This document shows, piece by piece, positions 1-64,000 of a stretch of 64,000 bases of DNA. Where the stretch lies: positions 566,225 through 630,224 of the forward strand of contig NZ_CP013118.1 in assembly GCF_001443605.1 (NCBI RefSeq). Direction: 5' to 3'. Position numbers and translations under genes: made by a program. The notes beneath the pieces were generated by a model, which was not told the DNA's origin, ran no database searches, and saw only the letters and a program-made list of their open reading frames with translations. Each line of letters begins with the position of its first letter. Position 1 is the stretch's first letter. This DNA comes from Salinivirga cyanobacteriivorans (GTDB taxonomy: Bacteria > Bacteroidota > Bacteroidia > Bacteroidales > Salinivirgaceae).

Positions 1-1963
1 AGGAAACATGGAAAACTTTAAAGCTGCTATTGTTGGCGGCGCCGATGCCGTATACCTTGGCATTAAACAATTTAATGCCCGTGGGCGCGCTCAAAACTTT
101 TCGTGGCAGGAACTTGCTACTGCCCTCGAAATAGGCCGACAATACAAAGTAAAGGTTTATGTCACACTCAATACAGTTATAAAAAACACTGAAATTGAGG
201 ATCTTATAGAAACACTTCATCATTTAAATCAACTACGACCCGATGCCCTCATTATACAGGACTGGGGTGTATATTACATTGTAAAAAAATATTTTCCTAA
301 ACTAAAAGTACATGCCAGCACACAAATGGGAAATCATAACCATTTGGGTACAAGTCATGCAAAAAAACTAGACTTTCAGCGGGTAATTTTGGCAAGAGAA
401 CTTACCATGCCCGAATTGGAACGTATTACACAAAACACCGAAGTTCAGACAGAAGTATTCATTCATGGAGCCCTCTGTTACTCTTTTTCGGGTATGTGTT
501 TGTTCAGTAGTTTTACAGGAGGACAGGGTGCTAATCGTGGGCTATGCAAGCAACCATGTCGCAGAATTTTCCATACGCCTCAAAAATCGACCCCGTTTAG
601 TTTAAAGGATCTTCAGTCGGAAAATAACATAGAACAACTCAAACAATTAAACATTCATTCGTTAAAAATAGAAGGTCGCTTAAAATCAGCAAATTATGTG
701 TTTAATGTAGCAAAAGCATACAAAATATTGCTAAATGACCCTTCAAAACGGAACGAAGCCCTTAAACTACTTGAAATGGATATGGGCAGAGATAAAACAG
801 GCTACTTTGCGGGCGGTGATGTATCCGGTGCTATTACCAGCCGCACTGCCACAGGCTATAATTTGGGACACATTATTAAAAATGATACTGAGTACCTGAC
901 GATACATACAAGCACAAAACTGGAGAAAGGAGACCGCTTAAGAATTGTGCACCAAGATGGAACACAAACAGCTTTTAAAATAAATAAACATAAGGCCATT
1001 GACAATGGCTACAGCATTTTAAAAACAGCACGCGGAAAATTTGCAAAGGGGGACAAAGTATTTTTGGCATCGCAAAAAGAGAAAAAAATAAAATCTATCG
1101 ATGTACCTGCTGCTGAATTCAGCTCAAAACCCATTAGTAAAAAAAATAAAGCTCAGGTAGCTGATGAAATAAAGGATAAAAAAAGAAAGAAGACCACGAA
1201 TAACAGAGATAATATTTATGTGAGAATCAATGATCTTGATTGGATTAAAAAAGTACAATTTAACGACATTGAAGGATTACTGTTAAAATTACCATTGAAG
1301 CAATATGGACAGCTGCGCACAGAGGTTCCATTTATAAAAAAGAACCTGCATAAAATTATTATTGAACTACCAGCTTTTATTCCCGAAGATGGAATAAGCA
1401 AATGGAAGGAGCTTATTAATAACCTGAAAAATAAAGGCATTAAAAAATTTGCCCTCAGTCATCTTTCCCAACAATTGTTTTTCAATCCAAAAGATTTCCT
1501 CATGACCAACGAGCAGGTTTATGCATTTAATGATGCTGCTATACACGTGTTTAAAACTGAAAAAATAAACAAGTATACCCTGCCTTTTGAAAATGATATG
1601 GACAACATTAAAAGCTACTCATTCTCTGATGGAATAATACCGGTATACTTCAGGCCACCCCTATTTTTCTCGCGTATGCCGGTTAAAATTGATTCCCGGA
1701 AGCCCGTTTTTGACGACTACAACCCAAATATGCAACTCAATTATATAAAACGCGATAACCTTAATTATATTTATCCGGAACAACCGGTATCATTTACACA
1801 CCAGGTCAATGAATTCAGAAAACAGGGGTTTAATAATTTCCTGGTTGATTTTAGCTTCGAAAAACCATCGCAGAACCGCTGGAAAACAGTTTTAAAACGG
1901 GTTAAATTTTCAGAACAAATACAACCTGCTTACAGTTTCAACCTTAAAAACGGGCTGGTATAA
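1..1963 (+). CDS. U32 peptidase-family protein, RlhA/TrhP type, 5' end cut by window
   Basis: The family acts in RNA hydroxylation (E. coli RlhA on 23S rRNA, TrhP on tRNA) although it is annotated as peptidase U32. The first ATG is at position 8, but the codons before it (GGA AAC) give Gly-Asn, and family members normally read ...PAGNMENFKAA here, so the true start lies upstream of base 1 and this entry is partial. The U32 signature is plain around residues 151-175 (EVFIHGALCYSFSGMC, then a GLCKQPCRR stretch with further cysteines). The length of 651+ residues fits the long RlhA-like branch with a C-terminal extension. A lysine-rich linker lies near residues 365-400. No neighbour is visible upstream. 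The assignment to the family is firm; the choice between RlhA and another subfamily is inference. Confidence 0.88.
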   Translation, partial: GNMENFKAAIVGGADAVYLGIKQFNARGRAQNFSWQELATALEIGRQYKVKVYVTLNTVIKNTEIEDLIETLHHLNQLRPDALIIQDWGVYYIVKKYFPKLKVHASTQMGNHNHLGTSHAKKLDFQRVILARELTMPELERITQNTEVQTEVFIHGALCYSFSGMCLFSSFTGGQGANRGLCKQPCRRIFHTPQKSTPFSLKDLQSENNIEQLKQLNIHSLKIEGRLKSANYVFNVAKAYKILLNDPSKRNEALKLLEMDMGRDKTGYFAGGDVSGAITSRTATGYNLGHIIKNDTEYLTIHTSTKLEKGDRLRIVHQDGTQTAFKINKHKAIDNGYSILKTARGKFAKGDKVFLASQKEKKIKSIDVPAAEFSSKPISKKNKAQVADEIKDKKRKKTTNNRDNIYVRINDLDWIKKVQFNDIEGLLLKLPLKQYGQLRTEVPFIKKNLHKIIIELPAFIPEDGISKWKELINNLKNKGIKKFALSHLSQQLFFNPKDFLMTNEQVYAFNDAAIHVFKTEKINKYTLPFENDMDNIKSYSFSDGIIPVYFRPPLFFSRMPVKIDSRKPVFDDYNPNMQLNYIKRDNLNYIYPEQPVSFTHQVNEFRKQGFNNFLVDFSFEKPSQNRWKTVLKRVKFSEQIQPAYSFNLKNGLV

Positions 1964-2089
1964 AAACATTTATAATAAAAGAATCAAATAAAGAGGGGAA
2001 ACCATTTTCTTTATCTACAAAATCCATATTTTGCATAACCTCAGAATTTACGTAATTTTATAACAATCAGAACTCAAAAATTTACTGCA

Positions 2090-3727
2090 ATGAAAACAAA
2101 AAACTTAATTTTAGTTGTATTGATAATAAGCCTGGTCGGGATGTTCAATTCCTGCTCAAAACCGGATCAGCATTTAAAAACGATACCCTCTACGGCTCAT
2201 TTGGTGGGCTCTGTAGACTTGCTTAGCACCGCAAAAAAAGCACAACTTTACGATTTGGACCAATATGCTTTTTACAATGAAATGATGAAAAAACTGCAAG
2301 AGGAAAACCCTGAATTGCACAGTTATCTCTCAGAAATAATTAGCAACCCCCTGAAAACAGGCCTTCGGTACCGTGAAGATCTTTTTATGTTCGCCGAAGA
2401 CCTCAATTCGAACCCTTACATGGGTATTACCATGTCTGTTCGTAATAGTGACGATTTTAAGACTTTCATCACCAATATTGTGGAGAAAACTAAAAGCGAA
2501 ATGGTCATTACTAAAAAGGAAGGTCTAAGCTATGCCACTGAAAAAAACATGATGATTGCCTACGATAATGAGAAAATGCTCATGGTTGCTCATGAAGGCT
2601 CAGGTGAAGATGAGCTATTTAGCTACATAAAAACCTTAATGAACCAAACTACCGAAGACGCAATTTTATCGCATAGCGACTTCAAAAAATTTAAAGCCGA
2701 TAAAAAGGATTTTAACCTCTGGCTGGCAAGTGATGCTTTACCCCAAACACCCCAAACAGCAATGATCAAAACCCAGATACCTTTTGAAACAGAAGGCAAT
2801 TACTTACATGCGCATATGAATTTTGAGGATGAGGGTATTTTTAGTACAGCAAAATGGACCTTCAATGAAGAAATTCAGGCTATTCTGGATGATTATGACT
2901 TTTCGCGCAAATTTAATACCGGATTACTCAATTACTTACCAAAAGATAATTATGCCACAATTGGTTTCGGACTTAACCCCGATGCCATCTACAAATGGTT
3001 AAATGATATACCATCATACAAAAATATGCTCGACCAGGCCAACAAAAATGCACCACTAAGCGCAGAGAAAGTTGTAAATAGCCTGAAGGGTGATATTATA
3101 GTTGCCATGCACGGATTCATGCTTCCCGATGAGGCTGAAACAACAAGCCCGGGCGCTCAAAACCAAAATGTAATGCCTTATGCATCTGCAATTGTATCAA
3201 TGAACAACAGCGATGTTTATGACCAAATCGTTAATAATATGCTTCCAAAAGGCCTGTTCGAAGAAATGAACACCTATTACAGGGGCAAATTTGCTGGTTT
3301 CTATGTATATTTTGGATTGTACAACAATAACCTGATTGTAACAAATGATAAAAACGTAATTGAAGCTGCTACAGATGGGGGCTTAGAAGAAAACGTCGGA
3401 AAAACTGAGTTGGCCGACATTTTCAATCATAGTACATTTATGTATATGAACATGGATTGGGACCAATATCCGGATGGCTTGAAAGATATGATGGAAAAAA
3501 ATATGAGTAATGCTGAATTTGAAAACTTCAGATCTGTTACAAACTATACCAAACAGATGCAGGTTTATGAAGAAAATATAGGAGAAGGTAAAATGGAGTT
3601 TTTAATGAAGAACAACGATGGAAATGCGCTCCACACCATTATGCAAATAATTGATGAACAACGAATGAAAATCAATAAGAAAGAAGAGGAAAAAAAGGAT
3701 AAACTAGCCGTAGTTATTCAAGAATAA
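2090..3727 (+). CDS. exported lipoprotein, DUF4836-like
   Basis: The 545-residue product starts with a lipoprotein signal peptide (hydrophobic run, then FNSC with the lipidated Cys at about residue 22). The mature part opens with a segment on 'IPSTAHLVGSVDLLS', which resembles the opening of Bacteroidota DUF4836 proteins, where two similar halves measure a 'self' value; no catalytic motif is visible. The C-terminus is charged and probably coiled. The gene stands alone, 126 bp after the U32 gene, and ends at a strong terminator at 3775-3803. The function is unknown. The DUF4836 assignment is from overall look and should be treated as likely, not proven. Confidence 0.75.
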   Translation: MKTKNLILVVLIISLVGMFNSCSKPDQHLKTIPSTAHLVGSVDLLSTAKKAQLYDLDQYAFYNEMMKKLQEENPELHSYLSEIISNPLKTGLRYREDLFMFAEDLNSNPYMGITMSVRNSDDFKTFITNIVEKTKSEMVITKKEGLSYATEKNMMIAYDNEKMLMVAHEGSGEDELFSYIKTLMNQTTEDAILSHSDFKKFKADKKDFNLWLASDALPQTPQTAMIKTQIPFETEGNYLHAHMNFEDEGIFSTAKWTFNEEIQAILDDYDFSRKFNTGLLNYLPKDNYATIGFGLNPDAIYKWLNDIPSYKNMLDQANKNAPLSAEKVVNSLKGDIIVAMHGFMLPDEAETTSPGAQNQNVMPYASAIVSMNNSDVYDQIVNNMLPKGLFEEMNTYYRGKFAGFYVYFGLYNNNLIVTNDKNVIEAATDGGLEENVGKTELADIFNHSTFMYMNMDWDQYPDGLKDMMEKNMSNAEFENFRSVTNYTKQMQVYEENIGEGKMEFLMKNNDGNALHTIMQIIDEQRMKINKKEEEKKDKLAVVIQE

Positions 3728-3774
3728 ATATGAACATATAAAAATATTTAAGCTAATAAATATATCTATAAAAG

Positions 3775-3803
3775 GCGACACGCATTGCGTGTCGCTTTTT
3801 TTA
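3775..3803 (+). terminator. intrinsic terminator after the lipoprotein gene
   Basis: GCGACACGCA (3775-3784) pairs perfectly with TGCGTGTCGC (3786-3795), and the stem is followed by a run of seven T. It lies 47 bp after the stop codon of the upstream lipoprotein gene. Confidence 0.9.
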
Positions 3804-3855
3804 TGACCAAATGAATAGCGGGTAAAACTACCTGATTGACAAAAAATCTTATGAA

Positions 3856-3888
3856 TTTGTTAAAATTGGTTAAATTATTGTATATTTG
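3856..3888 (+). promoter_or_regulatory. Bacteroidota consensus promoter for a small RNA
   Basis: TTTG at 3856-3859 is followed after 21 bp by TATATTTG at 3881-3888. This matches the phylum consensus TTTG-N19-21-TAnnTTTG exactly. No open reading frame follows; a short hairpin transcript with a terminator does. Confidence 0.75.
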
Positions 3889-3893
3889 TAGTG

Positions 3894-3983
3894 GGTTTTT
3901 AATCGACAGTTTATACTGTCGTCATGGTTTTAAGGGTTAATAACGGTGCGAGAGGAAATTTTTGTTTCCTCTCGTTTCTTTTT
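3894..3983 (+). ncRNA. candidate small RNA, about 90 nt, two hairpins
   Basis: Between a perfect consensus promoter and an intrinsic terminator lies a roughly 90-nt stretch with no reading frame. Hairpin 1 is CGACAGT/ACTGTCG (3904-3910 with 3915-3921, loop TTAT). A single-stranded GT-rich segment follows. Hairpin 2 is the terminator, CGAGAGGAAA/TTTCCTCTCG (3949-3958 with 3965-3974) followed by TTTCTTTTTT. Promoter, compact stem, unpaired middle and terminator is the usual layout of a trans-acting sRNA. It could also be a short leader of a lost gene. I do not recognise it as a known RNA family; the start point is inferred from the promoter spacing. Confidence 0.6.
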
Positions 3984-4208
3984 GTTCAAATACCCACTAA
4001 AAATAGCGCTTTCTTACAGTTATGGTGCTTTAGCCACTATTTCCTATTACCATTATCAATTTAATCCATCAAATGAAAAGTTGTGGACTTTTAAGAATTT
4101 ATGTAAAAAAGGTCTTTTATGAAACATTCTTGAAATCACCGATTGAAAAGCCTTGCAAATAATCACCTACCTATCGCGGAAAAATTGTGCTGGCTGGAAG
4201 AAATAAAA

Positions 4209-4349
4209 CGCGAATAAAACCTAAAATGGTATCCGTTTTAATCAGCATATCTATGATATTTCTGGTTGCACAAGCGCATAGTCCTACATACGCTAAACAC
4301 ATTCTACTTCGCATATTTTTTATGGATTTAACCGCTTAATCCGTGTTCT
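4209..4349 (+). repeat. degenerate intergenic repeat, copy A
   Basis: Shares with copy B a start CGCGAATA, a 31-bp core (4231-4261) that differs at one base only, and an end AATCCGTGTTCT. The spacing from start to core is 22 bp in both copies and total lengths are 141 and 137 bp. Confidence 0.65.
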
Positions 4350-4694
4350 AAATTTCACGAGACTACAAGCCATGCATGCCTGTCAGGCGATAAACAACAT
4401 TAGCAAACTAGCTAACTTGCACGCGGCTTCAGCCGGGTGTTTTGGTTCCCAAAACAGACTCGCCGCGATATTTCATAAATTGTAAACGGAACACGATTAT
4501 CGGCGTAATTGTAAATGCGCCAAATCAATTGTAATCTATTGAAACCGCATTAATTTAAATCGGTGCTCACTCAATAAAATAGGACGCGGATTATACAGAT
4601 TGATTAATTTATGGCTAATGTTTTATTTCAAACATTTTGCTAATACAAACTTCAATCAAAATCCTGAATCCGATATCATTGATAGACGGATTAT

Positions 4695-4831
4695 CGCGAA
4701 TACAAGCAATAACGGCATCCGTTTTAATCAGCACATCTATGATATTTTTATGATAGTGCAAAAATCTAAAATCCAGGTGATTAGTTTCATGAGATATTTT
4801 TTCTAAATTCTAACAGCTCAATCCGTGTTCT
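4695..4831 (+). repeat. degenerate intergenic repeat, copy B
   Basis: Second copy of the repeat at 4209-4349, in the same orientation and 486 bp downstream. The core at 4717-4747 matches 30 of 31 bases. The stretch between core and end has diverged strongly. Confidence 0.65.
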
Positions 4832-5062
4832 TTTTTTTGATAAGCTTTCAAGGCCATTGTCGAAGTTCAACTTCACTCCACCACTTTATAAAATGCTCCA
4901 CTCCAACCATCTACGTTGTTATACTTAAAATGTATTGATGTTATTTTAAAAGAGTACATATGTTTATTTTTAATTTTCAGGTCATATACTCCCCTATTGC
5001 CAGTTTTGCAGTCTCTTACCCACAACATACCCCAAAAACCATATTCGTGCCTTGCTCCGCCG

Positions 5063-5107
5063 AAGCTACGCGAAGGCGAAGTGTGTTCCGCCAGCCGGCG
5101 AATCATG
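5063..5107 (-). repeat. fragment of a dispersed intergenic repeat family
   Basis: The 19 bases AAGCTACGCGAAGGCGAAG (5063-5081) recur, reversed, at 31454-31472. CCAGCCGGCGAATCATG (5091-5107) is the exact reverse complement of 62755-62771, inside the hairpin repeat near the end of the window. Two exact matches to different intergenic repeats within 45 bp point to a composite or decayed mobile fragment. Confidence 0.55.
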
Positions 5108-5158
5108 GGTCGGCTCATCCCATTTTTTAGGGACAAAACCATAGAAAAGCTTAAGGTT

Positions 5159-5190
5159 TTTGGCTATTTCATCCTTTTTACATACTTTTG
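5159..5190 (+). promoter_or_regulatory. promoter of the porin-proVWX operon
   Basis: TTTG (5159-5162), a 20-bp spacer, then TACTTTTG (5183-5190) match TTTG-N19-21-TAnnTTTG. Transcription would begin near 5197, giving a leader of about 190 nt before the porin start. Confidence 0.65.
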
Positions 5191-5196
5191 CAGCGC

Positions 5197-5387
5197 GTAT
5201 GACAATACGAAATACTTGCATAGACAACATTCAGATAGTTGTGCTGGAATTTATTCACAAATTCCTGTTCAAGCTGGCAACACACTTATGACTTTTTTAA
5301 ACATTCCTCTTGTCAACTTGTTGCCATAACGTGAACCAGGCAAAACACTATTTTTTTAATTTTTATAAACTTAAAAATCAATTTATT
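5197..5387 (+). promoter_or_regulatory. long 5' leader of the osmoprotectant operon
   Basis: The predicted transcript has about 190 untranslated bases. GGCAACA (5276-5282) can pair with TGTTGCC (5319-5325), closing a loop of 36 nt. A U-rich stretch follows before the start codon. The leader may carry control or RNA stability signals; no known riboswitch was recognised. Confidence 0.35.
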
Positions 5388-6653
5388 ATGAAGAAAATGA
5401 ACATTGTTCAATTTTTAGGTATTTTTTTGATTTTATTCACAGCCTTTTCATCTTCTGCTGTAGCGCAGGAAGAAGAGAATAAGGATGGATTTAAATTTGG
5501 TGGTGCTGTACGTTACAACATCATCAGCGAATCGTATGAAAGTGACCCCACTACATTAAACACCTATGCCACATGGGATACATGGCGTTTAAATGTAGAT
5601 GGTACCATGAAAGGACTCGACATGAGTTTTGAGTACCGCTTTTACCCAACTTTTGCAACACATTTTATGCACCACGGTTGGATAGGCTACAATTTCAATG
5701 ATGTAGCTTACATGAAGCTTGGAGTAAGCCAGGTACCTTTTGGTATCACTAAATTCGCTTCACACTCATGGTGGTTCCAGGGACCTTACTATGTAGGTCT
5801 TGAGGATGATTATGACATGGGTATCAAATTTGATTTGAATTTTGTAGAAAACCTTGATCTGGCAGTGGCCTACTATCGTCAGGCAGAACCAGAAGGTCCT
5901 TTTTACGATGGATTAAGTACTTTCGGTAATGCTGGTCCAGGAAGATATTCATATGATATCACGCCATCGGGAAATGCTTCTGTAAGAGAGCTAAATAACT
6001 TTAATGTAAGAGCGGCTTACCATATTACAGAAGACATCGAAATTGGTGCATCTGGACAATTTGGACAAAACTATAATTCAGTCCTAGACGAATCAGAAAT
6101 GTCTACAGCTTTTGCCGGACACTTAGTAGCCAATTTTGGAAACTTCAACTTCAAAGGTGAATTTGTAAATTACAATTATGCAGCTAAGTTGGATGATGAA
6201 AGTGATGCTAAAACGCTTCCAATGGGAGCTTATGGCTCAATATATCAGGTAGCTACCGAAGCAAACATGTATGTTGCAGGATTAGCTTATACAATACCAG
6301 TTGACCTGGGCCCAATTAGCAGCATTCAACCATATGTTGATTTCACAATGTTTGACAAATCAAACAGCGATTTTGAAGATTCATACCACTTAATACCTGG
6401 TTTTCTTGTATCAGCAGGCCCAATTTATGCATATTTCGACTTTGCCATGGGTAAAAACCAACCATGGTTAACCGAAGACTTCGGAACAGGCCTTGGAGAA
6501 GGAAGACTTTACGAATTAGATGCAACGCCTGGAGATGACTCTGATGACTATTATTATACAACAGATGATGCTGTAAAAGCAGGTACACCAGTACCATTAT
6601 CAGATGTGGAATGGAATCTACGTTTCAACATTAATGTTGGATATTACTTCTAA
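5388..6653 (+). CDS. outer-membrane beta-barrel porin linked to osmoprotectant uptake
   Basis: The start ATG at 5388 is chosen because it opens a clean signal peptide (MKKMNIVQFLG..., cleavage near AVAQ|EE, residue 23); an upstream in-frame extension would bury it. The mature protein of about 400 residues is made of alternating amphipathic strands rich in Tyr, Phe and Gly and ends with Phe (...NVGYYF), as expected for a Bam-inserted barrel. It resembles phosphate-selective porin-like proteins (porin O/P superfamily). It is first in a run with proV, proW and proX, only 64 bp before proV, so it probably passes glycine betaine or a related solute across the outer membrane. Substrate is inference from context. 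Confidence 0.85.
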   Translation: MKKMNIVQFLGIFLILFTAFSSSAVAQEEENKDGFKFGGAVRYNIISESYESDPTTLNTYATWDTWRLNVDGTMKGLDMSFEYRFYPTFATHFMHHGWIGYNFNDVAYMKLGVSQVPFGITKFASHSWWFQGPYYVGLEDDYDMGIKFDLNFVENLDLAVAYYRQAEPEGPFYDGLSTFGNAGPGRYSYDITPSGNASVRELNNFNVRAAYHITEDIEIGASGQFGQNYNSVLDESEMSTAFAGHLVANFGNFNFKGEFVNYNYAAKLDDESDAKTLPMGAYGSIYQVATEANMYVAGLAYTIPVDLGPISSIQPYVDFTMFDKSNSDFEDSYHLIPGFLVSAGPIYAYFDFAMGKNQPWLTEDFGTGLGEGRLYELDATPGDDSDDYYYTTDDAVKAGTPVPLSDVEWNLRFNINVGYYF

Positions 6654-6663
6654 AAATCGTAAA

Positions 6664-6693
6664 TTAGTTCCCGGATTGGTTTCCGGGAACTAA
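6664..6693 (+). promoter_or_regulatory. stem-loop between porin and proV, no T-tract
   Basis: TTAGTTCCCGG (6664-6674) pairs perfectly over 11 bp with CCGGGAACTAA (6683-6693) around an 8-nt loop. No T-run follows, so it is not a standard terminator. It may protect or process the porin mRNA and allow more porin than transporter to be made. Confidence 0.6.
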
Positions 6694-6717
6694 ATATCAT
6701 CACGAAATACATATAAT

Positions 6718-7953
6718 ATGAGTGACATACAAGTAAAGAATTTGAATGTCATTTTCGGAAAACGCAAAAAAGAAGCGCTCAAATTACTTAATGAAGGGTA
6801 CTCTAAAGCCGACATACTTGATAAAACAGGTTGTACAGTTGGTGTATATGATGCCAGCCTTGATATAAAAGAAGGCGAAATTTTTGTAGTAATGGGCCTT
6901 TCCGGAAGTGGTAAATCAACACTTTTGCGCTGTTTCAACAGGTTGATAGACCCAACATCAGGGTCAATTGAAATGGATGGCAGAGATATTATACAAACTT
7001 CCGACGCAGAACTTAGAGAAATACGGCGGAAGAAAATGACCATGGTTTTCCAGCACTTTGGATTATTACCGCACCGTACTGTTAGCAGTAATGTAGCATT
7101 CGGACTTGAAATTCAGGGTGTAGATGAGGAAACAAGAATAAAAACAGCATATGAGACCATAGAAACAGTTGGTCTTAAAGGCTATGAAGAGCAAATGACC
7201 GGTCAGCTAAGTGGTGGTATGCAGCAACGTGTTGGGTTGGCCAGAGCACTGGCTACCAATCCGGAAGTATTGCTGATGGATGAAGCGTTTAGTGCACTGG
7301 ACCCGCTGATTAGAACAAACATGCAGGATGAACTATTGCAACTGCAGGAAAAAGTGCATAAAACCATTCTTTTTATCACACACGACCTGGATGAAGCATT
7401 AAAACTTGGTGACCGTATTGCCATAATGAAAGATGGTAAGGTAGTACAGGTAGGTACGCCGGAGGAAATTTTAACCAATCCAGCTGACGATTACGTTAAA
7501 GCTTTTGTTGAAAATGTAGACAGAGGCGATATTGTAACCGCCCGTTCGATTATGTTTGAAAAACCTGACAGTGTACGTATCGATCACGACGGACCAAAAA
7601 TTGCACTTCGTAAAATGCGTAAACACGGTGTTACCTCACTGCCAGTAGTAGATACCCAAAACACCTTCCTTGGTTTCGTTAAAGATACCGAAATGGTGGA
7701 GATGGAAGAAAAAGGACTTGATAAAATCAGTGAGTTCATGCATACAAAAAAAGAGGTTACTGCTGTGAGTCCCGAAACTCCCGTTTCAGAATTATTACCA
7801 CTATTTCTCGATAACATTTACAACATGGCTGTAGTTGATGACAACAAAAAATTACTAGGTGTTGTAGTGCATTCTTCAGTTATTAGCGAAATGATTGGTA
7901 TAGAGCGCAAAGAAGTTGTTCAACTTAAAGAAGATGGAGGAGTTGACCTATGA
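6718..7953 (+). CDS. proV: glycine betaine/proline ABC transporter ATPase with CBS pair
   Basis: The 411-residue ATPase energises uptake of glycine betaine or related quaternary amines. Walker A is GLSGSGKST (residues 60-68), the signature LSGGMQQRVGLARAL lies at 164-178 and Walker B LLMDEAFSALD at 185-195. Residues from about 275 to the end form two CBS domains, which in OpuA-type transporters sense ionic strength and gate transport. The N-terminal 50 residues carry the extra segment typical of the ProV/OpuAA family. The stop overlaps the proW start by four bases (ATGA), so the two are translationally coupled. Assignment to ProV/OpuAA is firm; the exact substrate is not seen in sequence. Confidence 0.95.
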   Translation: MSDIQVKNLNVIFGKRKKEALKLLNEGYSKADILDKTGCTVGVYDASLDIKEGEIFVVMGLSGSGKSTLLRCFNRLIDPTSGSIEMDGRDIIQTSDAELREIRRKKMTMVFQHFGLLPHRTVSSNVAFGLEIQGVDEETRIKTAYETIETVGLKGYEEQMTGQLSGGMQQRVGLARALATNPEVLLMDEAFSALDPLIRTNMQDELLQLQEKVHKTILFITHDLDEALKLGDRIAIMKDGKVVQVGTPEEILTNPADDYVKAFVENVDRGDIVTARSIMFEKPDSVRIDHDGPKIALRKMRKHGVTSLPVVDTQNTFLGFVKDTEMVEMEEKGLDKISEFMHTKKEVTAVSPETPVSELLPLFLDNIYNMAVVDDNKKLLGVVVHSSVISEMIGIERKEVVQLKEDGGVDL

Positions 7954-8822
7954 AAATAGAACTTGGTAAATATATTGAACAGGGAGTCGATTGGCTTTCG
8001 GCCAATGCAGGGGGATTCTTTGATGCTATAACAGCCGGCGTAGATGCGGTAGTTACGGCCATGCAATTTGTCCTGCTAAATTCTCCTTTCTGGCTCACAA
8101 TTATAATTCTGGCCCTCTTATCATATTACCTGCCTGCCAGAGGTAAATTATTCACCAAAGCTGGTTGGAAAGCAGGTGGAGGTATGCTAATATTCACAGT
8201 ACTTGGACTTTTACTTCTTTATTTTATGGGGTACTGGGAGGAAACAATGTTGACAATTGCACTAATTTTGGCCTCTGCACTTATTGCGCTGATAATTGGT
8301 ATCCCACTGGGAATATATGCTGCACGAAATGATGGTGCAGAGAAAATTATAAGGCCGATACTGGACTTTATGCAGACCATGCCAGCCTTTGTCTATCTTA
8401 TACCAGCCATTATATTATTTAGTGTTGGTAATGTTCCAGGTGTTGTGGCAACAATTATTTTTGCCTTACCACCAGCAGTTCGCCTAACAAATCTTGGTAT
8501 CAGAAATGTACCAGAAGATGTTGTAGAAGCTTCAAAAGCGTTTGGATCAACCAAAAGGCAGTTACTATTTAAAGTGCAGCTGCCACTGGCAATGACAACA
8601 ATATTAGCTGGTGTTAACCAGGTTATTATGTTGTCGCTATCAATGGTAGTTATTGCTTCAATGGTAGGTGCCGGAGGACTTGGACAGGCCGTTTATAAAG
8701 GTATACTTAAAGCCGATATAGGCCTTGGATTCGAAGCCGGAGTTGGTATTGTAGTATTAGCAATTATACTTGACCGAATTACACAAAATCTTGGGTTCGG
8801 TCCTTCAAAACCTAAAGAATAA
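7950..8822 (+). CDS. proW: glycine betaine/proline ABC transporter permease
   Basis: A 290-residue inner-membrane permease with about seven hydrophobic segments. The binding-protein-dependent transport motif, with the EAA-type loop (EASKAFGSTKRQLLFKVQLP, about residues 190-209), is the ATPase contact. A leading amphipathic segment (residues 1-40) precedes the first membrane span. It overlaps proV by four bases and is followed after 29 bp by the binding protein gene, so proV-proW-proX form the complete importer. Bacillus and E. coli relatives import betaine, proline or carnitine. Confidence 0.94.
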   Translation: MKIELGKYIEQGVDWLSANAGGFFDAITAGVDAVVTAMQFVLLNSPFWLTIIILALLSYYLPARGKLFTKAGWKAGGGMLIFTVLGLLLLYFMGYWEETMLTIALILASALIALIIGIPLGIYAARNDGAEKIIRPILDFMQTMPAFVYLIPAIILFSVGNVPGVVATIIFALPPAVRLTNLGIRNVPEDVVEASKAFGSTKRQLLFKVQLPLAMTTILAGVNQVIMLSLSMVVIASMVGAGGLGQAVYKGILKADIGLGFEAGVGIVVLAIILDRITQNLGFGPSKPKE

Positions 8823-8851
8823 TCTAATAATCAAACAAAAATTAACAAACT

Positions 8852-9757
8852 ATGAAAAAATTACAATTTTCCATGAAATCGTTTTTGGCTATTTTAACCG
8901 GAGCAGCATTCCTTACATTTGCTGCTTGTCAATCAGGAGGCCAAAAAGGAGACGACGCTGATAAAAAAGACAGCAAAAAAGACCAGGAAATCTCTATCCT
9001 CTATCCTAACTGGGCAGAAGGAATTGCATTTACGCACCTTGCACAGGCTGCTCTTCAGGATAAAGGTTATAATGTAAAAGTAACACCACTTGAGCCAGGT
9101 CCAATTTATGCTTCACTTGCAAAAGGTGATGCTGACATTATGATGGACGCATGGTTACCACATACCCATAGTGACTATTGGGAAAAATTTGGTGATAAAC
9201 TTGAAAAAATCGGCGAATCATTTAGTGGTGGTACCACAGGTCTTGTAGTTCCTCAATACGTAGATGTTAATTCAATTGCAGACCTCAACGATCATGTTGA
9301 CAAGTTTGATGGTGAAATTATTGGTATCGGTAGCGGTGCTGGTATTCACAGAAATACTGAAAAAGCAATTGAAGAATACGGTCTTGAATTCGAGCAAATC
9401 ACATCAAGCGGACCTGCAATGATGGCTTCTCTGAAAAGAGCTTATGACAAAAAAGAGCCCGTTATTATCACAGGCTGGAAACCACACTTCATGTGGGCTG
9501 ATTATGATCTTAAGTATCTTGAAGATCCAAAAGAAGTATTTCCAGCTGACGTGTGCGCAATTGTTACACGCCCTAATTTTGTAAAAGAACGTCCGGTTGT
9601 AGGTAAATTTTTCAAAAACTTCAACATGGAAGAAATGAAACTTTACAACCTTATGAATGCCATTGAAAAAGCTGATGACCCACTTACAGCAGCTAAAGCA
9701 TGGTACAACGATCACAAAACACTTGTAGAATCGTGGATGCCAGATGAAATGAAGTAA
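8852..9757 (+). CDS. proX: glycine betaine-binding lipoprotein
   Basis: The 301-residue solute-binding component of the ProVWX/OpuA importer. It has a lipoprotein signal (FLTFAAC, lipidated Cys at about residue 25), a Lys/Asp-rich tether, and the OpuAC fold starting at 'ISILYPNWAEGIAFTHL'. Several Trp residues (WLPH, WKPHFMW, W in YWEKF) could form the aromatic cage that family members use to hold the trimethylammonium group. ATG at 8852 is used; a second in-frame ATG at 8873 also leaves a usable signal. The operon ends at the terminator at 9787-9818. Confidence 0.94.
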   Translation: MKKLQFSMKSFLAILTGAAFLTFAACQSGGQKGDDADKKDSKKDQEISILYPNWAEGIAFTHLAQAALQDKGYNVKVTPLEPGPIYASLAKGDADIMMDAWLPHTHSDYWEKFGDKLEKIGESFSGGTTGLVVPQYVDVNSIADLNDHVDKFDGEIIGIGSGAGIHRNTEKAIEEYGLEFEQITSSGPAMMASLKRAYDKKEPVIITGWKPHFMWADYDLKYLEDPKEVFPADVCAIVTRPNFVKERPVVGKFFKNFNMEEMKLYNLMNAIEKADDPLTAAKAWYNDHKTLVESWMPDEMK

Positions 9758-9786
9758 TAAATTACTGAAATTCAACTATAAAAAAG

Positions 9787-9818
9787 ACACCGGCATTTAT
9801 TTGTCGGTGTTTTTTTTA
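9787..9818 (+). terminator. intrinsic terminator of the porin-proVWX operon
   Basis: ACACCG (9787-9792) pairs with CGGTGT (9805-9810) and is followed by a run of eight T. Confidence 0.88.
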
Positions 9819-9876
9819 TGTCATTTAATCTTTATTGATTATTTTTAAACCATTAAGTACTTGTAAATATGTAATC

Positions 9877-10788
9877 ATGAAAAAAATACTAATCCCATTA
9901 TTAGCCATATTTGTTACTATAGCCTGTGACACTTCAAAAACTGTCAAAGAAAGAGCCTTTATGGGCAATGAATGGACAATTGGAGACGAAATACTTTTCA
10001 GGAATGATTCCAGTGTTTCTTACAAAAAATTCGACGATAAGAAGAAAAAGATGGTTGGCGATACTACTTTTCCCATCATAATAACAGATTCAACCATCAC
10101 TTATAAGCTAATAAAAGGGAAAGGACATTACAACGAAAACAGACAATACGTGCTTACCGGCGATACCCTGATAGAAACAACCGTAGGTTATGATTTTACC
10201 TTTATAAACGAAGAACCAAAATTGATTTTATACGCTGAAAACTACCCGAAAGTATGCAGCTCAAAAAAATCGGATATTAAAATAAAACCTACAAATCATT
10301 ACAAGCAGGTAAAATTCACAATTGCCAAATACAGTATTGGTGATCGTATCGATCGCGACTTGCTCAAAACCCGTGGTATATATAATTACGACACCTACAC
10401 TATTGAAGATTGTGAATTAAAAACGAATCACGACATAAAAATCAAAATCATAGGCTACAACCAGATTTATGCCATTGAACGTCATAATATACCTCAATAC
10501 CGCGTTGAAGAAATAAAAGAGGTAGTTACTTCAAAAATGAAACAAAAAGCTGCTTATGTACCTATGCGTCAGCTAAGTGAAAAATCTGATTATGCCTATG
10601 AGTTTTATCGTTGGAGTAAAAATGGTGTTCGAATAAAACTTGAAAGAAGCCGCTATATTGGCGATTACGCTTATATGAACCTGCTTGATTCAGATACCTG
10701 GACCCTATATTACGATGATGATGTACAAAAGGCATTGCTTATAGAACAGCATAAAAAAAGCAAGCCTCACAGCACAATAATTAATTAA
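9877..10788 (+). CDS. putative lipoprotein of unknown function
   Basis: The start at 9877 is preferred over an upstream in-frame ATG because it opens a lipoprotein signal (MKKILIPLLAIFVTIACDTS, lipidated Cys at residue 17). The 303-residue product has no motif I recognise; it is rich in Lys, Tyr and Asp and looks like a beta-rich soluble domain. An early segment (GNEWTIGDEILFRNDSSV) resembles lipocalin-like descriptions of 'display' domains but this is not firm. Six bases separate it from the PorE-like gene, so they are probably co-transcribed and this protein may act at the cell envelope with it. Confidence 0.75.
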   Translation: MKKILIPLLAIFVTIACDTSKTVKERAFMGNEWTIGDEILFRNDSSVSYKKFDDKKKKMVGDTTFPIIITDSTITYKLIKGKGHYNENRQYVLTGDTLIETTVGYDFTFINEEPKLILYAENYPKVCSSKKSDIKIKPTNHYKQVKFTIAKYSIGDRIDRDLLKTRGIYNYDTYTIEDCELKTNHDIKIKIIGYNQIYAIERHNIPQYRVEEIKEVVTSKMKQKAAYVPMRQLSEKSDYAYEFYRWSKNGVRIKLERSRYIGDYAYMNLLDSDTWTLYYDDDVQKALLIEQHKKSKPHSTIIN

Positions 10789-10794
10789 TAATGC

Positions 10795-12822
10795 ATGATT
10801 CATGGCCGTTCATATATTTTCCTGCTCATCACAATATTGATAATTATGACCAGCCATGCGCTGGCACAGGAAGAACCATGCAATCAGCCAAAACAAAGAG
10901 CCAAATTACTTTTCGATAAAGGAACACACATTTGGTCAAAAGATAACAATAAAGCCAAAGCCCTAATATTTAAATCTATAAAGCACAGCCCTCAATGGGT
11001 TGTCCCATATTATTATTTGGCAAAAAAATATTACAACAAGGCTCAAATAATTCAATACGATAACCGCAAAGTATCAAATCTCAGCAGGTTATTAAACCGT
11101 GCTTCAGATAATTTCGAGGAAGTAGCCAAAATATGCCCACAGTATGAAAAATATAAAGCATATTATTACCTGGGTAAAATTAATTACGAGGGAGGCAACC
11201 TATCGGGCGCCCATACCTGGCTAAAAAAATACACCTCCAATGTTAGCCTCAAAAATTATATGCCCGAAACTAGCAAAATGCTTGAAAGTTGTGAGGCTTT
11301 TCAAAAACTTGTAGATAACCCTGTAAATTTCGATCCGGTGGCTGTACCGGGAGTTTGTACCAGCAATGACGAATTTATGCCGCTGATAGCCCCTGACGGG
11401 AGTTATATGATGTTTACACGTAAACTTTGGAAGCAAGAACGTGGAGCGTATTCGCCAAGTATGACAGAAGAATTCAGCATCAGTAAATTTATTCGGTGGG
11501 ACTCCGTTGGAGAACCCGTATTTGATGAATCGAAACCTATGCCCTACCCTTTTAATGAAGGCCCCAATCAGGGTGCTGCCTCTATTACAATTGATAATAA
11601 AAAACTGTTTCTCACCGTATGTAAACAAATAGAAATGCCTGATGGGCGCCCTTATAAAAATTGTGATATTTACCAAACCCAAAAAAAATACGGGAAATGG
11701 GGTCCATTGCAAAAATTAAACAGAAAAATTAATGGCCTTACAACCTGGGAAGGACATCCTTCAGTTTCACCCGATGGCAAAATACTCTATTTTGCCTCGT
11801 ACAGACCAAAAGGAAAAGGCGGAATAGATATTTATTATTCAGAACTCGACAGCTCAGGATATTGGGGGCCTCCGATTAATTTAGGCGATCCAATAAACAC
11901 TAAGCTTAATGAAAGAGCACCATTTATCCACCCCGATAACAAAACATTATACTTTGCTTCAGATGGTCACCCTGGTGTGGGCGGATATGATATATTTATT
12001 AGCAGACGAAAAGACTCAATATGGAGCGCACCGGAAAATATAGGTTATCCGATTAACAGCGAACAAGATGAATCTGGTTTTATAGTATCGACTGGCGGGC
12101 ACTATGCCTTTTTCTCATCGAATGCATATAAAGGTTATGGCGGATACGATATTTTTGGCTTTGAACTTCATGAAGAAGCACAACCCGATAAAGTAATGTT
12201 TGTGCGGGGTAAGTTAGTCGACGGAAAGAGATCAATCTTGAAAAGCGCATCTATTGAGCTGAAAAACATGAGTTCGAATGAAATAAAAAAAGGAGTTGTA
12301 GATAATTATACAGGGAAATATGCCATAGCTATTCCAGCGCAAATTGAGGACAGTTACATGTTGACAATAAAAAAGCCTGATTATTCATTTACCTCCAAAA
12401 TAATTGAGCCTGCTGCAGATAGCATTTCAGAAAACCTGCAAATAAAGCTTAACTTTATAGTAAAAAAAACAAAGGTCGGAGCCAACACAAGACTTAATGA
12501 TGTACTATTTCCCTTTAACAGCACAGAATTAACAAAACAATCAAAAGCAACACTTGACAACTTTGCCAGCTACCTTAAAAATAATCCTGACATAAAAATC
12601 CGCATCGACGGACATACGGATAATATTGCTGATGCAGGATATAATATGAGATTGTCGAAAAAAAGAGCACGAAAAGTATACAGGTACCTGATTGACAGGA
12701 ACATTAGTCGAAGTAGGTTGTCATACGAGGGATTTGGAGAAACAAAACCCATTGCAGATAATAGTTCAGAAGCCGGGAAAAAGAAAAACCGAAGAACAGA
12801 ATTTGTAATTCTGGAAAAATAA
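10795..12822 (+). CDS. PorE-like TPR/PD40/OmpA-family envelope protein
   Basis: The 675-residue product has a signal peptide (cleavage near HALAQ|EE), TPR-like helices (about 30-175), a beta-propeller of PD40-type blades ('DEFMPLIAPDGSYMMFTR', 'GHPSVSPDGKILYFASYR', 'RAPFIHPDNKTLYFASDG', about 190-455), a carboxypeptidase-regulatory-like domain (about 460-545), and a C-terminal OmpA peptidoglycan-binding domain with GHTDN near residue 605. This order and length match PorE of the type IX secretion system, which anchors the secretion machine to peptidoglycan. Other Bacteroidota paralogues share the layout, so the T9SS role is inference. PorE of Porphyromonas is a lipoprotein; here the lipobox is missing. 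Its stop lies one base from the stop of the convergent permease. Confidence 0.85.
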   Translation: MIHGRSYIFLLITILIIMTSHALAQEEPCNQPKQRAKLLFDKGTHIWSKDNNKAKALIFKSIKHSPQWVVPYYYLAKKYYNKAQIIQYDNRKVSNLSRLLNRASDNFEEVAKICPQYEKYKAYYYLGKINYEGGNLSGAHTWLKKYTSNVSLKNYMPETSKMLESCEAFQKLVDNPVNFDPVAVPGVCTSNDEFMPLIAPDGSYMMFTRKLWKQERGAYSPSMTEEFSISKFIRWDSVGEPVFDESKPMPYPFNEGPNQGAASITIDNKKLFLTVCKQIEMPDGRPYKNCDIYQTQKKYGKWGPLQKLNRKINGLTTWEGHPSVSPDGKILYFASYRPKGKGGIDIYYSELDSSGYWGPPINLGDPINTKLNERAPFIHPDNKTLYFASDGHPGVGGYDIFISRRKDSIWSAPENIGYPINSEQDESGFIVSTGGHYAFFSSNAYKGYGGYDIFGFELHEEAQPDKVMFVRGKLVDGKRSILKSASIELKNMSSNEIKKGVVDNYTGKYAIAIPAQIEDSYMLTIKKPDYSFTSKIIEPAADSISENLQIKLNFIVKKTKVGANTRLNDVLFPFNSTELTKQSKATLDNFASYLKNNPDIKIRIDGHTDNIADAGYNMRLSKKRARKVYRYLIDRNISRSRLSYEGFGETKPIADNSSEAGKKKNRRTEFVILEK

Positions 12823-12823
12823 T

Positions 12824-14020
12824 TTACAAAGTGCCTTTGCGGGCGAGTTTGCGAATAAGCTTAATTGTATTCATCGCAGTTATAAAGATAAAAATCAGCA
12901 TTATCCCGGCAGCCAACAGGTAGGTTGGCCAGATACTAAACTGTTTGATTTCAATATACCTCTCTGCCAAAAATTCAAGCGCCCTGGAAGTAATAATCTC
13001 AATAAATACTCCGCTGACAAATAACACTAACAGCGCTAAAATTACCTGAACAACAAAATAATAGCGAAAAATAACTATTGGCTTGTAGCCCAGTAATGTC
13101 AACTGATATATTTCATCTTTATTTCGCTGTACAGTCAACTGGAGCGTAAGCGCATAGACAATCAGAGCAAGCAAAATAATTAGTGATGCGATGAAGAGCA
13201 GAATACCACCACTCAAATGCACAAACAGGGAAACTTTACCCCCCTGAAAGGCGTCGTGAGTAGTTTCGTAACCTTTTTCTTTTAAAAAGGCATATAAATC
13301 TTTTTCCATATTAGGCTTAAGTTTTAAAATAAGCCTATCTGGTCGTGGATTTTTGGCTGGGTTGAACCGGGCATTTGCTGCTTCCAAAAAACCCATTGGA
13401 ACGAGCAATGATTGTATTCTGTTGGAAAAACCTGCTATTGATCCTGTAAATTTTTCCACTCTTCTGTTTCCGTATAGCGTAAGCTCAAAAGAAAACTGGC
13501 CAACTAATGATTTAGATACATTTGGTAAACCCTGCGCTTTGGCAAATCCAAAATTATAAAGGTCAAGATAATCTTTGGGAATAATGACCGGAATATGCTC
13601 CTGCCCCTTTTTCCAGTCCCACGCTTCGGGAACCTTATCCAAAAAGCGCTGCGGTACAGCTTCAAAAAACATTTCGGTACGCATATAGGGCATATTCGAA
13701 GAAGCATCTCGGGAGGCCTGTACACCAAATGAAGATCGTTGGTAAGGGGCCATATCGGCAACAAAATCAGCATGCCTAATCTCTTCTATCTCCTCAGGCT
13801 TAAAACCGCTCAGGTCTTTGCTCATTGTGTTCAATACGCTGATTTGCTTGTTTATTGTAACATATTGCTGACTCTGCCCTGCCCTGCTTTGAATAAAAGC
13901 ATTATAAAGATTCCATGCGCTAAATGTAGCCATAAGCAAAAAGAACCCCACCAAAGTGCCCAGAACCGCACCTGTGAAGTAACCCATTGGAATATTGCTA
14001 AAAAGAATTCTTCTAAGCAT
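12824..14020 (-). CDS. FtsX/MacB-like ABC transporter permease
   Basis: The 398-residue protein has the FtsX-family arrangement: one N-terminal membrane span (about 15-38), a large periplasmic domain (about 40-265) and three C-terminal spans (about 270-390), with a cytoplasmic loop 'RNKDEIYQLTLLGY' that contacts the ATPase. Such permeases move lipids or lipoproteins or use ATP to drive envelope events rather than pump solutes. It follows the ATPase gene after a single base and is the last gene of a three-gene operon on the minus strand. No outer partner is visible. Substrate unknown. Confidence 0.88.
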   Translation of the reverse strand: MLRRILFSNIPMGYFTGAVLGTLVGFFLLMATFSAWNLYNAFIQSRAGQSQQYVTINKQISVLNTMSKDLSGFKPEEIEEIRHADFVADMAPYQRSSFGVQASRDASSNMPYMRTEMFFEAVPQRFLDKVPEAWDWKKGQEHIPVIIPKDYLDLYNFGFAKAQGLPNVSKSLVGQFSFELTLYGNRRVEKFTGSIAGFSNRIQSLLVPMGFLEAANARFNPAKNPRPDRLILKLKPNMEKDLYAFLKEKGYETTHDAFQGGKVSLFVHLSGGILLFIASLIILLALIVYALTLQLTVQRNKDEIYQLTLLGYKPIVIFRYYFVVQVILALLVLFVSGVFIEIITSRALEFLAERYIEIKQFSIWPTYLLAAGIMLIFIFITAMNTIKLIRKLARKGTL

Positions 14021-14021
14021 G

Positions 14022-14666
14022 TTACAATATTATTTCCTCGTTAGCCTGCAAATAATCTTCGCTCATCAGGCGTGTTACAATAAAATTTGCAGACCGCACA
14101 TTGCACTCATTTCTAATTAAATCTGCTGTAATTTGAGCAGTTACAGGATCAAGGTGACTAAAAGGCTCATCGAGCAGCAACCACTCAAAAGGCTGGGCAA
14201 AAGCCCGCAAAACAGCAAGTCGTTGTTGTTGGCCGTAAGACATCAATCCGGCCTTTTGCGACATCTGTTGTTCAATGCCAAGAGTTTTCGCTAAGTTCTT
14301 TATCTGTTGGTCTGTCAACCTGCCGGTCAAACGATTTTTTATGTCAATGTTTTGTTTGCCTGTTAAATGCCTGAAAAGCCTCAAGCCCTGAAATACAGAA
14401 CTTATTTTATGGGTTCTTATGTGAGCCCAATCACTTAACTTTAAGTTATTTGCTGGTATATCTTCTATTATAAATTGCCCGTGATAGTCATTTCTAATTC
14501 CAAAAAGCACATTTAACAGCGTGGTTTTTCCCCTGCCCGAAGATGCAATTATTTCATAGTTATTTTCTGGAGTAAAGATACAGGAACCGTGCTGCCAAAA
14601 ACTGTTTTTGGCATGTGTCATTTCTTCCAAAGGATATGGCAACAGCCCTGATAAGGCTAGTTTCAT
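14022..14666 (-). CDS. ABC transporter ATPase, LolD-like, unusual signature
   Basis: A short 214-residue nucleotide-binding subunit. Walker A is ASSGRGKTT (about residues 41-49), Walker B is WLLLDEPFSHLD, and the signature loop reads MSYGQQQRLAVLRA instead of the common LSGGQQQR. The changed signature (SYGQ) keeps the Ser, Gly and Gln positions. Sequence between Walker A and the signature is normal in length. The gene sits one base before the FtsX-like permease and six bases after the small membrane protein, and the three likely make one exporter. In the LolD/MacB group these ATPases drive lipoprotein or lipid handling. Confidence 0.9.
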   Translation of the reverse strand: MKLALSGLLPYPLEEMTHAKNSFWQHGSCIFTPENNYEIIASSGRGKTTLLNVLFGIRNDYHGQFIIEDIPANNLKLSDWAHIRTHKISSVFQGLRLFRHLTGKQNIDIKNRLTGRLTDQQIKNLAKTLGIEQQMSQKAGLMSYGQQQRLAVLRAFAQPFEWLLLDEPFSHLDPVTAQITADLIRNECNVRSANFIVTRLMSEDYLQANEEIIL

Positions 14667-14672
14667 GTAAAA

Positions 14673-15359
14673 CTAGTTATAAAGAGGTTTGCGAATAAGG
14701 AAATAGATCACTATTTCAAATAACTCCGCTATAATGTATGTACCAAAAAGCACGCCTATGGACATGAAGAAACCGGTAATAAGCCCTATAAACCCATCTG
14801 TAAGTAATTGAAAGTAATCTGATGCGGTTTCAATAAAAACGGCTGCAAAAGTATTACCAATAAATTCATTTACCATGGTCGATCCAATTGATCCGGCCAA
14901 ATTGCCCAAAGATTCGATTGGAGCGTAAGGAATGGCAGATAAAATAATGGCAAAAAATGAGATCAGTGCTGCAGAAACCGGAATGACTGCAATTGCTTCA
15001 CCCAAAATTTTAATAAACCTGGGAAAAAGAAAAACAGCTCCGCCAAACTCACGTGTTTTAAAATCATTGGCTCGTTTCCAAAATATGGCAGAAATAGAAA
15101 AAAACATTCCGGCCGATATTGTAAAGGTAAAAATCAGGCAAATTATAGATCTTACCAGATCAAATGAATCAAGTGATTTGAGCATTGTAAGATAACCAGT
15201 TTTACCAAGCAATCCTGATACAAGTAGATAAGCTCCGTATATGGCTATTCCAAGAGAAGCAATCTTAAAAACAAAATAAAAAAGGTTCTTAAAAATTTTT
15301 CCTGTCTGCTGATCGAGTGAATCAAGCGGTTTAGCAATCAATTTTGAGTATAATCCCAT
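14673..15359 (-). CDS. unknown membrane protein in ABC operon
   Basis: A 228-residue protein with four hydrophobic segments (about 28-55, 68-95, 118-143 and 190-215) and no motif I recognise. The N-terminus (MGLYSKLIAKPLDSLDQQTG) is amphipathic. It is the first gene of the operon with the LolD-like ATPase and FtsX-like permease (gap of six bases), so it may be an accessory subunit or adaptor of that exporter. A mild glycine-rich stretch in the last span is consistent with helix packing. It could also be an independent membrane protein that shares the promoter. Confidence 0.7.
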   Translation of the reverse strand: MGLYSKLIAKPLDSLDQQTGKIFKNLFYFVFKIASLGIAIYGAYLLVSGLLGKTGYLTMLKSLDSFDLVRSIICLIFTFTISAGMFFSISAIFWKRANDFKTREFGGAVFLFPRFIKILGEAIAVIPVSAALISFFAIILSAIPYAPIESLGNLAGSIGSTMVNEFIGNTFAAVFIETASDYFQLLTDGFIGLITGFFMSIGVLFGTYIIAELFEIVIYFLIRKPLYN

Positions 15360-15444
15360 TTTTACCGGATTTTTTTTAGATTGTTATATACCATTTAAGT
15401 TTTAAATATAATACGATTTTCTTGATTGCGAAAAAAAAACTCTG

Positions 15445-16581
15445 CTACAAGTCCCTTTTAGCGCAAAATTCTTCAATCCTTTTAATTCCTTCCAGAAGCT
15501 CATTTTCGGGCCTGGCAATATTGAACCTGATAAAATCATGGGCTTTCTCACTGAAGTGAATACCCGGTATCACTGCTACTTCGGCCTCATCGTAAAGTTC
15601 CATTGTAAACTCAAATCCATCTTTGTTTCGTGGTAGTTTGGCCCAAACATAGTATCCTCCGTTTGCTTTAGGAATATCAAAGTTAAGTTTTAATAAACTC
15701 TTTTCCATTCGCTTATAAGCTGACTTCAATGTTTCACGCAGCCAATTCACATATGTTTCGCCATAATGTTTTTGTTCAAGATAATTGGCCAATGCCTGCT
15801 GTAAAGGCGCATTGGTACATAAACCAATGTAATCGTGAATATCTCTTAGCCCTTCAGTATGCGATGGATGAGATATAAGGTAACCGATTCGCCATCCGGT
15901 TACTGAGAGCATTTTGCTAAAACTGTTGATGTAAAATATTTGCGGACTTAAATCTTTTATTGGATAATGCGGTGGCTTTTCATAATATAAATTACTATAA
16001 ACAGCATCTATAATCATATAAACACCTTGGGAATCGCAAATACGCCGCAATTCAGTCATTTGTTGCTCAGTGAATACTGCTCCAAAAGGATTTCCCGGAG
16101 AGTTGACAAACATAACTCTTATATTATGATCCTCTATAAAACTCAGCAAATGGTCAGTGTCGAACTGTTTATGAGCATAGGCGTAAAAAGGTACGTTCAT
16201 TATGCGGGGCAGGTGCCTGTAACTTTCATAAACAGGATCAAATGCCATGGCAGCAAAAGGTTGGACAAGACTGTTTTTAATGTATTGAAAAACCAACGAC
16301 AAGGCCTCTGTTGCCCCCTGTAAGACAAGCAGCTGATCATCGTCAAACTGAAATTCTTTGTACTGTTCGAGTATTAATTTCCTGAGTTTTAAATTACCAA
16401 TTCCCGGTGCATATTGATGTATTTCATCATGTGCAATGGATACCAGTTGGTGCAAAAGTGCTTCGGGTGGATTATAACCCGGTATGCCCTGGGCAAAATT
16501 TATTCCGCCGTAGGTTTTTACCTTATTGCTCATAAAGCTTATTAGAGAACCCTGCGGCATTTTGTATTTATTTGTGCTCAT
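15445..16581 (-). CDS. PLP-dependent aminotransferase, class I/II
   Basis: The 378-residue enzyme belongs to the aspartate aminotransferase superfamily. The PLP-anchoring lysine is in SFSKMLSVTGWRIGYL (about residues 219-234); NSPGNPFG (about 160-167) and the Tyr/Asp pocket residues of the fold are present. It resembles methionine/kynurenine-type aminotransferases such as YbdL. It is the last gene of a three-gene minus-strand cluster (six bases after the MurU-like gene). The link to sugar salvage in the cluster is not obvious, so it may only share a promoter. Substrate cannot be read from the sequence. Confidence 0.9.
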   Translation of the reverse strand: MSTNKYKMPQGSLISFMSNKVKTYGGINFAQGIPGYNPPEALLHQLVSIAHDEIHQYAPGIGNLKLRKLILEQYKEFQFDDDQLLVLQGATEALSLVFQYIKNSLVQPFAAMAFDPVYESYRHLPRIMNVPFYAYAHKQFDTDHLLSFIEDHNIRVMFVNSPGNPFGAVFTEQQMTELRRICDSQGVYMIIDAVYSNLYYEKPPHYPIKDLSPQIFYINSFSKMLSVTGWRIGYLISHPSHTEGLRDIHDYIGLCTNAPLQQALANYLEQKHYGETYVNWLRETLKSAYKRMEKSLLKLNFDIPKANGGYYVWAKLPRNKDGFEFTMELYDEAEVAVIPGIHFSEKAHDFIRFNIARPENELLEGIKRIEEFCAKRDL

Positions 16582-16587
16582 AGCAGT

Positions 16588-17331
16588 TTATTGTTTGTTC
16601 CTTATTGCTTTTTCTGCTTGTTCTATTCGCGAAATGGTGCCAAGGTCAAACCATTCGTTCGGATTGTGCTTCCATCCTGCAATTTTAACCCCAGCATCCA
16701 TACTCAGATACCATGGAATTAAAGGAAAAGCATCATCTGTTTGCTTCGTCTTAATAACTTTTTTATTGACCAAATGAATGCCACTGAAAGCCAGCGAAAC
16801 GTCTGTATCGCAATTGAAACGTTTAATAAGTTCAGAGGTCTTTGTGTTTTTCCAACCACATAACTCATTGTCTTTAAACATGAGCTTACGGTTCGAGCGC
16901 CTGTCTGAAACAGCTAATGTGATATCATTATCGTTTTCAAAATGCGATTCTAGCATTTTTTGCAGGTCAAACCCGGTATGTAAATCAACATTGTGTACTA
17001 AAAGCACATCCTCATCATCATGCAATAATTTGCTGGCTTTGTAAAGTCCTCCTCCCGTATCGAGCAGTTTCTCAGTTTCGTCAGACACACGTATATCCAG
17101 CCTATCATTAAACGCATCCAGATAGTCTTTTATTTGCTCCGGGAAATGGTGTATATTCACTATAAATCGTCTGATCCCCAGGTCAGAAAGTTTATCTATG
17201 GTACGCCCCAGCATTGGATCACCCATAAAACTAACAAGCGCCTTTGGTTTCTGCCTCGTTAGTGGCATTAAACGTGTACCAAAACCGGCAGAAGGGATAA
17301 ATGCGACTAATTTCTTACTGATTTTTAGCAT
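16588..17331 (-). CDS. murU: MurU-like sugar-1-phosphate nucleotidyltransferase
   Basis: The 247-residue enzyme has the nucleotidyltransferase signature SAGFGTRLMPLTRQKPKAL (about residues 14-32), the ADP/UDP-sugar pyrophosphorylase loop with catalytic Lys, and a later metal-binding HNVDLH (about 114-119). In Pseudomonas, MurU makes UDP-MurNAc from MurNAc-1-phosphate, after AmgK phosphorylates MurNAc, bypassing de novo synthesis. Here the gene overlaps the AmgK-like gene by seven bases, so the pairing supports the cell-wall sugar salvage role. Other NDP-sugar enzymes (GlmU-like, mannose-1-phosphate guanylyltransferase) have similar motifs; the substrate is inferred from the neighbour. Confidence 0.82.
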   Translation of the reverse strand: MLKISKKLVAFIPSAGFGTRLMPLTRQKPKALVSFMGDPMLGRTIDKLSDLGIRRFIVNIHHFPEQIKDYLDAFNDRLDIRVSDETEKLLDTGGGLYKASKLLHDDEDVLLVHNVDLHTGFDLQKMLESHFENDNDITLAVSDRRSNRKLMFKDNELCGWKNTKTSELIKRFNCDTDVSLAFSGIHLVNKKVIKTKQTDDAFPLIPWYLSMDAGVKIAGWKHNPNEWFDLGTISRIEQAEKAIRNKQ

Positions 17332-18755
17332 TGATACGTAACTTTTTGAATTAAATGGTTAACTTGAATTACAATATCAGGGAAAATCTTTTTTAATTGA
17401 GAAGCCGTTTGCTCAGCGCAATATACACTTCTGTGCTGTCCCCCAGTACAGCCAAAACTAATTGATAAATAGTTAAAATCTTTATTTAAATATGTTTCGA
17501 TGTGTTTTGTACCAAATTCTATTGCATTTGCAATAAAAGCCTCAACTTCTTCATGTTTCTCCAGGTAATCTTTCACCTCCTTATCCATACCATTCATATT
17601 GGCATAATAAGGATCGCGTCCCGGGTTTGGCAGCATTCTGCAATCGAATACATAGCCACCTCCATGCCCGCTTGTATCAGGCGGCACACCGCCATCTAAA
17701 TATGAGAAGCTTTGTATTACCAACTTAAATTTTTCAGTTTGTTTATTTTCATATTCAGGAATACGTTCTACAAGTTCATGCAGGCACCTGCTAAGTTCAG
17801 GAACATGGTTTAACGCTGACAATGATGGTAAAATTGATTTTAAATTACGCAATGCCCTTCCAATTGAAGTTAGGAAATGTGTTTTACGCTGAAACAACCC
17901 TCTGAAACCATAGGCGCCTAAAACCTGCAGGGTTCTTAACAATGCATTTGGATAGTAGTAATCCATAAAACGTGCAGCATCAATATCGGTTTTTGATTCA
18001 AGTTCCGATAAATAATGCCTAAGGAGTTTATTCCTGTCATCTGGTGTTAAGTTGGCCTTGGCCTGATAAAGCAAAGAAGCCAAATCGTAGGCCAGCGGTC
18101 CCTTTCTTCCCCCCTGAAAGTCGATAAACCATGGCTCATCGTTTTTTAGGAGTATATTGCGACTCTGAAAATCGCGAAACATGAAATAATGCATTTCATC
18201 ATTGAGCAGTTGCCCGATAAAAGCATCAAAGTCTGTTTGTAGTTTTCGTTCGTTAAAAGTAATATCATGCAATTTCAAGAAATAGTATTTGAAATAATTC
18301 AAATCCCATTCAATGCTTTGCCTGTTGAATACCGGGAGCGGATAGTATTTACTGGAATCAATTAAACTCTGATTTATAGTCTGAAAATCGATGAGCGCTG
18401 AAAGTACTTTTTTATACTGATCGAGCAAATAATCATCTAAACTTTCAGTTTGACGGCCTGTAACCAGATCGTAAAGCATCTGATCGCCTAAATCGGTTTG
18501 AATATAATATTGCCGGGATTCATCAATTGCCAATACCTCTGGTACATTTAAACCTGCTTTACCAAAAACACCCGACAAATGAAAAAACGCCTCATTTTCA
18601 TCAATATCTGAATTCATGCAGCCGATTAACGACAGTTTTTTACTTTTTAACCTGTAATATTGTCTTCCAGAGCCACTTTTTTTGAAAAGTTTACTCACCT
18701 CAGGTACCTCTCCGGAAATATTCTGAAATAATTTTTCAAGCTTTGCTACATCCAT
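17325..18755 (-). CDS. AmgK-type sugar kinase fused to RapZ C-terminal domain
   Basis: The 476-residue protein has two parts. Residues 1-325 are an aminoglycoside-phosphotransferase fold with catalytic loop FRDFQSRN (Asp195, Asn200) and metal-binding FIDFQGG (Asp212), as in AmgK, which phosphorylates MurNAc or GlcNAc at C1. Residues 346-476 match the RapZ C-terminal domain: VIQSFSYLDGGVP, GHGGGYVFDCRMLPNP and ISFGCTGGQHRSV (432-444). In E. coli RapZ this domain binds glucosamine-6-phosphate and controls cell-wall precursor synthesis; the RapZ N-terminal nucleotide domain is absent here. It overlaps the MurU-like gene and shares its operon. The fusion suggests that amino-sugar phosphate levels gate the salvage kinase. 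That regulation is inference; the domain match is strong. Confidence 0.85.
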   Translation of the reverse strand: MDVAKLEKLFQNISGEVPEVSKLFKKSGSGRQYYRLKSKKLSLIGCMNSDIDENEAFFHLSGVFGKAGLNVPEVLAIDESRQYYIQTDLGDQMLYDLVTGRQTESLDDYLLDQYKKVLSALIDFQTINQSLIDSSKYYPLPVFNRQSIEWDLNYFKYYFLKLHDITFNERKLQTDFDAFIGQLLNDEMHYFMFRDFQSRNILLKNDEPWFIDFQGGRKGPLAYDLASLLYQAKANLTPDDRNKLLRHYLSELESKTDIDAARFMDYYYPNALLRTLQVLGAYGFRGLFQRKTHFLTSIGRALRNLKSILPSLSALNHVPELSRCLHELVERIPEYENKQTEKFKLVIQSFSYLDGGVPPDTSGHGGGYVFDCRMLPNPGRDPYYANMNGMDKEVKDYLEKHEEVEAFIANAIEFGTKHIETYLNKDFNYLSISFGCTGGQHRSVYCAEQTASQLKKIFPDIVIQVNHLIQKVTYQC

Positions 18756-18922
18756 TAGTAGAAATTATAGAATTAAAATTTTCGAGGCCTAAATTAGTTA
18801 TACTTAAGCAGACTTCCATGAACGAACAAAAAAACTATTGCGGTTAAGGCTTATCAGCATACGGAATTGAAGTTGCGAAAATGATTTAAACCGTAAAATA
18901 TGGGGCATTAAAAAAGGGATGC

Positions 18923-18930
18923 TATTTTTG
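18923..18930 (+). promoter_or_regulatory. -7 element upstream of prdX
   Basis: TATTTTTG fits TAnnTTTG. No clear TTTG lies 19-21 bp upstream. Transcription would start only a few bases before the ATG at 18943, so the mRNA may be nearly leaderless. Confidence 0.45.
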
Positions 18931-18942
18931 CACTAAAAAATA

Positions 18943-19437
18943 ATGATTGGACAACCTGCCATTTACGAAAAACTCAAGCAACTTAATATTAGTTTCGATT
19001 ATTATGAGCATCCACCACTAAATACAATCGAAGATGCACGAAAGCATAAATCCTGGATGGATGCAACATTTTGTAAAAACCTGTTTTTCAGAAACCATAA
19101 AGGTAAAAAGCACTATTTAGTGATTTTACACCATGCCTACCAACTTGATATTCATGATCTTGAAAAAAGACTAAAGCAGGGAAAACTAAGCTTTGCCTCA
19201 GAATGGCGCATGGAAAAATACCTTGGAATAAAGCCAGGCTCTGTATCTCCATTCGGACTAATAAACGATAAGGAAAATCACGTACATGTATTTTTCGACC
19301 AAAATCTTCAAAAAGCAGAAAAATTAAGCTTTCATCCGAACGATAACAGAGCCACACTGAACATAAAATATGATGATTTTATGCGATATATGGACGATTC
19401 GCAAAACGCTTATGAGTTTCTCACGCTTTACGACTGA
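18943..19437 (+). CDS. prdX: prolyl-tRNA deacylase (PrdX/ProXp, YbaK-like)
   Basis: The 164-residue protein hydrolyses mischarged Ala-tRNA(Pro) or a related mischarged tRNA, correcting errors of ProRS in trans. Family features are visible: YEHPPLNTIEDA near residues 21-32, the lysine/Asn segment FCKNLFFRN (about 42-50), PGSVSPFGL (about 99-107) and FHPNDNRAT (about 128-136). The 3' end overlaps the end of the HIT gene by ten bases on the other strand. A -7 element is present at 18923. The tRNA specificity (ProXp-ala versus another branch) cannot be decided here. Confidence 0.9.
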   Translation: MIGQPAIYEKLKQLNISFDYYEHPPLNTIEDARKHKSWMDATFCKNLFFRNHKGKKHYLVILHHAYQLDIHDLEKRLKQGKLSFASEWRMEKYLGIKPGSVSPFGLINDKENHVHVFFDQNLQKAEKLSFHPNDNRATLNIKYDDFMRYMDDSQNAYEFLTLYD

Positions 19438-19922
19438 AAATCATTACTATTTGATATAGCTGCAGACTTAAGCTTTTCTGTAATATGTAAAAGTTCCTTT
19501 TCGGTATGCTGTGGCCGGGAGAAACTATCAATTAGCTTTTCTTTAGAAGCCTGCAGTTTCGGATACCAGTCTCCGGGCTCAGGCAGGTCCCCTTCAGTTC
19601 TTGGAATGATGTGCAAATGCAAATGCTCAATGGTTTGCCCGGCAGGTTGCCCATCCTGCAATGTCCAGTTAAACCCCTCATTGGGAAACAACTTTTTAAT
19701 AATGTGATTTACTTTTCGAGTAAATACCATGATGTGTTCCAGTTCAGTAATCGTTAAATCATCAAGTGCAGCAACATGTCTGGCAGGCACAACTAATGTG
19801 TGCCCCGGTAAGATGGGTGCACGGTTATAAATTGCCCTGAAATATTCGCTGGCAAAAAACACTAAGGGGTGATCAGCATTCAGGCAAAAGGGACAGCCAG
19901 TTATATGTTGTATTTCAGACAT
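19428..19922 (-). CDS. HIT-family nucleotide hydrolase/transferase
   Basis: The 164-residue protein carries the histidine-triad motif HLHLH (residues 100-104, HIIPR follows) in which the middle His is the nucleophile. It opens with a CPFC pair (residues 10-13) that could bind zinc, as in some HIT proteins. HIT enzymes hydrolyse nucleotidyl bonds such as adenosine phosphoramidates or dinucleoside polyphosphates. The gene is two bases after the nitroreductase gene and overlaps prdX at its 3' end. Confidence 0.88.
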   Translation of the reverse strand: MSEIQHITGCPFCLNADHPLVFFASEYFRAIYNRAPILPGHTLVVPARHVAALDDLTITELEHIMVFTRKVNHIIKKLFPNEGFNWTLQDGQPAGQTIEHLHLHIIPRTEGDLPEPGDWYPKLQASKEKLIDSFSRPQHTEKELLHITEKLKSAAISNSNDFQS

Positions 19923-19924
19923 AC

Positions 19925-20440
19925 TTAACCTACATGTATGATATTAGCATAAATATTTTTTTGGCCGCCGTTAATATTTTCCGCAGGGTAACCAACGGCC
20001 AATAACGAAGTTATTCTCATTTTATCCTCAATCTGCAGCAGGCTGCGTATAAAATCTTCAGAGGTTGTTTTGTCGTTGTAAAAACGGTTATGAATTTGTA
20101 CCCAGCAACTGCCCAGTCCAAGGTTGGTAACCTCCAACATTGCATAAGTTGTAGCAATACTGGTATCTTCAATCCATACATCTGAGATTTCGGGATCGGC
20201 AGCAAAAACAATAACAAATGGAGCTTTTTCCAGAAACGTCGCACCATGTGGTTTACTTTGTGCCAACTGACTTATTATAACCGGATCTTTTACAAAATAA
20301 AACAGACAGGGAAATTGGGCTTTTGAAGAAGGAGCATACCTTAATGCTTCTTTCAGTGCCTCAATCTTAATTTGTTCTATTGGTTGATTAGTAAAGTTCC
20401 TTACACTTTGACGTTGTCTAAAAACATCATTTAAATCCAT
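19925..20440 (-). CDS. nitroreductase-family flavoprotein
   Basis: The 171-residue protein shows the nitroreductase opening DLNDVFRQRQSVRNFTNQPI and the 'RYAPSSKAQFPCLFYFV' segment with FMN contacts, then 'LEVTNLGLGSCWVQIHNRF' and a C-terminal 'LLAVGYPAEN' typical of NfsA/NfsB-like short members. These use NAD(P)H and FMN to reduce nitro groups, quinones or other electron acceptors. The natural substrate is unknown. It lies 12 bases after the histidine kinase gene and directly before the HIT gene, so the three are probably one transcript. Confidence 0.9.
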   Translation of the reverse strand: MDLNDVFRQRQSVRNFTNQPIEQIKIEALKEALRYAPSSKAQFPCLFYFVKDPVIISQLAQSKPHGATFLEKAPFVIVFAADPEISDVWIEDTSIATTYAMLEVTNLGLGSCWVQIHNRFYNDKTTSEDFIRSLLQIEDKMRITSLLAVGYPAENINGGQKNIYANIIHVG

Positions 20441-20452
20441 ATGCTGGCTTAC

Positions 20453-23116
20453 TTAATTTTCTTTGTGCATGTATTTATCAATCATAGCTAAAAGCTTTTT
20501 TCGTTTAATAGGCTTAGCTATAAAATCGTTACACCCTGCATCTAATGATTTAACCACATCGTTATAATTGGCATAAGCTGTTTGAGCTATAATGGGCAAA
20601 TCAGCATCTTCCTGTCTGATTCTTTGCGTAGCTTCATACCCGTCCATTCTGGGAAGCTGTATATCCATCAAAATAATATCAAGATCCTCATCTTCATTAA
20701 TTTCAAGCGCTTCTATTCCATCATAAGCTCTAAAAATACGATAGTTACGGGGTTTAAGAATTTCTTTCAATAATTGATAATTGGTATCATCATCTTCAAC
20801 TATGAGTACATTATAAATATCTTCTTCTTTTTCTTCAATGGCTTTCTCGAATTGGGGGTCGCCTTCCCATTGATGTGGCAATGTAAAATAAAATGATGTG
20901 CCCTTACCAATTTCCGATTCTACCCAAATTTCTCCTCCAAGTAATGTGACCAATTGCTTAGATATTGCCAACCCCAGGCCGGACCCCTGATATTGGCGGC
21001 TTGTATGCTCTTCCACCTGTCTGAAACGATCAAAAATATAGGTTAATTTTTCATCGGTCATGCCAACGCCGGTATCAGTCACAAAAAACCGTACAAAATC
21101 TTTATCATGAATGGTTATGCCATATCTAATTGTCCCCTCGCTGGTGAATTTAATACTGTTACTGATTAAATTGGTCATAATTTGTTTAAGGCGCATGGGG
21201 TCGGTTACAATAGCAATATTTTCTGCGGGCAAATCATAGTTAAGCTCAACTTTATTTGATTTATTTGCATTTTTTAGTGCCTCAAGCTGCACATGGTAAA
21301 GGTCATTAAAAAGCGTTTTCAGATCAATTTCTGTCTTATCTATTTTTAACTCACCCGCTTCAATTTTCGATATATCAATAATGTCATCGATAAGCTTTAA
21401 CAGATGCGTGGAATTTGAATTAATTAGTTCCACATACTCTTCCCTTGTGTCTTTGTCAACATCATCTTCGTTCAATAAATCGGTAAATCCGATAATGGCA
21501 TTCATTGGTGTGCGAATTTCATGGCTCATATTTGCCAAAAAAGCGCTTTTAAGTCTATCTGCCTCAATAGCTTTTTCTTTGGCGTCAACCAAATCGAGCT
21601 CTGCTTTTTTTCGTTTCGATATATCTCTTGTAACGCCGTTCATGCCTACAAACTGGCTCTGTTTATCGAACATTGGCCGTGCAATTATTTCCACCCACAC
21701 ATAAGAGCCATCTTTGCATTTGGCTTTTGTTTCAAAAATATAAGATTGTTTAATTTGCTGTATGTTTTCGGTTTTTAGCCCCTGTGATATATGAGATATC
21801 ATTTCATTTAACGCACTTAAACCGTCTTCGTCATACGTATCTTTGTATTCCAACTGAAGATACTCTTCAACAGTATAACCAAACATTTTTTGCACGCTGG
21901 GCGAAATATATTCTGTTCCAAAATCACTGTTTAATATCCAAATAATATCTGAAAGGTTGTTTATTATTAACCGGTACCGGTTTTTTAACTGTGCCAGCTC
22001 AAGTTCTGTTTGTTTTAGAGTAGTTTCATCAGAACATATGGCTAAAGCTGTATCCATTACTCCCTCAACAAAAGTCTCCGGAATTACAACGCAATTTAAA
22101 TACTTTTGACCTTCACTTGATGCTATATTGATCTCAAATTCCTCACGTTCCCGTTGCGAAAAAATATTTATTATTTTATTCTTCACATTAGCATAAACCT
22201 CTTCTGAAAAACCAAATTCAGACAGTGGATTATTAATGAGCTCATCTGCAGCTTTATCCAACAACCTTGCCCCTTCGGGGTTTATATACATACATTGTAA
22301 TTCACGGTTAAAAAGCGCAATTATACCATGTGAGTTTTCAGCCAGAGATTTAAACTCCTGCTCTTTTTGTTTTACAATATTTTCAGCAATTTTTCTCTGT
22401 GTGATATCCTGGGTAACCACATATTGAATTACCGATCTGCTGGTTTTCCTTTGAGAATAGCTATTGTGGATGAACTTCCGTTCTCCCTGTTTGGTTACAA
22501 TCCAAAAATCCAGAATATGTTTCTGATCCGGATTTTTCTGCATTTCTTCCAGCATATTTTTCACTCTGTTCTTCTCTTCAGGTGCGGCAAGAGACTCCAC
22601 ACTCTCCAGCAAGGTATTAATATCGGCAGCGCTAAAACCGGTTATTTCTTCCATTGCCTTATTGGTATAAACAATTTGCCGGTCTTCCAGAATAGCCAAT
22701 CCTTCATGCAAATGCGAAGCCATGCGGTAAAAGCGATCTACATCTTCGGCACTTTCTTTAGTATTAAGGTTTAACCCTGTAAATACCATCTCAACAATTC
22801 GCTCTTCATTATTCCCTGAAATGTCAATCGCTACACTCAACTTAACTATACTTTCACGGCCGGTAATAAATGCTATTTGGATTGTACTTGCCTGGTTCTT
22901 GGCAGCTTTATGAATCTCGTCCAACGACTTATTCAATGAAATATCGCATATATCGCAAATGGTTCGTGACAAAAGATCCTGTGGTTCATATTGCAACACC
23001 TCTTGCGCTCTGGCATTTGAATATAAAATATTTCCGGGTATTCCTTCTTTATCGAGTTGATAAACCAGCACTGGTTCATCCAGGTAATCGAAATATCCCT
23101 TAGGTTTGTAGGCCAT
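20453..23116 (-). CDS. cytosolic hybrid sensor histidine kinase with several PAS domains
   Basis: The 887-residue protein has no membrane span. Four PAS-type domains fill residues 1-500, with a PAC segment ending in 'VTRDISKRKKAE'. The HisKA box is NMSHEIRTPMN with phosphorylated His532. ATPase G boxes DTGVGM (681-686) and GSGLGL (711-716) are present. The C-terminal receiver (770-885) has Asp818 (LMDIQLPRMDG) and Lys869 (IAKPI). It probably senses a cytoplasmic redox, gas or metabolic cue. No separate output regulator is next to it, so its target is elsewhere. It precedes a nitroreductase and HIT gene. Confidence 0.93.
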   Translation of the reverse strand: MAYKPKGYFDYLDEPVLVYQLDKEGIPGNILYSNARAQEVLQYEPQDLLSRTICDICDISLNKSLDEIHKAAKNQASTIQIAFITGRESIVKLSVAIDISGNNEERIVEMVFTGLNLNTKESAEDVDRFYRMASHLHEGLAILEDRQIVYTNKAMEEITGFSAADINTLLESVESLAAPEEKNRVKNMLEEMQKNPDQKHILDFWIVTKQGERKFIHNSYSQRKTSRSVIQYVVTQDITQRKIAENIVKQKEQEFKSLAENSHGIIALFNRELQCMYINPEGARLLDKAADELINNPLSEFGFSEEVYANVKNKIINIFSQREREEFEINIASSEGQKYLNCVVIPETFVEGVMDTALAICSDETTLKQTELELAQLKNRYRLIINNLSDIIWILNSDFGTEYISPSVQKMFGYTVEEYLQLEYKDTYDEDGLSALNEMISHISQGLKTENIQQIKQSYIFETKAKCKDGSYVWVEIIARPMFDKQSQFVGMNGVTRDISKRKKAELDLVDAKEKAIEADRLKSAFLANMSHEIRTPMNAIIGFTDLLNEDDVDKDTREEYVELINSNSTHLLKLIDDIIDISKIEAGELKIDKTEIDLKTLFNDLYHVQLEALKNANKSNKVELNYDLPAENIAIVTDPMRLKQIMTNLISNSIKFTSEGTIRYGITIHDKDFVRFFVTDTGVGMTDEKLTYIFDRFRQVEEHTSRQYQGSGLGLAISKQLVTLLGGEIWVESEIGKGTSFYFTLPHQWEGDPQFEKAIEEKEEDIYNVLIVEDDDTNYQLLKEILKPRNYRIFRAYDGIEALEINEDEDLDIILMDIQLPRMDGYEATQRIRQEDADLPIIAQTAYANYNDVVKSLDAGCNDFIAKPIKRKKLLAMIDKYMHKEN

Positions 23117-23278
23117 TTAATCTATTGGTTTTTAGTTGTTTGGTAGCATAATCATAAAATCATTTTTATAACAAATTTCTATTTCGGGACATTCATTAGC
23201 AATATTTTATGTGAACCACCATCTAATTAGCAGAAAGATAATATTTAAATTTTGAAGTTCAAAACCTAAATCTTAAGG

Positions 23279-24313
23279 TCAATCCAAAAACAACTTAATT
23301 TCCTGCTTGCCTTGCGCATCGTAATAAGCCCTGTACATACCTGTTGTATTAAAAACTGCAGTGACATTGCCAAATGCATCAACACCTATAATGCCACCAT
23401 ATCCTCCAAGTTGTTCGAGTTGCTTATTTATAACCTCATGCGCAGCACCTTCAAGGCTCACTTCTTCATACCTCATAAGCGCAGATATCTCATGGGCTAC
23501 ACCCAAACGGATAAAATACTCACCCCATCCTGTTGCAGAAATAGCACATGTTTGATTATCGGCCCACGTGCCTGCTCCAATAATTGGTGAATCGCCTATG
23601 CGTCCGTATCGTTTATTGTTCATTCCGCCGGTACTGGTTCCCGCTGCAAGATTGCCGTGGGTATCTAAAACTGCACAGCCCACTGTTCCATGTTTATCAA
23701 TAGATACTTTAAGCCGTTTCTGTGATTTTTCAGTTATAAAGTAGCTATTATCCACCTGTTTCAAACCCACTGTACGACTAAAAGCCTCGGCACCACGGCC
23801 AGACAGCAGCACATGTACACTACTGTCCATCACCATACGAGCAGCTGATATAGGATTACGAATGGTCCTTACGCCTGCAACGGCTCCTGCATTTCGATCA
23901 TAACCACGCATAATAGATGCATCGAGTTCAGCATGCCCCTCATGGGTAAGTACAGCCCCTTTTCCCGCGTTGAAAAGCGAATCATCTTCCAGCATATTAA
24001 TTACATTTTCAACTACATAAACTGCTTCTTTGCCAGATGAGAGCATCGATTTCCCGGATTCCAGTGCCTCAAACAAGGCTTTTTTATAAGCCAGTTTTTC
24101 TGCTTCAGATAAATCATCTGCAGTAAAATTACCTGCTCCACCATGAATAATTATGGCATAATCTCCGCGTAACGTATCTTTTTGGGTTTGTGCAGGAGGT
24201 TCTTGCAATAACTGACTATCATTTTTGGCCATTTTGATCACTGGAATCAGCAATAATGGGATAGCAAAAACAAGCAGAATAAACAGATAGGGTCGAACTT
24301 TGGTAGTATCCAT
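23279..24313 (-). CDS. isoaspartyl peptidase/L-asparaginase (Ntn hydrolase)
   Basis: The 344-residue precursor would split itself before Thr210, in HGTVGCAVLD, giving alpha and beta subunits. The early IIHGGAGN and the later GRIGDSPIIGAGTWAD segments are those of IaaA-type beta-aspartyl peptidases, which release L-aspartate from isoaspartyl peptides and hydrolyse asparagine. A membrane anchor or uncleaved signal (residues 7-28) suggests export to the periplasm. The gene stands apart from its neighbours, with about 160 bp before it and 120 bp after it. Confidence 0.92.
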   Translation of the reverse strand: MDTTKVRPYLFILLVFAIPLLLIPVIKMAKNDSQLLQEPPAQTQKDTLRGDYAIIIHGGAGNFTADDLSEAEKLAYKKALFEALESGKSMLSSGKEAVYVVENVINMLEDDSLFNAGKGAVLTHEGHAELDASIMRGYDRNAGAVAGVRTIRNPISAARMVMDSSVHVLLSGRGAEAFSRTVGLKQVDNSYFITEKSQKRLKVSIDKHGTVGCAVLDTHGNLAAGTSTGGMNNKRYGRIGDSPIIGAGTWADNQTCAISATGWGEYFIRLGVAHEISALMRYEEVSLEGAAHEVINKQLEQLGGYGGIIGVDAFGNVTAVFNTTGMYRAYYDAQGKQEIKLFLD

Positions 24314-24430
24314 GATTAATTAATTAAAATATTTACAATAAGGCACCGAAATTTATAAAAGCAATGCCTACACAAATATAATTAAAAGACAATGGAAAAG
24401 CTGTACACAATGCAATGATAGTTTACATTA

Positions 24431-25048
24431 TTAGAAGTTCATACCGAGCGATACTGAGACAGGAGAAATTTGAACATCAAAATTATGCTGTTCCAACCAC
24501 ATGGAAATTTTATTTTGATTTATTGAATATAAAACGATATCGAAAGCCAGGAGAAAACTACCTTGCAATATAATTGAATTACCATAACCCTTTAGTCGAT
24601 TACTAAACTTTGACACCTGCTTACTTCGTTCCCTAAGGTAAAAACCAGACATCACATAGCCCACGTCAAGTCCGGCATTAAGTAGTAATATTTTTTCGAA
24701 ATTCTGATGATCTGAAAGTGTTTCGATCAACCCGATCCCTCCTGCAGTTGTATTTTGTGCATCGTAATAGCCTAATCCGGCGATTCCCAAATTAACAATA
24801 TTCCAAAACACATTCATTTCATGAAAACGGTAATTCACCCCTCGCGTTTGGGTCAACATAAAGCCACTTACGGCCATATTGGTCAAGGCCCATCCACCAA
24901 GTACCTGCATTCCGCTTTTCTTAAATTGCAGATGCTCTTTATTTATCTGTAAAAGTATGCTATCGGTTTGCGAAAATATTGGTGAATAGGCACAAAGCAA
25001 CAATACAACTAAAAACAATTTATATGTTATACTGCTGCTTTGTTTCAT
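24431..25048 (-). CDS. unknown envelope protein with signal peptide
   Basis: A 205-residue protein starting with a signal peptide (cleavage near IFSQ|TD). Several segments (about 48-65, 83-98, 120-135 and 155-172) are moderately hydrophobic with glycine, so it may sit in a membrane or form a small barrel. It reminds me of a Bacteroidota-only family (DUF6992), but I cannot confirm that. It lies 16 bases after the dehydrogenase E1 gene and may be co-transcribed, though a direct metabolic link is unlikely. No catalytic motif is visible. Confidence 0.65.
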   Translation of the reverse strand: MKQSSSITYKLFLVVLLLCAYSPIFSQTDSILLQINKEHLQFKKSGMQVLGGWALTNMAVSGFMLTQTRGVNYRFHEMNVFWNIVNLGIAGLGYYDAQNTTAGGIGLIETLSDHQNFEKILLLNAGLDVGYVMSGFYLRERSKQVSKFSNRLKGYGNSIILQGSFLLAFDIVLYSINQNKISMWLEQHNFDVQISPVSVSLGMNF

Positions 25049-25064
25049 TATTTCGGGATTTTGT

Positions 25065-27491
25065 TTAATAAAGCTCAGGAAACTGTTTTGGTTTTGCTTC
25101 GTGCATTAAATCATATACTACCTCGAATACATTTTCAGCATTCGGATTCGAGAAATAATCTCCATCTGAACTGAAAGCAGGTCTGTGTGCCCTGGCACTT
25201 AATGTACGAGGTTCGGAATCGAGGTAAAAATAGGCTTTTTGGTCTTCAACAACTTTTTGCATCATATAAGCTGTAGCTCCACCCGGCACATCTTCGTCAA
25301 AGAATACAACGCGATTGGTTTTCTTGATGCTTTCAAGTATTCTTTGATTTTTATCGAAAGGAATGAGGGTTTGCACATCAATAACTTCCGTACCAATATT
25401 AAAATCTTCAAGTTGGCGGGCTGCTTCCTGTGCAATGCGCACGCACGATCCGTAGGTTACCACGGTTACATCCGCACCTTCATGTACAACCTCAGGCTCT
25501 CCGATTGGAACAGTATATTCACCAATATTTACAGGCACCCGTTCTCTTAAACGATAACCATTTAGTGGCTCAATTACCAGGGCTGGCTCATCGCTTTTCA
25601 GCAAGGTATTATACATTCCGGCCGCGCGCGTTAAATCGCGAGGCACACACACCAACATTCCTCGAATGGAATTAATCACCATACTCAGCGGAGAGCCTGA
25701 GTGCCATATACCCTCCAGGCGGTGACCGCGGGTACGAATTATGGCAGGTGCTTTTTGCCCGCCGCGTGTACGCCAAAGCAGTGTGGCCAAATCATCGCTC
25801 ATGGTTTGCAATGCATAAAGCAGGTAATCGAAGTACTGAATTTCGGCAATTGGTCTGATTCCTCTCATGGCTAAGCCAATAGCCTGACCCAATATTGTTG
25901 TCTCGCGAATTCCAGTATCTGAAACTCGCCACTCACCAAATTTTTCCTGCATACCTTCCATTCCCTGGTTAACATCACCAATTTTCCCGGTATCTTCACC
26001 AAAAGTTACCAGCTGTGGATATTGTTCAAAAAGGGCTTTAAAATTGTCTCTTAAAATTTCCCTTCCGGGCTTTGTCTCTTCTTTTTCACTGTATTTAACA
26101 GGTACAGGTTGAATGCTTGTGGCAGCATATTTTGTTTCAGAATAAAGGTGAGAGTGATAATCTGGCCCTACTCTTTTGTAATTATCTTTTAACCAGGTTC
26201 CGAGTTGCTCTTTTAATTCTTTGCGTTTCGGACAATCGGTACAAATATGCCGTAAAATACGCTTTGCTGCACTAAAGTTATCTTTTCTTATAGGTGTAGC
26301 AATACGTTTAAGGTTATCGGCAATTTCCCCGGCCTTGTCGTAATGGTCACGCTTGCAAACACAGGTCCTGTTCTCAATTATTTTAACCAACTTGTCGCGC
26401 TCTTCTTTCATGGGTTGAGTAAAAGCCTTCCATGCAGATTTTTTAGCATCTTTGGCTTTTTGAACTGCTTCTTTTTCAATTTGATCGAGCTCAGCAGCTG
26501 TGGCCAATTTATCATCAAGAATCCATTCCCGCATTTTTTTTATTGGATCAAATGCCTGCTCCCATTCCAGACGCTCCTTTGACTTGTAACGTTCATGCGA
26601 ACCGCTGGTAGAGTGCCCCTGCGGCTGCGTAACCTCGTCGATGTGAAACAGGACAGGTACATGTTCTTTACGAGCCCGTTCTACACCCTCCTTATATAAC
26701 TTCAATAACGCCGGGTAATCCCAGCCCTTACCTTTGTATATCAATATTCCTTTCTGCCCCTTCTTTTTAATCTCAAATCCCTGCAGGGCGTCTGAAATAG
26801 AACCTTTTGCTGTTTGGTACTCTTTAGGAACTGAAATACCATACCCATCATCGTATACAGACATTGCCATTGGCACCTGTAAAACAGCCGCGGCATTCAT
26901 GGTTTCCCAGAAATGGCCTTCCGATGTACTGGCATCCCCAATAGTGCCAAAGGCTACTTCATTCCCTTTATTTGTAAAATTTTTAAATTTATGTAGCTCT
27001 TTTTCGTTTTTAAAAACTTTTGAGGCATAAGCCAATCCAAGCAAACGCGGCATCTGACCTGCAGTAGGTGAAATATCGGCAGAAGAATTTTTTTGAGCCA
27101 TCAGGTTTTTCCATTCGCCATTTTCATCAATACTTCGTGTTCCAAAATGGTTATTAAACGATCGGCCTCCATGGCTCGGGTTATGCTCAAGGGTAGTATG
27201 ACCGTATAATGATGAAAAAAATTCCTCGGGAGAATACATATCCGTTGCCAACATCAGTGTTTGATCGCGATAATATCCGGATCGCCAATCGCCTTTTTGG
27301 AACTGCCTGGCCATGGCCAGCTGTATAATTTCCTTTCCATCGCCGAATATGCCAAATTTCGATTTACCTGTAAGCACCTCTTTCCTTCCAATAATGCTAA
27401 GCTGTCGACTTAAATTTGCTGTGAAATAATCTTTTAAAACCTGCTCTTTAGTGAGCATATTATCTTCTTTTTCAGTTTTTTGATTAACCAT
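25065..27491 (-). CDS. 2-oxoacid dehydrogenase E1, alpha-beta fusion with Cys-rich linker
   Basis: The 808-residue protein carries both E1 halves. The alpha part (about 15-370) holds the ThDP site GDASTSEGHFWETMNAA (185-201) and DDGYGISVPK. The beta part (about 475-800) begins at REILRDNFKALFEQYPQLVTFGED and has the conserved 'GIRETTILGQAIGLAMRG' and RTRGHRLEGIW segments. It decarboxylates a 2-oxoacid (pyruvate or branched-chain) and hands the acyl group to E2. The linker has CVC (377-379) and CTDC (417-420), a possible metal site not normally seen in E1. No E2 or E3 gene is adjacent. ATG at 27491 is used; an in-frame ATG 11 codons on would also do. Confidence 0.92.
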   Translation of the reverse strand: MVNQKTEKEDNMLTKEQVLKDYFTANLSRQLSIIGRKEVLTGKSKFGIFGDGKEIIQLAMARQFQKGDWRSGYYRDQTLMLATDMYSPEEFFSSLYGHTTLEHNPSHGGRSFNNHFGTRSIDENGEWKNLMAQKNSSADISPTAGQMPRLLGLAYASKVFKNEKELHKFKNFTNKGNEVAFGTIGDASTSEGHFWETMNAAAVLQVPMAMSVYDDGYGISVPKEYQTAKGSISDALQGFEIKKKGQKGILIYKGKGWDYPALLKLYKEGVERARKEHVPVLFHIDEVTQPQGHSTSGSHERYKSKERLEWEQAFDPIKKMREWILDDKLATAAELDQIEKEAVQKAKDAKKSAWKAFTQPMKEERDKLVKIIENRTCVCKRDHYDKAGEIADNLKRIATPIRKDNFSAAKRILRHICTDCPKRKELKEQLGTWLKDNYKRVGPDYHSHLYSETKYAATSIQPVPVKYSEKEETKPGREILRDNFKALFEQYPQLVTFGEDTGKIGDVNQGMEGMQEKFGEWRVSDTGIRETTILGQAIGLAMRGIRPIAEIQYFDYLLYALQTMSDDLATLLWRTRGGQKAPAIIRTRGHRLEGIWHSGSPLSMVINSIRGMLVCVPRDLTRAAGMYNTLLKSDEPALVIEPLNGYRLRERVPVNIGEYTVPIGEPEVVHEGADVTVVTYGSCVRIAQEAARQLEDFNIGTEVIDVQTLIPFDKNQRILESIKKTNRVVFFDEDVPGGATAYMMQKVVEDQKAYFYLDSEPRTLSARAHRPAFSSDGDYFSNPNAENVFEVVYDLMHEAKPKQFPELY

Positions 27492-27526
27492 GATCTCACT
27501 TTTTTCGAGTATTCAATATTTTTTGG

Positions 27527-27534
27527 TAATTTTG
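27527..27534 (+). promoter_or_regulatory. -7 element for the small membrane protein gene
   Basis: TAATTTTG fits TAnnTTTG. It lies 30 bp before the start codon at 27564. The TTTG -33 partner is imperfect. Confidence 0.45.
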
Positions 27535-27563
27535 TTCATTCCAGAAACAAAATAAATTGCCTA

Positions 27564-27809
27564 ATGTTGATTTTAAAGGTTTTTTTAGTGAGTATTGGTC
27601 TTATGGCCATCGTTTTTGCCGCACTTGGTATTAAAATTCTTGTAAACAAGAATGGGGAATTTCCCAATACCCATATCGGCGGAAACAAAGAAATGATTAA
27701 AAGAGGCATATATTGCGCTCAAACATGGGATAAAATTGAGCAAAAAAATGCCCGGAAAGGATTATTAAAAAAGTTAAAACCAGATCCTGATTTTCTGGTT
27801 TCGAAATAA
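27564..27809 (+). CDS. small membrane protein, 81 residues, unknown function
   Basis: The true start is the ATG at 27564, which opens one hydrophobic segment (residues 1-22, LILKVFLVSIGLMAIVFAAL) followed by GIKILVNKNGEF and a soluble tail with a single Cys (IYCAQTWDK). Upstream in-frame codons encode non-helical residues and are not used. The segment 'GIK-LV/KKNGEF' resembles the neighbouring 57-residue protein on the other strand (GIKMFLKKGGRF), so the two may be distant relatives. The family may be a Bacteroidota-specific small membrane protein; no function is known. Confidence 0.75.
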   Translation: MLILKVFLVSIGLMAIVFAALGIKILVNKNGEFPNTHIGGNKEMIKRGIYCAQTWDKIEQKNARKGLLKKLKPDPDFLVSK

Positions 27810-27815
27810 CAAGAA

Positions 27816-27845
27816 AAGCGGCCTGTTTCTAAACAAGGCCGCTTC
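27816..27845. terminator. bidirectional terminator between converging small genes
   Basis: AGCGGCC (27817-27823) pairs with GGCCGCT (27837-27843), with weaker pairs extending inward. It sits between the stop codons of two converging genes and is flanked by A-rich and T-rich bases. Confidence 0.65.
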
Positions 27846-27876
27846 TCACATCATGAAAATCCCAAAATCAAAAGAA

Positions 27877-28050
27877 TCATCTATCACTATTTACACTACA
27901 AGCGCATGAATTAGTTTCTTCTCCAGTTGTACTACAGCATGATTTCTTTTCGAACCTGCCACCTTTTTTCAGAAACATCTTTATTCCAATTCCTGCAAAA
28001 GCAAATGTTAGTAAAACAACTGTAAGTCCTAAAATAATTAAAATCTCCAT
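27877..28050 (-). CDS. small membrane protein with Cys-rich tail, 57 residues
   Basis: The start at 28050 (ATG GAG ATT) opens a single membrane span (EILIILGLTVVLLTFAFAG), then GIKMFLKKGGRF, then a tail with five Cys in CC and CAC pairs (KKSCCSTTGEETNSCACS). A longer in-frame version would have to start at TTG and begin with charged residues. The Cys tail could bind a metal or a disulphide partner. The first half resembles the 81-residue protein encoded in the opposite direction next door. Function unknown. Confidence 0.7.
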   Translation of the reverse strand: MEILIILGLTVVLLTFAFAGIGIKMFLKKGGRFEKKSCCSTTGEETNSCACSVNSDR

Positions 28051-28212
28051 ATCGCAAATTAATATCTTTTTATCCAATTAACAGATGTATTAAAAAAAAG
28101 TTCATACTTAAATGGAATATTTTTAATTACAAGGTGGTATTTGAGCGCATTATTTTGTATTTTTAAGGATATTAAGTAATACTAAATAGAAACAGCGATA
28201 TAAATTATTAAT

Positions 28213-28800
28213 ATGAGGACATACGATCAAATACACAAAATTTTAGAAAACAGTAAAATAGGCATTGCAGGCGCAGGAGGTTTAGGCTCAAATGTAGCAA
28301 CGAGCCTGGCGAGATGTGGTATTGGAAAGCTGGTGATTGCCGATTATGATTCTGTTTCAGAAGACTGTCTGAACCGGCAATACTTTTTCTACGATCAAAT
28401 TGGCATAAAAAAAGTAAGTGCCTTAGAACATGTACTGGAAAGAATAAATCCACATACAAAAGTTGAAGCACATGACATCAAACTCACTGAAGAAAAAGTT
28501 ATTGAGCTTTTTACCGATTGCGATGTTATTGTTGAAGCCATTGGCGATGCCCGTATAAAACAGCAACTAATTGAATCTGTCCTGGTTAAACTACCTGAAA
28601 AACACCTCGTAATTGCATCGGGACTAGCTGGTTACGGAAACAACAATCGGTTTACGACCGAACAGTATGACAAACTTTGGGTCTGTGGTGATCAGGAAGC
28701 AGAAGTAAATGAATTAAACCCTCCCATGGCACCAGCAGTAGGTATAGTTGCTAATATGCAGGCCAATGTCGTCATTGATATCCTCCTAAGGAAATTATGA
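28213..28800 (+). CDS. thiF: ThiF-type sulfur carrier adenylyltransferase, short family 2
   Basis: The 195-residue protein has the nucleotide-binding motif GAGGLGSNVATSLARCG near residues 20-36, the ThiF/MoeB/E1 'D-N-R-Q' contact (CLNRQYFFYDQIG) and a later CGDQEAEVN segment. It is shorter than ThiF of the thiamine operon of E. coli and matches the 'family 2' form found in anaerobes. It would adenylate the C-terminal glycine of a sulfur carrier, which here is encoded 80 bp downstream. No thiazole synthase (thiG or thiH) lies in this window. Confidence 0.85.
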   Translation: MRTYDQIHKILENSKIGIAGAGGLGSNVATSLARCGIGKLVIADYDSVSEDCLNRQYFFYDQIGIKKVSALEHVLERINPHTKVEAHDIKLTEEKVIELFTDCDVIVEAIGDARIKQQLIESVLVKLPEKHLVIASGLAGYGNNNRFTTEQYDKLWVCGDQEAEVNELNPPMAPAVGIVANMQANVVIDILLRKL

Positions 28801-28880
28801 TTGTCAATATTAAGAATATTACTATTTTTGCTGAGGGAAAAATTAAAGGAGCGAACCTTAAAAAAACAAGAAGATTCACA

Positions 28881-29084
28881 ATGAAACTACAAATAAACCA
28901 TAAAGAAGAACAGTTTGAACAAAACGAACTGACACTTTATAAATTGCTCGAGATAAAAGATCTTACATTTAAAAGATTGCTTATAAGGGTTAACGGTAAG
29001 GTAATTAACGAAAATGAAATTGGAGATACAAAACTGAAAGATGGTGACCAATTAGATATTGTGAGAATAATCAGTGGAGGTTAA
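28881..29084 (+). CDS. thiS: ThiS-type sulfur carrier protein
   Basis: Sixty-seven residues with a ubiquitin-like fold, starting at MKLQINHKEEQF and ending in IISGG, the di-glycine that becomes a thiocarboxylate. The usual position of the start (28881) is chosen over an upstream in-frame start, which would add a basic extension without match to the family. It pairs with the ThiF-type gene just upstream. The pair may donate sulfur to thiamine or to another cofactor or metabolite, since no other thi gene is near. Confidence 0.87.
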   Translation: MKLQINHKEEQFEQNELTLYKLLEIKDLTFKRLLIRVNGKVINENEIGDTKLKDGDQLDIVRIISGG

Positions 29085-29095
29085 TTAGTTTTTGT

Positions 29096-29413
29096 ATGAA
29101 AAAAGCCAACAAATTATACTGGTTCTACCAAAAATATCTAGCCAACAAATATGTTCTGGCCTTTTTTGTTTTCTTAATTTGGATCCTATTTCTAGATACC
29201 AATAACCTGATTCAGCGCTTCAGAACTATAAGCCATATACATAAGCTCGAAGAACAAAAAGCTTACTATAAAGAGCGTATAGAAAAAGACCGTGCAAAGC
29301 TCATCGAGCTAAGGTCAAATGAAGAGCAGCTGGAAAAATTTGCAAGAGAAGAGTACCTTATGAAAAAAGAAAATGAGGACGTTTTCGTTATCTTAGTTGA
29401 CGAAGAGGAGTAG
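29096..29413 (+). CDS. ftsB: FtsB/DivIC-type septum formation initiator
   Basis: The 105-residue protein has a basic N-terminus, one membrane span (about 19-36) and a coiled coil (about 45-95) with the pattern LEEQKAYYKERIEKDRAKLIEL. It belongs to the FtsB/DivIC family that links FtsL and FtsQ in the divisome. The gene follows thiS by 11 bases. Its 3' end overlaps the end of the converging glycosyltransferase gene by 26 bp. Family assignment rests on architecture and length rather than catalytic residues. Confidence 0.85.
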   Translation: MKKANKLYWFYQKYLANKYVLAFFVFLIWILFLDTNNLIQRFRTISHIHKLEEQKAYYKERIEKDRAKLIELRSNEEQLEKFAREEYLMKKENEDVFVILVDEEE

Positions 29414-30635
29414 TTTTTTCGAGTTTACGCACTTCCATCAGCAAATTATAATTCGTATCGACATGAGGCTGATTTTTTAAAAGCAGCTTCTGAACAGCAT
29501 CTACCACAGGAAGCCGGTTATAATAGCCATTTTCATGTGCAAAATTGAGGTATTTAACAAGCTGAAAAGCATCAAAATGTCTCAGCACGCGTTTAACAAA
29601 TTGTGCCCTGGATGAAGTATTATTTCGAGCCTCCTTAATTTTCGTGCCAAAATCAATTTTTGATAAATAGAGCCTTAATCCCTCTCCAGCCAGGTTATCC
29701 ATGGTAACTGTTTTCTCGAACAAATCACCCATTTTAAAATAAAAATCCTTAAGTTCCATAAAAGCATCCGGGTGATAAACGCTAAGCTCATGGTTATTTT
29801 TCAAGATATCATACATTGCCGGTCCTGTACCAAAAGGTACACGGAGCGAAACTCTTGCTGAGGGATAAACGCATGTATCGTAGGTGCGATAATTTTCATA
29901 TAATGGAAACATTTTATGAAGGAAGTAAAAATCTTCACCCGCATGTTTTTTATTCATGCCCCCTTGCCTAACATATGCTTCAGCTTTAACGGCAAATGCA
30001 GAACCGATTGTATGGTATGCATAAGGAAACCCGGCCAGCCGACTGCCTAATACGTAATAATTCAAATAAAGTTCATAGAGAATTATGGCACGTCGAAGTT
30101 TCGGAGGTGCGGCTTCCAGATCGTGGTGAAAATCAATTAGTAATACGTTTGTATCGGGGTATTGGGTAAAATGTGCATTCACCGTTTCAAAATAATTTGG
30201 CTTTACTTTGGTATCTGCATCAAGAGATAAAATTACACCACCAGCTTTTTTATTATTAAAAAAAACATCAATCGCAGTATCCATACCTATTCTTCTTGCA
30301 AGGCCGGCTCCGGCATGTTTTCCACGCATTTCAGATACCAAAACTACCTGAAACAATAACTGCTCAGTCGAATAAAGTTTACACCATTCTTTTAGTAAGT
30401 CAAACAAACTGCGATTGAATTTTTTTTCATTCGCACTGGCCCTTTCGGAATAATTCACAACTATTAAAACCATTACATTGGAGGCACAGGATGCAGCCTT
30501 GAGAGAATTAAGGCTGTTTAAAATCATGGATTCATTAAAGGCAGGTATAACAACAATAATGGCCGGATTATTATTGTAATCAATTTCATTCAGGCATGAG
30601 TAACTTTTACTCAGATATTTCTTTATTGGCTCCAT
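29388..30635 (-). CDS. family 2 glycosyltransferase
   Basis: A GT-A fold protein with 'AIIVVIPAFNES' at the start, DXD-like LSLDADTKVKPNYF, and an ED motif in the acceptor loop (HAGEDFYFLHKMFP). The start is set at 30635 (MEPIKKYLSK), because the longer version that starts at 30683 would run through a strong terminator hairpin with a T-tract (30636-30666). With this choice the protein has 415 residues. It probably adds a sugar to a surface glycan or lipid; donor and acceptor cannot be read. The gene stands after an OmpH gene on the same strand. Confidence 0.85.
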   Translation of the reverse strand: MEPIKKYLSKSYSCLNEIDYNNNPAIIVVIPAFNESMILNSLNSLKAASCASNVMVLIVVNYSERASANEKKFNRSLFDLLKEWCKLYSTEQLLFQVVLVSEMRGKHAGAGLARRIGMDTAIDVFFNNKKAGGVILSLDADTKVKPNYFETVNAHFTQYPDTNVLLIDFHHDLEAAPPKLRRAIILYELYLNYYVLGSRLAGFPYAYHTIGSAFAVKAEAYVRQGGMNKKHAGEDFYFLHKMFPLYENYRTYDTCVYPSARVSLRVPFGTGPAMYDILKNNHELSVYHPDAFMELKDFYFKMGDLFEKTVTMDNLAGEGLRLYLSKIDFGTKIKEARNNTSSRAQFVKRVLRHFDAFQLVKYLNFAHENGYYNRLPVVDAVQKLLLKNQPHVDTNYNLLMEVRKLEKTTPLRQLR

Positions 30636-30666
30636 AAAAAAAGATTCAGCACATGGGTACTGAATC
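30636..30666 (-). terminator. intrinsic terminator of the ompH gene
   Basis: Read on the minus strand, GATTCAG (30666-30660) pairs with CTGAATC (30649-30643) and is followed by TTTTTTT (30642-30636). It lies just after the ompH stop and directly before the ATG at 30635. Confidence 0.85.
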
Positions 30667-30685
30667 TCTGTTTTGATGTTCAATA

Positions 30686-31297
30686 TTATTGTTGCAAGCG
30701 TCTGTCGTATCTTGCATTTAATTCCTGCAAAATCTCGTTGGTTATGTTATACTTTTGTTTACCGTAAATCAGGCTACCGCCCAGGGTGTTATTCAGTATA
30801 AGATCATATTTTTTGCTTTTGTTGTAATGCTTCACGAAGTTCGAAACACTATCATAAAGCTCCTGGTTGATACTCTGCTCTCTTGCCATCAAATTATTCG
30901 ATAATTGCTGATTGAGTTTTTCCAGTTGCTGTTGTTCTGCAAGCAACTCTTGTTGCTGCGCCTCAGCCGATGATTGTGTTAAGAAACCTCCGCGTTGCAC
31001 CTTCTCCTGGAATGCCTGATAATTTTTCTGAAACTTTTGCATCCTTTGCTCAAGCTCCCGCTGCGATTGCTTTTGCTGCGAAGTAAATTGTTTGTTAAGC
31101 TCCTTTGCTAATTTATAATTCATAAGAAGGGAGTCTGTATTGATATATGCAACCTTTAGACCGGTTTGCTGAGTATCCTGAGCTTTTATATCTTCTTTAT
31201 CTTGCTCAACATTTTTATCGGTGCTATAATTGCCTACAATAACCCAAATCAACACTGCTGCCAAAATTAACTCAATAACCAAATTTTTCTTATTCAT
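30686..31297 (-). CDS. OmpH/Skp-like periplasmic protein
   Basis: The 203-residue protein has an N-terminal signal or anchor (residues 4-22) and a coiled-coil body with the Skp-like TEL pattern (KLAKELNKQFTSQQKQSQRELEQRMQ in pieces), then the C-terminal strand of the Skp body. Skp chaperones hold unfolded outer-membrane proteins. The Bacteroidota members often carry an uncleaved anchor like this one. The gene has a -7 element at 31356-31363, and ends in its own terminator at 30636-30666. Confidence 0.85.
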   Translation of the reverse strand: MNKKNLVIELILAAVLIWVIVGNYSTDKNVEQDKEDIKAQDTQQTGLKVAYINTDSLLMNYKLAKELNKQFTSQQKQSQRELEQRMQKFQKNYQAFQEKVQRGGFLTQSSAEAQQQELLAEQQQLEKLNQQLSNNLMAREQSINQELYDSVSNFVKHYNKSKKYDLILNNTLGGSLIYGKQKYNITNEILQELNARYDRRLQQ

Positions 31298-31355
31298 AAA
31301 ATCATTATTTAGTTTTCACAATATAATTAATTGTATCTGTTTTGATTCAAATATG

Positions 31356-31363
31356 CAAAAATA
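31356..31363 (-). promoter_or_regulatory. -7 element of the ompH gene
   Basis: TATTTTTG on the minus strand matches TAnnTTTG; the 5' leader would be about 50 bases. Confidence 0.5.
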
Positions 31364-31790
31364 ACCAATTATTGCATAATGAATAACTAAGAGTCTCTTT
31401 TTATACAAGCCTGTTAAATATTATGATATCTCCATGTTAAAGCATATAACAAACTTCGCCTTCGCGTAGCTTTCACTTACTTTCGGTTACCATAGGCTTG
31501 CCACAGGTGAAACGCTATAACTTCGGCTAACGTTGACGACAAAGCCAATGATTAAAATTAACGCTGTACGTCCTTTATGATTTATCGAGGGGTTCATCCA
31601 ACAAATGATAATTAAGATTAAACGGATAAAAGCATACTAAAAAATTCTAAAAACAATAATAAAAAGACAGCATTCTATGCTATAGAAAACTAATCCATGA
31701 ATTTTAAATCAAATTTAATATTAGTATATTTAGGCTTTAATTATGTCCTTTATTACAAACAGCAGCAAAAAAGGTTAAAAGCAGGAAGAA
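31364..31790. other. intergenic region with repeat fragment before tetR
   Basis: About 430 bp without a gene. It holds the fragment CTTCGCCTTCGCGTAGCTT (31454-31472), which is identical to the reverse complement of 5063-5081. The rest of the patch (31440-31550) is GC-richer than the flanks. TATATTTA near 31725 may be a weak -7 element for the tetR gene. Confidence 0.5.
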
Positions 31791-32450
31791 ATGGATGAAA
31801 TGAAGTTTAGCAAAAAACCGGGTGCAAAAGAGAAGAGATACCAGCATATTATTGATGCTGCCGAAAAAATCCTGATTCAAAAAGGATATGAGAATGCCAC
31901 TTTTAATGATTTTGCAGATACAGCTAATTATAATAAGCGCACCCTTTATCTTTATTTCCCTGATAAAGATGACCTTTTTGCAGCAGTTGTACTCAGGATA
32001 TTAACCCGTTTGAGTCAACATGTGGATCAGAATATTGATACAGACAAAAGTGGTCTGGAAATACTTTTAGACATTGCCAATGCATATTTCACTTTTTTCT
32101 ATGTAAATAAATCATATTACAAACTGCTCTGGTCATTCGAAGATAAGTATTTTGTTTTTACAGAAAGCACCCACACCTCGCCAAACATAAATAAGACCTA
32201 TCATATTAGGAGAAAAAACATAGAGTTAATTTCAGACACTTACCAAAAAGGATTGGATGACGGCTCCATTAAGGTAAAAAAAGACCCTTTCCTGATTATT
32301 ACATTACTGTGGAGTCAAACACTAGGTGTTTTGCAATTGATATCCAGGGGAGAAAATATGTTGGCCAAAAGTTACAAAGTTGCCCCCAAAAAGTTAATTA
32401 CAGAACAAATAAGACATTTGGAAGAAAAGCTTACTAAAACGGATGGCTAG
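31791..32450 (+). CDS. TetR-family transcriptional regulator
   Basis: A 219-residue regulator with a TetR N-terminal DNA-binding domain: 'HIIDAAEKILIQKGYENATFNDFADTANYNKRTLYLYFPDKDDLF' lies at about residues 20-66 and gives the helix-turn-helix with YFPDKDDLF. The C-terminal ligand-binding part is hydrophobic but unassigned. No efflux pump or target gene is adjacent on the same strand; the next genes run in the opposite direction. The target is unknown. The start used has a basic N-terminus (MDEMKFSKKPGAKEKR). Confidence 0.9.
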   Translation: MDEMKFSKKPGAKEKRYQHIIDAAEKILIQKGYENATFNDFADTANYNKRTLYLYFPDKDDLFAAVVLRILTRLSQHVDQNIDTDKSGLEILLDIANAYFTFFYVNKSYYKLLWSFEDKYFVFTESTHTSPNINKTYHIRRKNIELISDTYQKGLDDGSIKVKKDPFLIITLLWSQTLGVLQLISRGENMLAKSYKVAPKKLITEQIRHLEEKLTKTDG

Positions 32451-32452
32451 AA

Positions 32453-33175
32453 CTAATGACTTTTATAGAAAAGACAATCGGTTTCCAGACACTCCTTATT
32501 GCGAAGATGAAACCCACAAACAATCGGGCTGGGTTTATCAAGAGTTATATTTAATGTTTCGCTCAGCCAGGTAATGCCTTCCAGAATTGCAATATAGGTA
32601 TTACGTTTACAGCAGCGAGGGCCACCATATTTTGATACCTGCATTAACCCGGCTGCAGTTACGGCATGAAGTTTCGCCCATTTCTTTTCCGACAAAGCGG
32701 TGGTTTTTGTAATATAACTAACAAAGGCCCCAAGCCCCAATACAGCACCACATCCTCCATTGGTACCACAAATATTCCCGGGAATTTTAACCATTCTGGT
32801 TCTTAAAATCTTAAGTGCTTCTTTCAAATTTTTTATATTTCCGGTCGCATTATTGTATGCAGTAAGCAGAGCAGCCGGAACCAAAAAATGGTGTTCAGGT
32901 CCATGTAGATTAAATAACTTGTTTTCCATAATTCTATTGACAAAAACGAGCGCGTTTGTGCCTTTATAATTTAGGCATTCGGACTGGATTAAGTCGTTGG
33001 CATTGACCCTGTGACAGGCATCACAAACAAAATGTCCGTTGTCACAAAAAATATCGGTTTCAATATCTTTTTCACAATAATAACACTTGTGTTTTTCGAA
33101 AGAAGTACTATAGGTAAGCGGCTTTCCACAGACAGCACAGCCGCTTTTATGAATTAAAAAACGGTTCCGAATCAT
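32453..33175 (-). CDS. zinc-ribbon plus DUF5714 protein
   Basis: A 240-residue protein with an N-terminal treble-clef or zinc-ribbon region rich in Cys (GCAVCGK, CYYCEKDIETDIFC, DACH, about 13-56) followed by a larger domain with conserved 'GNICGTNGGCGAVLGLGAF' and PRCCKRN motifs. This looks like DUF5714, found in anaerobes and methanogens and often near corrinoid or radical-SAM proteins. Its role is unknown. It is five bases after a SiaC-like protein gene on the same strand, so the two are likely expressed together. Confidence 0.75.
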   Translation of the reverse strand: MIRNRFLIHKSGCAVCGKPLTYSTSFEKHKCYYCEKDIETDIFCDNGHFVCDACHRVNANDLIQSECLNYKGTNALVFVNRIMENKLFNLHGPEHHFLVPAALLTAYNNATGNIKNLKEALKILRTRMVKIPGNICGTNGGCGAVLGLGAFVSYITKTTALSEKKWAKLHAVTAAGLMQVSKYGGPRCCKRNTYIAILEGITWLSETLNITLDKPSPIVCGFHLRNKECLETDCLFYKSH

Positions 33176-33180
33176 AAAAT

Positions 33181-33555
33181 TTATACACTAACTTCATTCA
33201 ACTCAAATGGAATTTTTATCAGGGACGAATACATCTGCCCGTCTCCGAGCACTTCTTCATCATCATAGTTCCATTTAATATGAATATCCTTGCCATGCAT
33301 CAAATGCTCTTCCAGTTTCTTCATAATCAGAAGTATCATCCTGTTCGATGAAGAATTGAAATATTCGATGTACATATCCATAATAATTTTGTGGTCAATT
33401 TCAGGCAGATTGTTATCTATCCATTCAAAAATGGGTTGATAAAATTCAACTGGGTCTTCAGGAAAAGACCGGCCTTTTATTTCATACTTCTGGCTTTCAG
33501 GATCTAAAAGTACCTGTGGTGTTGTTTCCGTACCTTCCCAAAAGAGCTTATCCAT
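33181..33555 (-). CDS. SiaC-like regulatory phosphoprotein (DUF1987)
   Basis: The 124-residue protein matches DUF1987/SiaC: 'TPQVLLDPESQKYEIKGRSFPEDP', the WIDNN motif near 46-50 and the phosphosite region YFNSSSNRMILLIMKKLE at about 66-83. In Pseudomonas SiaC is phosphorylated by SiaB and, when unphosphorylated, activates the diguanylate cyclase SiaD. Here no SiaA, SiaB or SiaD gene is nearby. In the phosphosite region the residue is Ser rather than the Thr of SiaC, which is a conservative change. The neighbour is DUF5714 (gap five bases). Confidence 0.8.
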   Translation of the reverse strand: MDKLFWEGTETTPQVLLDPESQKYEIKGRSFPEDPVEFYQPIFEWIDNNLPEIDHKIIMDMYIEYFNSSSNRMILLIMKKLEEHLMHGKDIHIKWNYDDEEVLGDGQMYSSLIKIPFELNEVSV

Positions 33556-33799
33556 GGCGCTAAAATTTTAGTAAAGATAAAAAAAAAGTTATGCAATTCT
33601 ACTACATATTGCTGATTTATCAAACAAATAAGCCTGATTATTAAGTTTTAATAACATTTAAAACATTTTACTAAAAAATTGGTTTTTTCTAAACTATGAA
33701 AAACACAAATGCTTTTCATAGCAAGTTTTAAATAAACAAAACAACCGTTTTTTTGTCTAGGTTAAAGGGAATTTAAAATGTAATAAACATTCAATCAAT

Positions 33800-35152
33800 A
33801 TGTCAACATTTGAAATAAAAATGCCCAAAATGGGTGAAAGTGTTCAGGAGGCAACGATTACAAAATGGTTTATCGAGAAAGGTCAATCTGTAGAAGAGGA
33901 TGAAGCCTTACTTGAAATAGCCACAGATAAAGTTGACTCAGAGGTACCAAGTCCTGTTGAGGGCAAAGTCATTGATATTAAGTACGAAACCGGTGATGTA
34001 GTTGCAGTCGGTGAAGTAATTGCAATTATAGACCTCACAGGGGAAGGAGAAGTTGTTGAAGACACTTCTGAAGCTAAAGGCGATGAAGAAAAAGATTCTT
34101 CAGAAGAGAAGGAGGCTCCTGAAAAAGAGCAGGAAGAAGAAAAAGAAGATAAAAAAGAGTCCTCGAAAGAATCACCAGATTTGAATCAAAAATCCAACAG
34201 ATTCTATTCTCCTCTAGTGCGTAATATAGCCCAGGAAGAAAATGTAACCTTTGAAGAACTTGAGCAAATTGAGGGTACAGGAAATGAAGGCAGAGTCCGC
34301 AAACAGGATATTCTTGCCTATATTGAAAACAGAGGCAGCTCAGCCAAACAAGGCGAAAAACAACCATCTGCTGCTTCTAAACAACCTACCGACAGCAAAC
34401 AGCCGGTTTCTGAAGGTGGTGGAGTAGCTCCTTCCGTAAGTGGACAAGATGAAATTATTGAGATGAACCGCATGCGTAAGGTCATTGCAGAACGAATGGT
34501 AAACAGTAAGCATACAGCTGCACACGTGACCAGCATGGTAGAGGTCGACGTAGAAAACCTTGTTCAATGGAGAAATCAAAAGAAAAAAGAATTCCAGGAT
34601 CACGAGGGAATAAAACTAACATTTATGCCTATGTTCATTGAGGCAGTTAGTAAAGCATTAAAGGATTACCCTTTGATTAATGTGGCAATCGACGGAGATA
34701 AAATCATCAAGAAAAAGGACCACAACATTGGTATTGCAGTTGCATTGCCGGGAAACAACCTGATAGTGCCTGTTATCAAAAAAGCAGACCACAAAAACAT
34801 AACAGGTCTTGCACATGAGCTTAATAATCTTGCACAAAAAGCTCGTGACAATAAGCTTACTATGGACGAAATTCAGGGAGGAACTTTCTCAATTTCAAAC
34901 TTCGGCAGTTTTGGTAATGTAATGGGCACACCTATAATAAACCAACCCGAATCTGCAATTCTGGCAGTAGGCACAATTGAGAAAAAGCCTGCAGTGGTAG
35001 AAACTGAGTACGGAGATATAATCGTTCCTCGTCACAAAATGTTTCTCTCGCTGACATATGACCATCGCGTTATTGACGGAGCCCTGGGCGGAGCCTATGT
35101 AAGAAGAGTAGCAGATTATTTAGAGCAATTCGATAAAAACAGAACATTATAA
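33800..35152 (+). CDS. 2-oxoacid dehydrogenase E2 (lipoyl acyltransferase)
   Basis: The 450-residue E2 has an N-terminal lipoyl domain with the lipoyl-lysine Lys44 in EIATDKVDSEVPSP, a Glu/Lys-rich linker (100-140), a peripheral-subunit-binding domain (about 157-195, YSPLVRNIAQEENVTFEELE), and a C-terminal acyltransferase core with TYDHRVIDGALGG near residue 418-430. It accepts acyl groups from E1 and passes them to CoA. It is followed after 13 bases by an E1 fusion gene, so the pair forms most of a pyruvate or branched-chain dehydrogenase complex. No E3 gene is next to it. Confidence 0.93.
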   Translation: MSTFEIKMPKMGESVQEATITKWFIEKGQSVEEDEALLEIATDKVDSEVPSPVEGKVIDIKYETGDVVAVGEVIAIIDLTGEGEVVEDTSEAKGDEEKDSSEEKEAPEKEQEEEKEDKKESSKESPDLNQKSNRFYSPLVRNIAQEENVTFEELEQIEGTGNEGRVRKQDILAYIENRGSSAKQGEKQPSAASKQPTDSKQPVSEGGGVAPSVSGQDEIIEMNRMRKVIAERMVNSKHTAAHVTSMVEVDVENLVQWRNQKKKEFQDHEGIKLTFMPMFIEAVSKALKDYPLINVAIDGDKIIKKKDHNIGIAVALPGNNLIVPVIKKADHKNITGLAHELNNLAQKARDNKLTMDEIQGGTFSISNFGSFGNVMGTPIINQPESAILAVGTIEKKPAVVETEYGDIIVPRHKMFLSLTYDHRVIDGALGGAYVRRVADYLEQFDKNRTL

Positions 35153-35165
35153 AATTCCTAATAAG

Positions 35166-37208
35166 ATGGCTAAAACTAAAAAATATAGTATTAAAACTAC
35201 CGATAAAAAAACACTTGAAAAATGGTATCGCCTACTAACAGTCGGGCGTGCCATAGATGAAAAAGCACCCAATTACCTGAAACAGGCAATAGGATGGTCA
35301 TACCACGCCCCCTATGCAGGCCACGATGGAATTCAGCTTGCCATTGGTCAGGTGTTTGAAAAAGGGAAAGACCACCTTTTCCCTTATTACAGAGATATGA
35401 TGACAGCCTTTTCGGCCGGTCTCACAGCAGAAGAACTAATCCTCAACGGGATATCAAAAGACACTGATCCGGCATCAGGCGGAAGACACATGTCTAATCA
35501 CTTTGCCAAACCAGAATGGAACATACACAATGTATCATCATGTACAGGTAACCATACCCAGCAAGCCGCCGGAGTAGGTCGTGCCATGAAGTATTACAAT
35601 GGTGAAGGGGTAATTATAAGCTCCCAGGGAGAATCATCTGTTTCTGAAGGTTATGTTTACGAAGCAATTAATGGGGCCTCACGGGAAGAAGTACCTGTAA
35701 TTTTTGTTTTCCAGGATAATGGATACGGAATTGCTGTTCCGAAGGAGGACCAAACAGCAAACCGTAAGGTAGCTGACAATTTCAGAGGCTTTAAAAACCT
35801 GAAAATCATCCATTGCAATGGTAAGGATGTGTTCGACTCAATGAACGCAATGAGGGAAGCCAAAGAGTGGGCGCTTGAAAACCAGCAACCAGTAATAGTA
35901 CATGCCAACTGTGTACGCATTCACTCCCACTCAAACAGCGACCGTCATGAACTTTATCGCGATGAGAATGAGCGTAATTACGTGAAAGAATACGATCCAA
36001 TAGCTAAATATCGAAGAATGCTATTGCGCTATGAGCGTTTTACGGAAAAAGACCTTGAAAAAATAGAGGAAGAGGCCAAAAAAATAGTAAAAGATGCCCA
36101 TAAAAAAGCACTCAAAGCGCCGGATCCAAAACCAGATTCGATATTTGATTACGTGAGCCCGGAACCATATAAAGCTTCAAAATACCCCGATGGAACACAT
36201 AATGATTCAGGAAACAAAAGGAAACTGATTGAAGCACTTAATGAGACGCTCAAAGCTGAATTTAAAGCCAATCCCGATACATTCCTATACGGCCAGGATG
36301 TGGCACACAAGGACAAAGGAGGTATTTTTAATGTATCGAAAGGCTTGCAGCAAGAATTTGGTAAAGAACGGGTTTTTAATGGCCCCATCGCTGAAGATTA
36401 CATTACAGGTACAGCTAATGGAATGAGTCGGTTTGACGAAAAAATCAGGGTCGTGATTGAAGGAGCTGAATTTGCAGACTATTTCTGGCCTGCCATGGAA
36501 CAATTGGTAGACTCAACACATGATTACTGGCGTTCAAACGGAAAATTCGTACCAAATGTAACCATCAGGCTTGCCTCTGGCGGATATATCGGAGGTGGTC
36601 TTTACCACAGTCAAAACATTGAGGGTGCACTTTCAACATTGCCAGGGTTAAGAATTGTTTATCCATCGTTTGCCGATGATGCCGCCGGGCTATTGCGCAC
36701 TTCAATGCGTAGCCGGGGAATGACCATGTTTATGGAACCCAAAGCTCTTTACAACGACCCAAAGGCAGCCACGCCAATACCAGATGACTTTGAGGTGCCG
36801 TTTGGCAAGGCCAGAATACGAAGAGAAGGAGAAGATGTAACGATTGTAACCTATGGTAATACAACCCATATGTCGCTCGATGCTGCTGAAAAATTGCAGG
36901 ATGAGCTTGATATGTCAGTCGAGGTTATTGATATCAGATCACTAATACCATTAGATACAGATACCATAATCGAATCGGTTAAAAAGACCAATAAAGTACT
37001 TGTGGTACATGAAGACAAAGTATTTAGTGGATTTGGTGCTGAAATAGCTGCTCAAATATCAGATGCAGCCTTTGAATACCTCGACGGCCCTGTAATGCGT
37101 GTAGGCTCAACATTTACACCAGTTGGGTTTAACCGCATATTAGAAAAAGCAATTTTACCAGATACTGACAAAATATATGCATCGCTTAAAAAATTAGCTG
37201 AATACTAA
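35166..37208 (+). CDS. 2-oxoacid dehydrogenase E1, alpha-beta fusion
   Basis: The 680-residue protein combines E1 alpha (1-350) and beta (355-680). The beta half begins at 'NKRKLIEALNETLKAEFKAN' and keeps GQDVAHKDKGG. In the ThDP-magnesium region the usual GDG reads QGESSVSEG (about 153-162), so the metal-ligand position has Glu or shifted Ser rather than Asp. DNGYGIAVP follows. It belongs with the E2 gene 13 bases upstream. A second E1 fusion (25065-27491) lies 8 kb away and is longer. The likely substrate is a branched-chain 2-oxoacid or pyruvate, undecided. Confidence 0.92.
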   Translation: MAKTKKYSIKTTDKKTLEKWYRLLTVGRAIDEKAPNYLKQAIGWSYHAPYAGHDGIQLAIGQVFEKGKDHLFPYYRDMMTAFSAGLTAEELILNGISKDTDPASGGRHMSNHFAKPEWNIHNVSSCTGNHTQQAAGVGRAMKYYNGEGVIISSQGESSVSEGYVYEAINGASREEVPVIFVFQDNGYGIAVPKEDQTANRKVADNFRGFKNLKIIHCNGKDVFDSMNAMREAKEWALENQQPVIVHANCVRIHSHSNSDRHELYRDENERNYVKEYDPIAKYRRMLLRYERFTEKDLEKIEEEAKKIVKDAHKKALKAPDPKPDSIFDYVSPEPYKASKYPDGTHNDSGNKRKLIEALNETLKAEFKANPDTFLYGQDVAHKDKGGIFNVSKGLQQEFGKERVFNGPIAEDYITGTANGMSRFDEKIRVVIEGAEFADYFWPAMEQLVDSTHDYWRSNGKFVPNVTIRLASGGYIGGGLYHSQNIEGALSTLPGLRIVYPSFADDAAGLLRTSMRSRGMTMFMEPKALYNDPKAATPIPDDFEVPFGKARIRREGEDVTIVTYGNTTHMSLDAAEKLQDELDMSVEVIDIRSLIPLDTDTIIESVKKTNKVLVVHEDKVFSGFGAEIAAQISDAAFEYLDGPVMRVGSTFTPVGFNRILEKAILPDTDKIYASLKKLAEY

Positions 37209-37219
37209 AAAATTCAAAC

Positions 37220-37726
37220 ATGAAAAAGACAGGATTATTCTATAGTTTCAATACACACAAAACTGCCCAGGTAGCTCAAAAAATCAAAGAACTTTGGGAA
37301 GGAGATATTGATGAAATTAATGTCGAAAAAGCTTCAGATGACCAATTAATGGCTTACGACAACTATATAATGGGTGTCCCCACCTGGTTTGACGGAGAAT
37401 TACCCAATTATTGGGATGAATTGGTTCCTGCGCTTGAAGACATGAATTTCAAGGGAAAAACCTTTGCCATATTTGGCAATGGAGACCAAAAAGGATACCC
37501 GGAGAATTTTGGAGATGGTGTAGGAATTATGGCTGAAATAGTTGAAAAACAAGGCGGCAAAGTTATCGGCTACACAGAAGCCGACGATTATGAATTTGAA
37601 AGCTCAAGAGCTTTGCGCGATGGCAAATTTGTAGGGCTTCTGCTTGATTTCGAAAACCAGGCCCGAAAAAATAACAGCCGAATAAAAAACTGGGTTAAAC
37701 AAATTGCCAATCAAATGGTTTCATAA
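37220..37726 (+). CDS. fld: flavodoxin
   Basis: The 168-residue protein has the flavodoxin fold and length of the long-chain type. The FMN phosphate loop is in YSFNTHKTAQVAQKI (residues 8-22), a variant of the T-x-T-x-x-T pattern. The segments 'GVPTWFDGELPNYWDEL' and FGNGDQKGYPENFGDG supply the isoalloxazine contacts. Flavodoxin carries one electron at low potential and may replace ferredoxin under iron limitation. It lies 11 bases after the E1 gene and 25 bases before a dihydroorotate-dehydrogenase-like gene, so it could serve that enzyme or a pyruvate oxidoreductase. Confidence 0.92.
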   Translation: MKKTGLFYSFNTHKTAQVAQKIKELWEGDIDEINVEKASDDQLMAYDNYIMGVPTWFDGELPNYWDELVPALEDMNFKGKTFAIFGNGDQKGYPENFGDGVGIMAEIVEKQGGKVIGYTEADDYEFESSRALRDGKFVGLLLDFENQARKNNSRIKNWVKQIANQMVS

Positions 37727-37751
37727 ATAAAACAACTAAAAAGTTACTGTT

Positions 37752-38765
37752 ATGCCAAAACTCAAAACTAATTACATGGGACTGGATCTGAAAAACCCTT
37801 TAATTGTAGGAGCCAGCAATCTAACCACAAAACCAGCAAATGCGAAAAAGCTAGAAGAAGCAGGAGCTGCTGCTATTGTATATAAATCACTTTTTGAAGA
37901 AGAATTGGAACTCGATGCGCTTAAACTCTCTCAAGAGTTAGATGAGTATGATGAGCGGCATGCTGAAATGATTAACCTCTTTCCAAGTATTGACCATGCC
38001 GGCCCCGATGAATATCTATATGAATTGCAAGAAGTGGTTGATGCAGTAAGTATACCTGTTATAGCAAGCGTAAATGCGGTAAAGAAAACCATGTGGGTGG
38101 AATATGCTAAAAAAATAGCACAAACAGGAGTAGCAGCCCTGGAGTTGAACTTTTACTATGTTCCCTCAGAGATGGATCGTGTAGCATCTGCAATTGAAGA
38201 TGAACAGATTGAGATACTGGAACAACTCAAAAAAGAGATCGATATCCCTGTTTCTGTTAAAATCAGTCCTTACTATACAAATACACTAAACTTCATTAAA
38301 AAACTTGATGGAGCTGGAGCAGATGGAATTATAATGTTTAACCGCCTTTTCCAACCCGAGATTAACATAGAAACAGAGCAAAACGAGTATCCAGATAATT
38401 TTAGCCAAAGCGACGACAAGAAACTTTCATTGCGTTTTGCTGCCCTGGCCTATGATAATATTGATGCACAAATTATAGCCAGCAATGGGATTCATTCCGG
38501 AGAAGACTTAATTAAAGTTCTTCTAGCAGGTTCAGATGCCGTTCAGGTAGTATCAACTCTGTATAAAAATGGGTTCGGTGCAATTGCAAAAATGCTGGAC
38601 GAATTAACAGCCTGGATGGATAAAAAAGGATACAAATCTATTGAGGATTTCAAAGGTAAAATGTCCAAAAAGAACATTAAAGACCCTTATGCATATCGCA
38701 GGGCTCAGTATATAGACATTCTGTTAAATTCTGAAGAAATTTTCAAATTCAATCCGCAACATTAA
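37752..38765 (+). CDS. dihydroorotate-dehydrogenase-like flavoprotein
   Basis: The 337-residue protein has the class 1 DHODH barrel (NPLIVGASNLT, IVYKSLFEEE, 'VSVKISPYYTNTLNFIKKL', 'IIASNGIHSGEDLIKVLLAGSDAVQV') with phosphate and flavin contacts. The usual catalytic region LNxSCPN is replaced by LELNFYYVPSE, so it lacks the canonical substrate motif and probably does not oxidise dihydroorotate. Related genes sit near pyruvate:ferredoxin oxidoreductases in Bacteroidales. The neighbour is flavodoxin, so it may exchange electrons with flavodoxin. It ends at a strong terminator. Confidence 0.82.
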   Translation: MPKLKTNYMGLDLKNPLIVGASNLTTKPANAKKLEEAGAAAIVYKSLFEEELELDALKLSQELDEYDERHAEMINLFPSIDHAGPDEYLYELQEVVDAVSIPVIASVNAVKKTMWVEYAKKIAQTGVAALELNFYYVPSEMDRVASAIEDEQIEILEQLKKEIDIPVSVKISPYYTNTLNFIKKLDGAGADGIIMFNRLFQPEINIETEQNEYPDNFSQSDDKKLSLRFAALAYDNIDAQIIASNGIHSGEDLIKVLLAGSDAVQVVSTLYKNGFGAIAKMLDELTAWMDKKGYKSIEDFKGKMSKKNIKDPYAYRRAQYIDILLNSEEIFKFNPQH

Positions 38766-38786
38766 TAGTAATTCATTTCATGATAA

Positions 38787-38820
38787 AACGACTGGTTATT
38801 TCAATCAGTCGTTTTTTTTT
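38787..38820 (+). terminator. terminator of the E2-E1-fld-DHODH-like run
   Basis: AACGACTG (38787-38794) pairs with CAGTCGTT (38806-38813), followed by a run of T. Confidence 0.88.
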
Positions 38821-38821
38821 T

Positions 38822-38857
38822 TACAAAAAAAAAAGAGGCAGTAAACTACCTCTTTTT
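38822..38857 (-). terminator. terminator of infC-rpmI-rplT
   Basis: Read on the minus strand, AAAGAGGTAG (38855 downwards) pairs through CTGCCTCTTT (ending at 38832) with a T-run after it (38825-38834 region, A on plus strand). It lies 22 bases after the rplT stop codon. Confidence 0.85.
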
Positions 38858-38878
38858 AAATTAACCAATGTGGTTATT

Positions 38879-39226
38879 TTATTTTTTAACCGTTTTTACA
38901 ATAGCTTCAAAAGCTTGCGGATGATTCATTGCAAGGTCGGCTAATGTTTTACGGTTTATCTGGATATCGTGCTTGTGAATTTTACCCATGAATTCTGAGT
39001 AAGACATTCCATAATTTCTAACTGCTGCATTGATACGTTGAATCCACAATGCACGGAAATTACGTTTTTTAGTTCTGCGGTCGCGGTACTGGTAACTTAA
39101 TGCTTTTTCGTGCGCATTTTTAGCTACGGTCCACACATTTTTTCTTGCACCAAAGTAACCTTTGGTTTGTTTTAATACTTTTTTTCTTCTTGCTCTTGAT
39201 GCAACAGAATTTACTGATCTTGGCAT
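38879..39226 (-). CDS. rplT: 50S ribosomal protein L20
   Basis: The 115-residue protein shows the L20 start [30 protein letters not shown] (in pieces) and is highly basic, with '[22 protein letters not shown]' typical of the rRNA-binding helix. It binds 23S rRNA early in large-subunit assembly. It is last in infC-rpmI-rplT. In E. coli L20 represses its own operon; no leader structure was identified here. Confidence 0.97.
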
Positions 39227-39297
39227 AACATCAAATTTTACGAATTAACAGCGTTCTTTTTCAGAATCTTTAAGGCTGCGTCATTCAAGGTTAATAA

Positions 39298-39495
39298 TTA
39301 CTTGAGCGCTAAACACTCTTTTACATTTTTCAAATTACTCTTGTCTACTATGGTATAGTAACCAAGATTACGCTTACGTTTCTTCTCCTTTTTTGTCAGG
39401 ATGTGACTTTTGTAAGCATGCTTTCTCTTAATTTTACCAGTCGCTGTAATCGCAAAGCGTTTTTTAGCGCTGGATTTAGTTTTCATCTTAGGCAT
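39298..39495 (-). CDS. rpmI: 50S ribosomal protein L35
   Basis: The 65-residue protein starts [20 protein letters not shown], the L35 signature, and ends with [10 protein letters not shown]. It is basic and sits between infC and rplT, in the classic order. Spacing is 39 bases after infC and 71 bases before rplT. Confidence 0.96.
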
Positions 39496-39534
39496 CCTTC
39501 TACAATTTATATTCTACTTCAAAATAGCTTTCAA

Positions 39535-40086
39535 TTACTTTTTGGGTGCAATAAACATTGTCATACGCTTGCCTTCCAATTTCGGAAGTTTTTCAACCTT
39601 GCCGTATTCTTCCAAATCCTGGGCCAGACGCAACAACAAAATTTCACCTTTGTCTTTAAACAAAATGGTACGTCCTTTAAAAAACACGTATGCTTTCAGT
39701 TTAGCACCATCCTGAAGAAATTTCATGGCATGATTCTTTTTAAAATTGTAATCATGCTCATCTGTATTGGGACCAAACCTGATCTCTTTGATTACAACTT
39801 TGGTAGATTTGGCTTTCATCTCCTTTTGTTTCTTTTTCTGCTCATAAAGAAACTTATTGTAATCCACAATTTTACATACAGGTGGATCTGCTTTTGGCGA
39901 TATTTCAACCAAATCCAACATTTTCTCTTCCGACATCTTAATTGCTTCATTTAAAGAATAAATGCCGGGGTTGTCTACATTATCACCCACAACTCTTACC
40001 TGTTGGGCTCTAATCCCTTCGTTAATTCTGAAACGTGGCTCGTCATTTCTATGACTGGGCCTCTTTTTTCTTCTTTTTTGCGCGAT
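39535..40086 (-). CDS. infC: translation initiation factor IF-3, AUC start
   Basis: The family start lies upstream of every ATG and GTG in frame: the reading frame goes up through [17 protein letters not shown], which is the conserved IF-3 N-terminal linker, to a basic head, and ends at ATC (40084-40086), which sits 8 bases after a strong AAGGAGG (40095-40101). This gives 183 residues, the normal length. IF-3 of E. coli starts at AUU, and IF-3 itself discriminates against such codons, which gives autoregulation. The AUC start here fits that rule. The usual N- and C-domains are complete ([16 protein letters not shown], '[16 protein letters not shown]'). The AUC choice is inference from SD position and homology, but no ATG is possible in frame. 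Confidence 0.9.
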
Positions 40087-40094
40087 TGTTAAAT

Positions 40095-40101
40095 CCTCCT
40101 T
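40095..40101 (-). promoter_or_regulatory. strong Shine-Dalgarno site of infC
   Basis: AAGGAGG on the minus strand, 8 bases before the ATC start. Strong SD sites are rare in this phylum, where the 16S anti-SD is usually hidden, so this site is noteworthy and helps decide the start. Confidence 0.8.
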
Positions 40102-40253
40102 CTTTAGTTCAACTTAATTTCAAAAACCTGTGTTTACAGGGTTCGCAAAATAGTGCTGCAAATATCTTAATAAATTTTAACTATACGAAAAATTTTCACT
40201 ACAAAAATGCGTGTTTCTGTTGAAAAAAAATACTTTAGCTTAAAATTTTTTAA

Positions 40254-40748
40254 ATGTACATTGGTTTAATTTCCGATACTCATGGTTTTTTACATCCTGC
40301 AGCTCAAAAACACCTTAAAGATGTAGATGAAATATGGCATGCCGGTGATATTGGATCGCTACAGGTGCTTCAAAAACTGGAAGAATCAGCACCTGTACGT
40401 GCTGTTTTTGGAAATATTGATGATGCCGGTTTAAGACGACAACTCCCTGAAATACTTAACTTTAAAATTGGCAATTACAAAATTTTAATGACCCATATAG
40501 GCGGGTACCCGGGCAAATATGCTCCAGGCATAAGGCAAATACTCTACGAGCGTAAACCTGATTTATTTATAAGTGGGCATTCGCATATTCTCAAGGTCAA
40601 ACCCGATCAAAAATTTAATCTTTTACATATTAATCCGGGGGCAGCAGGACTTCAGGGGTTTCATCAGGTTTGTACACTTGTGCGCTTTCGCATTACAAAC
40701 ACGATAGAGGACCTTGAAGTGGTTGAATTTCCTAAAAAAAGGAGCTGA
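40254..40748 (+). CDS. YfcE/MJ0936-family metallophosphoesterase
   Basis: The 164-residue enzyme has the phosphoesterase metal motifs: DTHG (DxH, residues 8-11), GDIG (about 32), GNIDD (about 54-58), and GHSH near residue 103-106. These place two metals that hydrolyse phosphodiester bonds in small substrates such as bis-p-nitrophenyl phosphate in the family prototype. The physiological substrate is not known. Its stop codon lies within the stem of a terminator at 40737-40768. Confidence 0.9.
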   Translation: MYIGLISDTHGFLHPAAQKHLKDVDEIWHAGDIGSLQVLQKLEESAPVRAVFGNIDDAGLRRQLPEILNFKIGNYKILMTHIGGYPGKYAPGIRQILYERKPDLFISGHSHILKVKPDQKFNLLHINPGAAGLQGFHQVCTLVRFRITNTIEDLEVVEFPKKRS

Positions 40749-40768
40749 TGGTGTCATCAACTCCTTTA
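40737..40768. terminator. bidirectional terminator between phosphodiesterase and hsp20
   Basis: AAAGGAG (40738-40744) pairs with CTCCTTT (40761-40767), and TGATG (40746-40750) with CATCA (40755-40759), with one C/A mismatch. The stop codon of the phosphodiesterase gene (40746-40748) lies inside the stem. A-run and T-run flank it, so it can end transcription from both sides. Confidence 0.8.
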
Positions 40769-40817
40769 GTGTTATGGTGATAGATCAATTTAATCTACAA
40801 CCTGCTATGAGTATCTT

Positions 40818-41243
40818 TTATTTCACATCAATTGCCCTTGGGCCTTTATCCATAGCTTCCTCTTTCTTGGGGAGTGTTATGTAAAGGATGCCGTTTTCCT
40901 GGCGGGCTTCAACTTTATCCTGATCAATTTCATCTGATAAATTAAATGCCCTTTTAAAAGAATCCTGAACAAACTCCTGTTTTAAATACTCAGGCCCTTC
41001 ATCGTTCTTTGTCTCTTGTTTTTCATAGCTAATGGCTAATACATCATCTTCCAACTGAATATTGATATCTGATTTGTCAATACCCGGAACATAAATTTGC
41101 ATTTCTAACCTATCCTTATAATCAGCAATATTAACATCTGGAAGCTTATTATAACCAAAAGCATTAGAAGCAACGGGGTTATTTAAAGCGTTACTAAATC
41201 CCTTATAACCGGGACGTCTGGTTGTGAAAACAGTAGGTATCAT
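40818..41243 (-). CDS. small heat-shock protein, Hsp20/alpha-crystallin
   Basis: The start at 41243 (MIPTVFTTRRPG) is preferred over the longer in-frame frame because it has AAAGGAG six bases before it and gives a standard 141-residue Hsp20. The alpha-crystallin domain (about 40-130) has 'DRLEMQIYVPGIDKSDINIQLEDDVLAISYEK' and the IxI-like tail ('LYITLPKKEEAMDKG'). It holds unfolding proteins in stress. A sigma-54 type promoter (41294-41307) lies 50 bases before it. Confidence 0.94.
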   Translation of the reverse strand: MIPTVFTTRRPGYKGFSNALNNPVASNAFGYNKLPDVNIADYKDRLEMQIYVPGIDKSDINIQLEDDVLAISYEKQETKNDEGPEYLKQEFVQDSFKRAFNLSDEIDQDKVEARQENGILYITLPKKEEAMDKGPRAIDVK

Positions 41244-41293
41244 AATTATCTCCTTTCTTAATAAATTATTTTTGTTTCTTTGTGTTTTTATTT

Positions 41294-41307
41294 GCAAGGT
41301 GTGTACC
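41294..41307 (-). promoter_or_regulatory. sigma-54 type (-24/-12) promoter of hsp20
   Basis: On the minus strand the sequence reads TTGGTACACACCTTGCAA. GG at 41307-41306 and GC at 41295-41294 are separated by exactly 10 bases, matching the RpoN pattern TTGGCACR-N4-TTGCA with one mismatch. Transcription would start about 12 bases after the GC, leaving a leader of roughly 40 bases. No TAnnTTTG housekeeping element is seen in this gap. Confidence 0.6.
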
Positions 41308-41375
41308 AAGCGGAAAAACAAGCCAATTTGACACATCCACCCTGTTATGCAATGCCAAATTGACAATACGAATAA

Positions 41376-42269
41376 ATGAAAAAAACACAAAACACTAAGG
41401 CTCAAATCGCTGCCTTCCTTACTGCACTTTTCTGGGGTTATTCATTCACGTGGACAACCCAGATCCTGGAGTTTTTCGATCCCATGTCTATTATTTTTAT
41501 GCGGCTGGTTATAGCGCTTTCGCTAATGATCCCATTGATGATTGCGCTAAGGATGCAAGAAAAAGTTAGATTAAAGGATTTGGGAGCACTGGCCCTTTTG
41601 GGTTTCTTTCAACCCTTTTTGTATTTCATTTTCGAAACATATGGCGTCAAACTTACCACCTCCACCCTTTCAAGTGTAATTATCTCAACAATTCCTTTGT
41701 TGGTACCAGTAGGCGCATTTTTAGCTTTTAAAGAGCAACTAACAGTTTTAAATATTGCAGGAATTATAATTTCCTTTTCAGGAGTTACCCTTATTGTACT
41801 GGAGCGCCGTCTTGATTTTCAAGGTGGTTATTGGGGTGTAGTAATTCTTTTTATGGCTGTAATAACTGCCATCATTTATATGATCTTATTGAGAAAGCTG
41901 GCAGGTAAGCACAATGTTTTTACGATTAATATCTATCAGAATATTTTTGGGATGATCTACTTTCTGCCATTTTTCCTAAAAAATGGAGTCCCTACACTTA
42001 TGGAAATCGATTTTTCTTTTAGTTGGGTCTTCCCTCTTGTGGCACTTGCGGTGTTTGGTAGTGCTGCAGCATTTTTACTTTTTACTTATGCAATAGGTAA
42101 AATAGGGGCAACCAGAGCTGCTGCTTACAACAACCTGGTACCGGTAGTAACCGCCATAGCGGCTTATTTTAAATTTGCAGAAGATATCTCTTTCCAAAAA
42201 ACAGCTGGCATTGCCATCGTAATAGCAGGGCTGTTTCTTGTTCAGAGGCAAAAGCAACTTAACAATTAA
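41376..42269 (+). CDS. EamA/DMT-superfamily transporter
   Basis: The 297-residue protein has ten hydrophobic segments in two EamA repeats (about 5-140 and 150-290), each with the pattern 'AAFLTALFWGYSFTWT' and 'GIIISFSGVTLIVLE' / 'AGIAIVIAGLFLVQRQ'. The DMT family includes exporters of amino acids, sugars and metabolites. Substrate unknown. Its start diverges from hsp20. The 3' end overlaps the converging NUMOD4 gene by four bases. Confidence 0.92.
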   Translation: MKKTQNTKAQIAAFLTALFWGYSFTWTTQILEFFDPMSIIFMRLVIALSLMIPLMIALRMQEKVRLKDLGALALLGFFQPFLYFIFETYGVKLTTSTLSSVIISTIPLLVPVGAFLAFKEQLTVLNIAGIIISFSGVTLIVLERRLDFQGGYWGVVILFMAVITAIIYMILLRKLAGKHNVFTINIYQNIFGMIYFLPFFLKNGVPTLMEIDFSFSWVFPLVALAVFGSAAAFLLFTYAIGKIGATRAAAYNNLVPVVTAIAAYFKFAEDISFQKTAGIAIVIAGLFLVQRQKQLNN

Positions 42270-42850
42270 TTATTACCTACACCTGCTTTTATTTGCCCCC
42301 AATTCTCTCCTTTTTTTATGCGGGTAACCTGCATTTCGCTAATGCAAAAAAGCTGTGCAATAACTTTTTGCTTAACCCCACGCTCAAGCATCGATTTAAG
42401 TAATACGATATCTTGTTTACCAAGTTTAGAATTGGTCACTTTACGTTTCCTGGGAATCTCACGATTTCGCTGGTGCAAGCGACTCAAAATTCTATCGTAA
42501 CCGTTTTTACGGTTTACCCACTGCAAATTTTTGTAATAATTATTCCCTTTGTTCCAATCAAGGTGCACAACCATGTTATCATCCGGACCTTTGGGCACAA
42601 AAGCCATAGCGGTAAGCTTATGTACCAAAACAGTTTTTCTTTTTCCGTTTATTCTCACACAAACAGATTTAAACCCTTTGGTGCTACTCTGCTTGAGTAT
42701 TTTACCTTCAGGGTTTGTTGAAAAACTTTTTAAGCGGCCATAATCACTGATCATGTACTTTTCATCTGTACCGGGAATAAATTTCCAATTCTCATCCTGA
42801 ATGCGACGCAAATTACGTCCATCCGGATGCCGGACAGCAATTTTTCTCAT
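42266..42850 (-). CDS. NUMOD4/HNH-type protein with C-terminal HTH
   Basis: The start at 42850 (MRKIAVRHPDGRN) is chosen; the longer in-frame start would add an amphipathic stretch. The 194-residue protein has NUMOD4 (about 20-45, 'ENWKFIPGTDEKYMISDYGRLKSFST'), an HNH-type core (HLDWNKGNNYYKNLQWVN, about 100-117) with Asp/Asn/Asn residues, and a C-terminal helix-turn-helix (QKVIAQLFCISEMQVTRIKKG). These pieces are typical of homing endonucleases, but this stand-alone gene with an HTH tail and a palindrome at its promoter looks more like a regulator. The catalytic His is in a slightly altered setting. Confidence 0.8.
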   Translation of the reverse strand: MRKIAVRHPDGRNLRRIQDENWKFIPGTDEKYMISDYGRLKSFSTNPEGKILKQSSTKGFKSVCVRINGKRKTVLVHKLTAMAFVPKGPDDNMVVHLDWNKGNNYYKNLQWVNRKNGYDRILSRLHQRNREIPRKRKVTNSKLGKQDIVLLKSMLERGVKQKVIAQLFCISEMQVTRIKKGENWGQIKAGVGNN

Positions 42851-42874
42851 ATGTTGTTCATCTAACGGGTAGTG

Positions 42875-42911
42875 CAAAAATAGAAAAATTCTATAAAACA
42901 CCCTATAGAAT
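42875..42911 (-). promoter_or_regulatory. promoter and palindromic operator of the NUMOD4 gene
   Basis: The -7 element TATTTTTG is at 42882-42875 on the minus strand. Just upstream, ATTCTATA (42888-42895) and TATAGAAT (42904-42911) form a perfect 8-bp inverted repeat around 8 bases. This fits a dimeric repressor binding at the promoter, possibly the NUMOD4/HTH protein itself. Confidence 0.6.
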
Positions 42912-42964
42912 ATAGAAAATCAACCGTTAACAGCAAAACAACAATGATGACTTTAAATGATGTT

Positions 42965-43534
42965 CTAATTGAAGCATTGGGGGCCACCAGCGTGTGATGG
43001 TGGCATGGGCGTTATCTCCTCTCTCCCATTTCCACCTCTAGATTGCCCCTGACGCATACCACGCCCACGGCCTCTATCGAAACCATGCCGGCCACGAATA
43101 CGATTGAGCATAAAGTGTTTAAACTGGTGTTCGGTATAAAACATCTGAAGTATTTCCTCATCACTCATGAAGGTTTTAAGCTTATTGATGTAACGCTCCT
43201 GTATATCTTTTCGCTGGTCTTCAAAACTCAAAAAACGTTTTAAAGCTTCTGCTCCATTATTTGTATCTATGTCGCCTTTGGCGTATTTGATCAAAAAACT
43301 CCTTTGCGCCCGCCATAAACTATCACGCTGTTGTGAATATGCATTATAAACAGGCCAGAATTTTTGAGCTTCTTTTTCGGTAAGATTCATCTCTTCAGTA
43401 AAAAAACCGATCTTTTCGCTCTTGTAAAATCTGCCTGGCCTGAAATCCTGGTTTTCTTGCGTCGGTTCATCTTTGTCGCAAGCGGTAAACAAACCTGCTA
43501 AAGCAAAAATTATTAATATTTGTAATATTTTCAT
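42965..43534 (-). CDS. lipoprotein in ECF sigma operon, periplasmic sensor type
   Basis: The 189-residue lipoprotein (signal with lipidated Cys at residue 19, LAGLFTAC) has a helical core with 'LTEKEAQKFWPVYNAYSQQRDSLW' and conserved charged helices, as in Spy/CpxP-like envelope stress proteins. The tail is Arg/Gly-rich. The gene is third in the operon after an ECF sigma factor and a putative anti-sigma protein, so it may report on envelope state or bind metal. The family link is tentative. Confidence 0.7.
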   Translation of the reverse strand: MKILQILIIFALAGLFTACDKDEPTQENQDFRPGRFYKSEKIGFFTEEMNLTEKEAQKFWPVYNAYSQQRDSLWRAQRSFLIKYAKGDIDTNNGAEALKRFLSFEDQRKDIQERYINKLKTFMSDEEILQMFYTEHQFKHFMLNRIRGRHGFDRGRGRGMRQGQSRGGNGREEITPMPPSHAGGPQCFN

Positions 43535-43563
43535 GGTCTATCTTTGTTTAATGTATTGTAAAA

Positions 43564-43956
43564 CTAATCATTTCCGTACAAAATTTCTTCATTGGCATAG
43601 CCTGTTTGAATCAGGTAGGCATCATCTTCATTTGTAAGCTCACTTTCCTGACCCTCTTCAGAATAATACTTTAACATTTGCATATCGTAACTGTATAGCT
43701 CAGCTTCCACTCCTGCAGCTAAAAGGTCGGTTTCAGATGTATTCTGCTGACTCAGATACAACCATCCTCCACCTACCGAAATTAATAAAACAACTGCGGC
43801 AGCCACCTGGAACCATACATTGTTTAAAGCAATCACCTTTGGTTTCTTTGAAACAGTCTTTTCCAGTATATCATTTTTCAATTCGTCAAAGTACTGGTCC
43901 GGCACGCGAAAAGGCTGTGCTTTAAGTTCTGTTTTATGTACTTTTTTATTAGTCAT
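43564..43956 (-). CDS. putative anti-sigma factor, small membrane protein
   Basis: A 130-residue protein with a soluble N-terminus (1-45), one membrane span (about 48-68, VWFQVAAAVVLLISVGGGWLYL), and a short outer part. This is the usual shape of Bacteroidota anti-sigma factors, though no zinc-binding motif (ZAS) is visible. It lies 45 bp after the ECF sigma gene and 29 bp before a lipoprotein gene, in one operon. Confidence 0.7.
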   Translation of the reverse strand: MTNKKVHKTELKAQPFRVPDQYFDELKNDILEKTVSKKPKVIALNNVWFQVAAAVVLLISVGGGWLYLSQQNTSETDLLAAGVEAELYSYDMQMLKYYSEEGQESELTNEDDAYLIQTGYANEEILYGND

Positions 43957-44000
43957 CTCTTTTATTACTTACATTTATGACTCATTAACCATTAAAAGGT

Positions 44001-44564
44001 TTAATGCTCAATTATTTCTGCTTTTATAGTTTCTTCGATTTTTTTTACGGCATGATGGTAAGAAGCCTTCAGGGCACCTACAGATGTTTCCAGGATATCT
44101 GCAATATCCTGGTATTTCATCTCATCAAAATATTTCATATTAAAAACCAGCCGTTGTTTCTCGGGCAGTTTTAGTATTGCTTTTTGAAGTTTTGTCTGAA
44201 TTTCATCTCCATCGAACCATTCATCACTTTCGAGCGATTGACTCAAGTTGAAAAGGTGTTCATCGAGATTATCGGCTTCTGTACGTTTCTGTTTTTGCAA
44301 AAATGAGAGAGCCTCATTCGTAGCAATACGGTATAACCATGTGTAGAATTTACTGTCCTGTCGAAATTTATCCAAATTCTGATAAACCTTAACCCACGTG
44401 TTCTGCACAACATCATTTGTGTCTTCATGGGTTATTAAAATTTTACGTACATGCCAGTACAGCCGCTCGTTATAACGATCAAGCAACCCCGCAAAAGCGA
44501 GCTCACTTTTGCGGGTTTTACGCCTGATCAGTTTTATTAGTTGTTCGTCAGTTTTTTTTTCCAT
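44001..44564 (-). CDS. ECF-family RNA polymerase sigma factor
   Basis: The 187-residue protein has sigma region 2 (about 20-90, with DVVQNTWVKVYQNLDKFRQDSKFYTWLYRIATNE in pieces) and region 4 (about 125-180, 'LPEKQRLVFNMKYFDEMKYQDIADILETSVGALKASYHHAVKKI'). It directs transcription of stress genes when released from its anti-sigma partner, which is probably the next gene. A short hairpin (GGACTT/AAGTCC, 44565-44570 with 44579-44584) lies directly before the start. Confidence 0.93.
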   Translation of the reverse strand: MEKKTDEQLIKLIRRKTRKSELAFAGLLDRYNERLYWHVRKILITHEDTNDVVQNTWVKVYQNLDKFRQDSKFYTWLYRIATNEALSFLQKQKRTEADNLDEHLFNLSQSLESDEWFDGDEIQTKLQKAILKLPEKQRLVFNMKYFDEMKYQDIADILETSVGALKASYHHAVKKIEETIKAEIIEH

Positions 44565-44593
44565 GGACTTTGCATCACAAGTCCCCGGGAATT

Positions 44594-45547
44594 TTATTTA
44601 CGGCTAACAGCGCGTTTTACAGCTTCAACGATATTTTCTGTGGTTAAACCGTATTTTTTCATCAACTCCTCGGGTTTACCGCTCTCTCCAAAAGTATCAT
44701 CTACAGCTACCATCTCCAATGGTGCAGGAATATTACGGCCTAAAACCTGGGCAATACTTTCGCCCAATCCACCATTCATCAGATGTTCTTCGCAGGTTAC
44801 AGCGGCTTTGGTTTTGCTTACTGATGCTATGACTGCATCCACATCCAAAGGTTTAATTGTATGAATATTAATCAGCTCAACTGATATTTGCTCTTTTTCG
44901 AGCAAATTGACGGCTTCAGCTGCTTTTAGCAACATATGTCCGGTGGCAAAAATTGTCACGTCTGATCCTTCGTGCATATTCACAGCTTTGCCAATCACAA
45001 ACTCCTGATCTTCTGGTGTAAAGTTGGCAACCTTTGGACGGCCAAAACGTAAATAAACCGGGCCTTCCATTTTAGCAACTGCTTTTGTGGCAGCTTTGGT
45101 TTGGTTATAATCAGCCGGATTAATTACAGTCATATTTGGCAACATTTTCATCATGCCCAAATCTTCCATTATCTGGTGTGTAGCGCCATCTTCGCCCAGC
45201 GTAATACCAGCATGAGAAGCTGCAATTTTTACATTTTTTTGTGAGTAAGCAATGGATTGTCTTACCTGATCATAGACTCTTCCGGTAGCAAAATTTGCAA
45301 ATGTAGCAGCGAAAGGTATTTTTCCGCCAATGGTTAAACCTGCAGCAACGCCCATCATATTGGCTTCTGCAATCCCTGACTGGAAAAACCTTTCAGGGAA
45401 TTCTTCAGCAAAATCGCCCATTTTCAAGCTTCCTGTCAGGTCAGCACACAGACCTACCACATTTTCATTTTCGCGTGCAGCCTCTACTAATCCTGCACCA
45501 AATCCCGATCGGGTATCTTTGTTCCCTGTATTGTTTATTTCAATCAT
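44594..45547 (-). CDS. transketolase C-terminal subunit
   Basis: The 317-residue protein begins at [12 protein letters not shown]; an upstream in-frame frame is ignored because a promoter lies between. It has the pyrimidine-binding domain (ThDP-binding PYR, '[43 protein letters not shown]' in pieces) and a C-terminal domain. Bacteroidota often split transketolase into N and C subunits, usually adjacent. Here no N-terminal subunit lies in the window. Alone it would be inactive, so the partner must lie elsewhere. It has its own -7 element at 45567-45574. Confidence 0.9.
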
Positions 45548-45566
45548 GTTGTAAGTAATTTTCGTG

Positions 45567-45574
45567 CAAAAATA
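45567..45574 (-). promoter_or_regulatory. -7 element for the transketolase C-subunit gene
   Basis: TATTTTTG on the minus strand matches TAnnTTTG, 20 bases before the start codon and just after the stop of the vWA gene, so the gene has an independent promoter. Confidence 0.5.
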
Positions 45575-45575
45575 A

Positions 45576-46931
45576 TCAATAAAAAGTAACCCTGACAGAT
45601 GCACCCGATTTTATTTCAAACTCCTTTTTAATTGCCTCCAGTACATTGTGTGCAGAGATTGGCCTGTAAATGGCCATATATTTCCCGGGGAGCAACACCA
45701 ACGAACTAAACGACTCATCTTCAGGTAAGTTAGCTACCCACTTCACTTCATCATTTTGAATCACGTACACAGCGCAATACCCATTCTGATAGGCTGAGAA
45801 ATTAGCTATACCCGGTTCCGGAATTTGTATTTTGGTTGTATGGCTCTGCGAAATTTCTACACTATCTATCCTTAATCGTGGCAGCGTTAGCACTTCTACG
45901 TTGTAATAGCCTGTGATATACCGCTCTTTGCGCTCTACCGATTGTACATGTACTAATTCGCCTTTCAAATCTTCTACAAGGAATTGCAAATTGCGATATT
46001 GAGCACCTTTTGGTCTTTTCAATAATAATGTTCCCCGCGGAGCATCAATTCCAACAATATTATGCGTACCAGGTGAAATAGAGATCGAGTCTTTTGATAT
46101 TGGCGGTAATGTATGCACAACCATGCGATAATCTGATAATGGATCTAGAATTATGGTATCTGGCACACCTTTTAAGTTGATAGTATGAAAATAATTGTAC
46201 CGTGGTTTTTTACTGAACATATCATAAAAAGTCATCCCCACATTGGTTTCGGATGGGTTACCATAAGCATCAAGTAAGTTGACCTGGACGGTGGTGTTAT
46301 TCAGCGCCTGGGAAATTACCACACCCATTACATCTTCGAACCTGTCCTCATTGGAAGCATCATAATATTTACCCACACAATTAAAGGTTTCTTTAAAATC
46401 CGGATCCAGTCCGATACCAACAACAAATGGTTTTAAAATGATACCCCGTTTTTGCAAATCTCTGGAAACAGCACATGGATCACCTTCACAAGCTTCAATT
46501 CCGTCTGTAATTAAAATAATTACATTGCGGCAATCATCGTTTGGGAAATCTTTGGCGGCCTGCTGAAGCGAATAAGCTATTGGGGTTGTGCCTTTAGGCT
46601 CAAGCATTTTCAGTTTCATCTGAATCCTGCCTGCAGTATTTTTGGCAAAAGGCACTTCCAATCTAGTATCTTCGCAATCCTGGGGTGGCACATAACTCTG
46701 ATGCCCATAAACCCGGAGCGCCATTTCAACGTTGTCCTTTTTATCAAGGCTATCGACCATCTTCGATAATAACCTGCGTGCGACATCGATTTTTCTGGCA
46801 CTTTCCCAATTTCCTGTCATACTCCGCGAGGCATCAAGCACAAATAAAATTCTTGTGCACCGCTCAGGTTGTTGATTATATGCTGCACTATAAATAATAA
46901 GAAATGCTAATGCTAACAGTATTTTTCTCAT
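45576..46931 (-). CDS. secreted von Willebrand factor A domain protein
   Basis: The start at 46931 opens a signal peptide ([20 protein letters not shown]). The 451-residue protein has a vWA domain with the MIDAS motif DASRSM (about residues 30-35) and a later metal-binding ITDG (about 143-146), then a beta-rich part. vWA domains mediate metal-dependent protein contacts; the secreted form in Bacteroidota often belongs to surface or gliding-related systems. No partner gene is adjacent. A palindrome TGTTGGaacCCAACA lies upstream at 46964-46978. Confidence 0.85.
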
Positions 46932-46963
46932 GGTAAGTAAATAAGCAATGTTTGATAAAAAAT

Positions 46964-46978
46964 TGTTGGAACCCAACA
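46964..46978. promoter_or_regulatory. inverted repeat in the divergent vWA/nif3 promoter region
   Basis: TGTTGG and CCAACA are separated by three bases (46964-46978), between the divergent starts at 46931 and 47068. It is a possible operator. No known regulator site was recognised. Confidence 0.35.
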
Positions 46979-47067
46979 TTAAAAACACCAAATTTGTTAA
47001 AATATTTGACAATTGATCGTTTTCACGTTCAAAACACCATACAAATTAACGAAAAAGATTGAGATCT

Positions 47068-48159
47068 ATGCAAATAAACGAACTGATTGGATTTCTAAAT
47101 AAACTCTATCCTCCCCAGTTTCAGGAGTCATATGACAACTCAGGCTTACTTATAAGCCGCGACAACAATGAGATTAGTAAAGCCTTACTCACCCTTGACA
47201 TCACTCCGGAAGTTATGGATGAAGCTATTGAGGTTAATGCAGATCTGATCATAGCGCACCATCCTGTAATTTTTAAGCCACTTAAAAAGATCCATCACAA
47301 AAGTCCTGTAGAAAAAATCATTCGTAAGGCACTTGCCCATGACATTGCAATTTACAGCGCCCACACAAATATGGACAGTGCCAGGGGTGGAACAAATGAT
47401 AAACTTTGTGAATTACTTAATTTAAAAAACTGTGAGGTACTTTCGCCAATTAAGGACTACCTGTACAAGTTGGTCGTGTTTGTTCCAGAAGCCCAGGCCA
47501 ATGATGTACGGCAGGCTATTTTTGATGCCGGAGCCGGAACCATAGGTGAATATGACAGCTGCAGCTACAACCTTGAAGGCAAAGGTAGCTTTAGGGCAGG
47601 TGACAACACCGATCCGTATGTGGGTGAAAAAGGCAAGTTACACTTTGAAGCCGAAACCCGAGTGGAGACAATTGTTCCGAAACATTTGCTTCAACAAAGC
47701 ATTGATAATATGAAAGCAGCCCACCCATATGAAGAGGTTGCCTACGATGTATATCCGCTTGCAAACAACTTTGAAGCAGCCGGGTTAGGAAGAATTGGCG
47801 TATTAGAAAATCCAATGTCGCAAGAAGAGTTTTTAAAACTTGTTAAAGCACAATTAGGTGCTGATCATTTAAGATTCAGTGGAACGGCTAAAAAAATTAG
47901 TAAGGTAGCCCTTTGCAGTGGAAGTGGCAGCTCTTTGGCACGGGCTGCAGCTAGCCAAAAAGCTGATGCATATATATCAGCAGACTTTAAATATCATGAA
48001 TTTCAGGATGCTGCAGAACATTTACTGGTAATAGATGCAGGACATTATGATACAGAAAAATTTGTAAAAGATATATTTTATCAACATATTACCGAAAAAT
48101 TCCCTAAATTTGCACTCTATTTATCAAAAGTGAATACGAATCCAATCAATTTATATTAG
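47068..48159 (+). CDS. Nif3-like dinuclear-metal hexameric protein
   Basis: The 363-residue protein has the Nif3 (YqfO/YbgI) metal-binding pieces: 'ADLIIAHHPVIFKPLKKI', 'YSAHTNMDSARGGTND', and a C-terminal 'VIDAGHYDTEKF', with an inserted domain in the middle (about 130-240) that resembles the PII-like insert of long members. Family members form a hexamer with two metals; one is a GTP cyclohydrolase-like enzyme in some species. The start at ATG 47068 is used rather than an upstream TTG. It is followed after two bases by the zinc-ribbon gene. Confidence 0.92.
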   Translation: MQINELIGFLNKLYPPQFQESYDNSGLLISRDNNEISKALLTLDITPEVMDEAIEVNADLIIAHHPVIFKPLKKIHHKSPVEKIIRKALAHDIAIYSAHTNMDSARGGTNDKLCELLNLKNCEVLSPIKDYLYKLVVFVPEAQANDVRQAIFDAGAGTIGEYDSCSYNLEGKGSFRAGDNTDPYVGEKGKLHFEAETRVETIVPKHLLQQSIDNMKAAHPYEEVAYDVYPLANNFEAAGLGRIGVLENPMSQEEFLKLVKAQLGADHLRFSGTAKKISKVALCSGSGSSLARAAASQKADAYISADFKYHEFQDAAEHLLVIDAGHYDTEKFVKDIFYQHITEKFPKFALYLSKVNTNPINLY

Positions 48160-48161
48160 GT

Positions 48162-48944
48162 ATGGCAAAAAAAGCTTCGAAAGCAACCACGACAGATATG
48201 AAGGTGGAAGATAAGCTCAAAGCGCTTTACGAGCTGCAGTGTGTGGATAATGAAATTTTCAAGATTCATACTTTACGTGGCGAATTACCGCTCGAAGTTC
48301 AGGATCTTGAAGACGAACTGGCCGGTCTTGACACACGCATTAAGAAACTTGAAGAGGATATAGACAACCTTAATAAAGAGGTTAGCCACAAGAAGACCGA
48401 GATCACCAATTCGGAAGAACTCATTAAGAAATACAATGAGCAACAAATGAATGTCCGGAATAACAGGGAATATGAATCTATTTCGAAAGAAATTGAGTTC
48501 CAAACCCTTGAGATCGAATTGGCTGAAAAGCGCATCAAAGAGTATACCGGTGCAATAGAACAGAAAAAGGAGAGCATCGATAAATCGAAAGCGGCTTATG
48601 AAGACCGCATGAAAGACTTAGATGCTAAGAAAGGAGAGCTGGATAAAATTATTGATGAAACAGCCAAAGAAGAGAAAAAGCTTGAAAAACGTGCAGACGA
48701 AATTGCTAAAAAGGTAGAAGAACGCCTTCTGAATGCTTATCAGCGGATTAAAAATAATACACAAAACCGCATTGCAGTTGCCTCGGTAGAACGTGATGCA
48801 TGTAGTGGATGTTTCAACCGTATTCCACCACAGCGTCAGGTTGATATTCAGAACCGTAAAAAGCTTATCGTTTGTGAGTATTGCGGGCGTATTTTAGTCG
48901 ACCCGGGTATGACTGACGAAGTAAACTGTGGAAACAAAAAATAA
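48162..48944 (+). CDS. coiled-coil protein with C4 zinc ribbon
   Basis: The 260-residue protein is a long coiled coil (about 15-205) followed by a zinc ribbon with two CxxC pairs (CSGC and CEYC, about residues 214-250) and ends with NCGNKK. It matches the C4-type zinc ribbon family (CT398/HP0958-like) in which the coiled coil binds RNA or protein partners. It sits two bases after Nif3, a pairing common in this phylum. Its 3' end overlaps a longer frame of the next gene. Confidence 0.88.
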   Translation: MAKKASKATTTDMKVEDKLKALYELQCVDNEIFKIHTLRGELPLEVQDLEDELAGLDTRIKKLEEDIDNLNKEVSHKKTEITNSEELIKKYNEQQMNVRNNREYESISKEIEFQTLEIELAEKRIKEYTGAIEQKKESIDKSKAAYEDRMKDLDAKKGELDKIIDETAKEEKKLEKRADEIAKKVEERLLNAYQRIKNNTQNRIAVASVERDACSGCFNRIPPQRQVDIQNRKKLIVCEYCGRILVDPGMTDEVNCGNKK

Positions 48945-48963
48945 AAATATCAGCAAAATTTAC

Positions 48964-50370
48964 ATGCAAAGAGAGAAGCCCACAGGTTTTTCTCTTTGTT
49001 GTTTTGGTCTGTTCTTTTTACTCCTTCTCATCCCTGCAATAAGCTACGGGCAGCGTATAAAAAAAGAAATTTACCACAATGCGCTGAATGGCAACTTCAC
49101 CCGGAGCGCCACGCTAGCCACTGACATTGAAAGTTCAGAAACAAATCCGGCAATAGCTACTCCTACCCTGATATCGGCTACTATTGAGGCTTTTCTGGAA
49201 GCAACACCCGAAAAAATTGACTATGCCGCAAAACTGGCCGGCAACATTCTTGAAATGAATGAAGCCAGCAGTTATGACGAAATATTTGCCTACTCTGCTA
49301 AAAGTCTGTTAAATGCCCTGGAAGAAGATTATGTTCCGGCTCTTTATACGAGCTTAAAAGCTTACTCATCATTAAAACAACACTTGAATCACCAGAACTG
49401 CATTGAACCTGAAATAATTGCCCTTGCCACGATATTCAACAGCGCGTACAAAAAAATTCCATCGGGTTACTGGTTTTTATTAAATATGGCCGGAATTGAC
49501 AGCCTATCATACAAAAAAACTCAAGCGTGTCCGGACATAAAATATCCTGAGTTAGTGTCTACACTGGAAATTGTGCAACAAACACTGAACGATAAAGACA
49601 CCCTACAAACCAATCGAAATACTCCGGCCATGGGGCATTTAATTGCAGCAGCATATTATCTAAAGAAACAAATCCCAAAGATGGCAGGCCAGCATTTAAA
49701 AAAAATTGATAGCACAGGCAACTACCCTGCTACACAATTCTATTACTGGGGTGTAATGCGATTAAACCTCGGGCACTACGAAACATCCGAATGGTATTTT
49801 AACAAATACTTATTTTTGCAGCAGAAAGGTCGGTATATCAAATCAGCATTACTCAGAAAAAAATGGATTGCGGTGCTTAAAGAACAACCATTCTCAAATT
49901 TAGACCGGGCCATTGAAAACAGGGGTACAGCCTATACCTTTGCTGATCGCCAGGCATTGAAAGAATACCGTGATCAATATCACCCTGGATTGTTGGAGGC
50001 GCGCATTTGCTTTGATGGGGGCAGATTCCGCGACGCATTACAAGTTCTCAATTCAATAGACACAAAAAACCTCACCCAGTATCGTTTAAACGAATATCAT
50101 TACAGAAAAGCCCGAGCCCACCAGCTTCAAAAACAAAACAAAAAGGCTTTAGATGAATACAGGCAGCTTTTGGAATTACCCAACGATGGTCATTACTATC
50201 ACAAAAAAGCTATGCTGGAACGCGGTAAGATTTTCCTTGATATGGGAATTACCTCCAACGCCAATAAAAGCCTCAAACAAGTCATGCAGGTAAAAAGCAA
50301 CATGTATTCAAAGGTTATTGAACATGAAGCTGAGATGTTATTGGAAAAGATAGAAAACAGCAAGAAATAG
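48964..50370 (+). CDS. exported TPR-like protein
   Basis: The start at 48964 opens a signal peptide (MQREKPTGFSLCCFG... cleavage near ISYG|QR) and avoids the overlap that an upstream ATG would create. The 468-residue protein is helical with TPR-like repeats; the last third (about 390-468) has clear TPR spacing (EYHYRKARAHQLQKQNKKALDEYRQLLELP). No other motif is visible. It may act as a scaffold in the envelope. The gene is followed by a repeat-rich intergenic zone. Confidence 0.75.
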   Translation: MQREKPTGFSLCCFGLFFLLLLIPAISYGQRIKKEIYHNALNGNFTRSATLATDIESSETNPAIATPTLISATIEAFLEATPEKIDYAAKLAGNILEMNEASSYDEIFAYSAKSLLNALEEDYVPALYTSLKAYSSLKQHLNHQNCIEPEIIALATIFNSAYKKIPSGYWFLLNMAGIDSLSYKKTQACPDIKYPELVSTLEIVQQTLNDKDTLQTNRNTPAMGHLIAAAYYLKKQIPKMAGQHLKKIDSTGNYPATQFYYWGVMRLNLGHYETSEWYFNKYLFLQQKGRYIKSALLRKKWIAVLKEQPFSNLDRAIENRGTAYTFADRQALKEYRDQYHPGLLEARICFDGGRFRDALQVLNSIDTKNLTQYRLNEYHYRKARAHQLQKQNKKALDEYRQLLELPNDGHYYHKKAMLERGKIFLDMGITSNANKSLKQVMQVKSNMYSKVIEHEAEMLLEKIENSKK

Positions 50371-50434
50371 CTTTCGGGGCCATTTCGATTGGGCTATTCG
50401 GGCGTTTCGATTCCCACTGTCCTCCCCCCTTGCT

Positions 50435-50673
50435 ACTCAATGGCCTGTGGTATCAAAAGATTTTCTCCGTTAATTTATTGATGCTACCCCGGTTCTCTGA
50501 GTGGGGCTTTGGGCTGGATTTGAGGGAATCGAAGAGAACGAGCATTTCCGTGGGCGACTCAATGGCCTTCGGAATTACAGATAAACCGGCTTTACCTTCA
50601 TTTAATGCTACCCCAGTTCTCTGAGTAGGGCTTTGCGCTGGAATTGAGGGAATCGAAGAAAACAAATCATTAC
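50435..50673 (+). repeat. imperfect tandem duplication of about 120 bp
   Basis: Unit 1 (50435-50556) and unit 2 (50557-50673) both begin ACTCAATGGCC and both contain a long block around 'GGTTCTCTGAGT' and 'GAGGGAATCGAAGA'. They lie directly before an IS element. The block of 50371-50434 that precedes them has no gene; it holds short GC-rich phrases. Confidence 0.7.
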
Positions 50674-52060
50674 TGTCCGATAAAAGCACGGAATTGATCA
50701 ATTGATTTTTCAAAACTATGATTTTCTGAGAATTAAGGTTTGCATTTAATGAATTTTTTAAAGTAAGCCTCAGAATAGAGAGGGCTGCATCAATTCGTCA
50801 TAAGTTTTCTGCCAATCTTTGTCCGGATGCTCAAGAAACCTGAATAAATGAATGTAGTTAAACAAATGAATTTTACAGAAGCTAACTAAATTGGAAAACG
50901 CCCATTTCCTCTTGAGCGTTTGTTGGATAACAGTCATCAATAGGTTTGCGATTAAGGCACAGTATATCTGTATTTTAATCGCATTTTCATTGTCCCCGAG
51001 AAAATATTTTAGCGGGAAATTTTGTTTTAATTGTTTGAACAGAAGTTCAATTTGCCATCGTAGTTTGTAAATAGCAGCTATTAAATCAGCCCTCATTTCA
51101 AACAAGTTAGTTAAAAACTCAAACCGTCTTTTAAGGGTTCTGTCGTAGAACTGGACTTTACGCAGCTTTAAAGGGCGTGTGTTATTCTCATATTTTACCT
51201 GAACTTCTATGATTTCATCTTTTTCAACCCCACTATGAATATGTTCTTCTATCTTACAATCATTTAGCGTTTTATATGCTGCATTGTCTTTTATTCGGGT
51301 GACAAAACCTGTATCTGTTTGCGAAAATTTATCAAAGGCTTTGTAGTCATTATAGCCTTTGTCAAATACGTATATTGTGTTTGCATTATGCTTAAGACTA
51401 TTTAACAATACATGGTCATGAGTGGCAGCACTGGTGAGCCAAACCATCTTGGGTGCAGTTTCGTCTACATTTATCGTTGCATGAAGTTTTATACCGCCTT
51501 TCTTTTTACCGGTTTTAGGATGCCGTCCAACACACTTCAATATATCCTTAAACAAACTGATGGTTGAGCTGTCAATAATCTCTACTTGTTTGTTTATTAC
51601 ATCTTTAATTCTGCTGTCCGAAATATAATGACCATATTGTTTGAGTAGCTTATTGTAGATTTCTCCGAACACATCACAATCTCTACGTTTATTTGAATCT
51701 GACAAGGTACTTTTCTTTGGAATATGATTTAACTGAAAATGTTTGGTTTTACCTGATAAACCAAGCATTGCGCCACTTACTTCGCGTAAGGATGTGCATT
51801 TGGCAAAAGAACAAAACAACATACTAATTAAGTGATCTTTTGTTTTGAACTTCTTCACATAGTGATCTGAATTGTGCTTTTTTGCACTGGTAGTGATGAT
51901 TTTTGAATCAATTAAGGAAATCAGCTGTCCGAAAACCGATGTGCCAAAAAAATGTGTACTTTTATCCATAGTAGTTTTTTTGTGGTAAAACAAAACTACG
52001 AAAAAGAGTTGGGGGGGCATTCAAGTCTCCTCACTCTTAATTTTTTTATCGGACAACAGT
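50674..52060 (-). mobile_element. IS4-family insertion sequence
   Basis: TGTCCGATAAAA (50674-50685) is repeated in reverse as TTTTATCGGACA at 52044-52055. The right end may extend to 52060. A near-identical 15/16-bp sequence, GAAAACAAAT(C)ATTAC, flanks the element on both sides (50658-50673 and 52061-52075), a likely target-site duplication, with one base lost. Length is about 1.38 kb and one transposase gene fills it. Confidence 0.85.
50770..51969 (-). CDS. IS4-family transposase with DUF4372
   Basis: The 399-residue protein begins at MDKSTHFFGTSVFG (51969); an in-frame start 17 codons earlier is possible. An N-terminal DUF4372 domain (about 1-75) precedes the DDE domain. The catalytic Asp residues appear in IDSST and VFDKGY, and the Glu lies in YKLRWQIELLFKQLK, which is the Y-R-E-K signature of IS4 (Y-2-R-3-E-6-K). 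The reading frame is intact, so the element may still be active. Confidence 0.93.
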   Translation of the reverse strand: MDKSTHFFGTSVFGQLISLIDSKIITTSAKKHNSDHYVKKFKTKDHLISMLFCSFAKCTSLREVSGAMLGLSGKTKHFQLNHIPKKSTLSDSNKRRDCDVFGEIYNKLLKQYGHYISDSRIKDVINKQVEIIDSSTISLFKDILKCVGRHPKTGKKKGGIKLHATINVDETAPKMVWLTSAATHDHVLLNSLKHNANTIYVFDKGYNDYKAFDKFSQTDTGFVTRIKDNAAYKTLNDCKIEEHIHSGVEKDEIIEVQVKYENNTRPLKLRKVQFYDRTLKRRFEFLTNLFEMRADLIAAIYKLRWQIELLFKQLKQNFPLKYFLGDNENAIKIQIYCALIANLLMTVIQQTLKRKWAFSNLVSFCKIHLFNYIHLFRFLEHPDKDWQKTYDELMQPSLF

Positions 52061-52100
52061 GAAAACAAATATTACAAATACTCAAACTTACACATTTACT

Positions 52101-53594
52101 TCAATTCTTCCTTTTTCGGTATTCCTTCATTTGCTTTGTGGGTTCAATAATGGTGTAGCCTTTCCACAATTGATCATTGAACTGATCGACATAGATGGGC
52201 TTAAAATATTCGGGTTGGTCGAATCTTTCAAATGCAGATTGACCAATTTGTTGTCTTTTAAGTACCAAAAGTTCGAATGTGGCTTCTTGCTGAAAGGTAA
52301 CATCCAAACCTATTTTTAACTCTTTTTGCTTTTTATCGAAAAGAAAACGTTCGCGTTTTTTCTGTAGTCTGACATTACGATCGAAACTTAAAAAATTACT
52401 TCTTTTCCTTGAAAAGTATTTCAGTTCATAGCGCCCATCATGTTGTTCAAAAAGTACCGAACCACTAAAAGCATTCTCGGCATAAGTTACCCCGAATAGG
52501 CTAAAGTCCAATCCATCCTTTCCGGGGGCGTATTGATAATCGGCTCGAATCAGAGCATAGGTATTGGTTGAAATATACAATCGGCCGCTATAAAGGCCGC
52601 TATTGTCAGGCTCGAAGTCAATTACGTAAACATCTTCCCCGTTTACCCGCGTGCCACCAATCAATTTAAAGGCGTATTTGCGAGGCTTGTGTAAGAACTC
52701 CCAAAAATCATCATTTTCAAGCGTGGGATATTTTAACTGGTAACGTACCCGCCAGTTTGTATATTTCACCTTTATTTTTCCTGCATCAGCGCTATCCCTG
52801 GCAGATTGAGTTGTATCTCCCAGGTCAAGTTTTTCACTGAGAATGCCTGTTTTCACCTTCCAGTATTCATCCGTATCTGTTTTAGCAAACTCTCTTTCAA
52901 ATATTTCCAGAAATTGCTCGACCTCAACCATATCTTTCTCCTTCAGCATTACGTACCGTATTGGATCTACTTTTACAGAGTCTTCAAGTGTTTTATCGGT
53001 ATAGATATCGATTAAATAATCGCTAAACGAGGTGGTAATTTTTGGGAAGTTTTTGGCTACGTTTTTAAAATCGGTTGTTTTGAGTCCCTCAATATCATTT
53101 TTTTTATAATCGAAACCAATATGTTCTACCCGGTTAATATATTTTTGGCGTACGAAGGTCTGCCGGCGGCTGGTAGTCTTTTTGTAATTCTCATCTTTAT
53201 GCTCAAGCACGTTTTCCACAATCGTTCTAGCATCCGGGGCACTGCCATAAACCACCATTTCATTTAAATCTACTATTTCTTCAGGTAAATACACGGTTGT
53301 ATTTTCACTGAGCTGACTTATGGATAAATTCCTTGATTTATAACCGATATATTGAAACCGAAGTGTATCTTTCGGGCCCAAATCACTGATATCAATAGAA
53401 TACCGGCCGTCTTCATTGCTAATGACGCCTTTCTTTTTAGTTACAGAATAAATGTTGGCATAAGGTAATGGCTTTTGGGTCGCAGAATCGAGCACCACGC
53501 CCATCAGCATTTGCACCGAATCCTGGATTTGAGCCGAAAGATTAGTGCTAAAAATAAAACATACAAATGCGGGTAATACTAAAAGCCTGATCAT
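52101..53594 (-). CDS. exported protein with carboxypeptidase-regulatory-like domain
   Basis: The 497-residue protein has a signal peptide (cleavage near LSAQ|IQ), then a CarboxypepD_reg-like domain (about 30-115, 'GVVLDSATQKPLPYANIYSVTKKKGVISNEDGRYSI'), then a long beta-rich part with many aromatic and charged residues that probably forms a barrel or stacks on the outer membrane. This shape occurs in Bacteroidota outer-membrane proteins of unknown role. The IS element inserted just after its 3' end did not break it. No operon partner is seen. Confidence 0.75.
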   Translation of the reverse strand: MIRLLVLPAFVCFIFSTNLSAQIQDSVQMLMGVVLDSATQKPLPYANIYSVTKKKGVISNEDGRYSIDISDLGPKDTLRFQYIGYKSRNLSISQLSENTTVYLPEEIVDLNEMVVYGSAPDARTIVENVLEHKDENYKKTTSRRQTFVRQKYINRVEHIGFDYKKNDIEGLKTTDFKNVAKNFPKITTSFSDYLIDIYTDKTLEDSVKVDPIRYVMLKEKDMVEVEQFLEIFEREFAKTDTDEYWKVKTGILSEKLDLGDTTQSARDSADAGKIKVKYTNWRVRYQLKYPTLENDDFWEFLHKPRKYAFKLIGGTRVNGEDVYVIDFEPDNSGLYSGRLYISTNTYALIRADYQYAPGKDGLDFSLFGVTYAENAFSGSVLFEQHDGRYELKYFSRKRSNFLSFDRNVRLQKKRERFLFDKKQKELKIGLDVTFQQEATFELLVLKRQQIGQSAFERFDQPEYFKPIYVDQFNDQLWKGYTIIEPTKQMKEYRKRKN

Positions 53595-53724
53595 GGGTTA
53601 AAGGGTTGTTTTTCTAAAAATGGTTAAATAACTGTAAAAAATAACGCTTTTATTCTTTTTATAGTATAAAATTGGTATCCATACTCGATTTTGTCCATTC
53701 AGAATTTTAATAATCTGTTAAAAA

Positions 53725-53756
53725 TTTGGTTTACACTATAAACTACTTTATATTTA
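53725..53756 (+). promoter_or_regulatory. promoter with palindromic operator in the spacer, site 1
   Basis: TTTG (53725-53728), 20 bp, then TATATTTA (53749-53756) match the phylum promoter closely. The spacer holds GTTTA-N5-TAAAC (53729-53743), a perfect 5-bp inverted repeat. A nearly identical palindrome lies before the TPR gene at 54652-54668. Both would be blocked when a repressor binds. Confidence 0.7.
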
Positions 53757-53779
53757 CATCGAATTTAAAACATAAAACT

Positions 53780-54352
53780 ATGGAAAACAAAACAATGAAG
53801 CCCGAAGAAAGCCTTTCGATCATTAGTTCAATGATTGAAACGGAAAAAATGCGGTTTGGCGAAAACGGTTTCATCTACCGCTTCTGGGGGTGGCTGGTTG
53901 TAGCCGCTGCCACACTCCAATACTTACTGATGTACATTGATTATCAGCATCACTATTTTGCATGGTTCCTGATGCTTGTTGGTGGTGTATATACCGGAAT
54001 TTATTACAGCCGCTCGAAAAACCAGGTGCAAATGCCTTTGTCAGGAAAATTAATGGCTTACACCTGGACGGCCATAGGGCTGAATATCTTCATTGTGTCG
54101 TTTATTTTACCACAAACGGCTGGAGAAATGCTACTACTTTTCATCCTCTCATTTATTGGGATTGGGACGATCATTTCTGGTGCCATGCTGCGATTCCCCA
54201 TTATGATTGTTGGAGGTATTCTTTGTAATGCACTTGGATTTGTGAGCCTTTTAACCCCTTTTGAATATTGGGGACTTTACAGTATACTTGCGGTAACATT
54301 TGCCGACCTGATTCCCGGATACGTATTGCGTGCTAAATATAACAATCGATAA
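53780..54352 (+). CDS. membrane protein in regulator operon
   Basis: The start at 53780 (MENKTMKPEES) is used; an upstream ATG would read through the operator. The 190-residue protein has five to six hydrophobic segments (about 38-55, 62-80, 92-112, 117-138, 143-160 and 163-182). No motif I recognise. It is separated from the winged-helix regulator by one base, so the two proteins are likely made together and the membrane protein may sense or sequester the regulator. This is inference from layout. Confidence 0.75.
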   Translation: MENKTMKPEESLSIISSMIETEKMRFGENGFIYRFWGWLVVAAATLQYLLMYIDYQHHYFAWFLMLVGGVYTGIYYSRSKNQVQMPLSGKLMAYTWTAIGLNIFIVSFILPQTAGEMLLLFILSFIGIGTIISGAMLRFPIMIVGGILCNALGFVSLLTPFEYWGLYSILAVTFADLIPGYVLRAKYNNR

Positions 54353-54353
54353 A

Positions 54354-54635
54354 ATGTTTAAAGATCTCGATCCCATATTGCATTCCCAGCTTCGCCTGGC
54401 AGTTGTTTCGCTTTTGGTAAAAAATGCCAAAATGGAATTCAATGATATTAAATCTGAAACAAATGCCACGGCCGGCAATCTGAGTGTGCAATTAAAAAAG
54501 CTGGAGCAGGCAGGCTATATTACCATTACCAAATCGTTTAAAAACAATTATCCACTTACAAAAGCCGAGATTACCGAAAAAGGGCTTAATGCCTTTGATC
54601 AGTATGTGAAAAACATACAACAATATTTGAAATAA
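54354..54635 (+). CDS. winged-helix transcriptional regulator (HTH_34 type)
   Basis: The 93-residue protein has a single winged helix: 'LDPILHSQLRLAVVSLLVKNAKMEFNDIKSETNATAGNLSVQLKKLEQAGYITITKSF' spans the helices and wing (about 4-60), like the PF13601 group of small MarR/ArsR-like regulators. Such proteins dimerise and bind short palindromes. It starts one base after the membrane protein stop and ends 51 bp before the TPR gene. Two matching palindromes, one before each transcription unit, are the likely operators, so it probably represses its own operon and the TonB operon. Confidence 0.88.
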   Translation: MFKDLDPILHSQLRLAVVSLLVKNAKMEFNDIKSETNATAGNLSVQLKKLEQAGYITITKSFKNNYPLTKAEITEKGLNAFDQYVKNIQQYLK

Positions 54636-54651
54636 TTTTTTTTGATAATTC

Positions 54652-54668
54652 AGTTTACATCATAAACT
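54652..54668 (+). promoter_or_regulatory. palindromic operator, site 2, upstream of TPR-TonB operon
   Basis: AGTTTA-N5-TAAACT forms a perfect 6-bp inverted repeat, and 15 of 17 bases match site 1 (GTTTACA..ATAAACTA). TTTG at 54641-54644 lies just upstream of it as a possible -33 element. Confidence 0.7.
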
Positions 54669-54686
54669 AAATTAAAATATAAAGCT

Positions 54687-55460
54687 ATGAAAACCATAAA
54701 TTTAAAATCTGTTTCAATAATCCTGATGACCATTTTGTTCTTTTTAAGCTATAACCAAACATTAGGACAGCGCTCCGAAGATCTTAAAAAACAATCGTAC
54801 AAAGCTTACTTAACCAATAGCTTGAGCATATGGAAAATTGTTGAACAAAATGCGGAGAAACAATACAATGCCAGTCCGAATAACATGCAGGTACTACTTG
54901 AGTTGACTAAAGTTCAATACGGCTTACTTAACACCTGCCTGGCCAACGAAGAAAAAAAGGTATTTAACCAATATCTGGAAAAAGCAGAAAAAAACGTAGA
55001 AACTCTTCTTGAGGCCAATGAGCGATGGGCCGAAGTACATGCGCTCAGAGCCGCCTTGTACAGTTTGGAAATGGGATTCAGCCCGTCGAAAGGGATGTTT
55101 TTGGGGCCCAAAAGCGAGGAGCACATTGACAAAGCCATCAAATACGATGCAACTGAACCAGCAGGCTGGGTACAAAAAGGCGGATCGAAATTGCATACCC
55201 CTAAAGCTTTTGGCGGAAGCATTTCAGAAGCAATTAACTATTACCAAAAGGCCATTGAGTTGTATGAAAGGGATACCACAGAGATAAAGAATAACTGGCA
55301 ATACATTAACACCCTGGCATGGTTGGGTATTGCCTTTTCCAAAAATGAAGCATATGATAAAGCCAAAGCAACCTATGAGAAAGCACTTAAAATTGAGCCG
55401 GAATACGGCTGGGTAAAGCATGTATTGATGAAAAACCTTGAACAAGCAATGAAAGAATAA
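54687..55460 (+). CDS. exported TPR protein
   Basis: The 257-residue protein has a signal peptide (cleavage near TLGQ|RS) and helical TPR-like repeats, clearest at about residues 200-250 (NTLAWLGIAFSKNEAYDKAKATYEKALKIEPEYGW in pieces). It precedes a TonB receptor after 18 bases and follows the operator at 54652. TPR lipoprotein-like partners of receptors often act as scaffolds in uptake. It may assist the TonB receptor. Confidence 0.8.
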   Translation: MKTINLKSVSIILMTILFFLSYNQTLGQRSEDLKKQSYKAYLTNSLSIWKIVEQNAEKQYNASPNNMQVLLELTKVQYGLLNTCLANEEKKVFNQYLEKAEKNVETLLEANERWAEVHALRAALYSLEMGFSPSKGMFLGPKSEEHIDKAIKYDATEPAGWVQKGGSKLHTPKAFGGSISEAINYYQKAIELYERDTTEIKNNWQYINTLAWLGIAFSKNEAYDKAKATYEKALKIEPEYGWVKHVLMKNLEQAMKE

Positions 55461-55478
55461 CCCAAAACCCTTTCAACC

Positions 55479-57644
55479 ATGAAGTATCTAATTCATAATA
55501 AGTGGCGCATTCCGGCTGTGTACATGCTATTGATATTTGCCGGATTGCAAATTGCACAGGCTCAACAAACCCGTACTATCGATGGTGTAGTAGTCGATCA
55601 GGCAACCGGGGAGCCGTTACCCGGAGCCAATATCATTTTGCAGTCGGACATCTTCAATGGTACCACAACCGATGCCAGGGGTAAATTTACCATTCACGTG
55701 GCGAAAAACCAGTGGCAGCAGGACAGCCTTATCACCTCGTTTCTGGGTTATCACGACCGCACCATTGCCGTAAAAGAAGCAGACCAATCGCACACGATAA
55801 CCCTAAAACCCAAGGCAGAGCAGCTCGAGGAGGCTGTGGTGGTAGCACGCCGCATCATTGCGGAAGAGTTCACCATAAAAAAGATGAAGCAGATCGACAT
55901 TTACCTCAACCCGATAGCCAAGGCCGATCCGCTTTTGGCAGTGAACGCCATGCCTGCTTCCACGACTACCGATGAATCGGCTTCCATCAGCCTGCGCGGA
56001 AGTAGCCCGGCAGAAACCGGAATTTTCTTCAACGGTGTACCCATTTACGATGCCGTGCGATTCTCACAATTGAATGGCATAGGCACCTTCAGTATTTTCA
56101 ATACTGCCATTGTGGAGCGCATGCATGTGTTTCCCAGTAATCCACCACTGGAATACGGCAATACATCGTCAGGCCTTATTTCGATACAGAGTAAAAGCGA
56201 CCTGCCCAAACAAAACCAGCACAGTATAAGCCTATCACTCGCCAATTTGGGCGGGCAAATGGTGCGTAAAATGGGGGATAAAACCGGAATAACCGTATTC
56301 GCCAACTATCAACCTTCAGCTGCATTAATCGGGGTCAATGAACAGGCATTCGATAACCTGAAAAGCTTCTACGCTGCCGATGCTGGTATACATGTCCAAC
56401 ATCAAATTAACACCAAAACCCGGCTGAAACTCTTCAATTATACCAACCTGGAGGGATACGAATATAAATTTCGCCATGCCAGCTTTAGCGGCATATTTGA
56501 TCAGCAAAAAAGGCGCAATTTCACCATTATCAATTTGAATCAAAAACTACCTGCAGGTGAGTTCAATCTGAATACCGGCGCGAGCTTCAGCCATGAAAAA
56601 TATGATTATGGAAATACCCTGGTAAATATGGATAAACAAGACCTTTATGCCGGCATCAGTTACATCCATTTTTTCGATAAGTTATCCGTAAAAACAGGCA
56701 TTTCTAATGACTCTCGTCTTCAAAAACTCGATGGATCCTTTCCTGTTTTCGGTTATGCTTTGGGCAATGACCTCCCGGCCATTGACTATGCTGGAGAAAA
56801 AAGTATTGATGTCACGGAGGCTTTTACATACGGCAAATATGAGTTTAATGCAAACTGGATATCGGGGCTCGGCATCAGGAAAAACCTCCCCTACACCAAT
56901 CAAAAAAACTATTGGAGCGGTCAGTGGAACGTGAACTATTCCTTTTTGAAACACCACGCATTGAATGCCTCAGTTGGGCGCTATCATCGGTATGCCTTGC
57001 CTAATGCTGAAACCGAAAAGGTTACTTTTTACCGGAGTGACCAAATATCGCTTGATTACAGCCTTGAAACCGACATTGTGGAACTCACTGCCGCTGCATT
57101 TGCCAAAAATGTAAAATTCGACCAGACAAAGGAGCATGTGAACGGAGCAGAATTATTTACCAAGCTTTTTTTATTCCAAAACAGGGTTACCTTTCAGGCC
57201 TCCTACACCCTAATTGATGCCAGGCGCACAACCAATGGCAGCAGCTACTCCAGTCCGTACGATTTGGAATATTTTGTGCGTGGTAGCCTCAAATACCAGC
57301 ATCACAGCAACCTGGATATCAGCCTAATCATGCTCTACCGGCAGGGACAATGGTACCAGCCCGTTATTGATCGTAACTACGATGCTGCACTGGACGTTTA
57401 CGAGCCGGTGTATACAAGTCGAAACAACATGACCCATTACCCGGACTACTTAAAGCTGGATCTGAGCCTGTCGAAACTGTGGCCCGTATCCAGCCGTTTA
57501 AATATCATTGGTTTTATGAATGTCAGCAATCTACTGGACACCGAAAATGTGCGTGATCTGACCTACAACCACAATTACACTGATTATACATACGATCTGT
57601 TTTCAAGACGTACGGTGTATTTTGGCGGGATTGTGAATTTTTGA
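55479..57644 (+). CDS. TonB-dependent receptor with CarboxypepD_reg-like N-domain
   Basis: The 721-residue outer-membrane receptor has a signal peptide (cleavage near AQAQ|QT), a carboxypeptidase-like domain (about 30-110, 'GVVVDQATGEPLPGANIILQS'), a plug ('ISLRGSSPAETGIFFNGVPIYDAVRF', about 165-190), and a C-terminal barrel ending in FGGIVNF, as barrels do. No SusD gene follows, so it is not a typical polysaccharide system; a siderophore, vitamin or peptide is more likely. It is controlled by the site-2 operator through the TPR gene. Confidence 0.9.
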   Translation: MKYLIHNKWRIPAVYMLLIFAGLQIAQAQQTRTIDGVVVDQATGEPLPGANIILQSDIFNGTTTDARGKFTIHVAKNQWQQDSLITSFLGYHDRTIAVKEADQSHTITLKPKAEQLEEAVVVARRIIAEEFTIKKMKQIDIYLNPIAKADPLLAVNAMPASTTTDESASISLRGSSPAETGIFFNGVPIYDAVRFSQLNGIGTFSIFNTAIVERMHVFPSNPPLEYGNTSSGLISIQSKSDLPKQNQHSISLSLANLGGQMVRKMGDKTGITVFANYQPSAALIGVNEQAFDNLKSFYAADAGIHVQHQINTKTRLKLFNYTNLEGYEYKFRHASFSGIFDQQKRRNFTIINLNQKLPAGEFNLNTGASFSHEKYDYGNTLVNMDKQDLYAGISYIHFFDKLSVKTGISNDSRLQKLDGSFPVFGYALGNDLPAIDYAGEKSIDVTEAFTYGKYEFNANWISGLGIRKNLPYTNQKNYWSGQWNVNYSFLKHHALNASVGRYHRYALPNAETEKVTFYRSDQISLDYSLETDIVELTAAAFAKNVKFDQTKEHVNGAELFTKLFLFQNRVTFQASYTLIDARRTTNGSSYSSPYDLEYFVRGSLKYQHHSNLDISLIMLYRQGQWYQPVIDRNYDAALDVYEPVYTSRNNMTHYPDYLKLDLSLSKLWPVSSRLNIIGFMNVSNLLDTENVRDLTYNHNYTDYTYDLFSRRTVYFGGIVNF

Positions 57645-57692
57645 TTTTGGAAATACTTGCGCTAAATCTATTCAAAAAAAATAATGCGGACA

Positions 57693-57912
57693 ATTACCAC
57701 TCTGTTTTGATCTTATACTTACTGATATTTTCATCTTTCGCAACAATTATAGAATTTTCCGATATAACCTGGACAACAATCATACAATCGAATGGATCAC
57801 GGTGTAGAAATTCCAGGTTGACCAGTTCAAGTGCATGCTCGATTAACAGAGGTAAATGACCTATAAAAGCTGAACGAGCCTCTTTTATGTCATTTATATC
57901 TATTGAATAGTC
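57693..57912 (-). pseudogene. relic of a VapC (PIN) toxin, C-terminal part only
   Basis: On the minus strand the sequence encodes the C-terminal half of a PIN-domain toxin: SAFIGHLPLLIEHALELV, FLHRDPFDCMIVVQVI, then DENISKYKIKTEW and stop TAA (57695-57693). The PFD element with the Asp is kept, though the usual DRLLIAQ reads DCMIVVQ. Upstream, the frame meets a TAG about 3 codons before the fragment, and no start codon is possible, so the N-terminal half with its catalytic Asp is lost. No antitoxin gene is nearby. Confidence 0.75.
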
Positions 57913-58471
57913 ACTCTCACGCTAGCCCGCTAATTTGATCGGGCCAGCCCTCATTAGGAGTTGCTGATAATTCTCTAAGATGGTGAAATCTGATTGAACG
58001 AATGCGCTATACCCTAAATCAAAAAATACAATTAAAAAAAGCATTCGTGAATTATTTTAATTTAGCCCCGATCATATTCAGCTGAAGCTTCACTAAGTCG
58101 GGATTTACAACTTACGAAAGAATAAAAGGTCGCTTAAAATGCTAAGCCCTGACTTTCCGCCAGTTGTCGGACTAAAGTTTTGCTTCGTTTTTGGTTCAAC
58201 CGAATCACCGTTAGGTGCTAAGCTCATGACCAAAGGGAATGACCCAAAAATGAAGAGCCGCCGGCTTTAGGCTAATCTTATGCATTGTTAATACGGTCAG
58301 ATTTAGTATGCTTTTCAAAGAATTAATGCATTTATCACTAAAAAAGTCACATTTTCTATAAAGCAATTCAATTCTCTTTCCTAAATAAATATATCCAAAA
58401 AATAGCTCCACATGACCCAAAATGGCATTTTTTTATTCGTAATTGCTTGAATTCCAGCAATGGCTTTTTAG
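57913..58471. other. intergenic stretch with hairpins, no gene
   Basis: GCCCG/CGGGC (57925-57929 with 57940-57944) and ACGAATGC/GCATTCGT (about 57998-58005 with 58043-58050) form hairpins. The phrase TTTAGGCTAAT near 58263 also occurs in the hairpin-repeat units at 61.9 and 62.5 kb. No reading frame is convincing. Confidence 0.5.
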
Positions 58472-58628
58472 AGCGTCGTTGTGGTGCACAAAACAGGTTG
58501 ATGGGTGATGATGTGCCACTTCGTAGAGATTTCATCACATTGCACGCGAAATATGCAAATATCGACGCTTAATCGAAACTAGATATAGTACGAAGACCTG
58601 TCGGATGCGGCAGGTCTTTTTTCTTTTT
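58472..58628 (+). ncRNA. possible structured RNA ending in a terminator
   Basis: AGCGTCG (58472-58478) pairs with CGACGCT (58563-58569) and would close a large loop containing GTGG-CAC/GTGCCAC (58481-58489 with 58513-58519) and TTGCA/TGCAA (58540-58544 with 58554-58558). The intrinsic terminator at 58593-58628 follows. No promoter of the phylum type was found, so it could also be a piece of a repeat rather than a transcript. Confidence 0.35.
58576..58628 (+). terminator. terminator, left copy of a flanking repeat
   Basis: AAGACCTG (58593-58600) pairs with CAGGTCTT (58611-58618), followed by T-rich bases. The 48 bp from 58576 match 59932-59981 at about 40 of 47 positions. Confidence 0.8.
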
Positions 58629-58645
58629 TAAATTTTATCCAAATA

Positions 58646-59806
58646 TTAATATTGAAATCCGAACATCCATAGAGGAATAATATTTCCAATACCTTTTTCA
58701 ATGTCATCCTTTATTAAAAAAGCATTTTTCACATCCTGAATTTGTTTTTGTGTCTTGTTCTTTCCTCCTACTTCAAAAATGTAATTATCTGTTTCAAAAT
58801 CAGCAATTTTTGATGAATATACTTTTTTAAAAAACATTTGATTTACAAATACCGTTTCACGAATGCTGCCTATATTTGAATTAGTTACATCAAGAGCAGC
58901 GGTCATATTTGGATTGTTAAGGTATAGCTTTTGAATCTTTCCTAAAGCGCGAATACCTCTTTTACGCTCAAAAACCCGAATTATTAAACCCGCTTTTTCC
59001 AAATGAACCAAATAATCTGCAATTTGATTCCTGTGAACACCCAACTGCTCACCTATTTTAGTGAGATTCGGTTTAAATGGAACGCTTTCTGCCACAATGA
59101 ACAACAAGTGTTTTAGTTTTTGAGCATTGGATGATATCATTCCAGTATGCATTGGAATGTCGATCTCAATTGTTTGCTTTAAAATATTTTTTAATCTCAA
59201 AATATAATCTCCCTCGAGAAAAAATGGATAATACCCTGATTGTATGTATTCTTTAAAAAGTGGTAATGGTTGTTCTTCTATTTCAACATTATTTTTTAAT
59301 ATTTTTTCTAAAGAAGATACCGGGTAGTTTTTCTTTAGTTTTAGATTAATGAATTCCCTAAAAGACAAACCATGTAAATGATAATTGATAACCCTACGAC
59401 TTAAATCAGCCTGTCCACGATAAATATCTAATATAGAAGAACCAGTAAAAACAATCTGAAGGTCAGGCAAATAGTCATACATAAGTTTAATTTCCCGTGA
59501 CCAGTCTGAATATTTATGTATTTCATCGATAAAAAGATGTTTGCCACCATATTTACTAAACTCCTCCGCAAGGTCAAATAATTTATTGGATGAAAAATAG
59601 AAATCATCGGCATTGACAAAGAGTGTTTGATCTACAACAAGGTTTAATTTAATATATTGTAGTAATAATGTAGTCTTCCCTGTTCCTCGTGCCCCGAGAA
59701 TCGCAATTAATCGATTATTCCAGTTAATATCCTCATGCAGATACCGTAAAAACCTGGTATCAGTGCGCTCTAATATATTTTTAAACTGTAACTTTAATGC
59801 ATCCAT
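58646..59806 (-). CDS. AAA+ ATPase with DUF4143 (AAA_14)
   Basis: The 386-residue protein has Walker A GARGTGKTT (38-46), Walker B HLFIDEIHKYS (90-100) and sensor IVFTGSS (118-124), then a C-terminal DUF4143-like domain with a winged-helix-like part. These ATPases are very common in Bacteroidota; their function is not known. Two identical-looking terminator repeats (58576-58628 and 59932-59981) enclose the gene, and two 21-bp direct repeats overlap its promoter. It looks like an isolated, self-contained cassette, possibly acquired. Confidence 0.88.
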   Translation of the reverse strand: MDALKLQFKNILERTDTRFLRYLHEDINWNNRLIAILGARGTGKTTLLLQYIKLNLVVDQTLFVNADDFYFSSNKLFDLAEEFSKYGGKHLFIDEIHKYSDWSREIKLMYDYLPDLQIVFTGSSILDIYRGQADLSRRVINYHLHGLSFREFINLKLKKNYPVSSLEKILKNNVEIEEQPLPLFKEYIQSGYYPFFLEGDYILRLKNILKQTIEIDIPMHTGMISSNAQKLKHLLFIVAESVPFKPNLTKIGEQLGVHRNQIADYLVHLEKAGLIIRVFERKRGIRALGKIQKLYLNNPNMTAALDVTNSNIGSIRETVFVNQMFFKKVYSSKIADFETDNYIFEVGGKNKTQKQIQDVKNAFLIKDDIEKGIGNIIPLWMFGFQY

Positions 59807-59814
59807 ACAGAAAA

Positions 59815-59867
59815 CGCTAAATCAATAGTGCAAACTTAATAAAATTCGCTAAATAAAAGTTGCAAAC
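59815..59867 (-). promoter_or_regulatory. direct repeats over the AAA ATPase promoter
   Basis: Two 21-bp direct repeats, at 59815-59835 and 59847-59867, share CGCTAAAT and GCAAAC with 4 or 5 differences between, and a 32-bp period (about three helical turns, same face of DNA). On the minus strand the -7 element TAAGTTTG (59838-59831) overlaps the first repeat. The repeats could bind a regulator cooperatively. Confidence 0.6.
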
Positions 59868-59931
59868 ACGACTTTATTTTACTTATTTTTTTACGAATAA
59901 CAATCTAAACAATTATTATTCAACTTATTAT

Positions 59932-59981
59932 AAACTATATATAACACAAAGACTTGTCGGAAGTGGCAGGTCTTTTTTTAT
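59932..59981. terminator. terminator, right copy of the flanking repeat
   Basis: AAGACTTG (59949-59956) pairs with CAGGTCTT (59967-59974) with one T-G wobble, followed by T-rich bases. It matches the left copy at 58576 and lies just after the 3' end of the thioredoxin-like lipoprotein gene on the other strand. Confidence 0.8.
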
Positions 59982-59992
59982 GAGTATAAAAA

Positions 59993-61402
59993 CTATTTAT
60001 TTCCATTCACAAGGTACCAATCTACCCAGGAACTGAGGTGCTTAACAGAATTGGGGCGAAGTACAATTTTTTGCTTGTTATCCAATAAATAAATGGTCGG
60101 TGTAGCAAAAACATAATAATCCATCACAATAGAGCTATCCCATTTTTGGTAATCGCACATGCTGATAAACGGAAACCTTCCTGCAAAACGCTTAAACAAT
60201 TGTTTTTCTGTATCCAACGAAACAAATACTACCTCCAAACCCTGCTTTTTCCAAGTATCGTAAAGTTGAGCAATCTGTACCAATTCGTCCGGACACTGTG
60301 GACACCAGCTGGCACCAAACACCACCACGGTGTAATCGGTCTGAATATCAGACAATTTAGTTGGCTTATTTTGAGCATTGTAACCCGGAGCCAGATAATC
60401 GGTTGGGAAAGTAAAATCGGGAGCCTTATTGCCCTTTTTCATAGCACGATAGCTCTCCAGCTGAGAAGCCAAATCATTATTTATGGTACAACTTTTTTCA
60501 TTCAATAGTTTCAAGGCCAGGTATTCAGATGCCTCAAATAAGCTACGTTTTTCAAGTAGTTTAAACAGGTAATCGCTTATTTCATTCAATTTCTCTTCAT
60601 CGGTCACCAGGTTTTCAATCATTTTATCAATGGATATTTTCATTTCAACGTAGATTGAGTCCAAAGGCCTTCCGCTATTCTCAATCAGCCAAAAATGACC
60701 TTTGATGGCATCGCGAAGCAACCCACTTTTTGCTAAACGCTCATCAGTATAATCCATATTTCTGAAAAAAGCTACTGTAGCCGGAATCTCTTCCGTACGA
60801 TATTGCGCAATGGTGGATACTGCACTTATTGTTTTACGCATGGGCAAATACCATTTAACGTAAGAACCGGAGGGTAATGAAGCTAAAAACTGCTCATCTT
60901 CCTCTTCTATCCGATTTTTCTCCTGCAAAATTGCATTAAGTGGCGTCTCTTGTTTGGCAAACATTTCGTCTTTTCGATAAATCTTTTCCAAATAAACCCA
61001 GGCACTCAACGTTTGCTCCCTGCGAGGGTGTTCTGCTGCATATTGCGCAAAAAGCATATTTTCTTCACCTTTTAATATTTCAACAGACTGCAGCATACTA
61101 AATGCATCGCCTTTGAGTTCAATATTATCTCCACTTAAAACCACAATAAAAGGTTTTCCGGCTTTAGCCACAAGATAACCCATGCCCACATCAGCAGGTT
61201 TATACTTCACCGTAAATTCTCCCTGTGCATTAGCTTTTACGCTATCGATTACATACGTATCTAAATCATTAAATCCCTCCAATTTCACAGTTTGATTCGC
61301 CAATTGAGGAAACGTTCCGGTAATGGTTGGCTGGCCGTTGGAACACTGTGTGAATAGTAAAAACAGAAAGGGAAAAAGCAGTTTTACAAATTGAAACTTC
61401 AT
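59993..61402 (-). CDS. thioredoxin-like TlpA/ResA-type lipoprotein
   Basis: The 469-residue lipoprotein (start at 61402, lipidated Cys at residue 20 in LFTQCSNGQ) has a DUF4369-like beta-rich N-terminal half and a C-terminal thioredoxin domain (about 325-469) with WCPQC: Cys367 and Cys370. It resembles periplasmic TlpA/ResA proteins that reduce disulphides, for example for cytochrome maturation. It has a -7 element TATCTTTG at 61438-61431. It stands between the AAA ATPase and the repeat zone. Confidence 0.88.
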   Translation of the reverse strand: MKFQFVKLLFPFLFLLFTQCSNGQPTITGTFPQLANQTVKLEGFNDLDTYVIDSVKANAQGEFTVKYKPADVGMGYLVAKAGKPFIVVLSGDNIELKGDAFSMLQSVEILKGEENMLFAQYAAEHPRREQTLSAWVYLEKIYRKDEMFAKQETPLNAILQEKNRIEEEDEQFLASLPSGSYVKWYLPMRKTISAVSTIAQYRTEEIPATVAFFRNMDYTDERLAKSGLLRDAIKGHFWLIENSGRPLDSIYVEMKISIDKMIENLVTDEEKLNEISDYLFKLLEKRSLFEASEYLALKLLNEKSCTINNDLASQLESYRAMKKGNKAPDFTFPTDYLAPGYNAQNKPTKLSDIQTDYTVVVFGASWCPQCPDELVQIAQLYDTWKKQGLEVVFVSLDTEKQLFKRFAGRFPFISMCDYQKWDSSIVMDYYVFATPTIYLLDNKQKIVLRPNSVKHLSSWVDWYLVNGNK

Positions 61403-61430
61403 AGCGCAATTGTGTTTTAAAAATGACAAA

Positions 61431-61438
61431 CAAAGATA
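61431..61438 (-). promoter_or_regulatory. -7 element of the TlpA-like gene
   Basis: TATCTTTG on the minus strand fits TAnnTTTG; a leader of about 25 bases follows. The -33 element is weak. Confidence 0.45.
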
Positions 61439-61550
61439 AAAAATATGTGCTTTTTGTTTTGGGTTGAGATATTTTTAAACGTATAGCATAGAAAAGACCC
61501 GGATTGCTGAGCTGATTGGTTATGGTTTTCTTCCCACAAGCTGCCCATTT

Positions 61551-61782
61551 ATTCTCTAAAGGGAGCTAACCCGAATACGATTTCCCATTATGCATACACA
61601 TCCGCCGGGACGCTTAGAGCGGTTATACGGAATCGGCATAGCGGCTTGGAGCCGCCTAGCCGATGGTATGTTCTTCCTTTTTAATCCGGTAGGAACTGTG
61701 TGGGGTGCGGTTGTGGTTTAAGATTCCCCTCCCCACTGCCCTTTGATTCCCTATAGGGAGCCAGCCCGCGTGCTATTTACCA
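61551..61782 (+). repeat. hairpin-rich repeat, partial unit A with flanking short repeats
   Basis: A short direct repeat (61551-61587 and 61746-61782, with 'AGGGAGC' and 'CCCG' in common) flanks a partial unit. The two-tier hairpin CGGC..GCGGCT/AGCCGC..GCCG is complete at 61634-61662. The rest of the unit is truncated on both sides. Confidence 0.6.
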
Positions 61783-61829
61783 TATCGTTTGTGTTTCATA
61801 TTTTCGTTTTTAATTTTTTTGTAAGAGCC

Positions 61830-61867
61830 GCGCGCTGTTACCCCTTTAGGGGCTAGGGGCAGCGCGC
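61830..61867. other. long hairpin in the repeat zone
   Basis: GCGCGCTG (61830-61837) pairs with CAGCGCGC (61860-61867), and CCCC/GGGG (61841-61844 with 61849-61852) pairs inside it. It precedes repeat unit B. Confidence 0.6.
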
Positions 61868-61877
61868 AGGCATTGAT

Positions 61878-62445
61878 CTTTGACCTGCAAAAAACCGGAT
61901 AAATCCGGCTGTAAATGGCTACGTTTGCGTTTGTTTCACCCCGATAAATCGAGGTTTTAGGCTAATTCCATTTCTGTTTGTTCAGACTCGGTGTGACTCG
62001 GAGACACGCCGAGTCTCTTCGTTTCCAAAGTTTTACCGGGTTTTCTTGGAACGCCCGGCATAGCAGCTTGGAGCCGGCTGGCCGATGGATATGTTCGTAC
62101 AATCTTCCATCCGCCAAGCGGGGTGCGGTTGGGGTTTGCCGCAAACCCACAATCACCGACGCGTCATTCCGATCCGCCGGCTGGCGGAGAAGGAACCTGT
62201 TTCAACCTTTTGTTCAGGTAAATTGCAACAGTTCGCTTTGGTGCTGGCGCTTTTCGCGATGCTTCGATCATGCTCAGCAACGGCGTTGCTGGTTGGGCTA
62301 AATGCCCTCCGAAATGGGCGTTTTGGTTTTTCTTTTACATGCTGTGCGGATTCAGACTGCCATTTAGATTAGCACCATGATTTATCATGGTGGTTTGGAT
62401 AACCGAAAACAATACCGGCAGCCCGCTTTAGCGGGCTTTTTCTGC
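61878..62445 (+). repeat. hairpin-rich intergenic repeat, unit B
   Basis: Unit B aligns with unit C over about 310 bp and again near the end. It contains CCGGAT/ATCCGG, the long stem AGACTCGGTGTG/CACGCCGAGTCT (61984-61995 with 62005-62016), and the two-tier hairpin at 62056-62084. It ends with the terminator-like GCCCGCTTTAGCGGGC near 62421-62436. Open frames inside it are not real genes. Confidence 0.75.
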
Positions 62446-62850
62446 CTTTGACCTATCCAAAAGCCGGATAAACCCGGCTGTAGATGGCTGTGTTTCCCTT
62501 TGTTTCACCCCGATAAATCGGGGTGCTAGGCTAATTCCGTTGCTGTTTTTCCAGACTCGGTGTGTTTCGGAGACACGCCGAGTCTCTTCGTTTCCAAAGT
62601 TTTACCGGATTTTCTTGGAACGCCCGGCATAGCGGCTTGTGGCCGCCTAGCCGATGGATACATTCGTATATTCTTCCAGCCGCTAAGTGCCAGGGAGGCG
62701 CTAATCGGGGAGTGGCTGGGATTTACAATAAACCTACAATCACATACGCATCATCATGATTCGCCGGCTGGAGGTGAAATGATCTATCTCAGTCTTGCGC
62801 TTCGATGAATAAAAACAATTCGCTTCGTTGCTGATTGGGCCGTATTGTTT
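62446..62850 (+). repeat. hairpin-rich intergenic repeat, unit C
   Basis: Unit C repeats unit B from its TTTGACCT start. It has AGCCGG/CCGGCT, CCCCGAT/ATCGGGG, the AGACTCGGTGTG/CACGCCGAGTCT stem (62553-62564 with 62574-62585) and the two-tier hairpin (62625-62653). The loop sequences differ from B but the stems are kept. The sequence CATGATTCGCCGGCTGG (62755-62771) recurs, reversed, at 5091-5107. Confidence 0.75.
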
Positions 62851-62851
62851 T

Positions 62852-64000
62852 TCACCCCACAAATTTGATTTTGCTTCCCTCCTCATCATCATTTTCGACC
62901 ATTAAATATCGGTCTATTTCAGTTTGTAACTCCTCCACATGGGAAATGATACCAACGATTCGCTGCTCTTTTCTGAGCTGCTTTAAGGTGTCGAAAACCA
63001 ATGACAGCGATTCGCGGTCGAGAGAACCAAATCCTTCGTCCATAAAGAAAAACTGTTGTTTTACTTTGTGGTATTGCTGGATTTGTTCGCTCAGAGCCAT
63101 AGCCAGCGACAAAGCAGCCTGAAATGTCTGTCCACCGCTGAGTGTTTTCAATAAGCGGGTGCGTCCGTCGTGTAGGAAATCGCGCACAATGAAGTTGTAT
63201 TTTTCGTCGATACCCAGTTCCAGTTGATTGTGGGTAAGTTGCTTAAATCGTTCGTTGGCAATGGTACAAAGTTGTTCGAGATAGATCTGGCTCACGTATT
63301 TCACAAAACCATCGCCACGGAATAGTCTGGAAAGTACATCCAGGTTGCTTTTACGCTTTTCCTGAATCTCAAGGTCTTTGGTGTGTTGTAACTTTAGCTG
63401 CAATTTCTCTTTTAATACTTTTATTTGACTTTGCAATTCGCCGGTTTTGGTTTCCATCTGACTAAGGTGCTCCCGTTGTTCACTTACCTGCTTTTCTAAT
63501 TTGCGATATGATTCCTCATCAAATTGTTGATCGCCAATTTCTTTCTCCAGCTCTTTCAATCGAGCCTCATTGGTATGCAACTGTTGATAGAACGTCTCAA
63601 TCTTTTTACGACTTTCATCAATATCTATTGCCTGCGCTAAAATTCCTGTAATCGTCGACCGGTCTTTAAATCCATCAACCTTTAATTGCTCATTTATTTC
63701 AGACTCCCGCTCTGATTTTAATTCTTGCTGAGCTTTGAGCTGTTTGTTGGTTCCCGACAGCTCCACCTCAAGCCGCTGATACTGTTTTTCAAGCTCCTGA
63801 ATACCAGATGTAAGCTCAAACAATTTCTCAAGGCTTTCTCGTACATCTTTCTGTTTTGCTTGCAATTGCCCGGCAGATAGAGTCAGCCATGATTCCTCAA
63901 CTTCGCCCTTTTGCAGTTCAATGCGCGACTCCAGCCCCGCCATCTTATTGGTTTTTTCCTGAATTTTCTGCTTTAATGTTTCAATGTTAGATTGATCTTC
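62852..64000 (-). CDS. sbcC: SbcC-like nuclease ATPase subunit, C-terminal part, cut by window
   Basis: The visible part covers the end of a long coiled coil and the C-terminal ATPase half: signature LSGGQTFQAALSLAMALS and Walker B FFFMDEGFGSLD, with the final 'GIISHVEELQTEIDRYLMVEN'. This fits SbcC, the Rad50-like partner of the SbcD nuclease that cuts hairpins and blocked DNA ends. The frame stays open to base 64000, so the gene is incomplete. Its 3' end is directly next to repeat unit C. Confidence 0.92.
   Translation of the reverse strand, partial: EDQSNIETLKQKIQEKTNKMAGLESRIELQKGEVEESWLTLSAGQLQAKQKDVRESLEKLFELTSGIQELEKQYQRLEVELSGTNKQLKAQQELKSERESEINEQLKVDGFKDRSTITGILAQAIDIDESRKKIETFYQQLHTNEARLKELEKEIGDQQFDEESYRKLEKQVSEQREHLSQMETKTGELQSQIKVLKEKLQLKLQHTKDLEIQEKRKSNLDVLSRLFRGDGFVKYVSQIYLEQLCTIANERFKQLTHNQLELGIDEKYNFIVRDFLHDGRTRLLKTLSGGQTFQAALSLAMALSEQIQQYHKVKQQFFFMDEGFGSLDRESLSLVFDTLKQLRKEQRIVGIISHVEELQTEIDRYLMVENDDEEGSKIKFVG

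Follow-up and report, generated by a model that had tools for sequence, protein, structure and literature searches.

We identified a conserved module, and not an isolated case, in a gene encoding an AmgK-type sugar kinase fused to a RapZ C-terminal domain (RapZ_C) and its neighbouring gene for a MurU-like nucleotidyltransferase. The pair is encoded in a stretch of 64,000 nucleotides from Salinivirga cyanobacteriivorans (contig NZ_CP013118.1, positions 566,225 to 630,224; hereafter the window). The best explanation as a whole, to which we assign a probability of roughly 0.45, is that the pair represents the Bacteroidota form of the MurU route of anabolic MurNAc salvage, RapZ_C most likely being a MurNAc-6P phosphatase. 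According to this model RapZ_C would act in the step ahead of the kinase, C436 within its C-X5-R-S loop dephosphorylating MurNAc-6P, the product of AnmK; the MurNAc released would be passed to the kinase of the same chain and phosphorylated at C1 to MurNAc-1P, which the MurU-like enzyme would convert to UDP-MurNAc, by-passing MurA and MurB. RapZ_C would replace the HAD phosphatase MupP of Pseudomonas. The features in the window are:

17325-18755, minus strand: fusion protein (AmgK-like APH kinase plus RapZ C-terminal domain), one open reading frame, 476 aa
17781-18755, minus strand: kinase part, about residues 1-325, from motif conservation and structure search
17355-17726, minus strand: RapZ C-terminal domain, residues 344-467, from Pfam, alignment and structure
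16588-17331, minus strand: MurU-like nucleotidyltransferase, 247 aa, from open reading frame and NCBIfam

The initial annotation had proposed an AmgK-type kinase and a RapZ_C domain joined in one protein, with the gene overlapping a MurU-like gene, and both proposals are borne out. Pfam places RapZ_C (PF22740) at residues 344-467 (E 1.3e-30, 106.5 bits against a cut-off of 27) and APH (PF01636) at residues 52-251 (E 1.2e-13); the scan of the fusion protein gives only APH-type and RapZ_C matches, the P-loop N-terminal domain of RapZ/YvcJ being absent and no HAD family being found. The AmgK models NF045759 and NF045698 are the top NCBIfam matches of the kinase part (9e-17 and 4e-14), and two MurU models, including NF045761, are those of the neighbour (1e-27 and 1e-26), its start sharing 7 nt (17325-17331) with the stop of the fusion gene. 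The AF2 model of the whole fusion is confident (pLDDT 90, pTM 0.73) and that of RapZ_C alone very confident (95 and 0.90). APH kinases dominate the Foldseek match list obtained with the whole model; the kinase part resembles APH-type kinases, 3csv being the first and nearest solved structure. The catalytic motif of the kinase, R194-D195-F196...R199-N200 together with I211-D212-x-Q214, is unchanged across 27 fusions, all of them containing the APH catalytic residues R194, D195, N200 and D212.

A survey of other genomes, which the initial annotation had suggested as a check, finds the fusion in 27 of 296 Bacteroidota genomes, the set used for all profile counts given here, and a scan of named genomes yields at least 585 relatives in several phyla, the best 80 of these at least 585 belonging to Bacteroides, Phocaeicola, Parabacteroides, Chitinophagales, Ignavibacteria, Calditrichota, Gemmatimonadales, Acidobacteriaceae, Elusimicrobia and others. 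Other fusions are about 38-44% identical to the window protein over the fused chain. RapZ_C was found in 36 of the 296 genomes, in 27 of them in a single chain with the kinase and in nine as a separate gene, which lies between kinase and MurU in seven genomes and apart from the kinase in two (G180 and G271). The kinase clade, defined by kinase-domain profile matches with E < 1e-70, is present in all 36 RapZ_C genomes, and 36 of the 37 kinase-clade genomes contain RapZ_C, the sole exception among the 296 being G009, which has kinase and MurU. The kinase of G230, a genome of the order to which the organism of the window belongs, groups with the Bacteroides kinases, pointing to Bacteroidales as the probable order. 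Of 79 fusion loci (named or related, some being incomplete), 52 have the MurU-like gene no more than 300 nt behind the fusion, and in a Bacteroidaceae MAG (RGIG7470, L144:3992-6274) kinase, RapZ_C and MurU form one frame of 760 aa. A chance or mis-assembled fusion is ruled out by the occurrence of the same build in more than 100 loci.

Comparison of the loci reveals no widely recurring neighbours other than kinase, RapZ_C and MurU, and a wider conserved operon is ruled out, the aminotransferase and ABC/FtsX-like genes of the window not recurring. In the window, the region 3' of the pair (12824-16581, minus strand) first encodes this class I/II aminotransferase (15445-16581). Next come a membrane protein of 228 aa that matches no Pfam family, an ABC ATPase and a permease of the FtsX-like type; none of these genes is conserved with the module. 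Stand-alone RapZ_C genes distant from the kinase occur at L059:6773-8493 and L056:7935-8336, the former directly followed by a membrane protein that resembles a transporter (MFS-like by eye) and might be a permease for muropeptides or sugars. The loci L149-L155, from small f18 genomes of two genera, perhaps Chlorobiaceae, contain a distant AmgK that adjoins a longer MurU (about 310 aa) or overlaps with it, and these genomes have neither RapZ_C nor AnmK.

Judged from sequence and genome content, the substrate of the kinase part is very likely MurNAc, phosphorylated at C1. The link to MurNAc salvage drawn in the initial annotation gains support from Tannerellaceae that have lost MurA and MurB and keep the fusion. 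MurA is missing in four of 60 genomes of the Parabacteroides chinchillae family, and a test of ten genomes showed MurB to be missing as well in all four. The genomes G333 (3.3 Mb) and G336 (2.8 Mb; loci L167 and L168), both of normal size and without MurA and MurB, have the fusion, which in G333 is overlapped by MurU by 4 nt. They resemble the published MurNAc-auxotrophic Tannerella in missing both enzymes. T. forsythia, a MurNAc auxotroph without MurA and MurB, has been credited with AmgK and MurU (PMC7670621), and these are functional in E. coli (PMC13041923). Taken with these reports, the retention of the fusion in G333 and G336 argues that the fused protein is very probably a MurNAc 1-kinase there; on the basis of the same two genomes, the T. 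forsythia AmgK already in laboratory use is probably one of these fusion proteins. Kinase and MurU-like enzyme might instead serve another sugar, e.g. an envelope sugar, their AmgK and MurU matches reflecting superfamily kinship only, as APH and NTP-transferase are broad families and the scores stay far under the equivalog cut-offs both for the kinase part (61 of 550 and 53 of 500 bits) and for its neighbour (97 of 250 and 93 of 370 bits). We regard this as unlikely, AmgK and MurU being the top models for the two genes, the module being retained in the MurA/MurB-less genomes and present in every genome with AnmK and without MurQ, and the T. forsythia AmgK and MurU performing MurNAc salvage in E. 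coli.

The assignment of RapZ_C draws on its distribution and on its pocket. RapZ_C together with the kinase is present in all 13 genomes that have AnmK and lack MurQ, which represent seven families and include the genome of the window, and in 13 of the 195 genomes having both enzymes. All 26 genomes with an AmgK homologue and AnmK contain RapZ_C, and the 64 genomes with an AmgK homologue and without RapZ_C include none with AnmK and none with MurQ. Since the product of AnmK is MurNAc-6P and the substrate of AmgK is MurNAc, the 6-phosphate must somehow be removed in the group with AnmK and without MurQ, a step that in Pseudomonas is the MupP reaction (PMC5371407, PMC5371409). In a published reconstitution in E. 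coli K-12 delta-murQ, amgK-murU depends on mupP except when MurNAc is provided (PMC5371409). RapZ_C is the only further conserved part of the module besides kinase and MurU. For the family of G009 a prediction set beforehand held: the fusion is present in all three genomes with AmgK and AnmK, with no counter-example, and the kinase-only genomes G418, G420 and G399 as well as the seed G009 are all without AnmK; this test is low in power, as most fusions of the family are in genomes without AnmK.

The distribution also sets limits. The strict rule that RapZ_C occurs only with AnmK is ruled out, AnmK being missing in 10 of the 36 RapZ_C genomes, and MurQ too in seven of these ten. Kinases free of RapZ_C come from two lineages only, f18 and one clade of f17, so that the profile signal reflects few events, and as RapZ_C and kinase are nearly always together, the link to genomes with AnmK and without MurQ could be that of the kinase alone. 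Both the ten carriers without AnmK and the few independent lineages without RapZ_C speak against a phosphatase. In T. forsythia AnmK is reported missing and the 6-kinase MurK is present, and with MurK a MurNAc-6P phosphatase would result in a futile cycle. HAD proteins scoring below the cut-off of the PGP model TIGR01449, a result not informative on MupP, are found in 47 of 47 genomes tested, so a HAD-type MupP may be present.

The phosphate pocket is the most conserved part of RapZ_C. The domain resembles the C-terminal domain of E. coli RapZ (35-37% identity, 1.6-1.9 A over 123-126 residues; Z 20 to 5o5o, with 1.8 A over 126 residues and 36% identity), RapZ being its one strong structural match, and the window protein carries the loop C436-TGGQH-R442-S443, a C-X5-R-S loop of the cysteine-phosphatase type. 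Across the family the loop reads GCTGG[QRK]HRS, CTGG[QRK]HRS being kept in 114 of 115 RapZ_C domains. The pocket of E. coli RapZ has been likened to the P-loop of cysteine phosphatases, and hydrolysis of GlcN6P was proposed by Khan and Goerke (PMC7199280). Islam et al. reported that the C247A and C247S exchanges abolish function, that the ligand in crystals with GlcN6P is probably a transformed product, that this Cys also plays a part in binding RNA, a point against the phosphatase reading, and that H190A is inactive (PMC9841335). Four of the five E. coli pocket residues, T248, G249, H252 and R253, are retained in the fusions; the fifth, His190, is Gly in all aligned members (G379 in the window protein), and the fusions contain an added NGGG segment with a family-specific GGG at residues 365-367 of the window protein. 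The exchange of His190 for Gly and the NGGG segment could fit a bulkier sugar such as MurNAc-6P. RapZ_C shares with the cysteine-dependent phosphatases (PTP, dual-specificity) the succession of beta-strand, C-X5-R-[ST] loop and helix; its overall fold, unlike this local arrangement, matches theirs not above background (VIA-align), with dual-specificity phosphatases at Z 4.8-5.0, i.e. about 5, and PFK at 5.4-6.6, both within background in the structure search.

The initial annotation had interpreted RapZ_C as a GlcN6P sensor. In this reading the kinase is switched by the domain upon binding of GlcN6P or a different amino-sugar phosphate, which lets salvage track the precursor level; in the genomes with split genes RapZ_C acts as a separate regulatory subunit. 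The C-terminal domain of E. coli RapZ indeed binds GlcN6P and acts as a sensor (PMC7073468, PMC9841335), T248, G249, H252 and R253 being those retained in the fusions; first enzymes often carry fused regulatory domains, and RapZ_C is kept in genomes without AnmK, in which it is not obvious what substrate a MurNAc-6P phosphatase would have. A sensor leaves unexplained the link to AnmK and the constancy of a catalytic-type Cys, and the His190 required in E. coli is Gly in the fusions. We consider it a serious possibility at about one in three, and the C-X5-R-S loop and the Gly replacing His190 make catalysis on MurNAc-6P at least as likely as GlcN6P sensing. Quite improbable, and more so than a different sugar substrate, is RapZ_C as an RNA-binding or scaffold remnant, subjecting the enzyme to sRNA control or only tethering the kinase to MurU in an oligomer: the E. 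coli domain dimerises and binds RNA (PMC5737377), whereas the alignment of the window protein shows no counterpart of the basic RNA-binding tail at the C-terminus of E. coli RapZ, only Enterobacteriaceae are reported to have the RNA-binding part (PMC7073468), and conservation peaks in the phosphate pocket.

Weighing these observations, we rank the phosphatase slightly ahead of the sensor; the AnmK-less carriers, the few RapZ_C-free lineages, the linkage with the kinase and a possible HAD enzyme keep the two readings close. Phosphatase activity of RapZ_C is, in our estimate, just short of an even chance. A little more tentatively still, the fusion may be a bifunctional MurNAc-6P phosphatase/MurNAc 1-kinase moving the phosphate from C6 to C1, and RapZ may descend from, or still be, such an enzyme.

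As in the AmgK-MurU salvage of Pseudomonas, Caulobacter and Tannerella, an APH-type kinase and a MurU-type nucleotidyltransferase are encoded together, and the expected route leads from MurNAc via MurNAc-1P to UDP-MurNAc; in contrast to these systems the kinase bears RapZ_C, the scores lie far under the family cut-offs and no MupP was identified. With MupP, the HAD-type MurNAc-6P phosphatase (PA3172, PP_1764), RapZ_C would share the conversion of MurNAc-6P to MurNAc, yet it is not a HAD protein and would be an unrelated cysteine-type substitute fused to the kinase. Compared with the RNase adapter RapZ/YvcJ, the C-terminal domain and its phosphate-binding loop are common to both, while the kinase takes the place of the P-loop N-terminal domain, His190 is changed to Gly, NGGG is added and the basic RNA-binding tail is missing. 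The initial annotation knew of no described system of this build, which holds for the open-access literature searched; the build itself turned out to be very common. In this literature, with subscription papers mostly outside its scope, no paper names both RapZ and AmgK, and the only one combining RapZ and Bacteroides concerns phage resistance in E. coli. The kind of pathway is known; the searchable literature apparently describes neither the fusion architecture nor the possible cysteine phosphatase.

RapZ_C, so far known from E. coli as an RNA-linked GlcN6P sensor, is given a place in the metabolism of gut and environmental Bacteroidota, and the module makes catalysis by its phosphatase-like loop directly testable. 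If RapZ_C is a phosphatase, MurNAc salvage in a major phylum would gain the phosphatase that it has been missing. The salvage route by-passes the target of fosfomycin, and the module bears on the dependencies of MurNAc-auxotrophic Tannerella.
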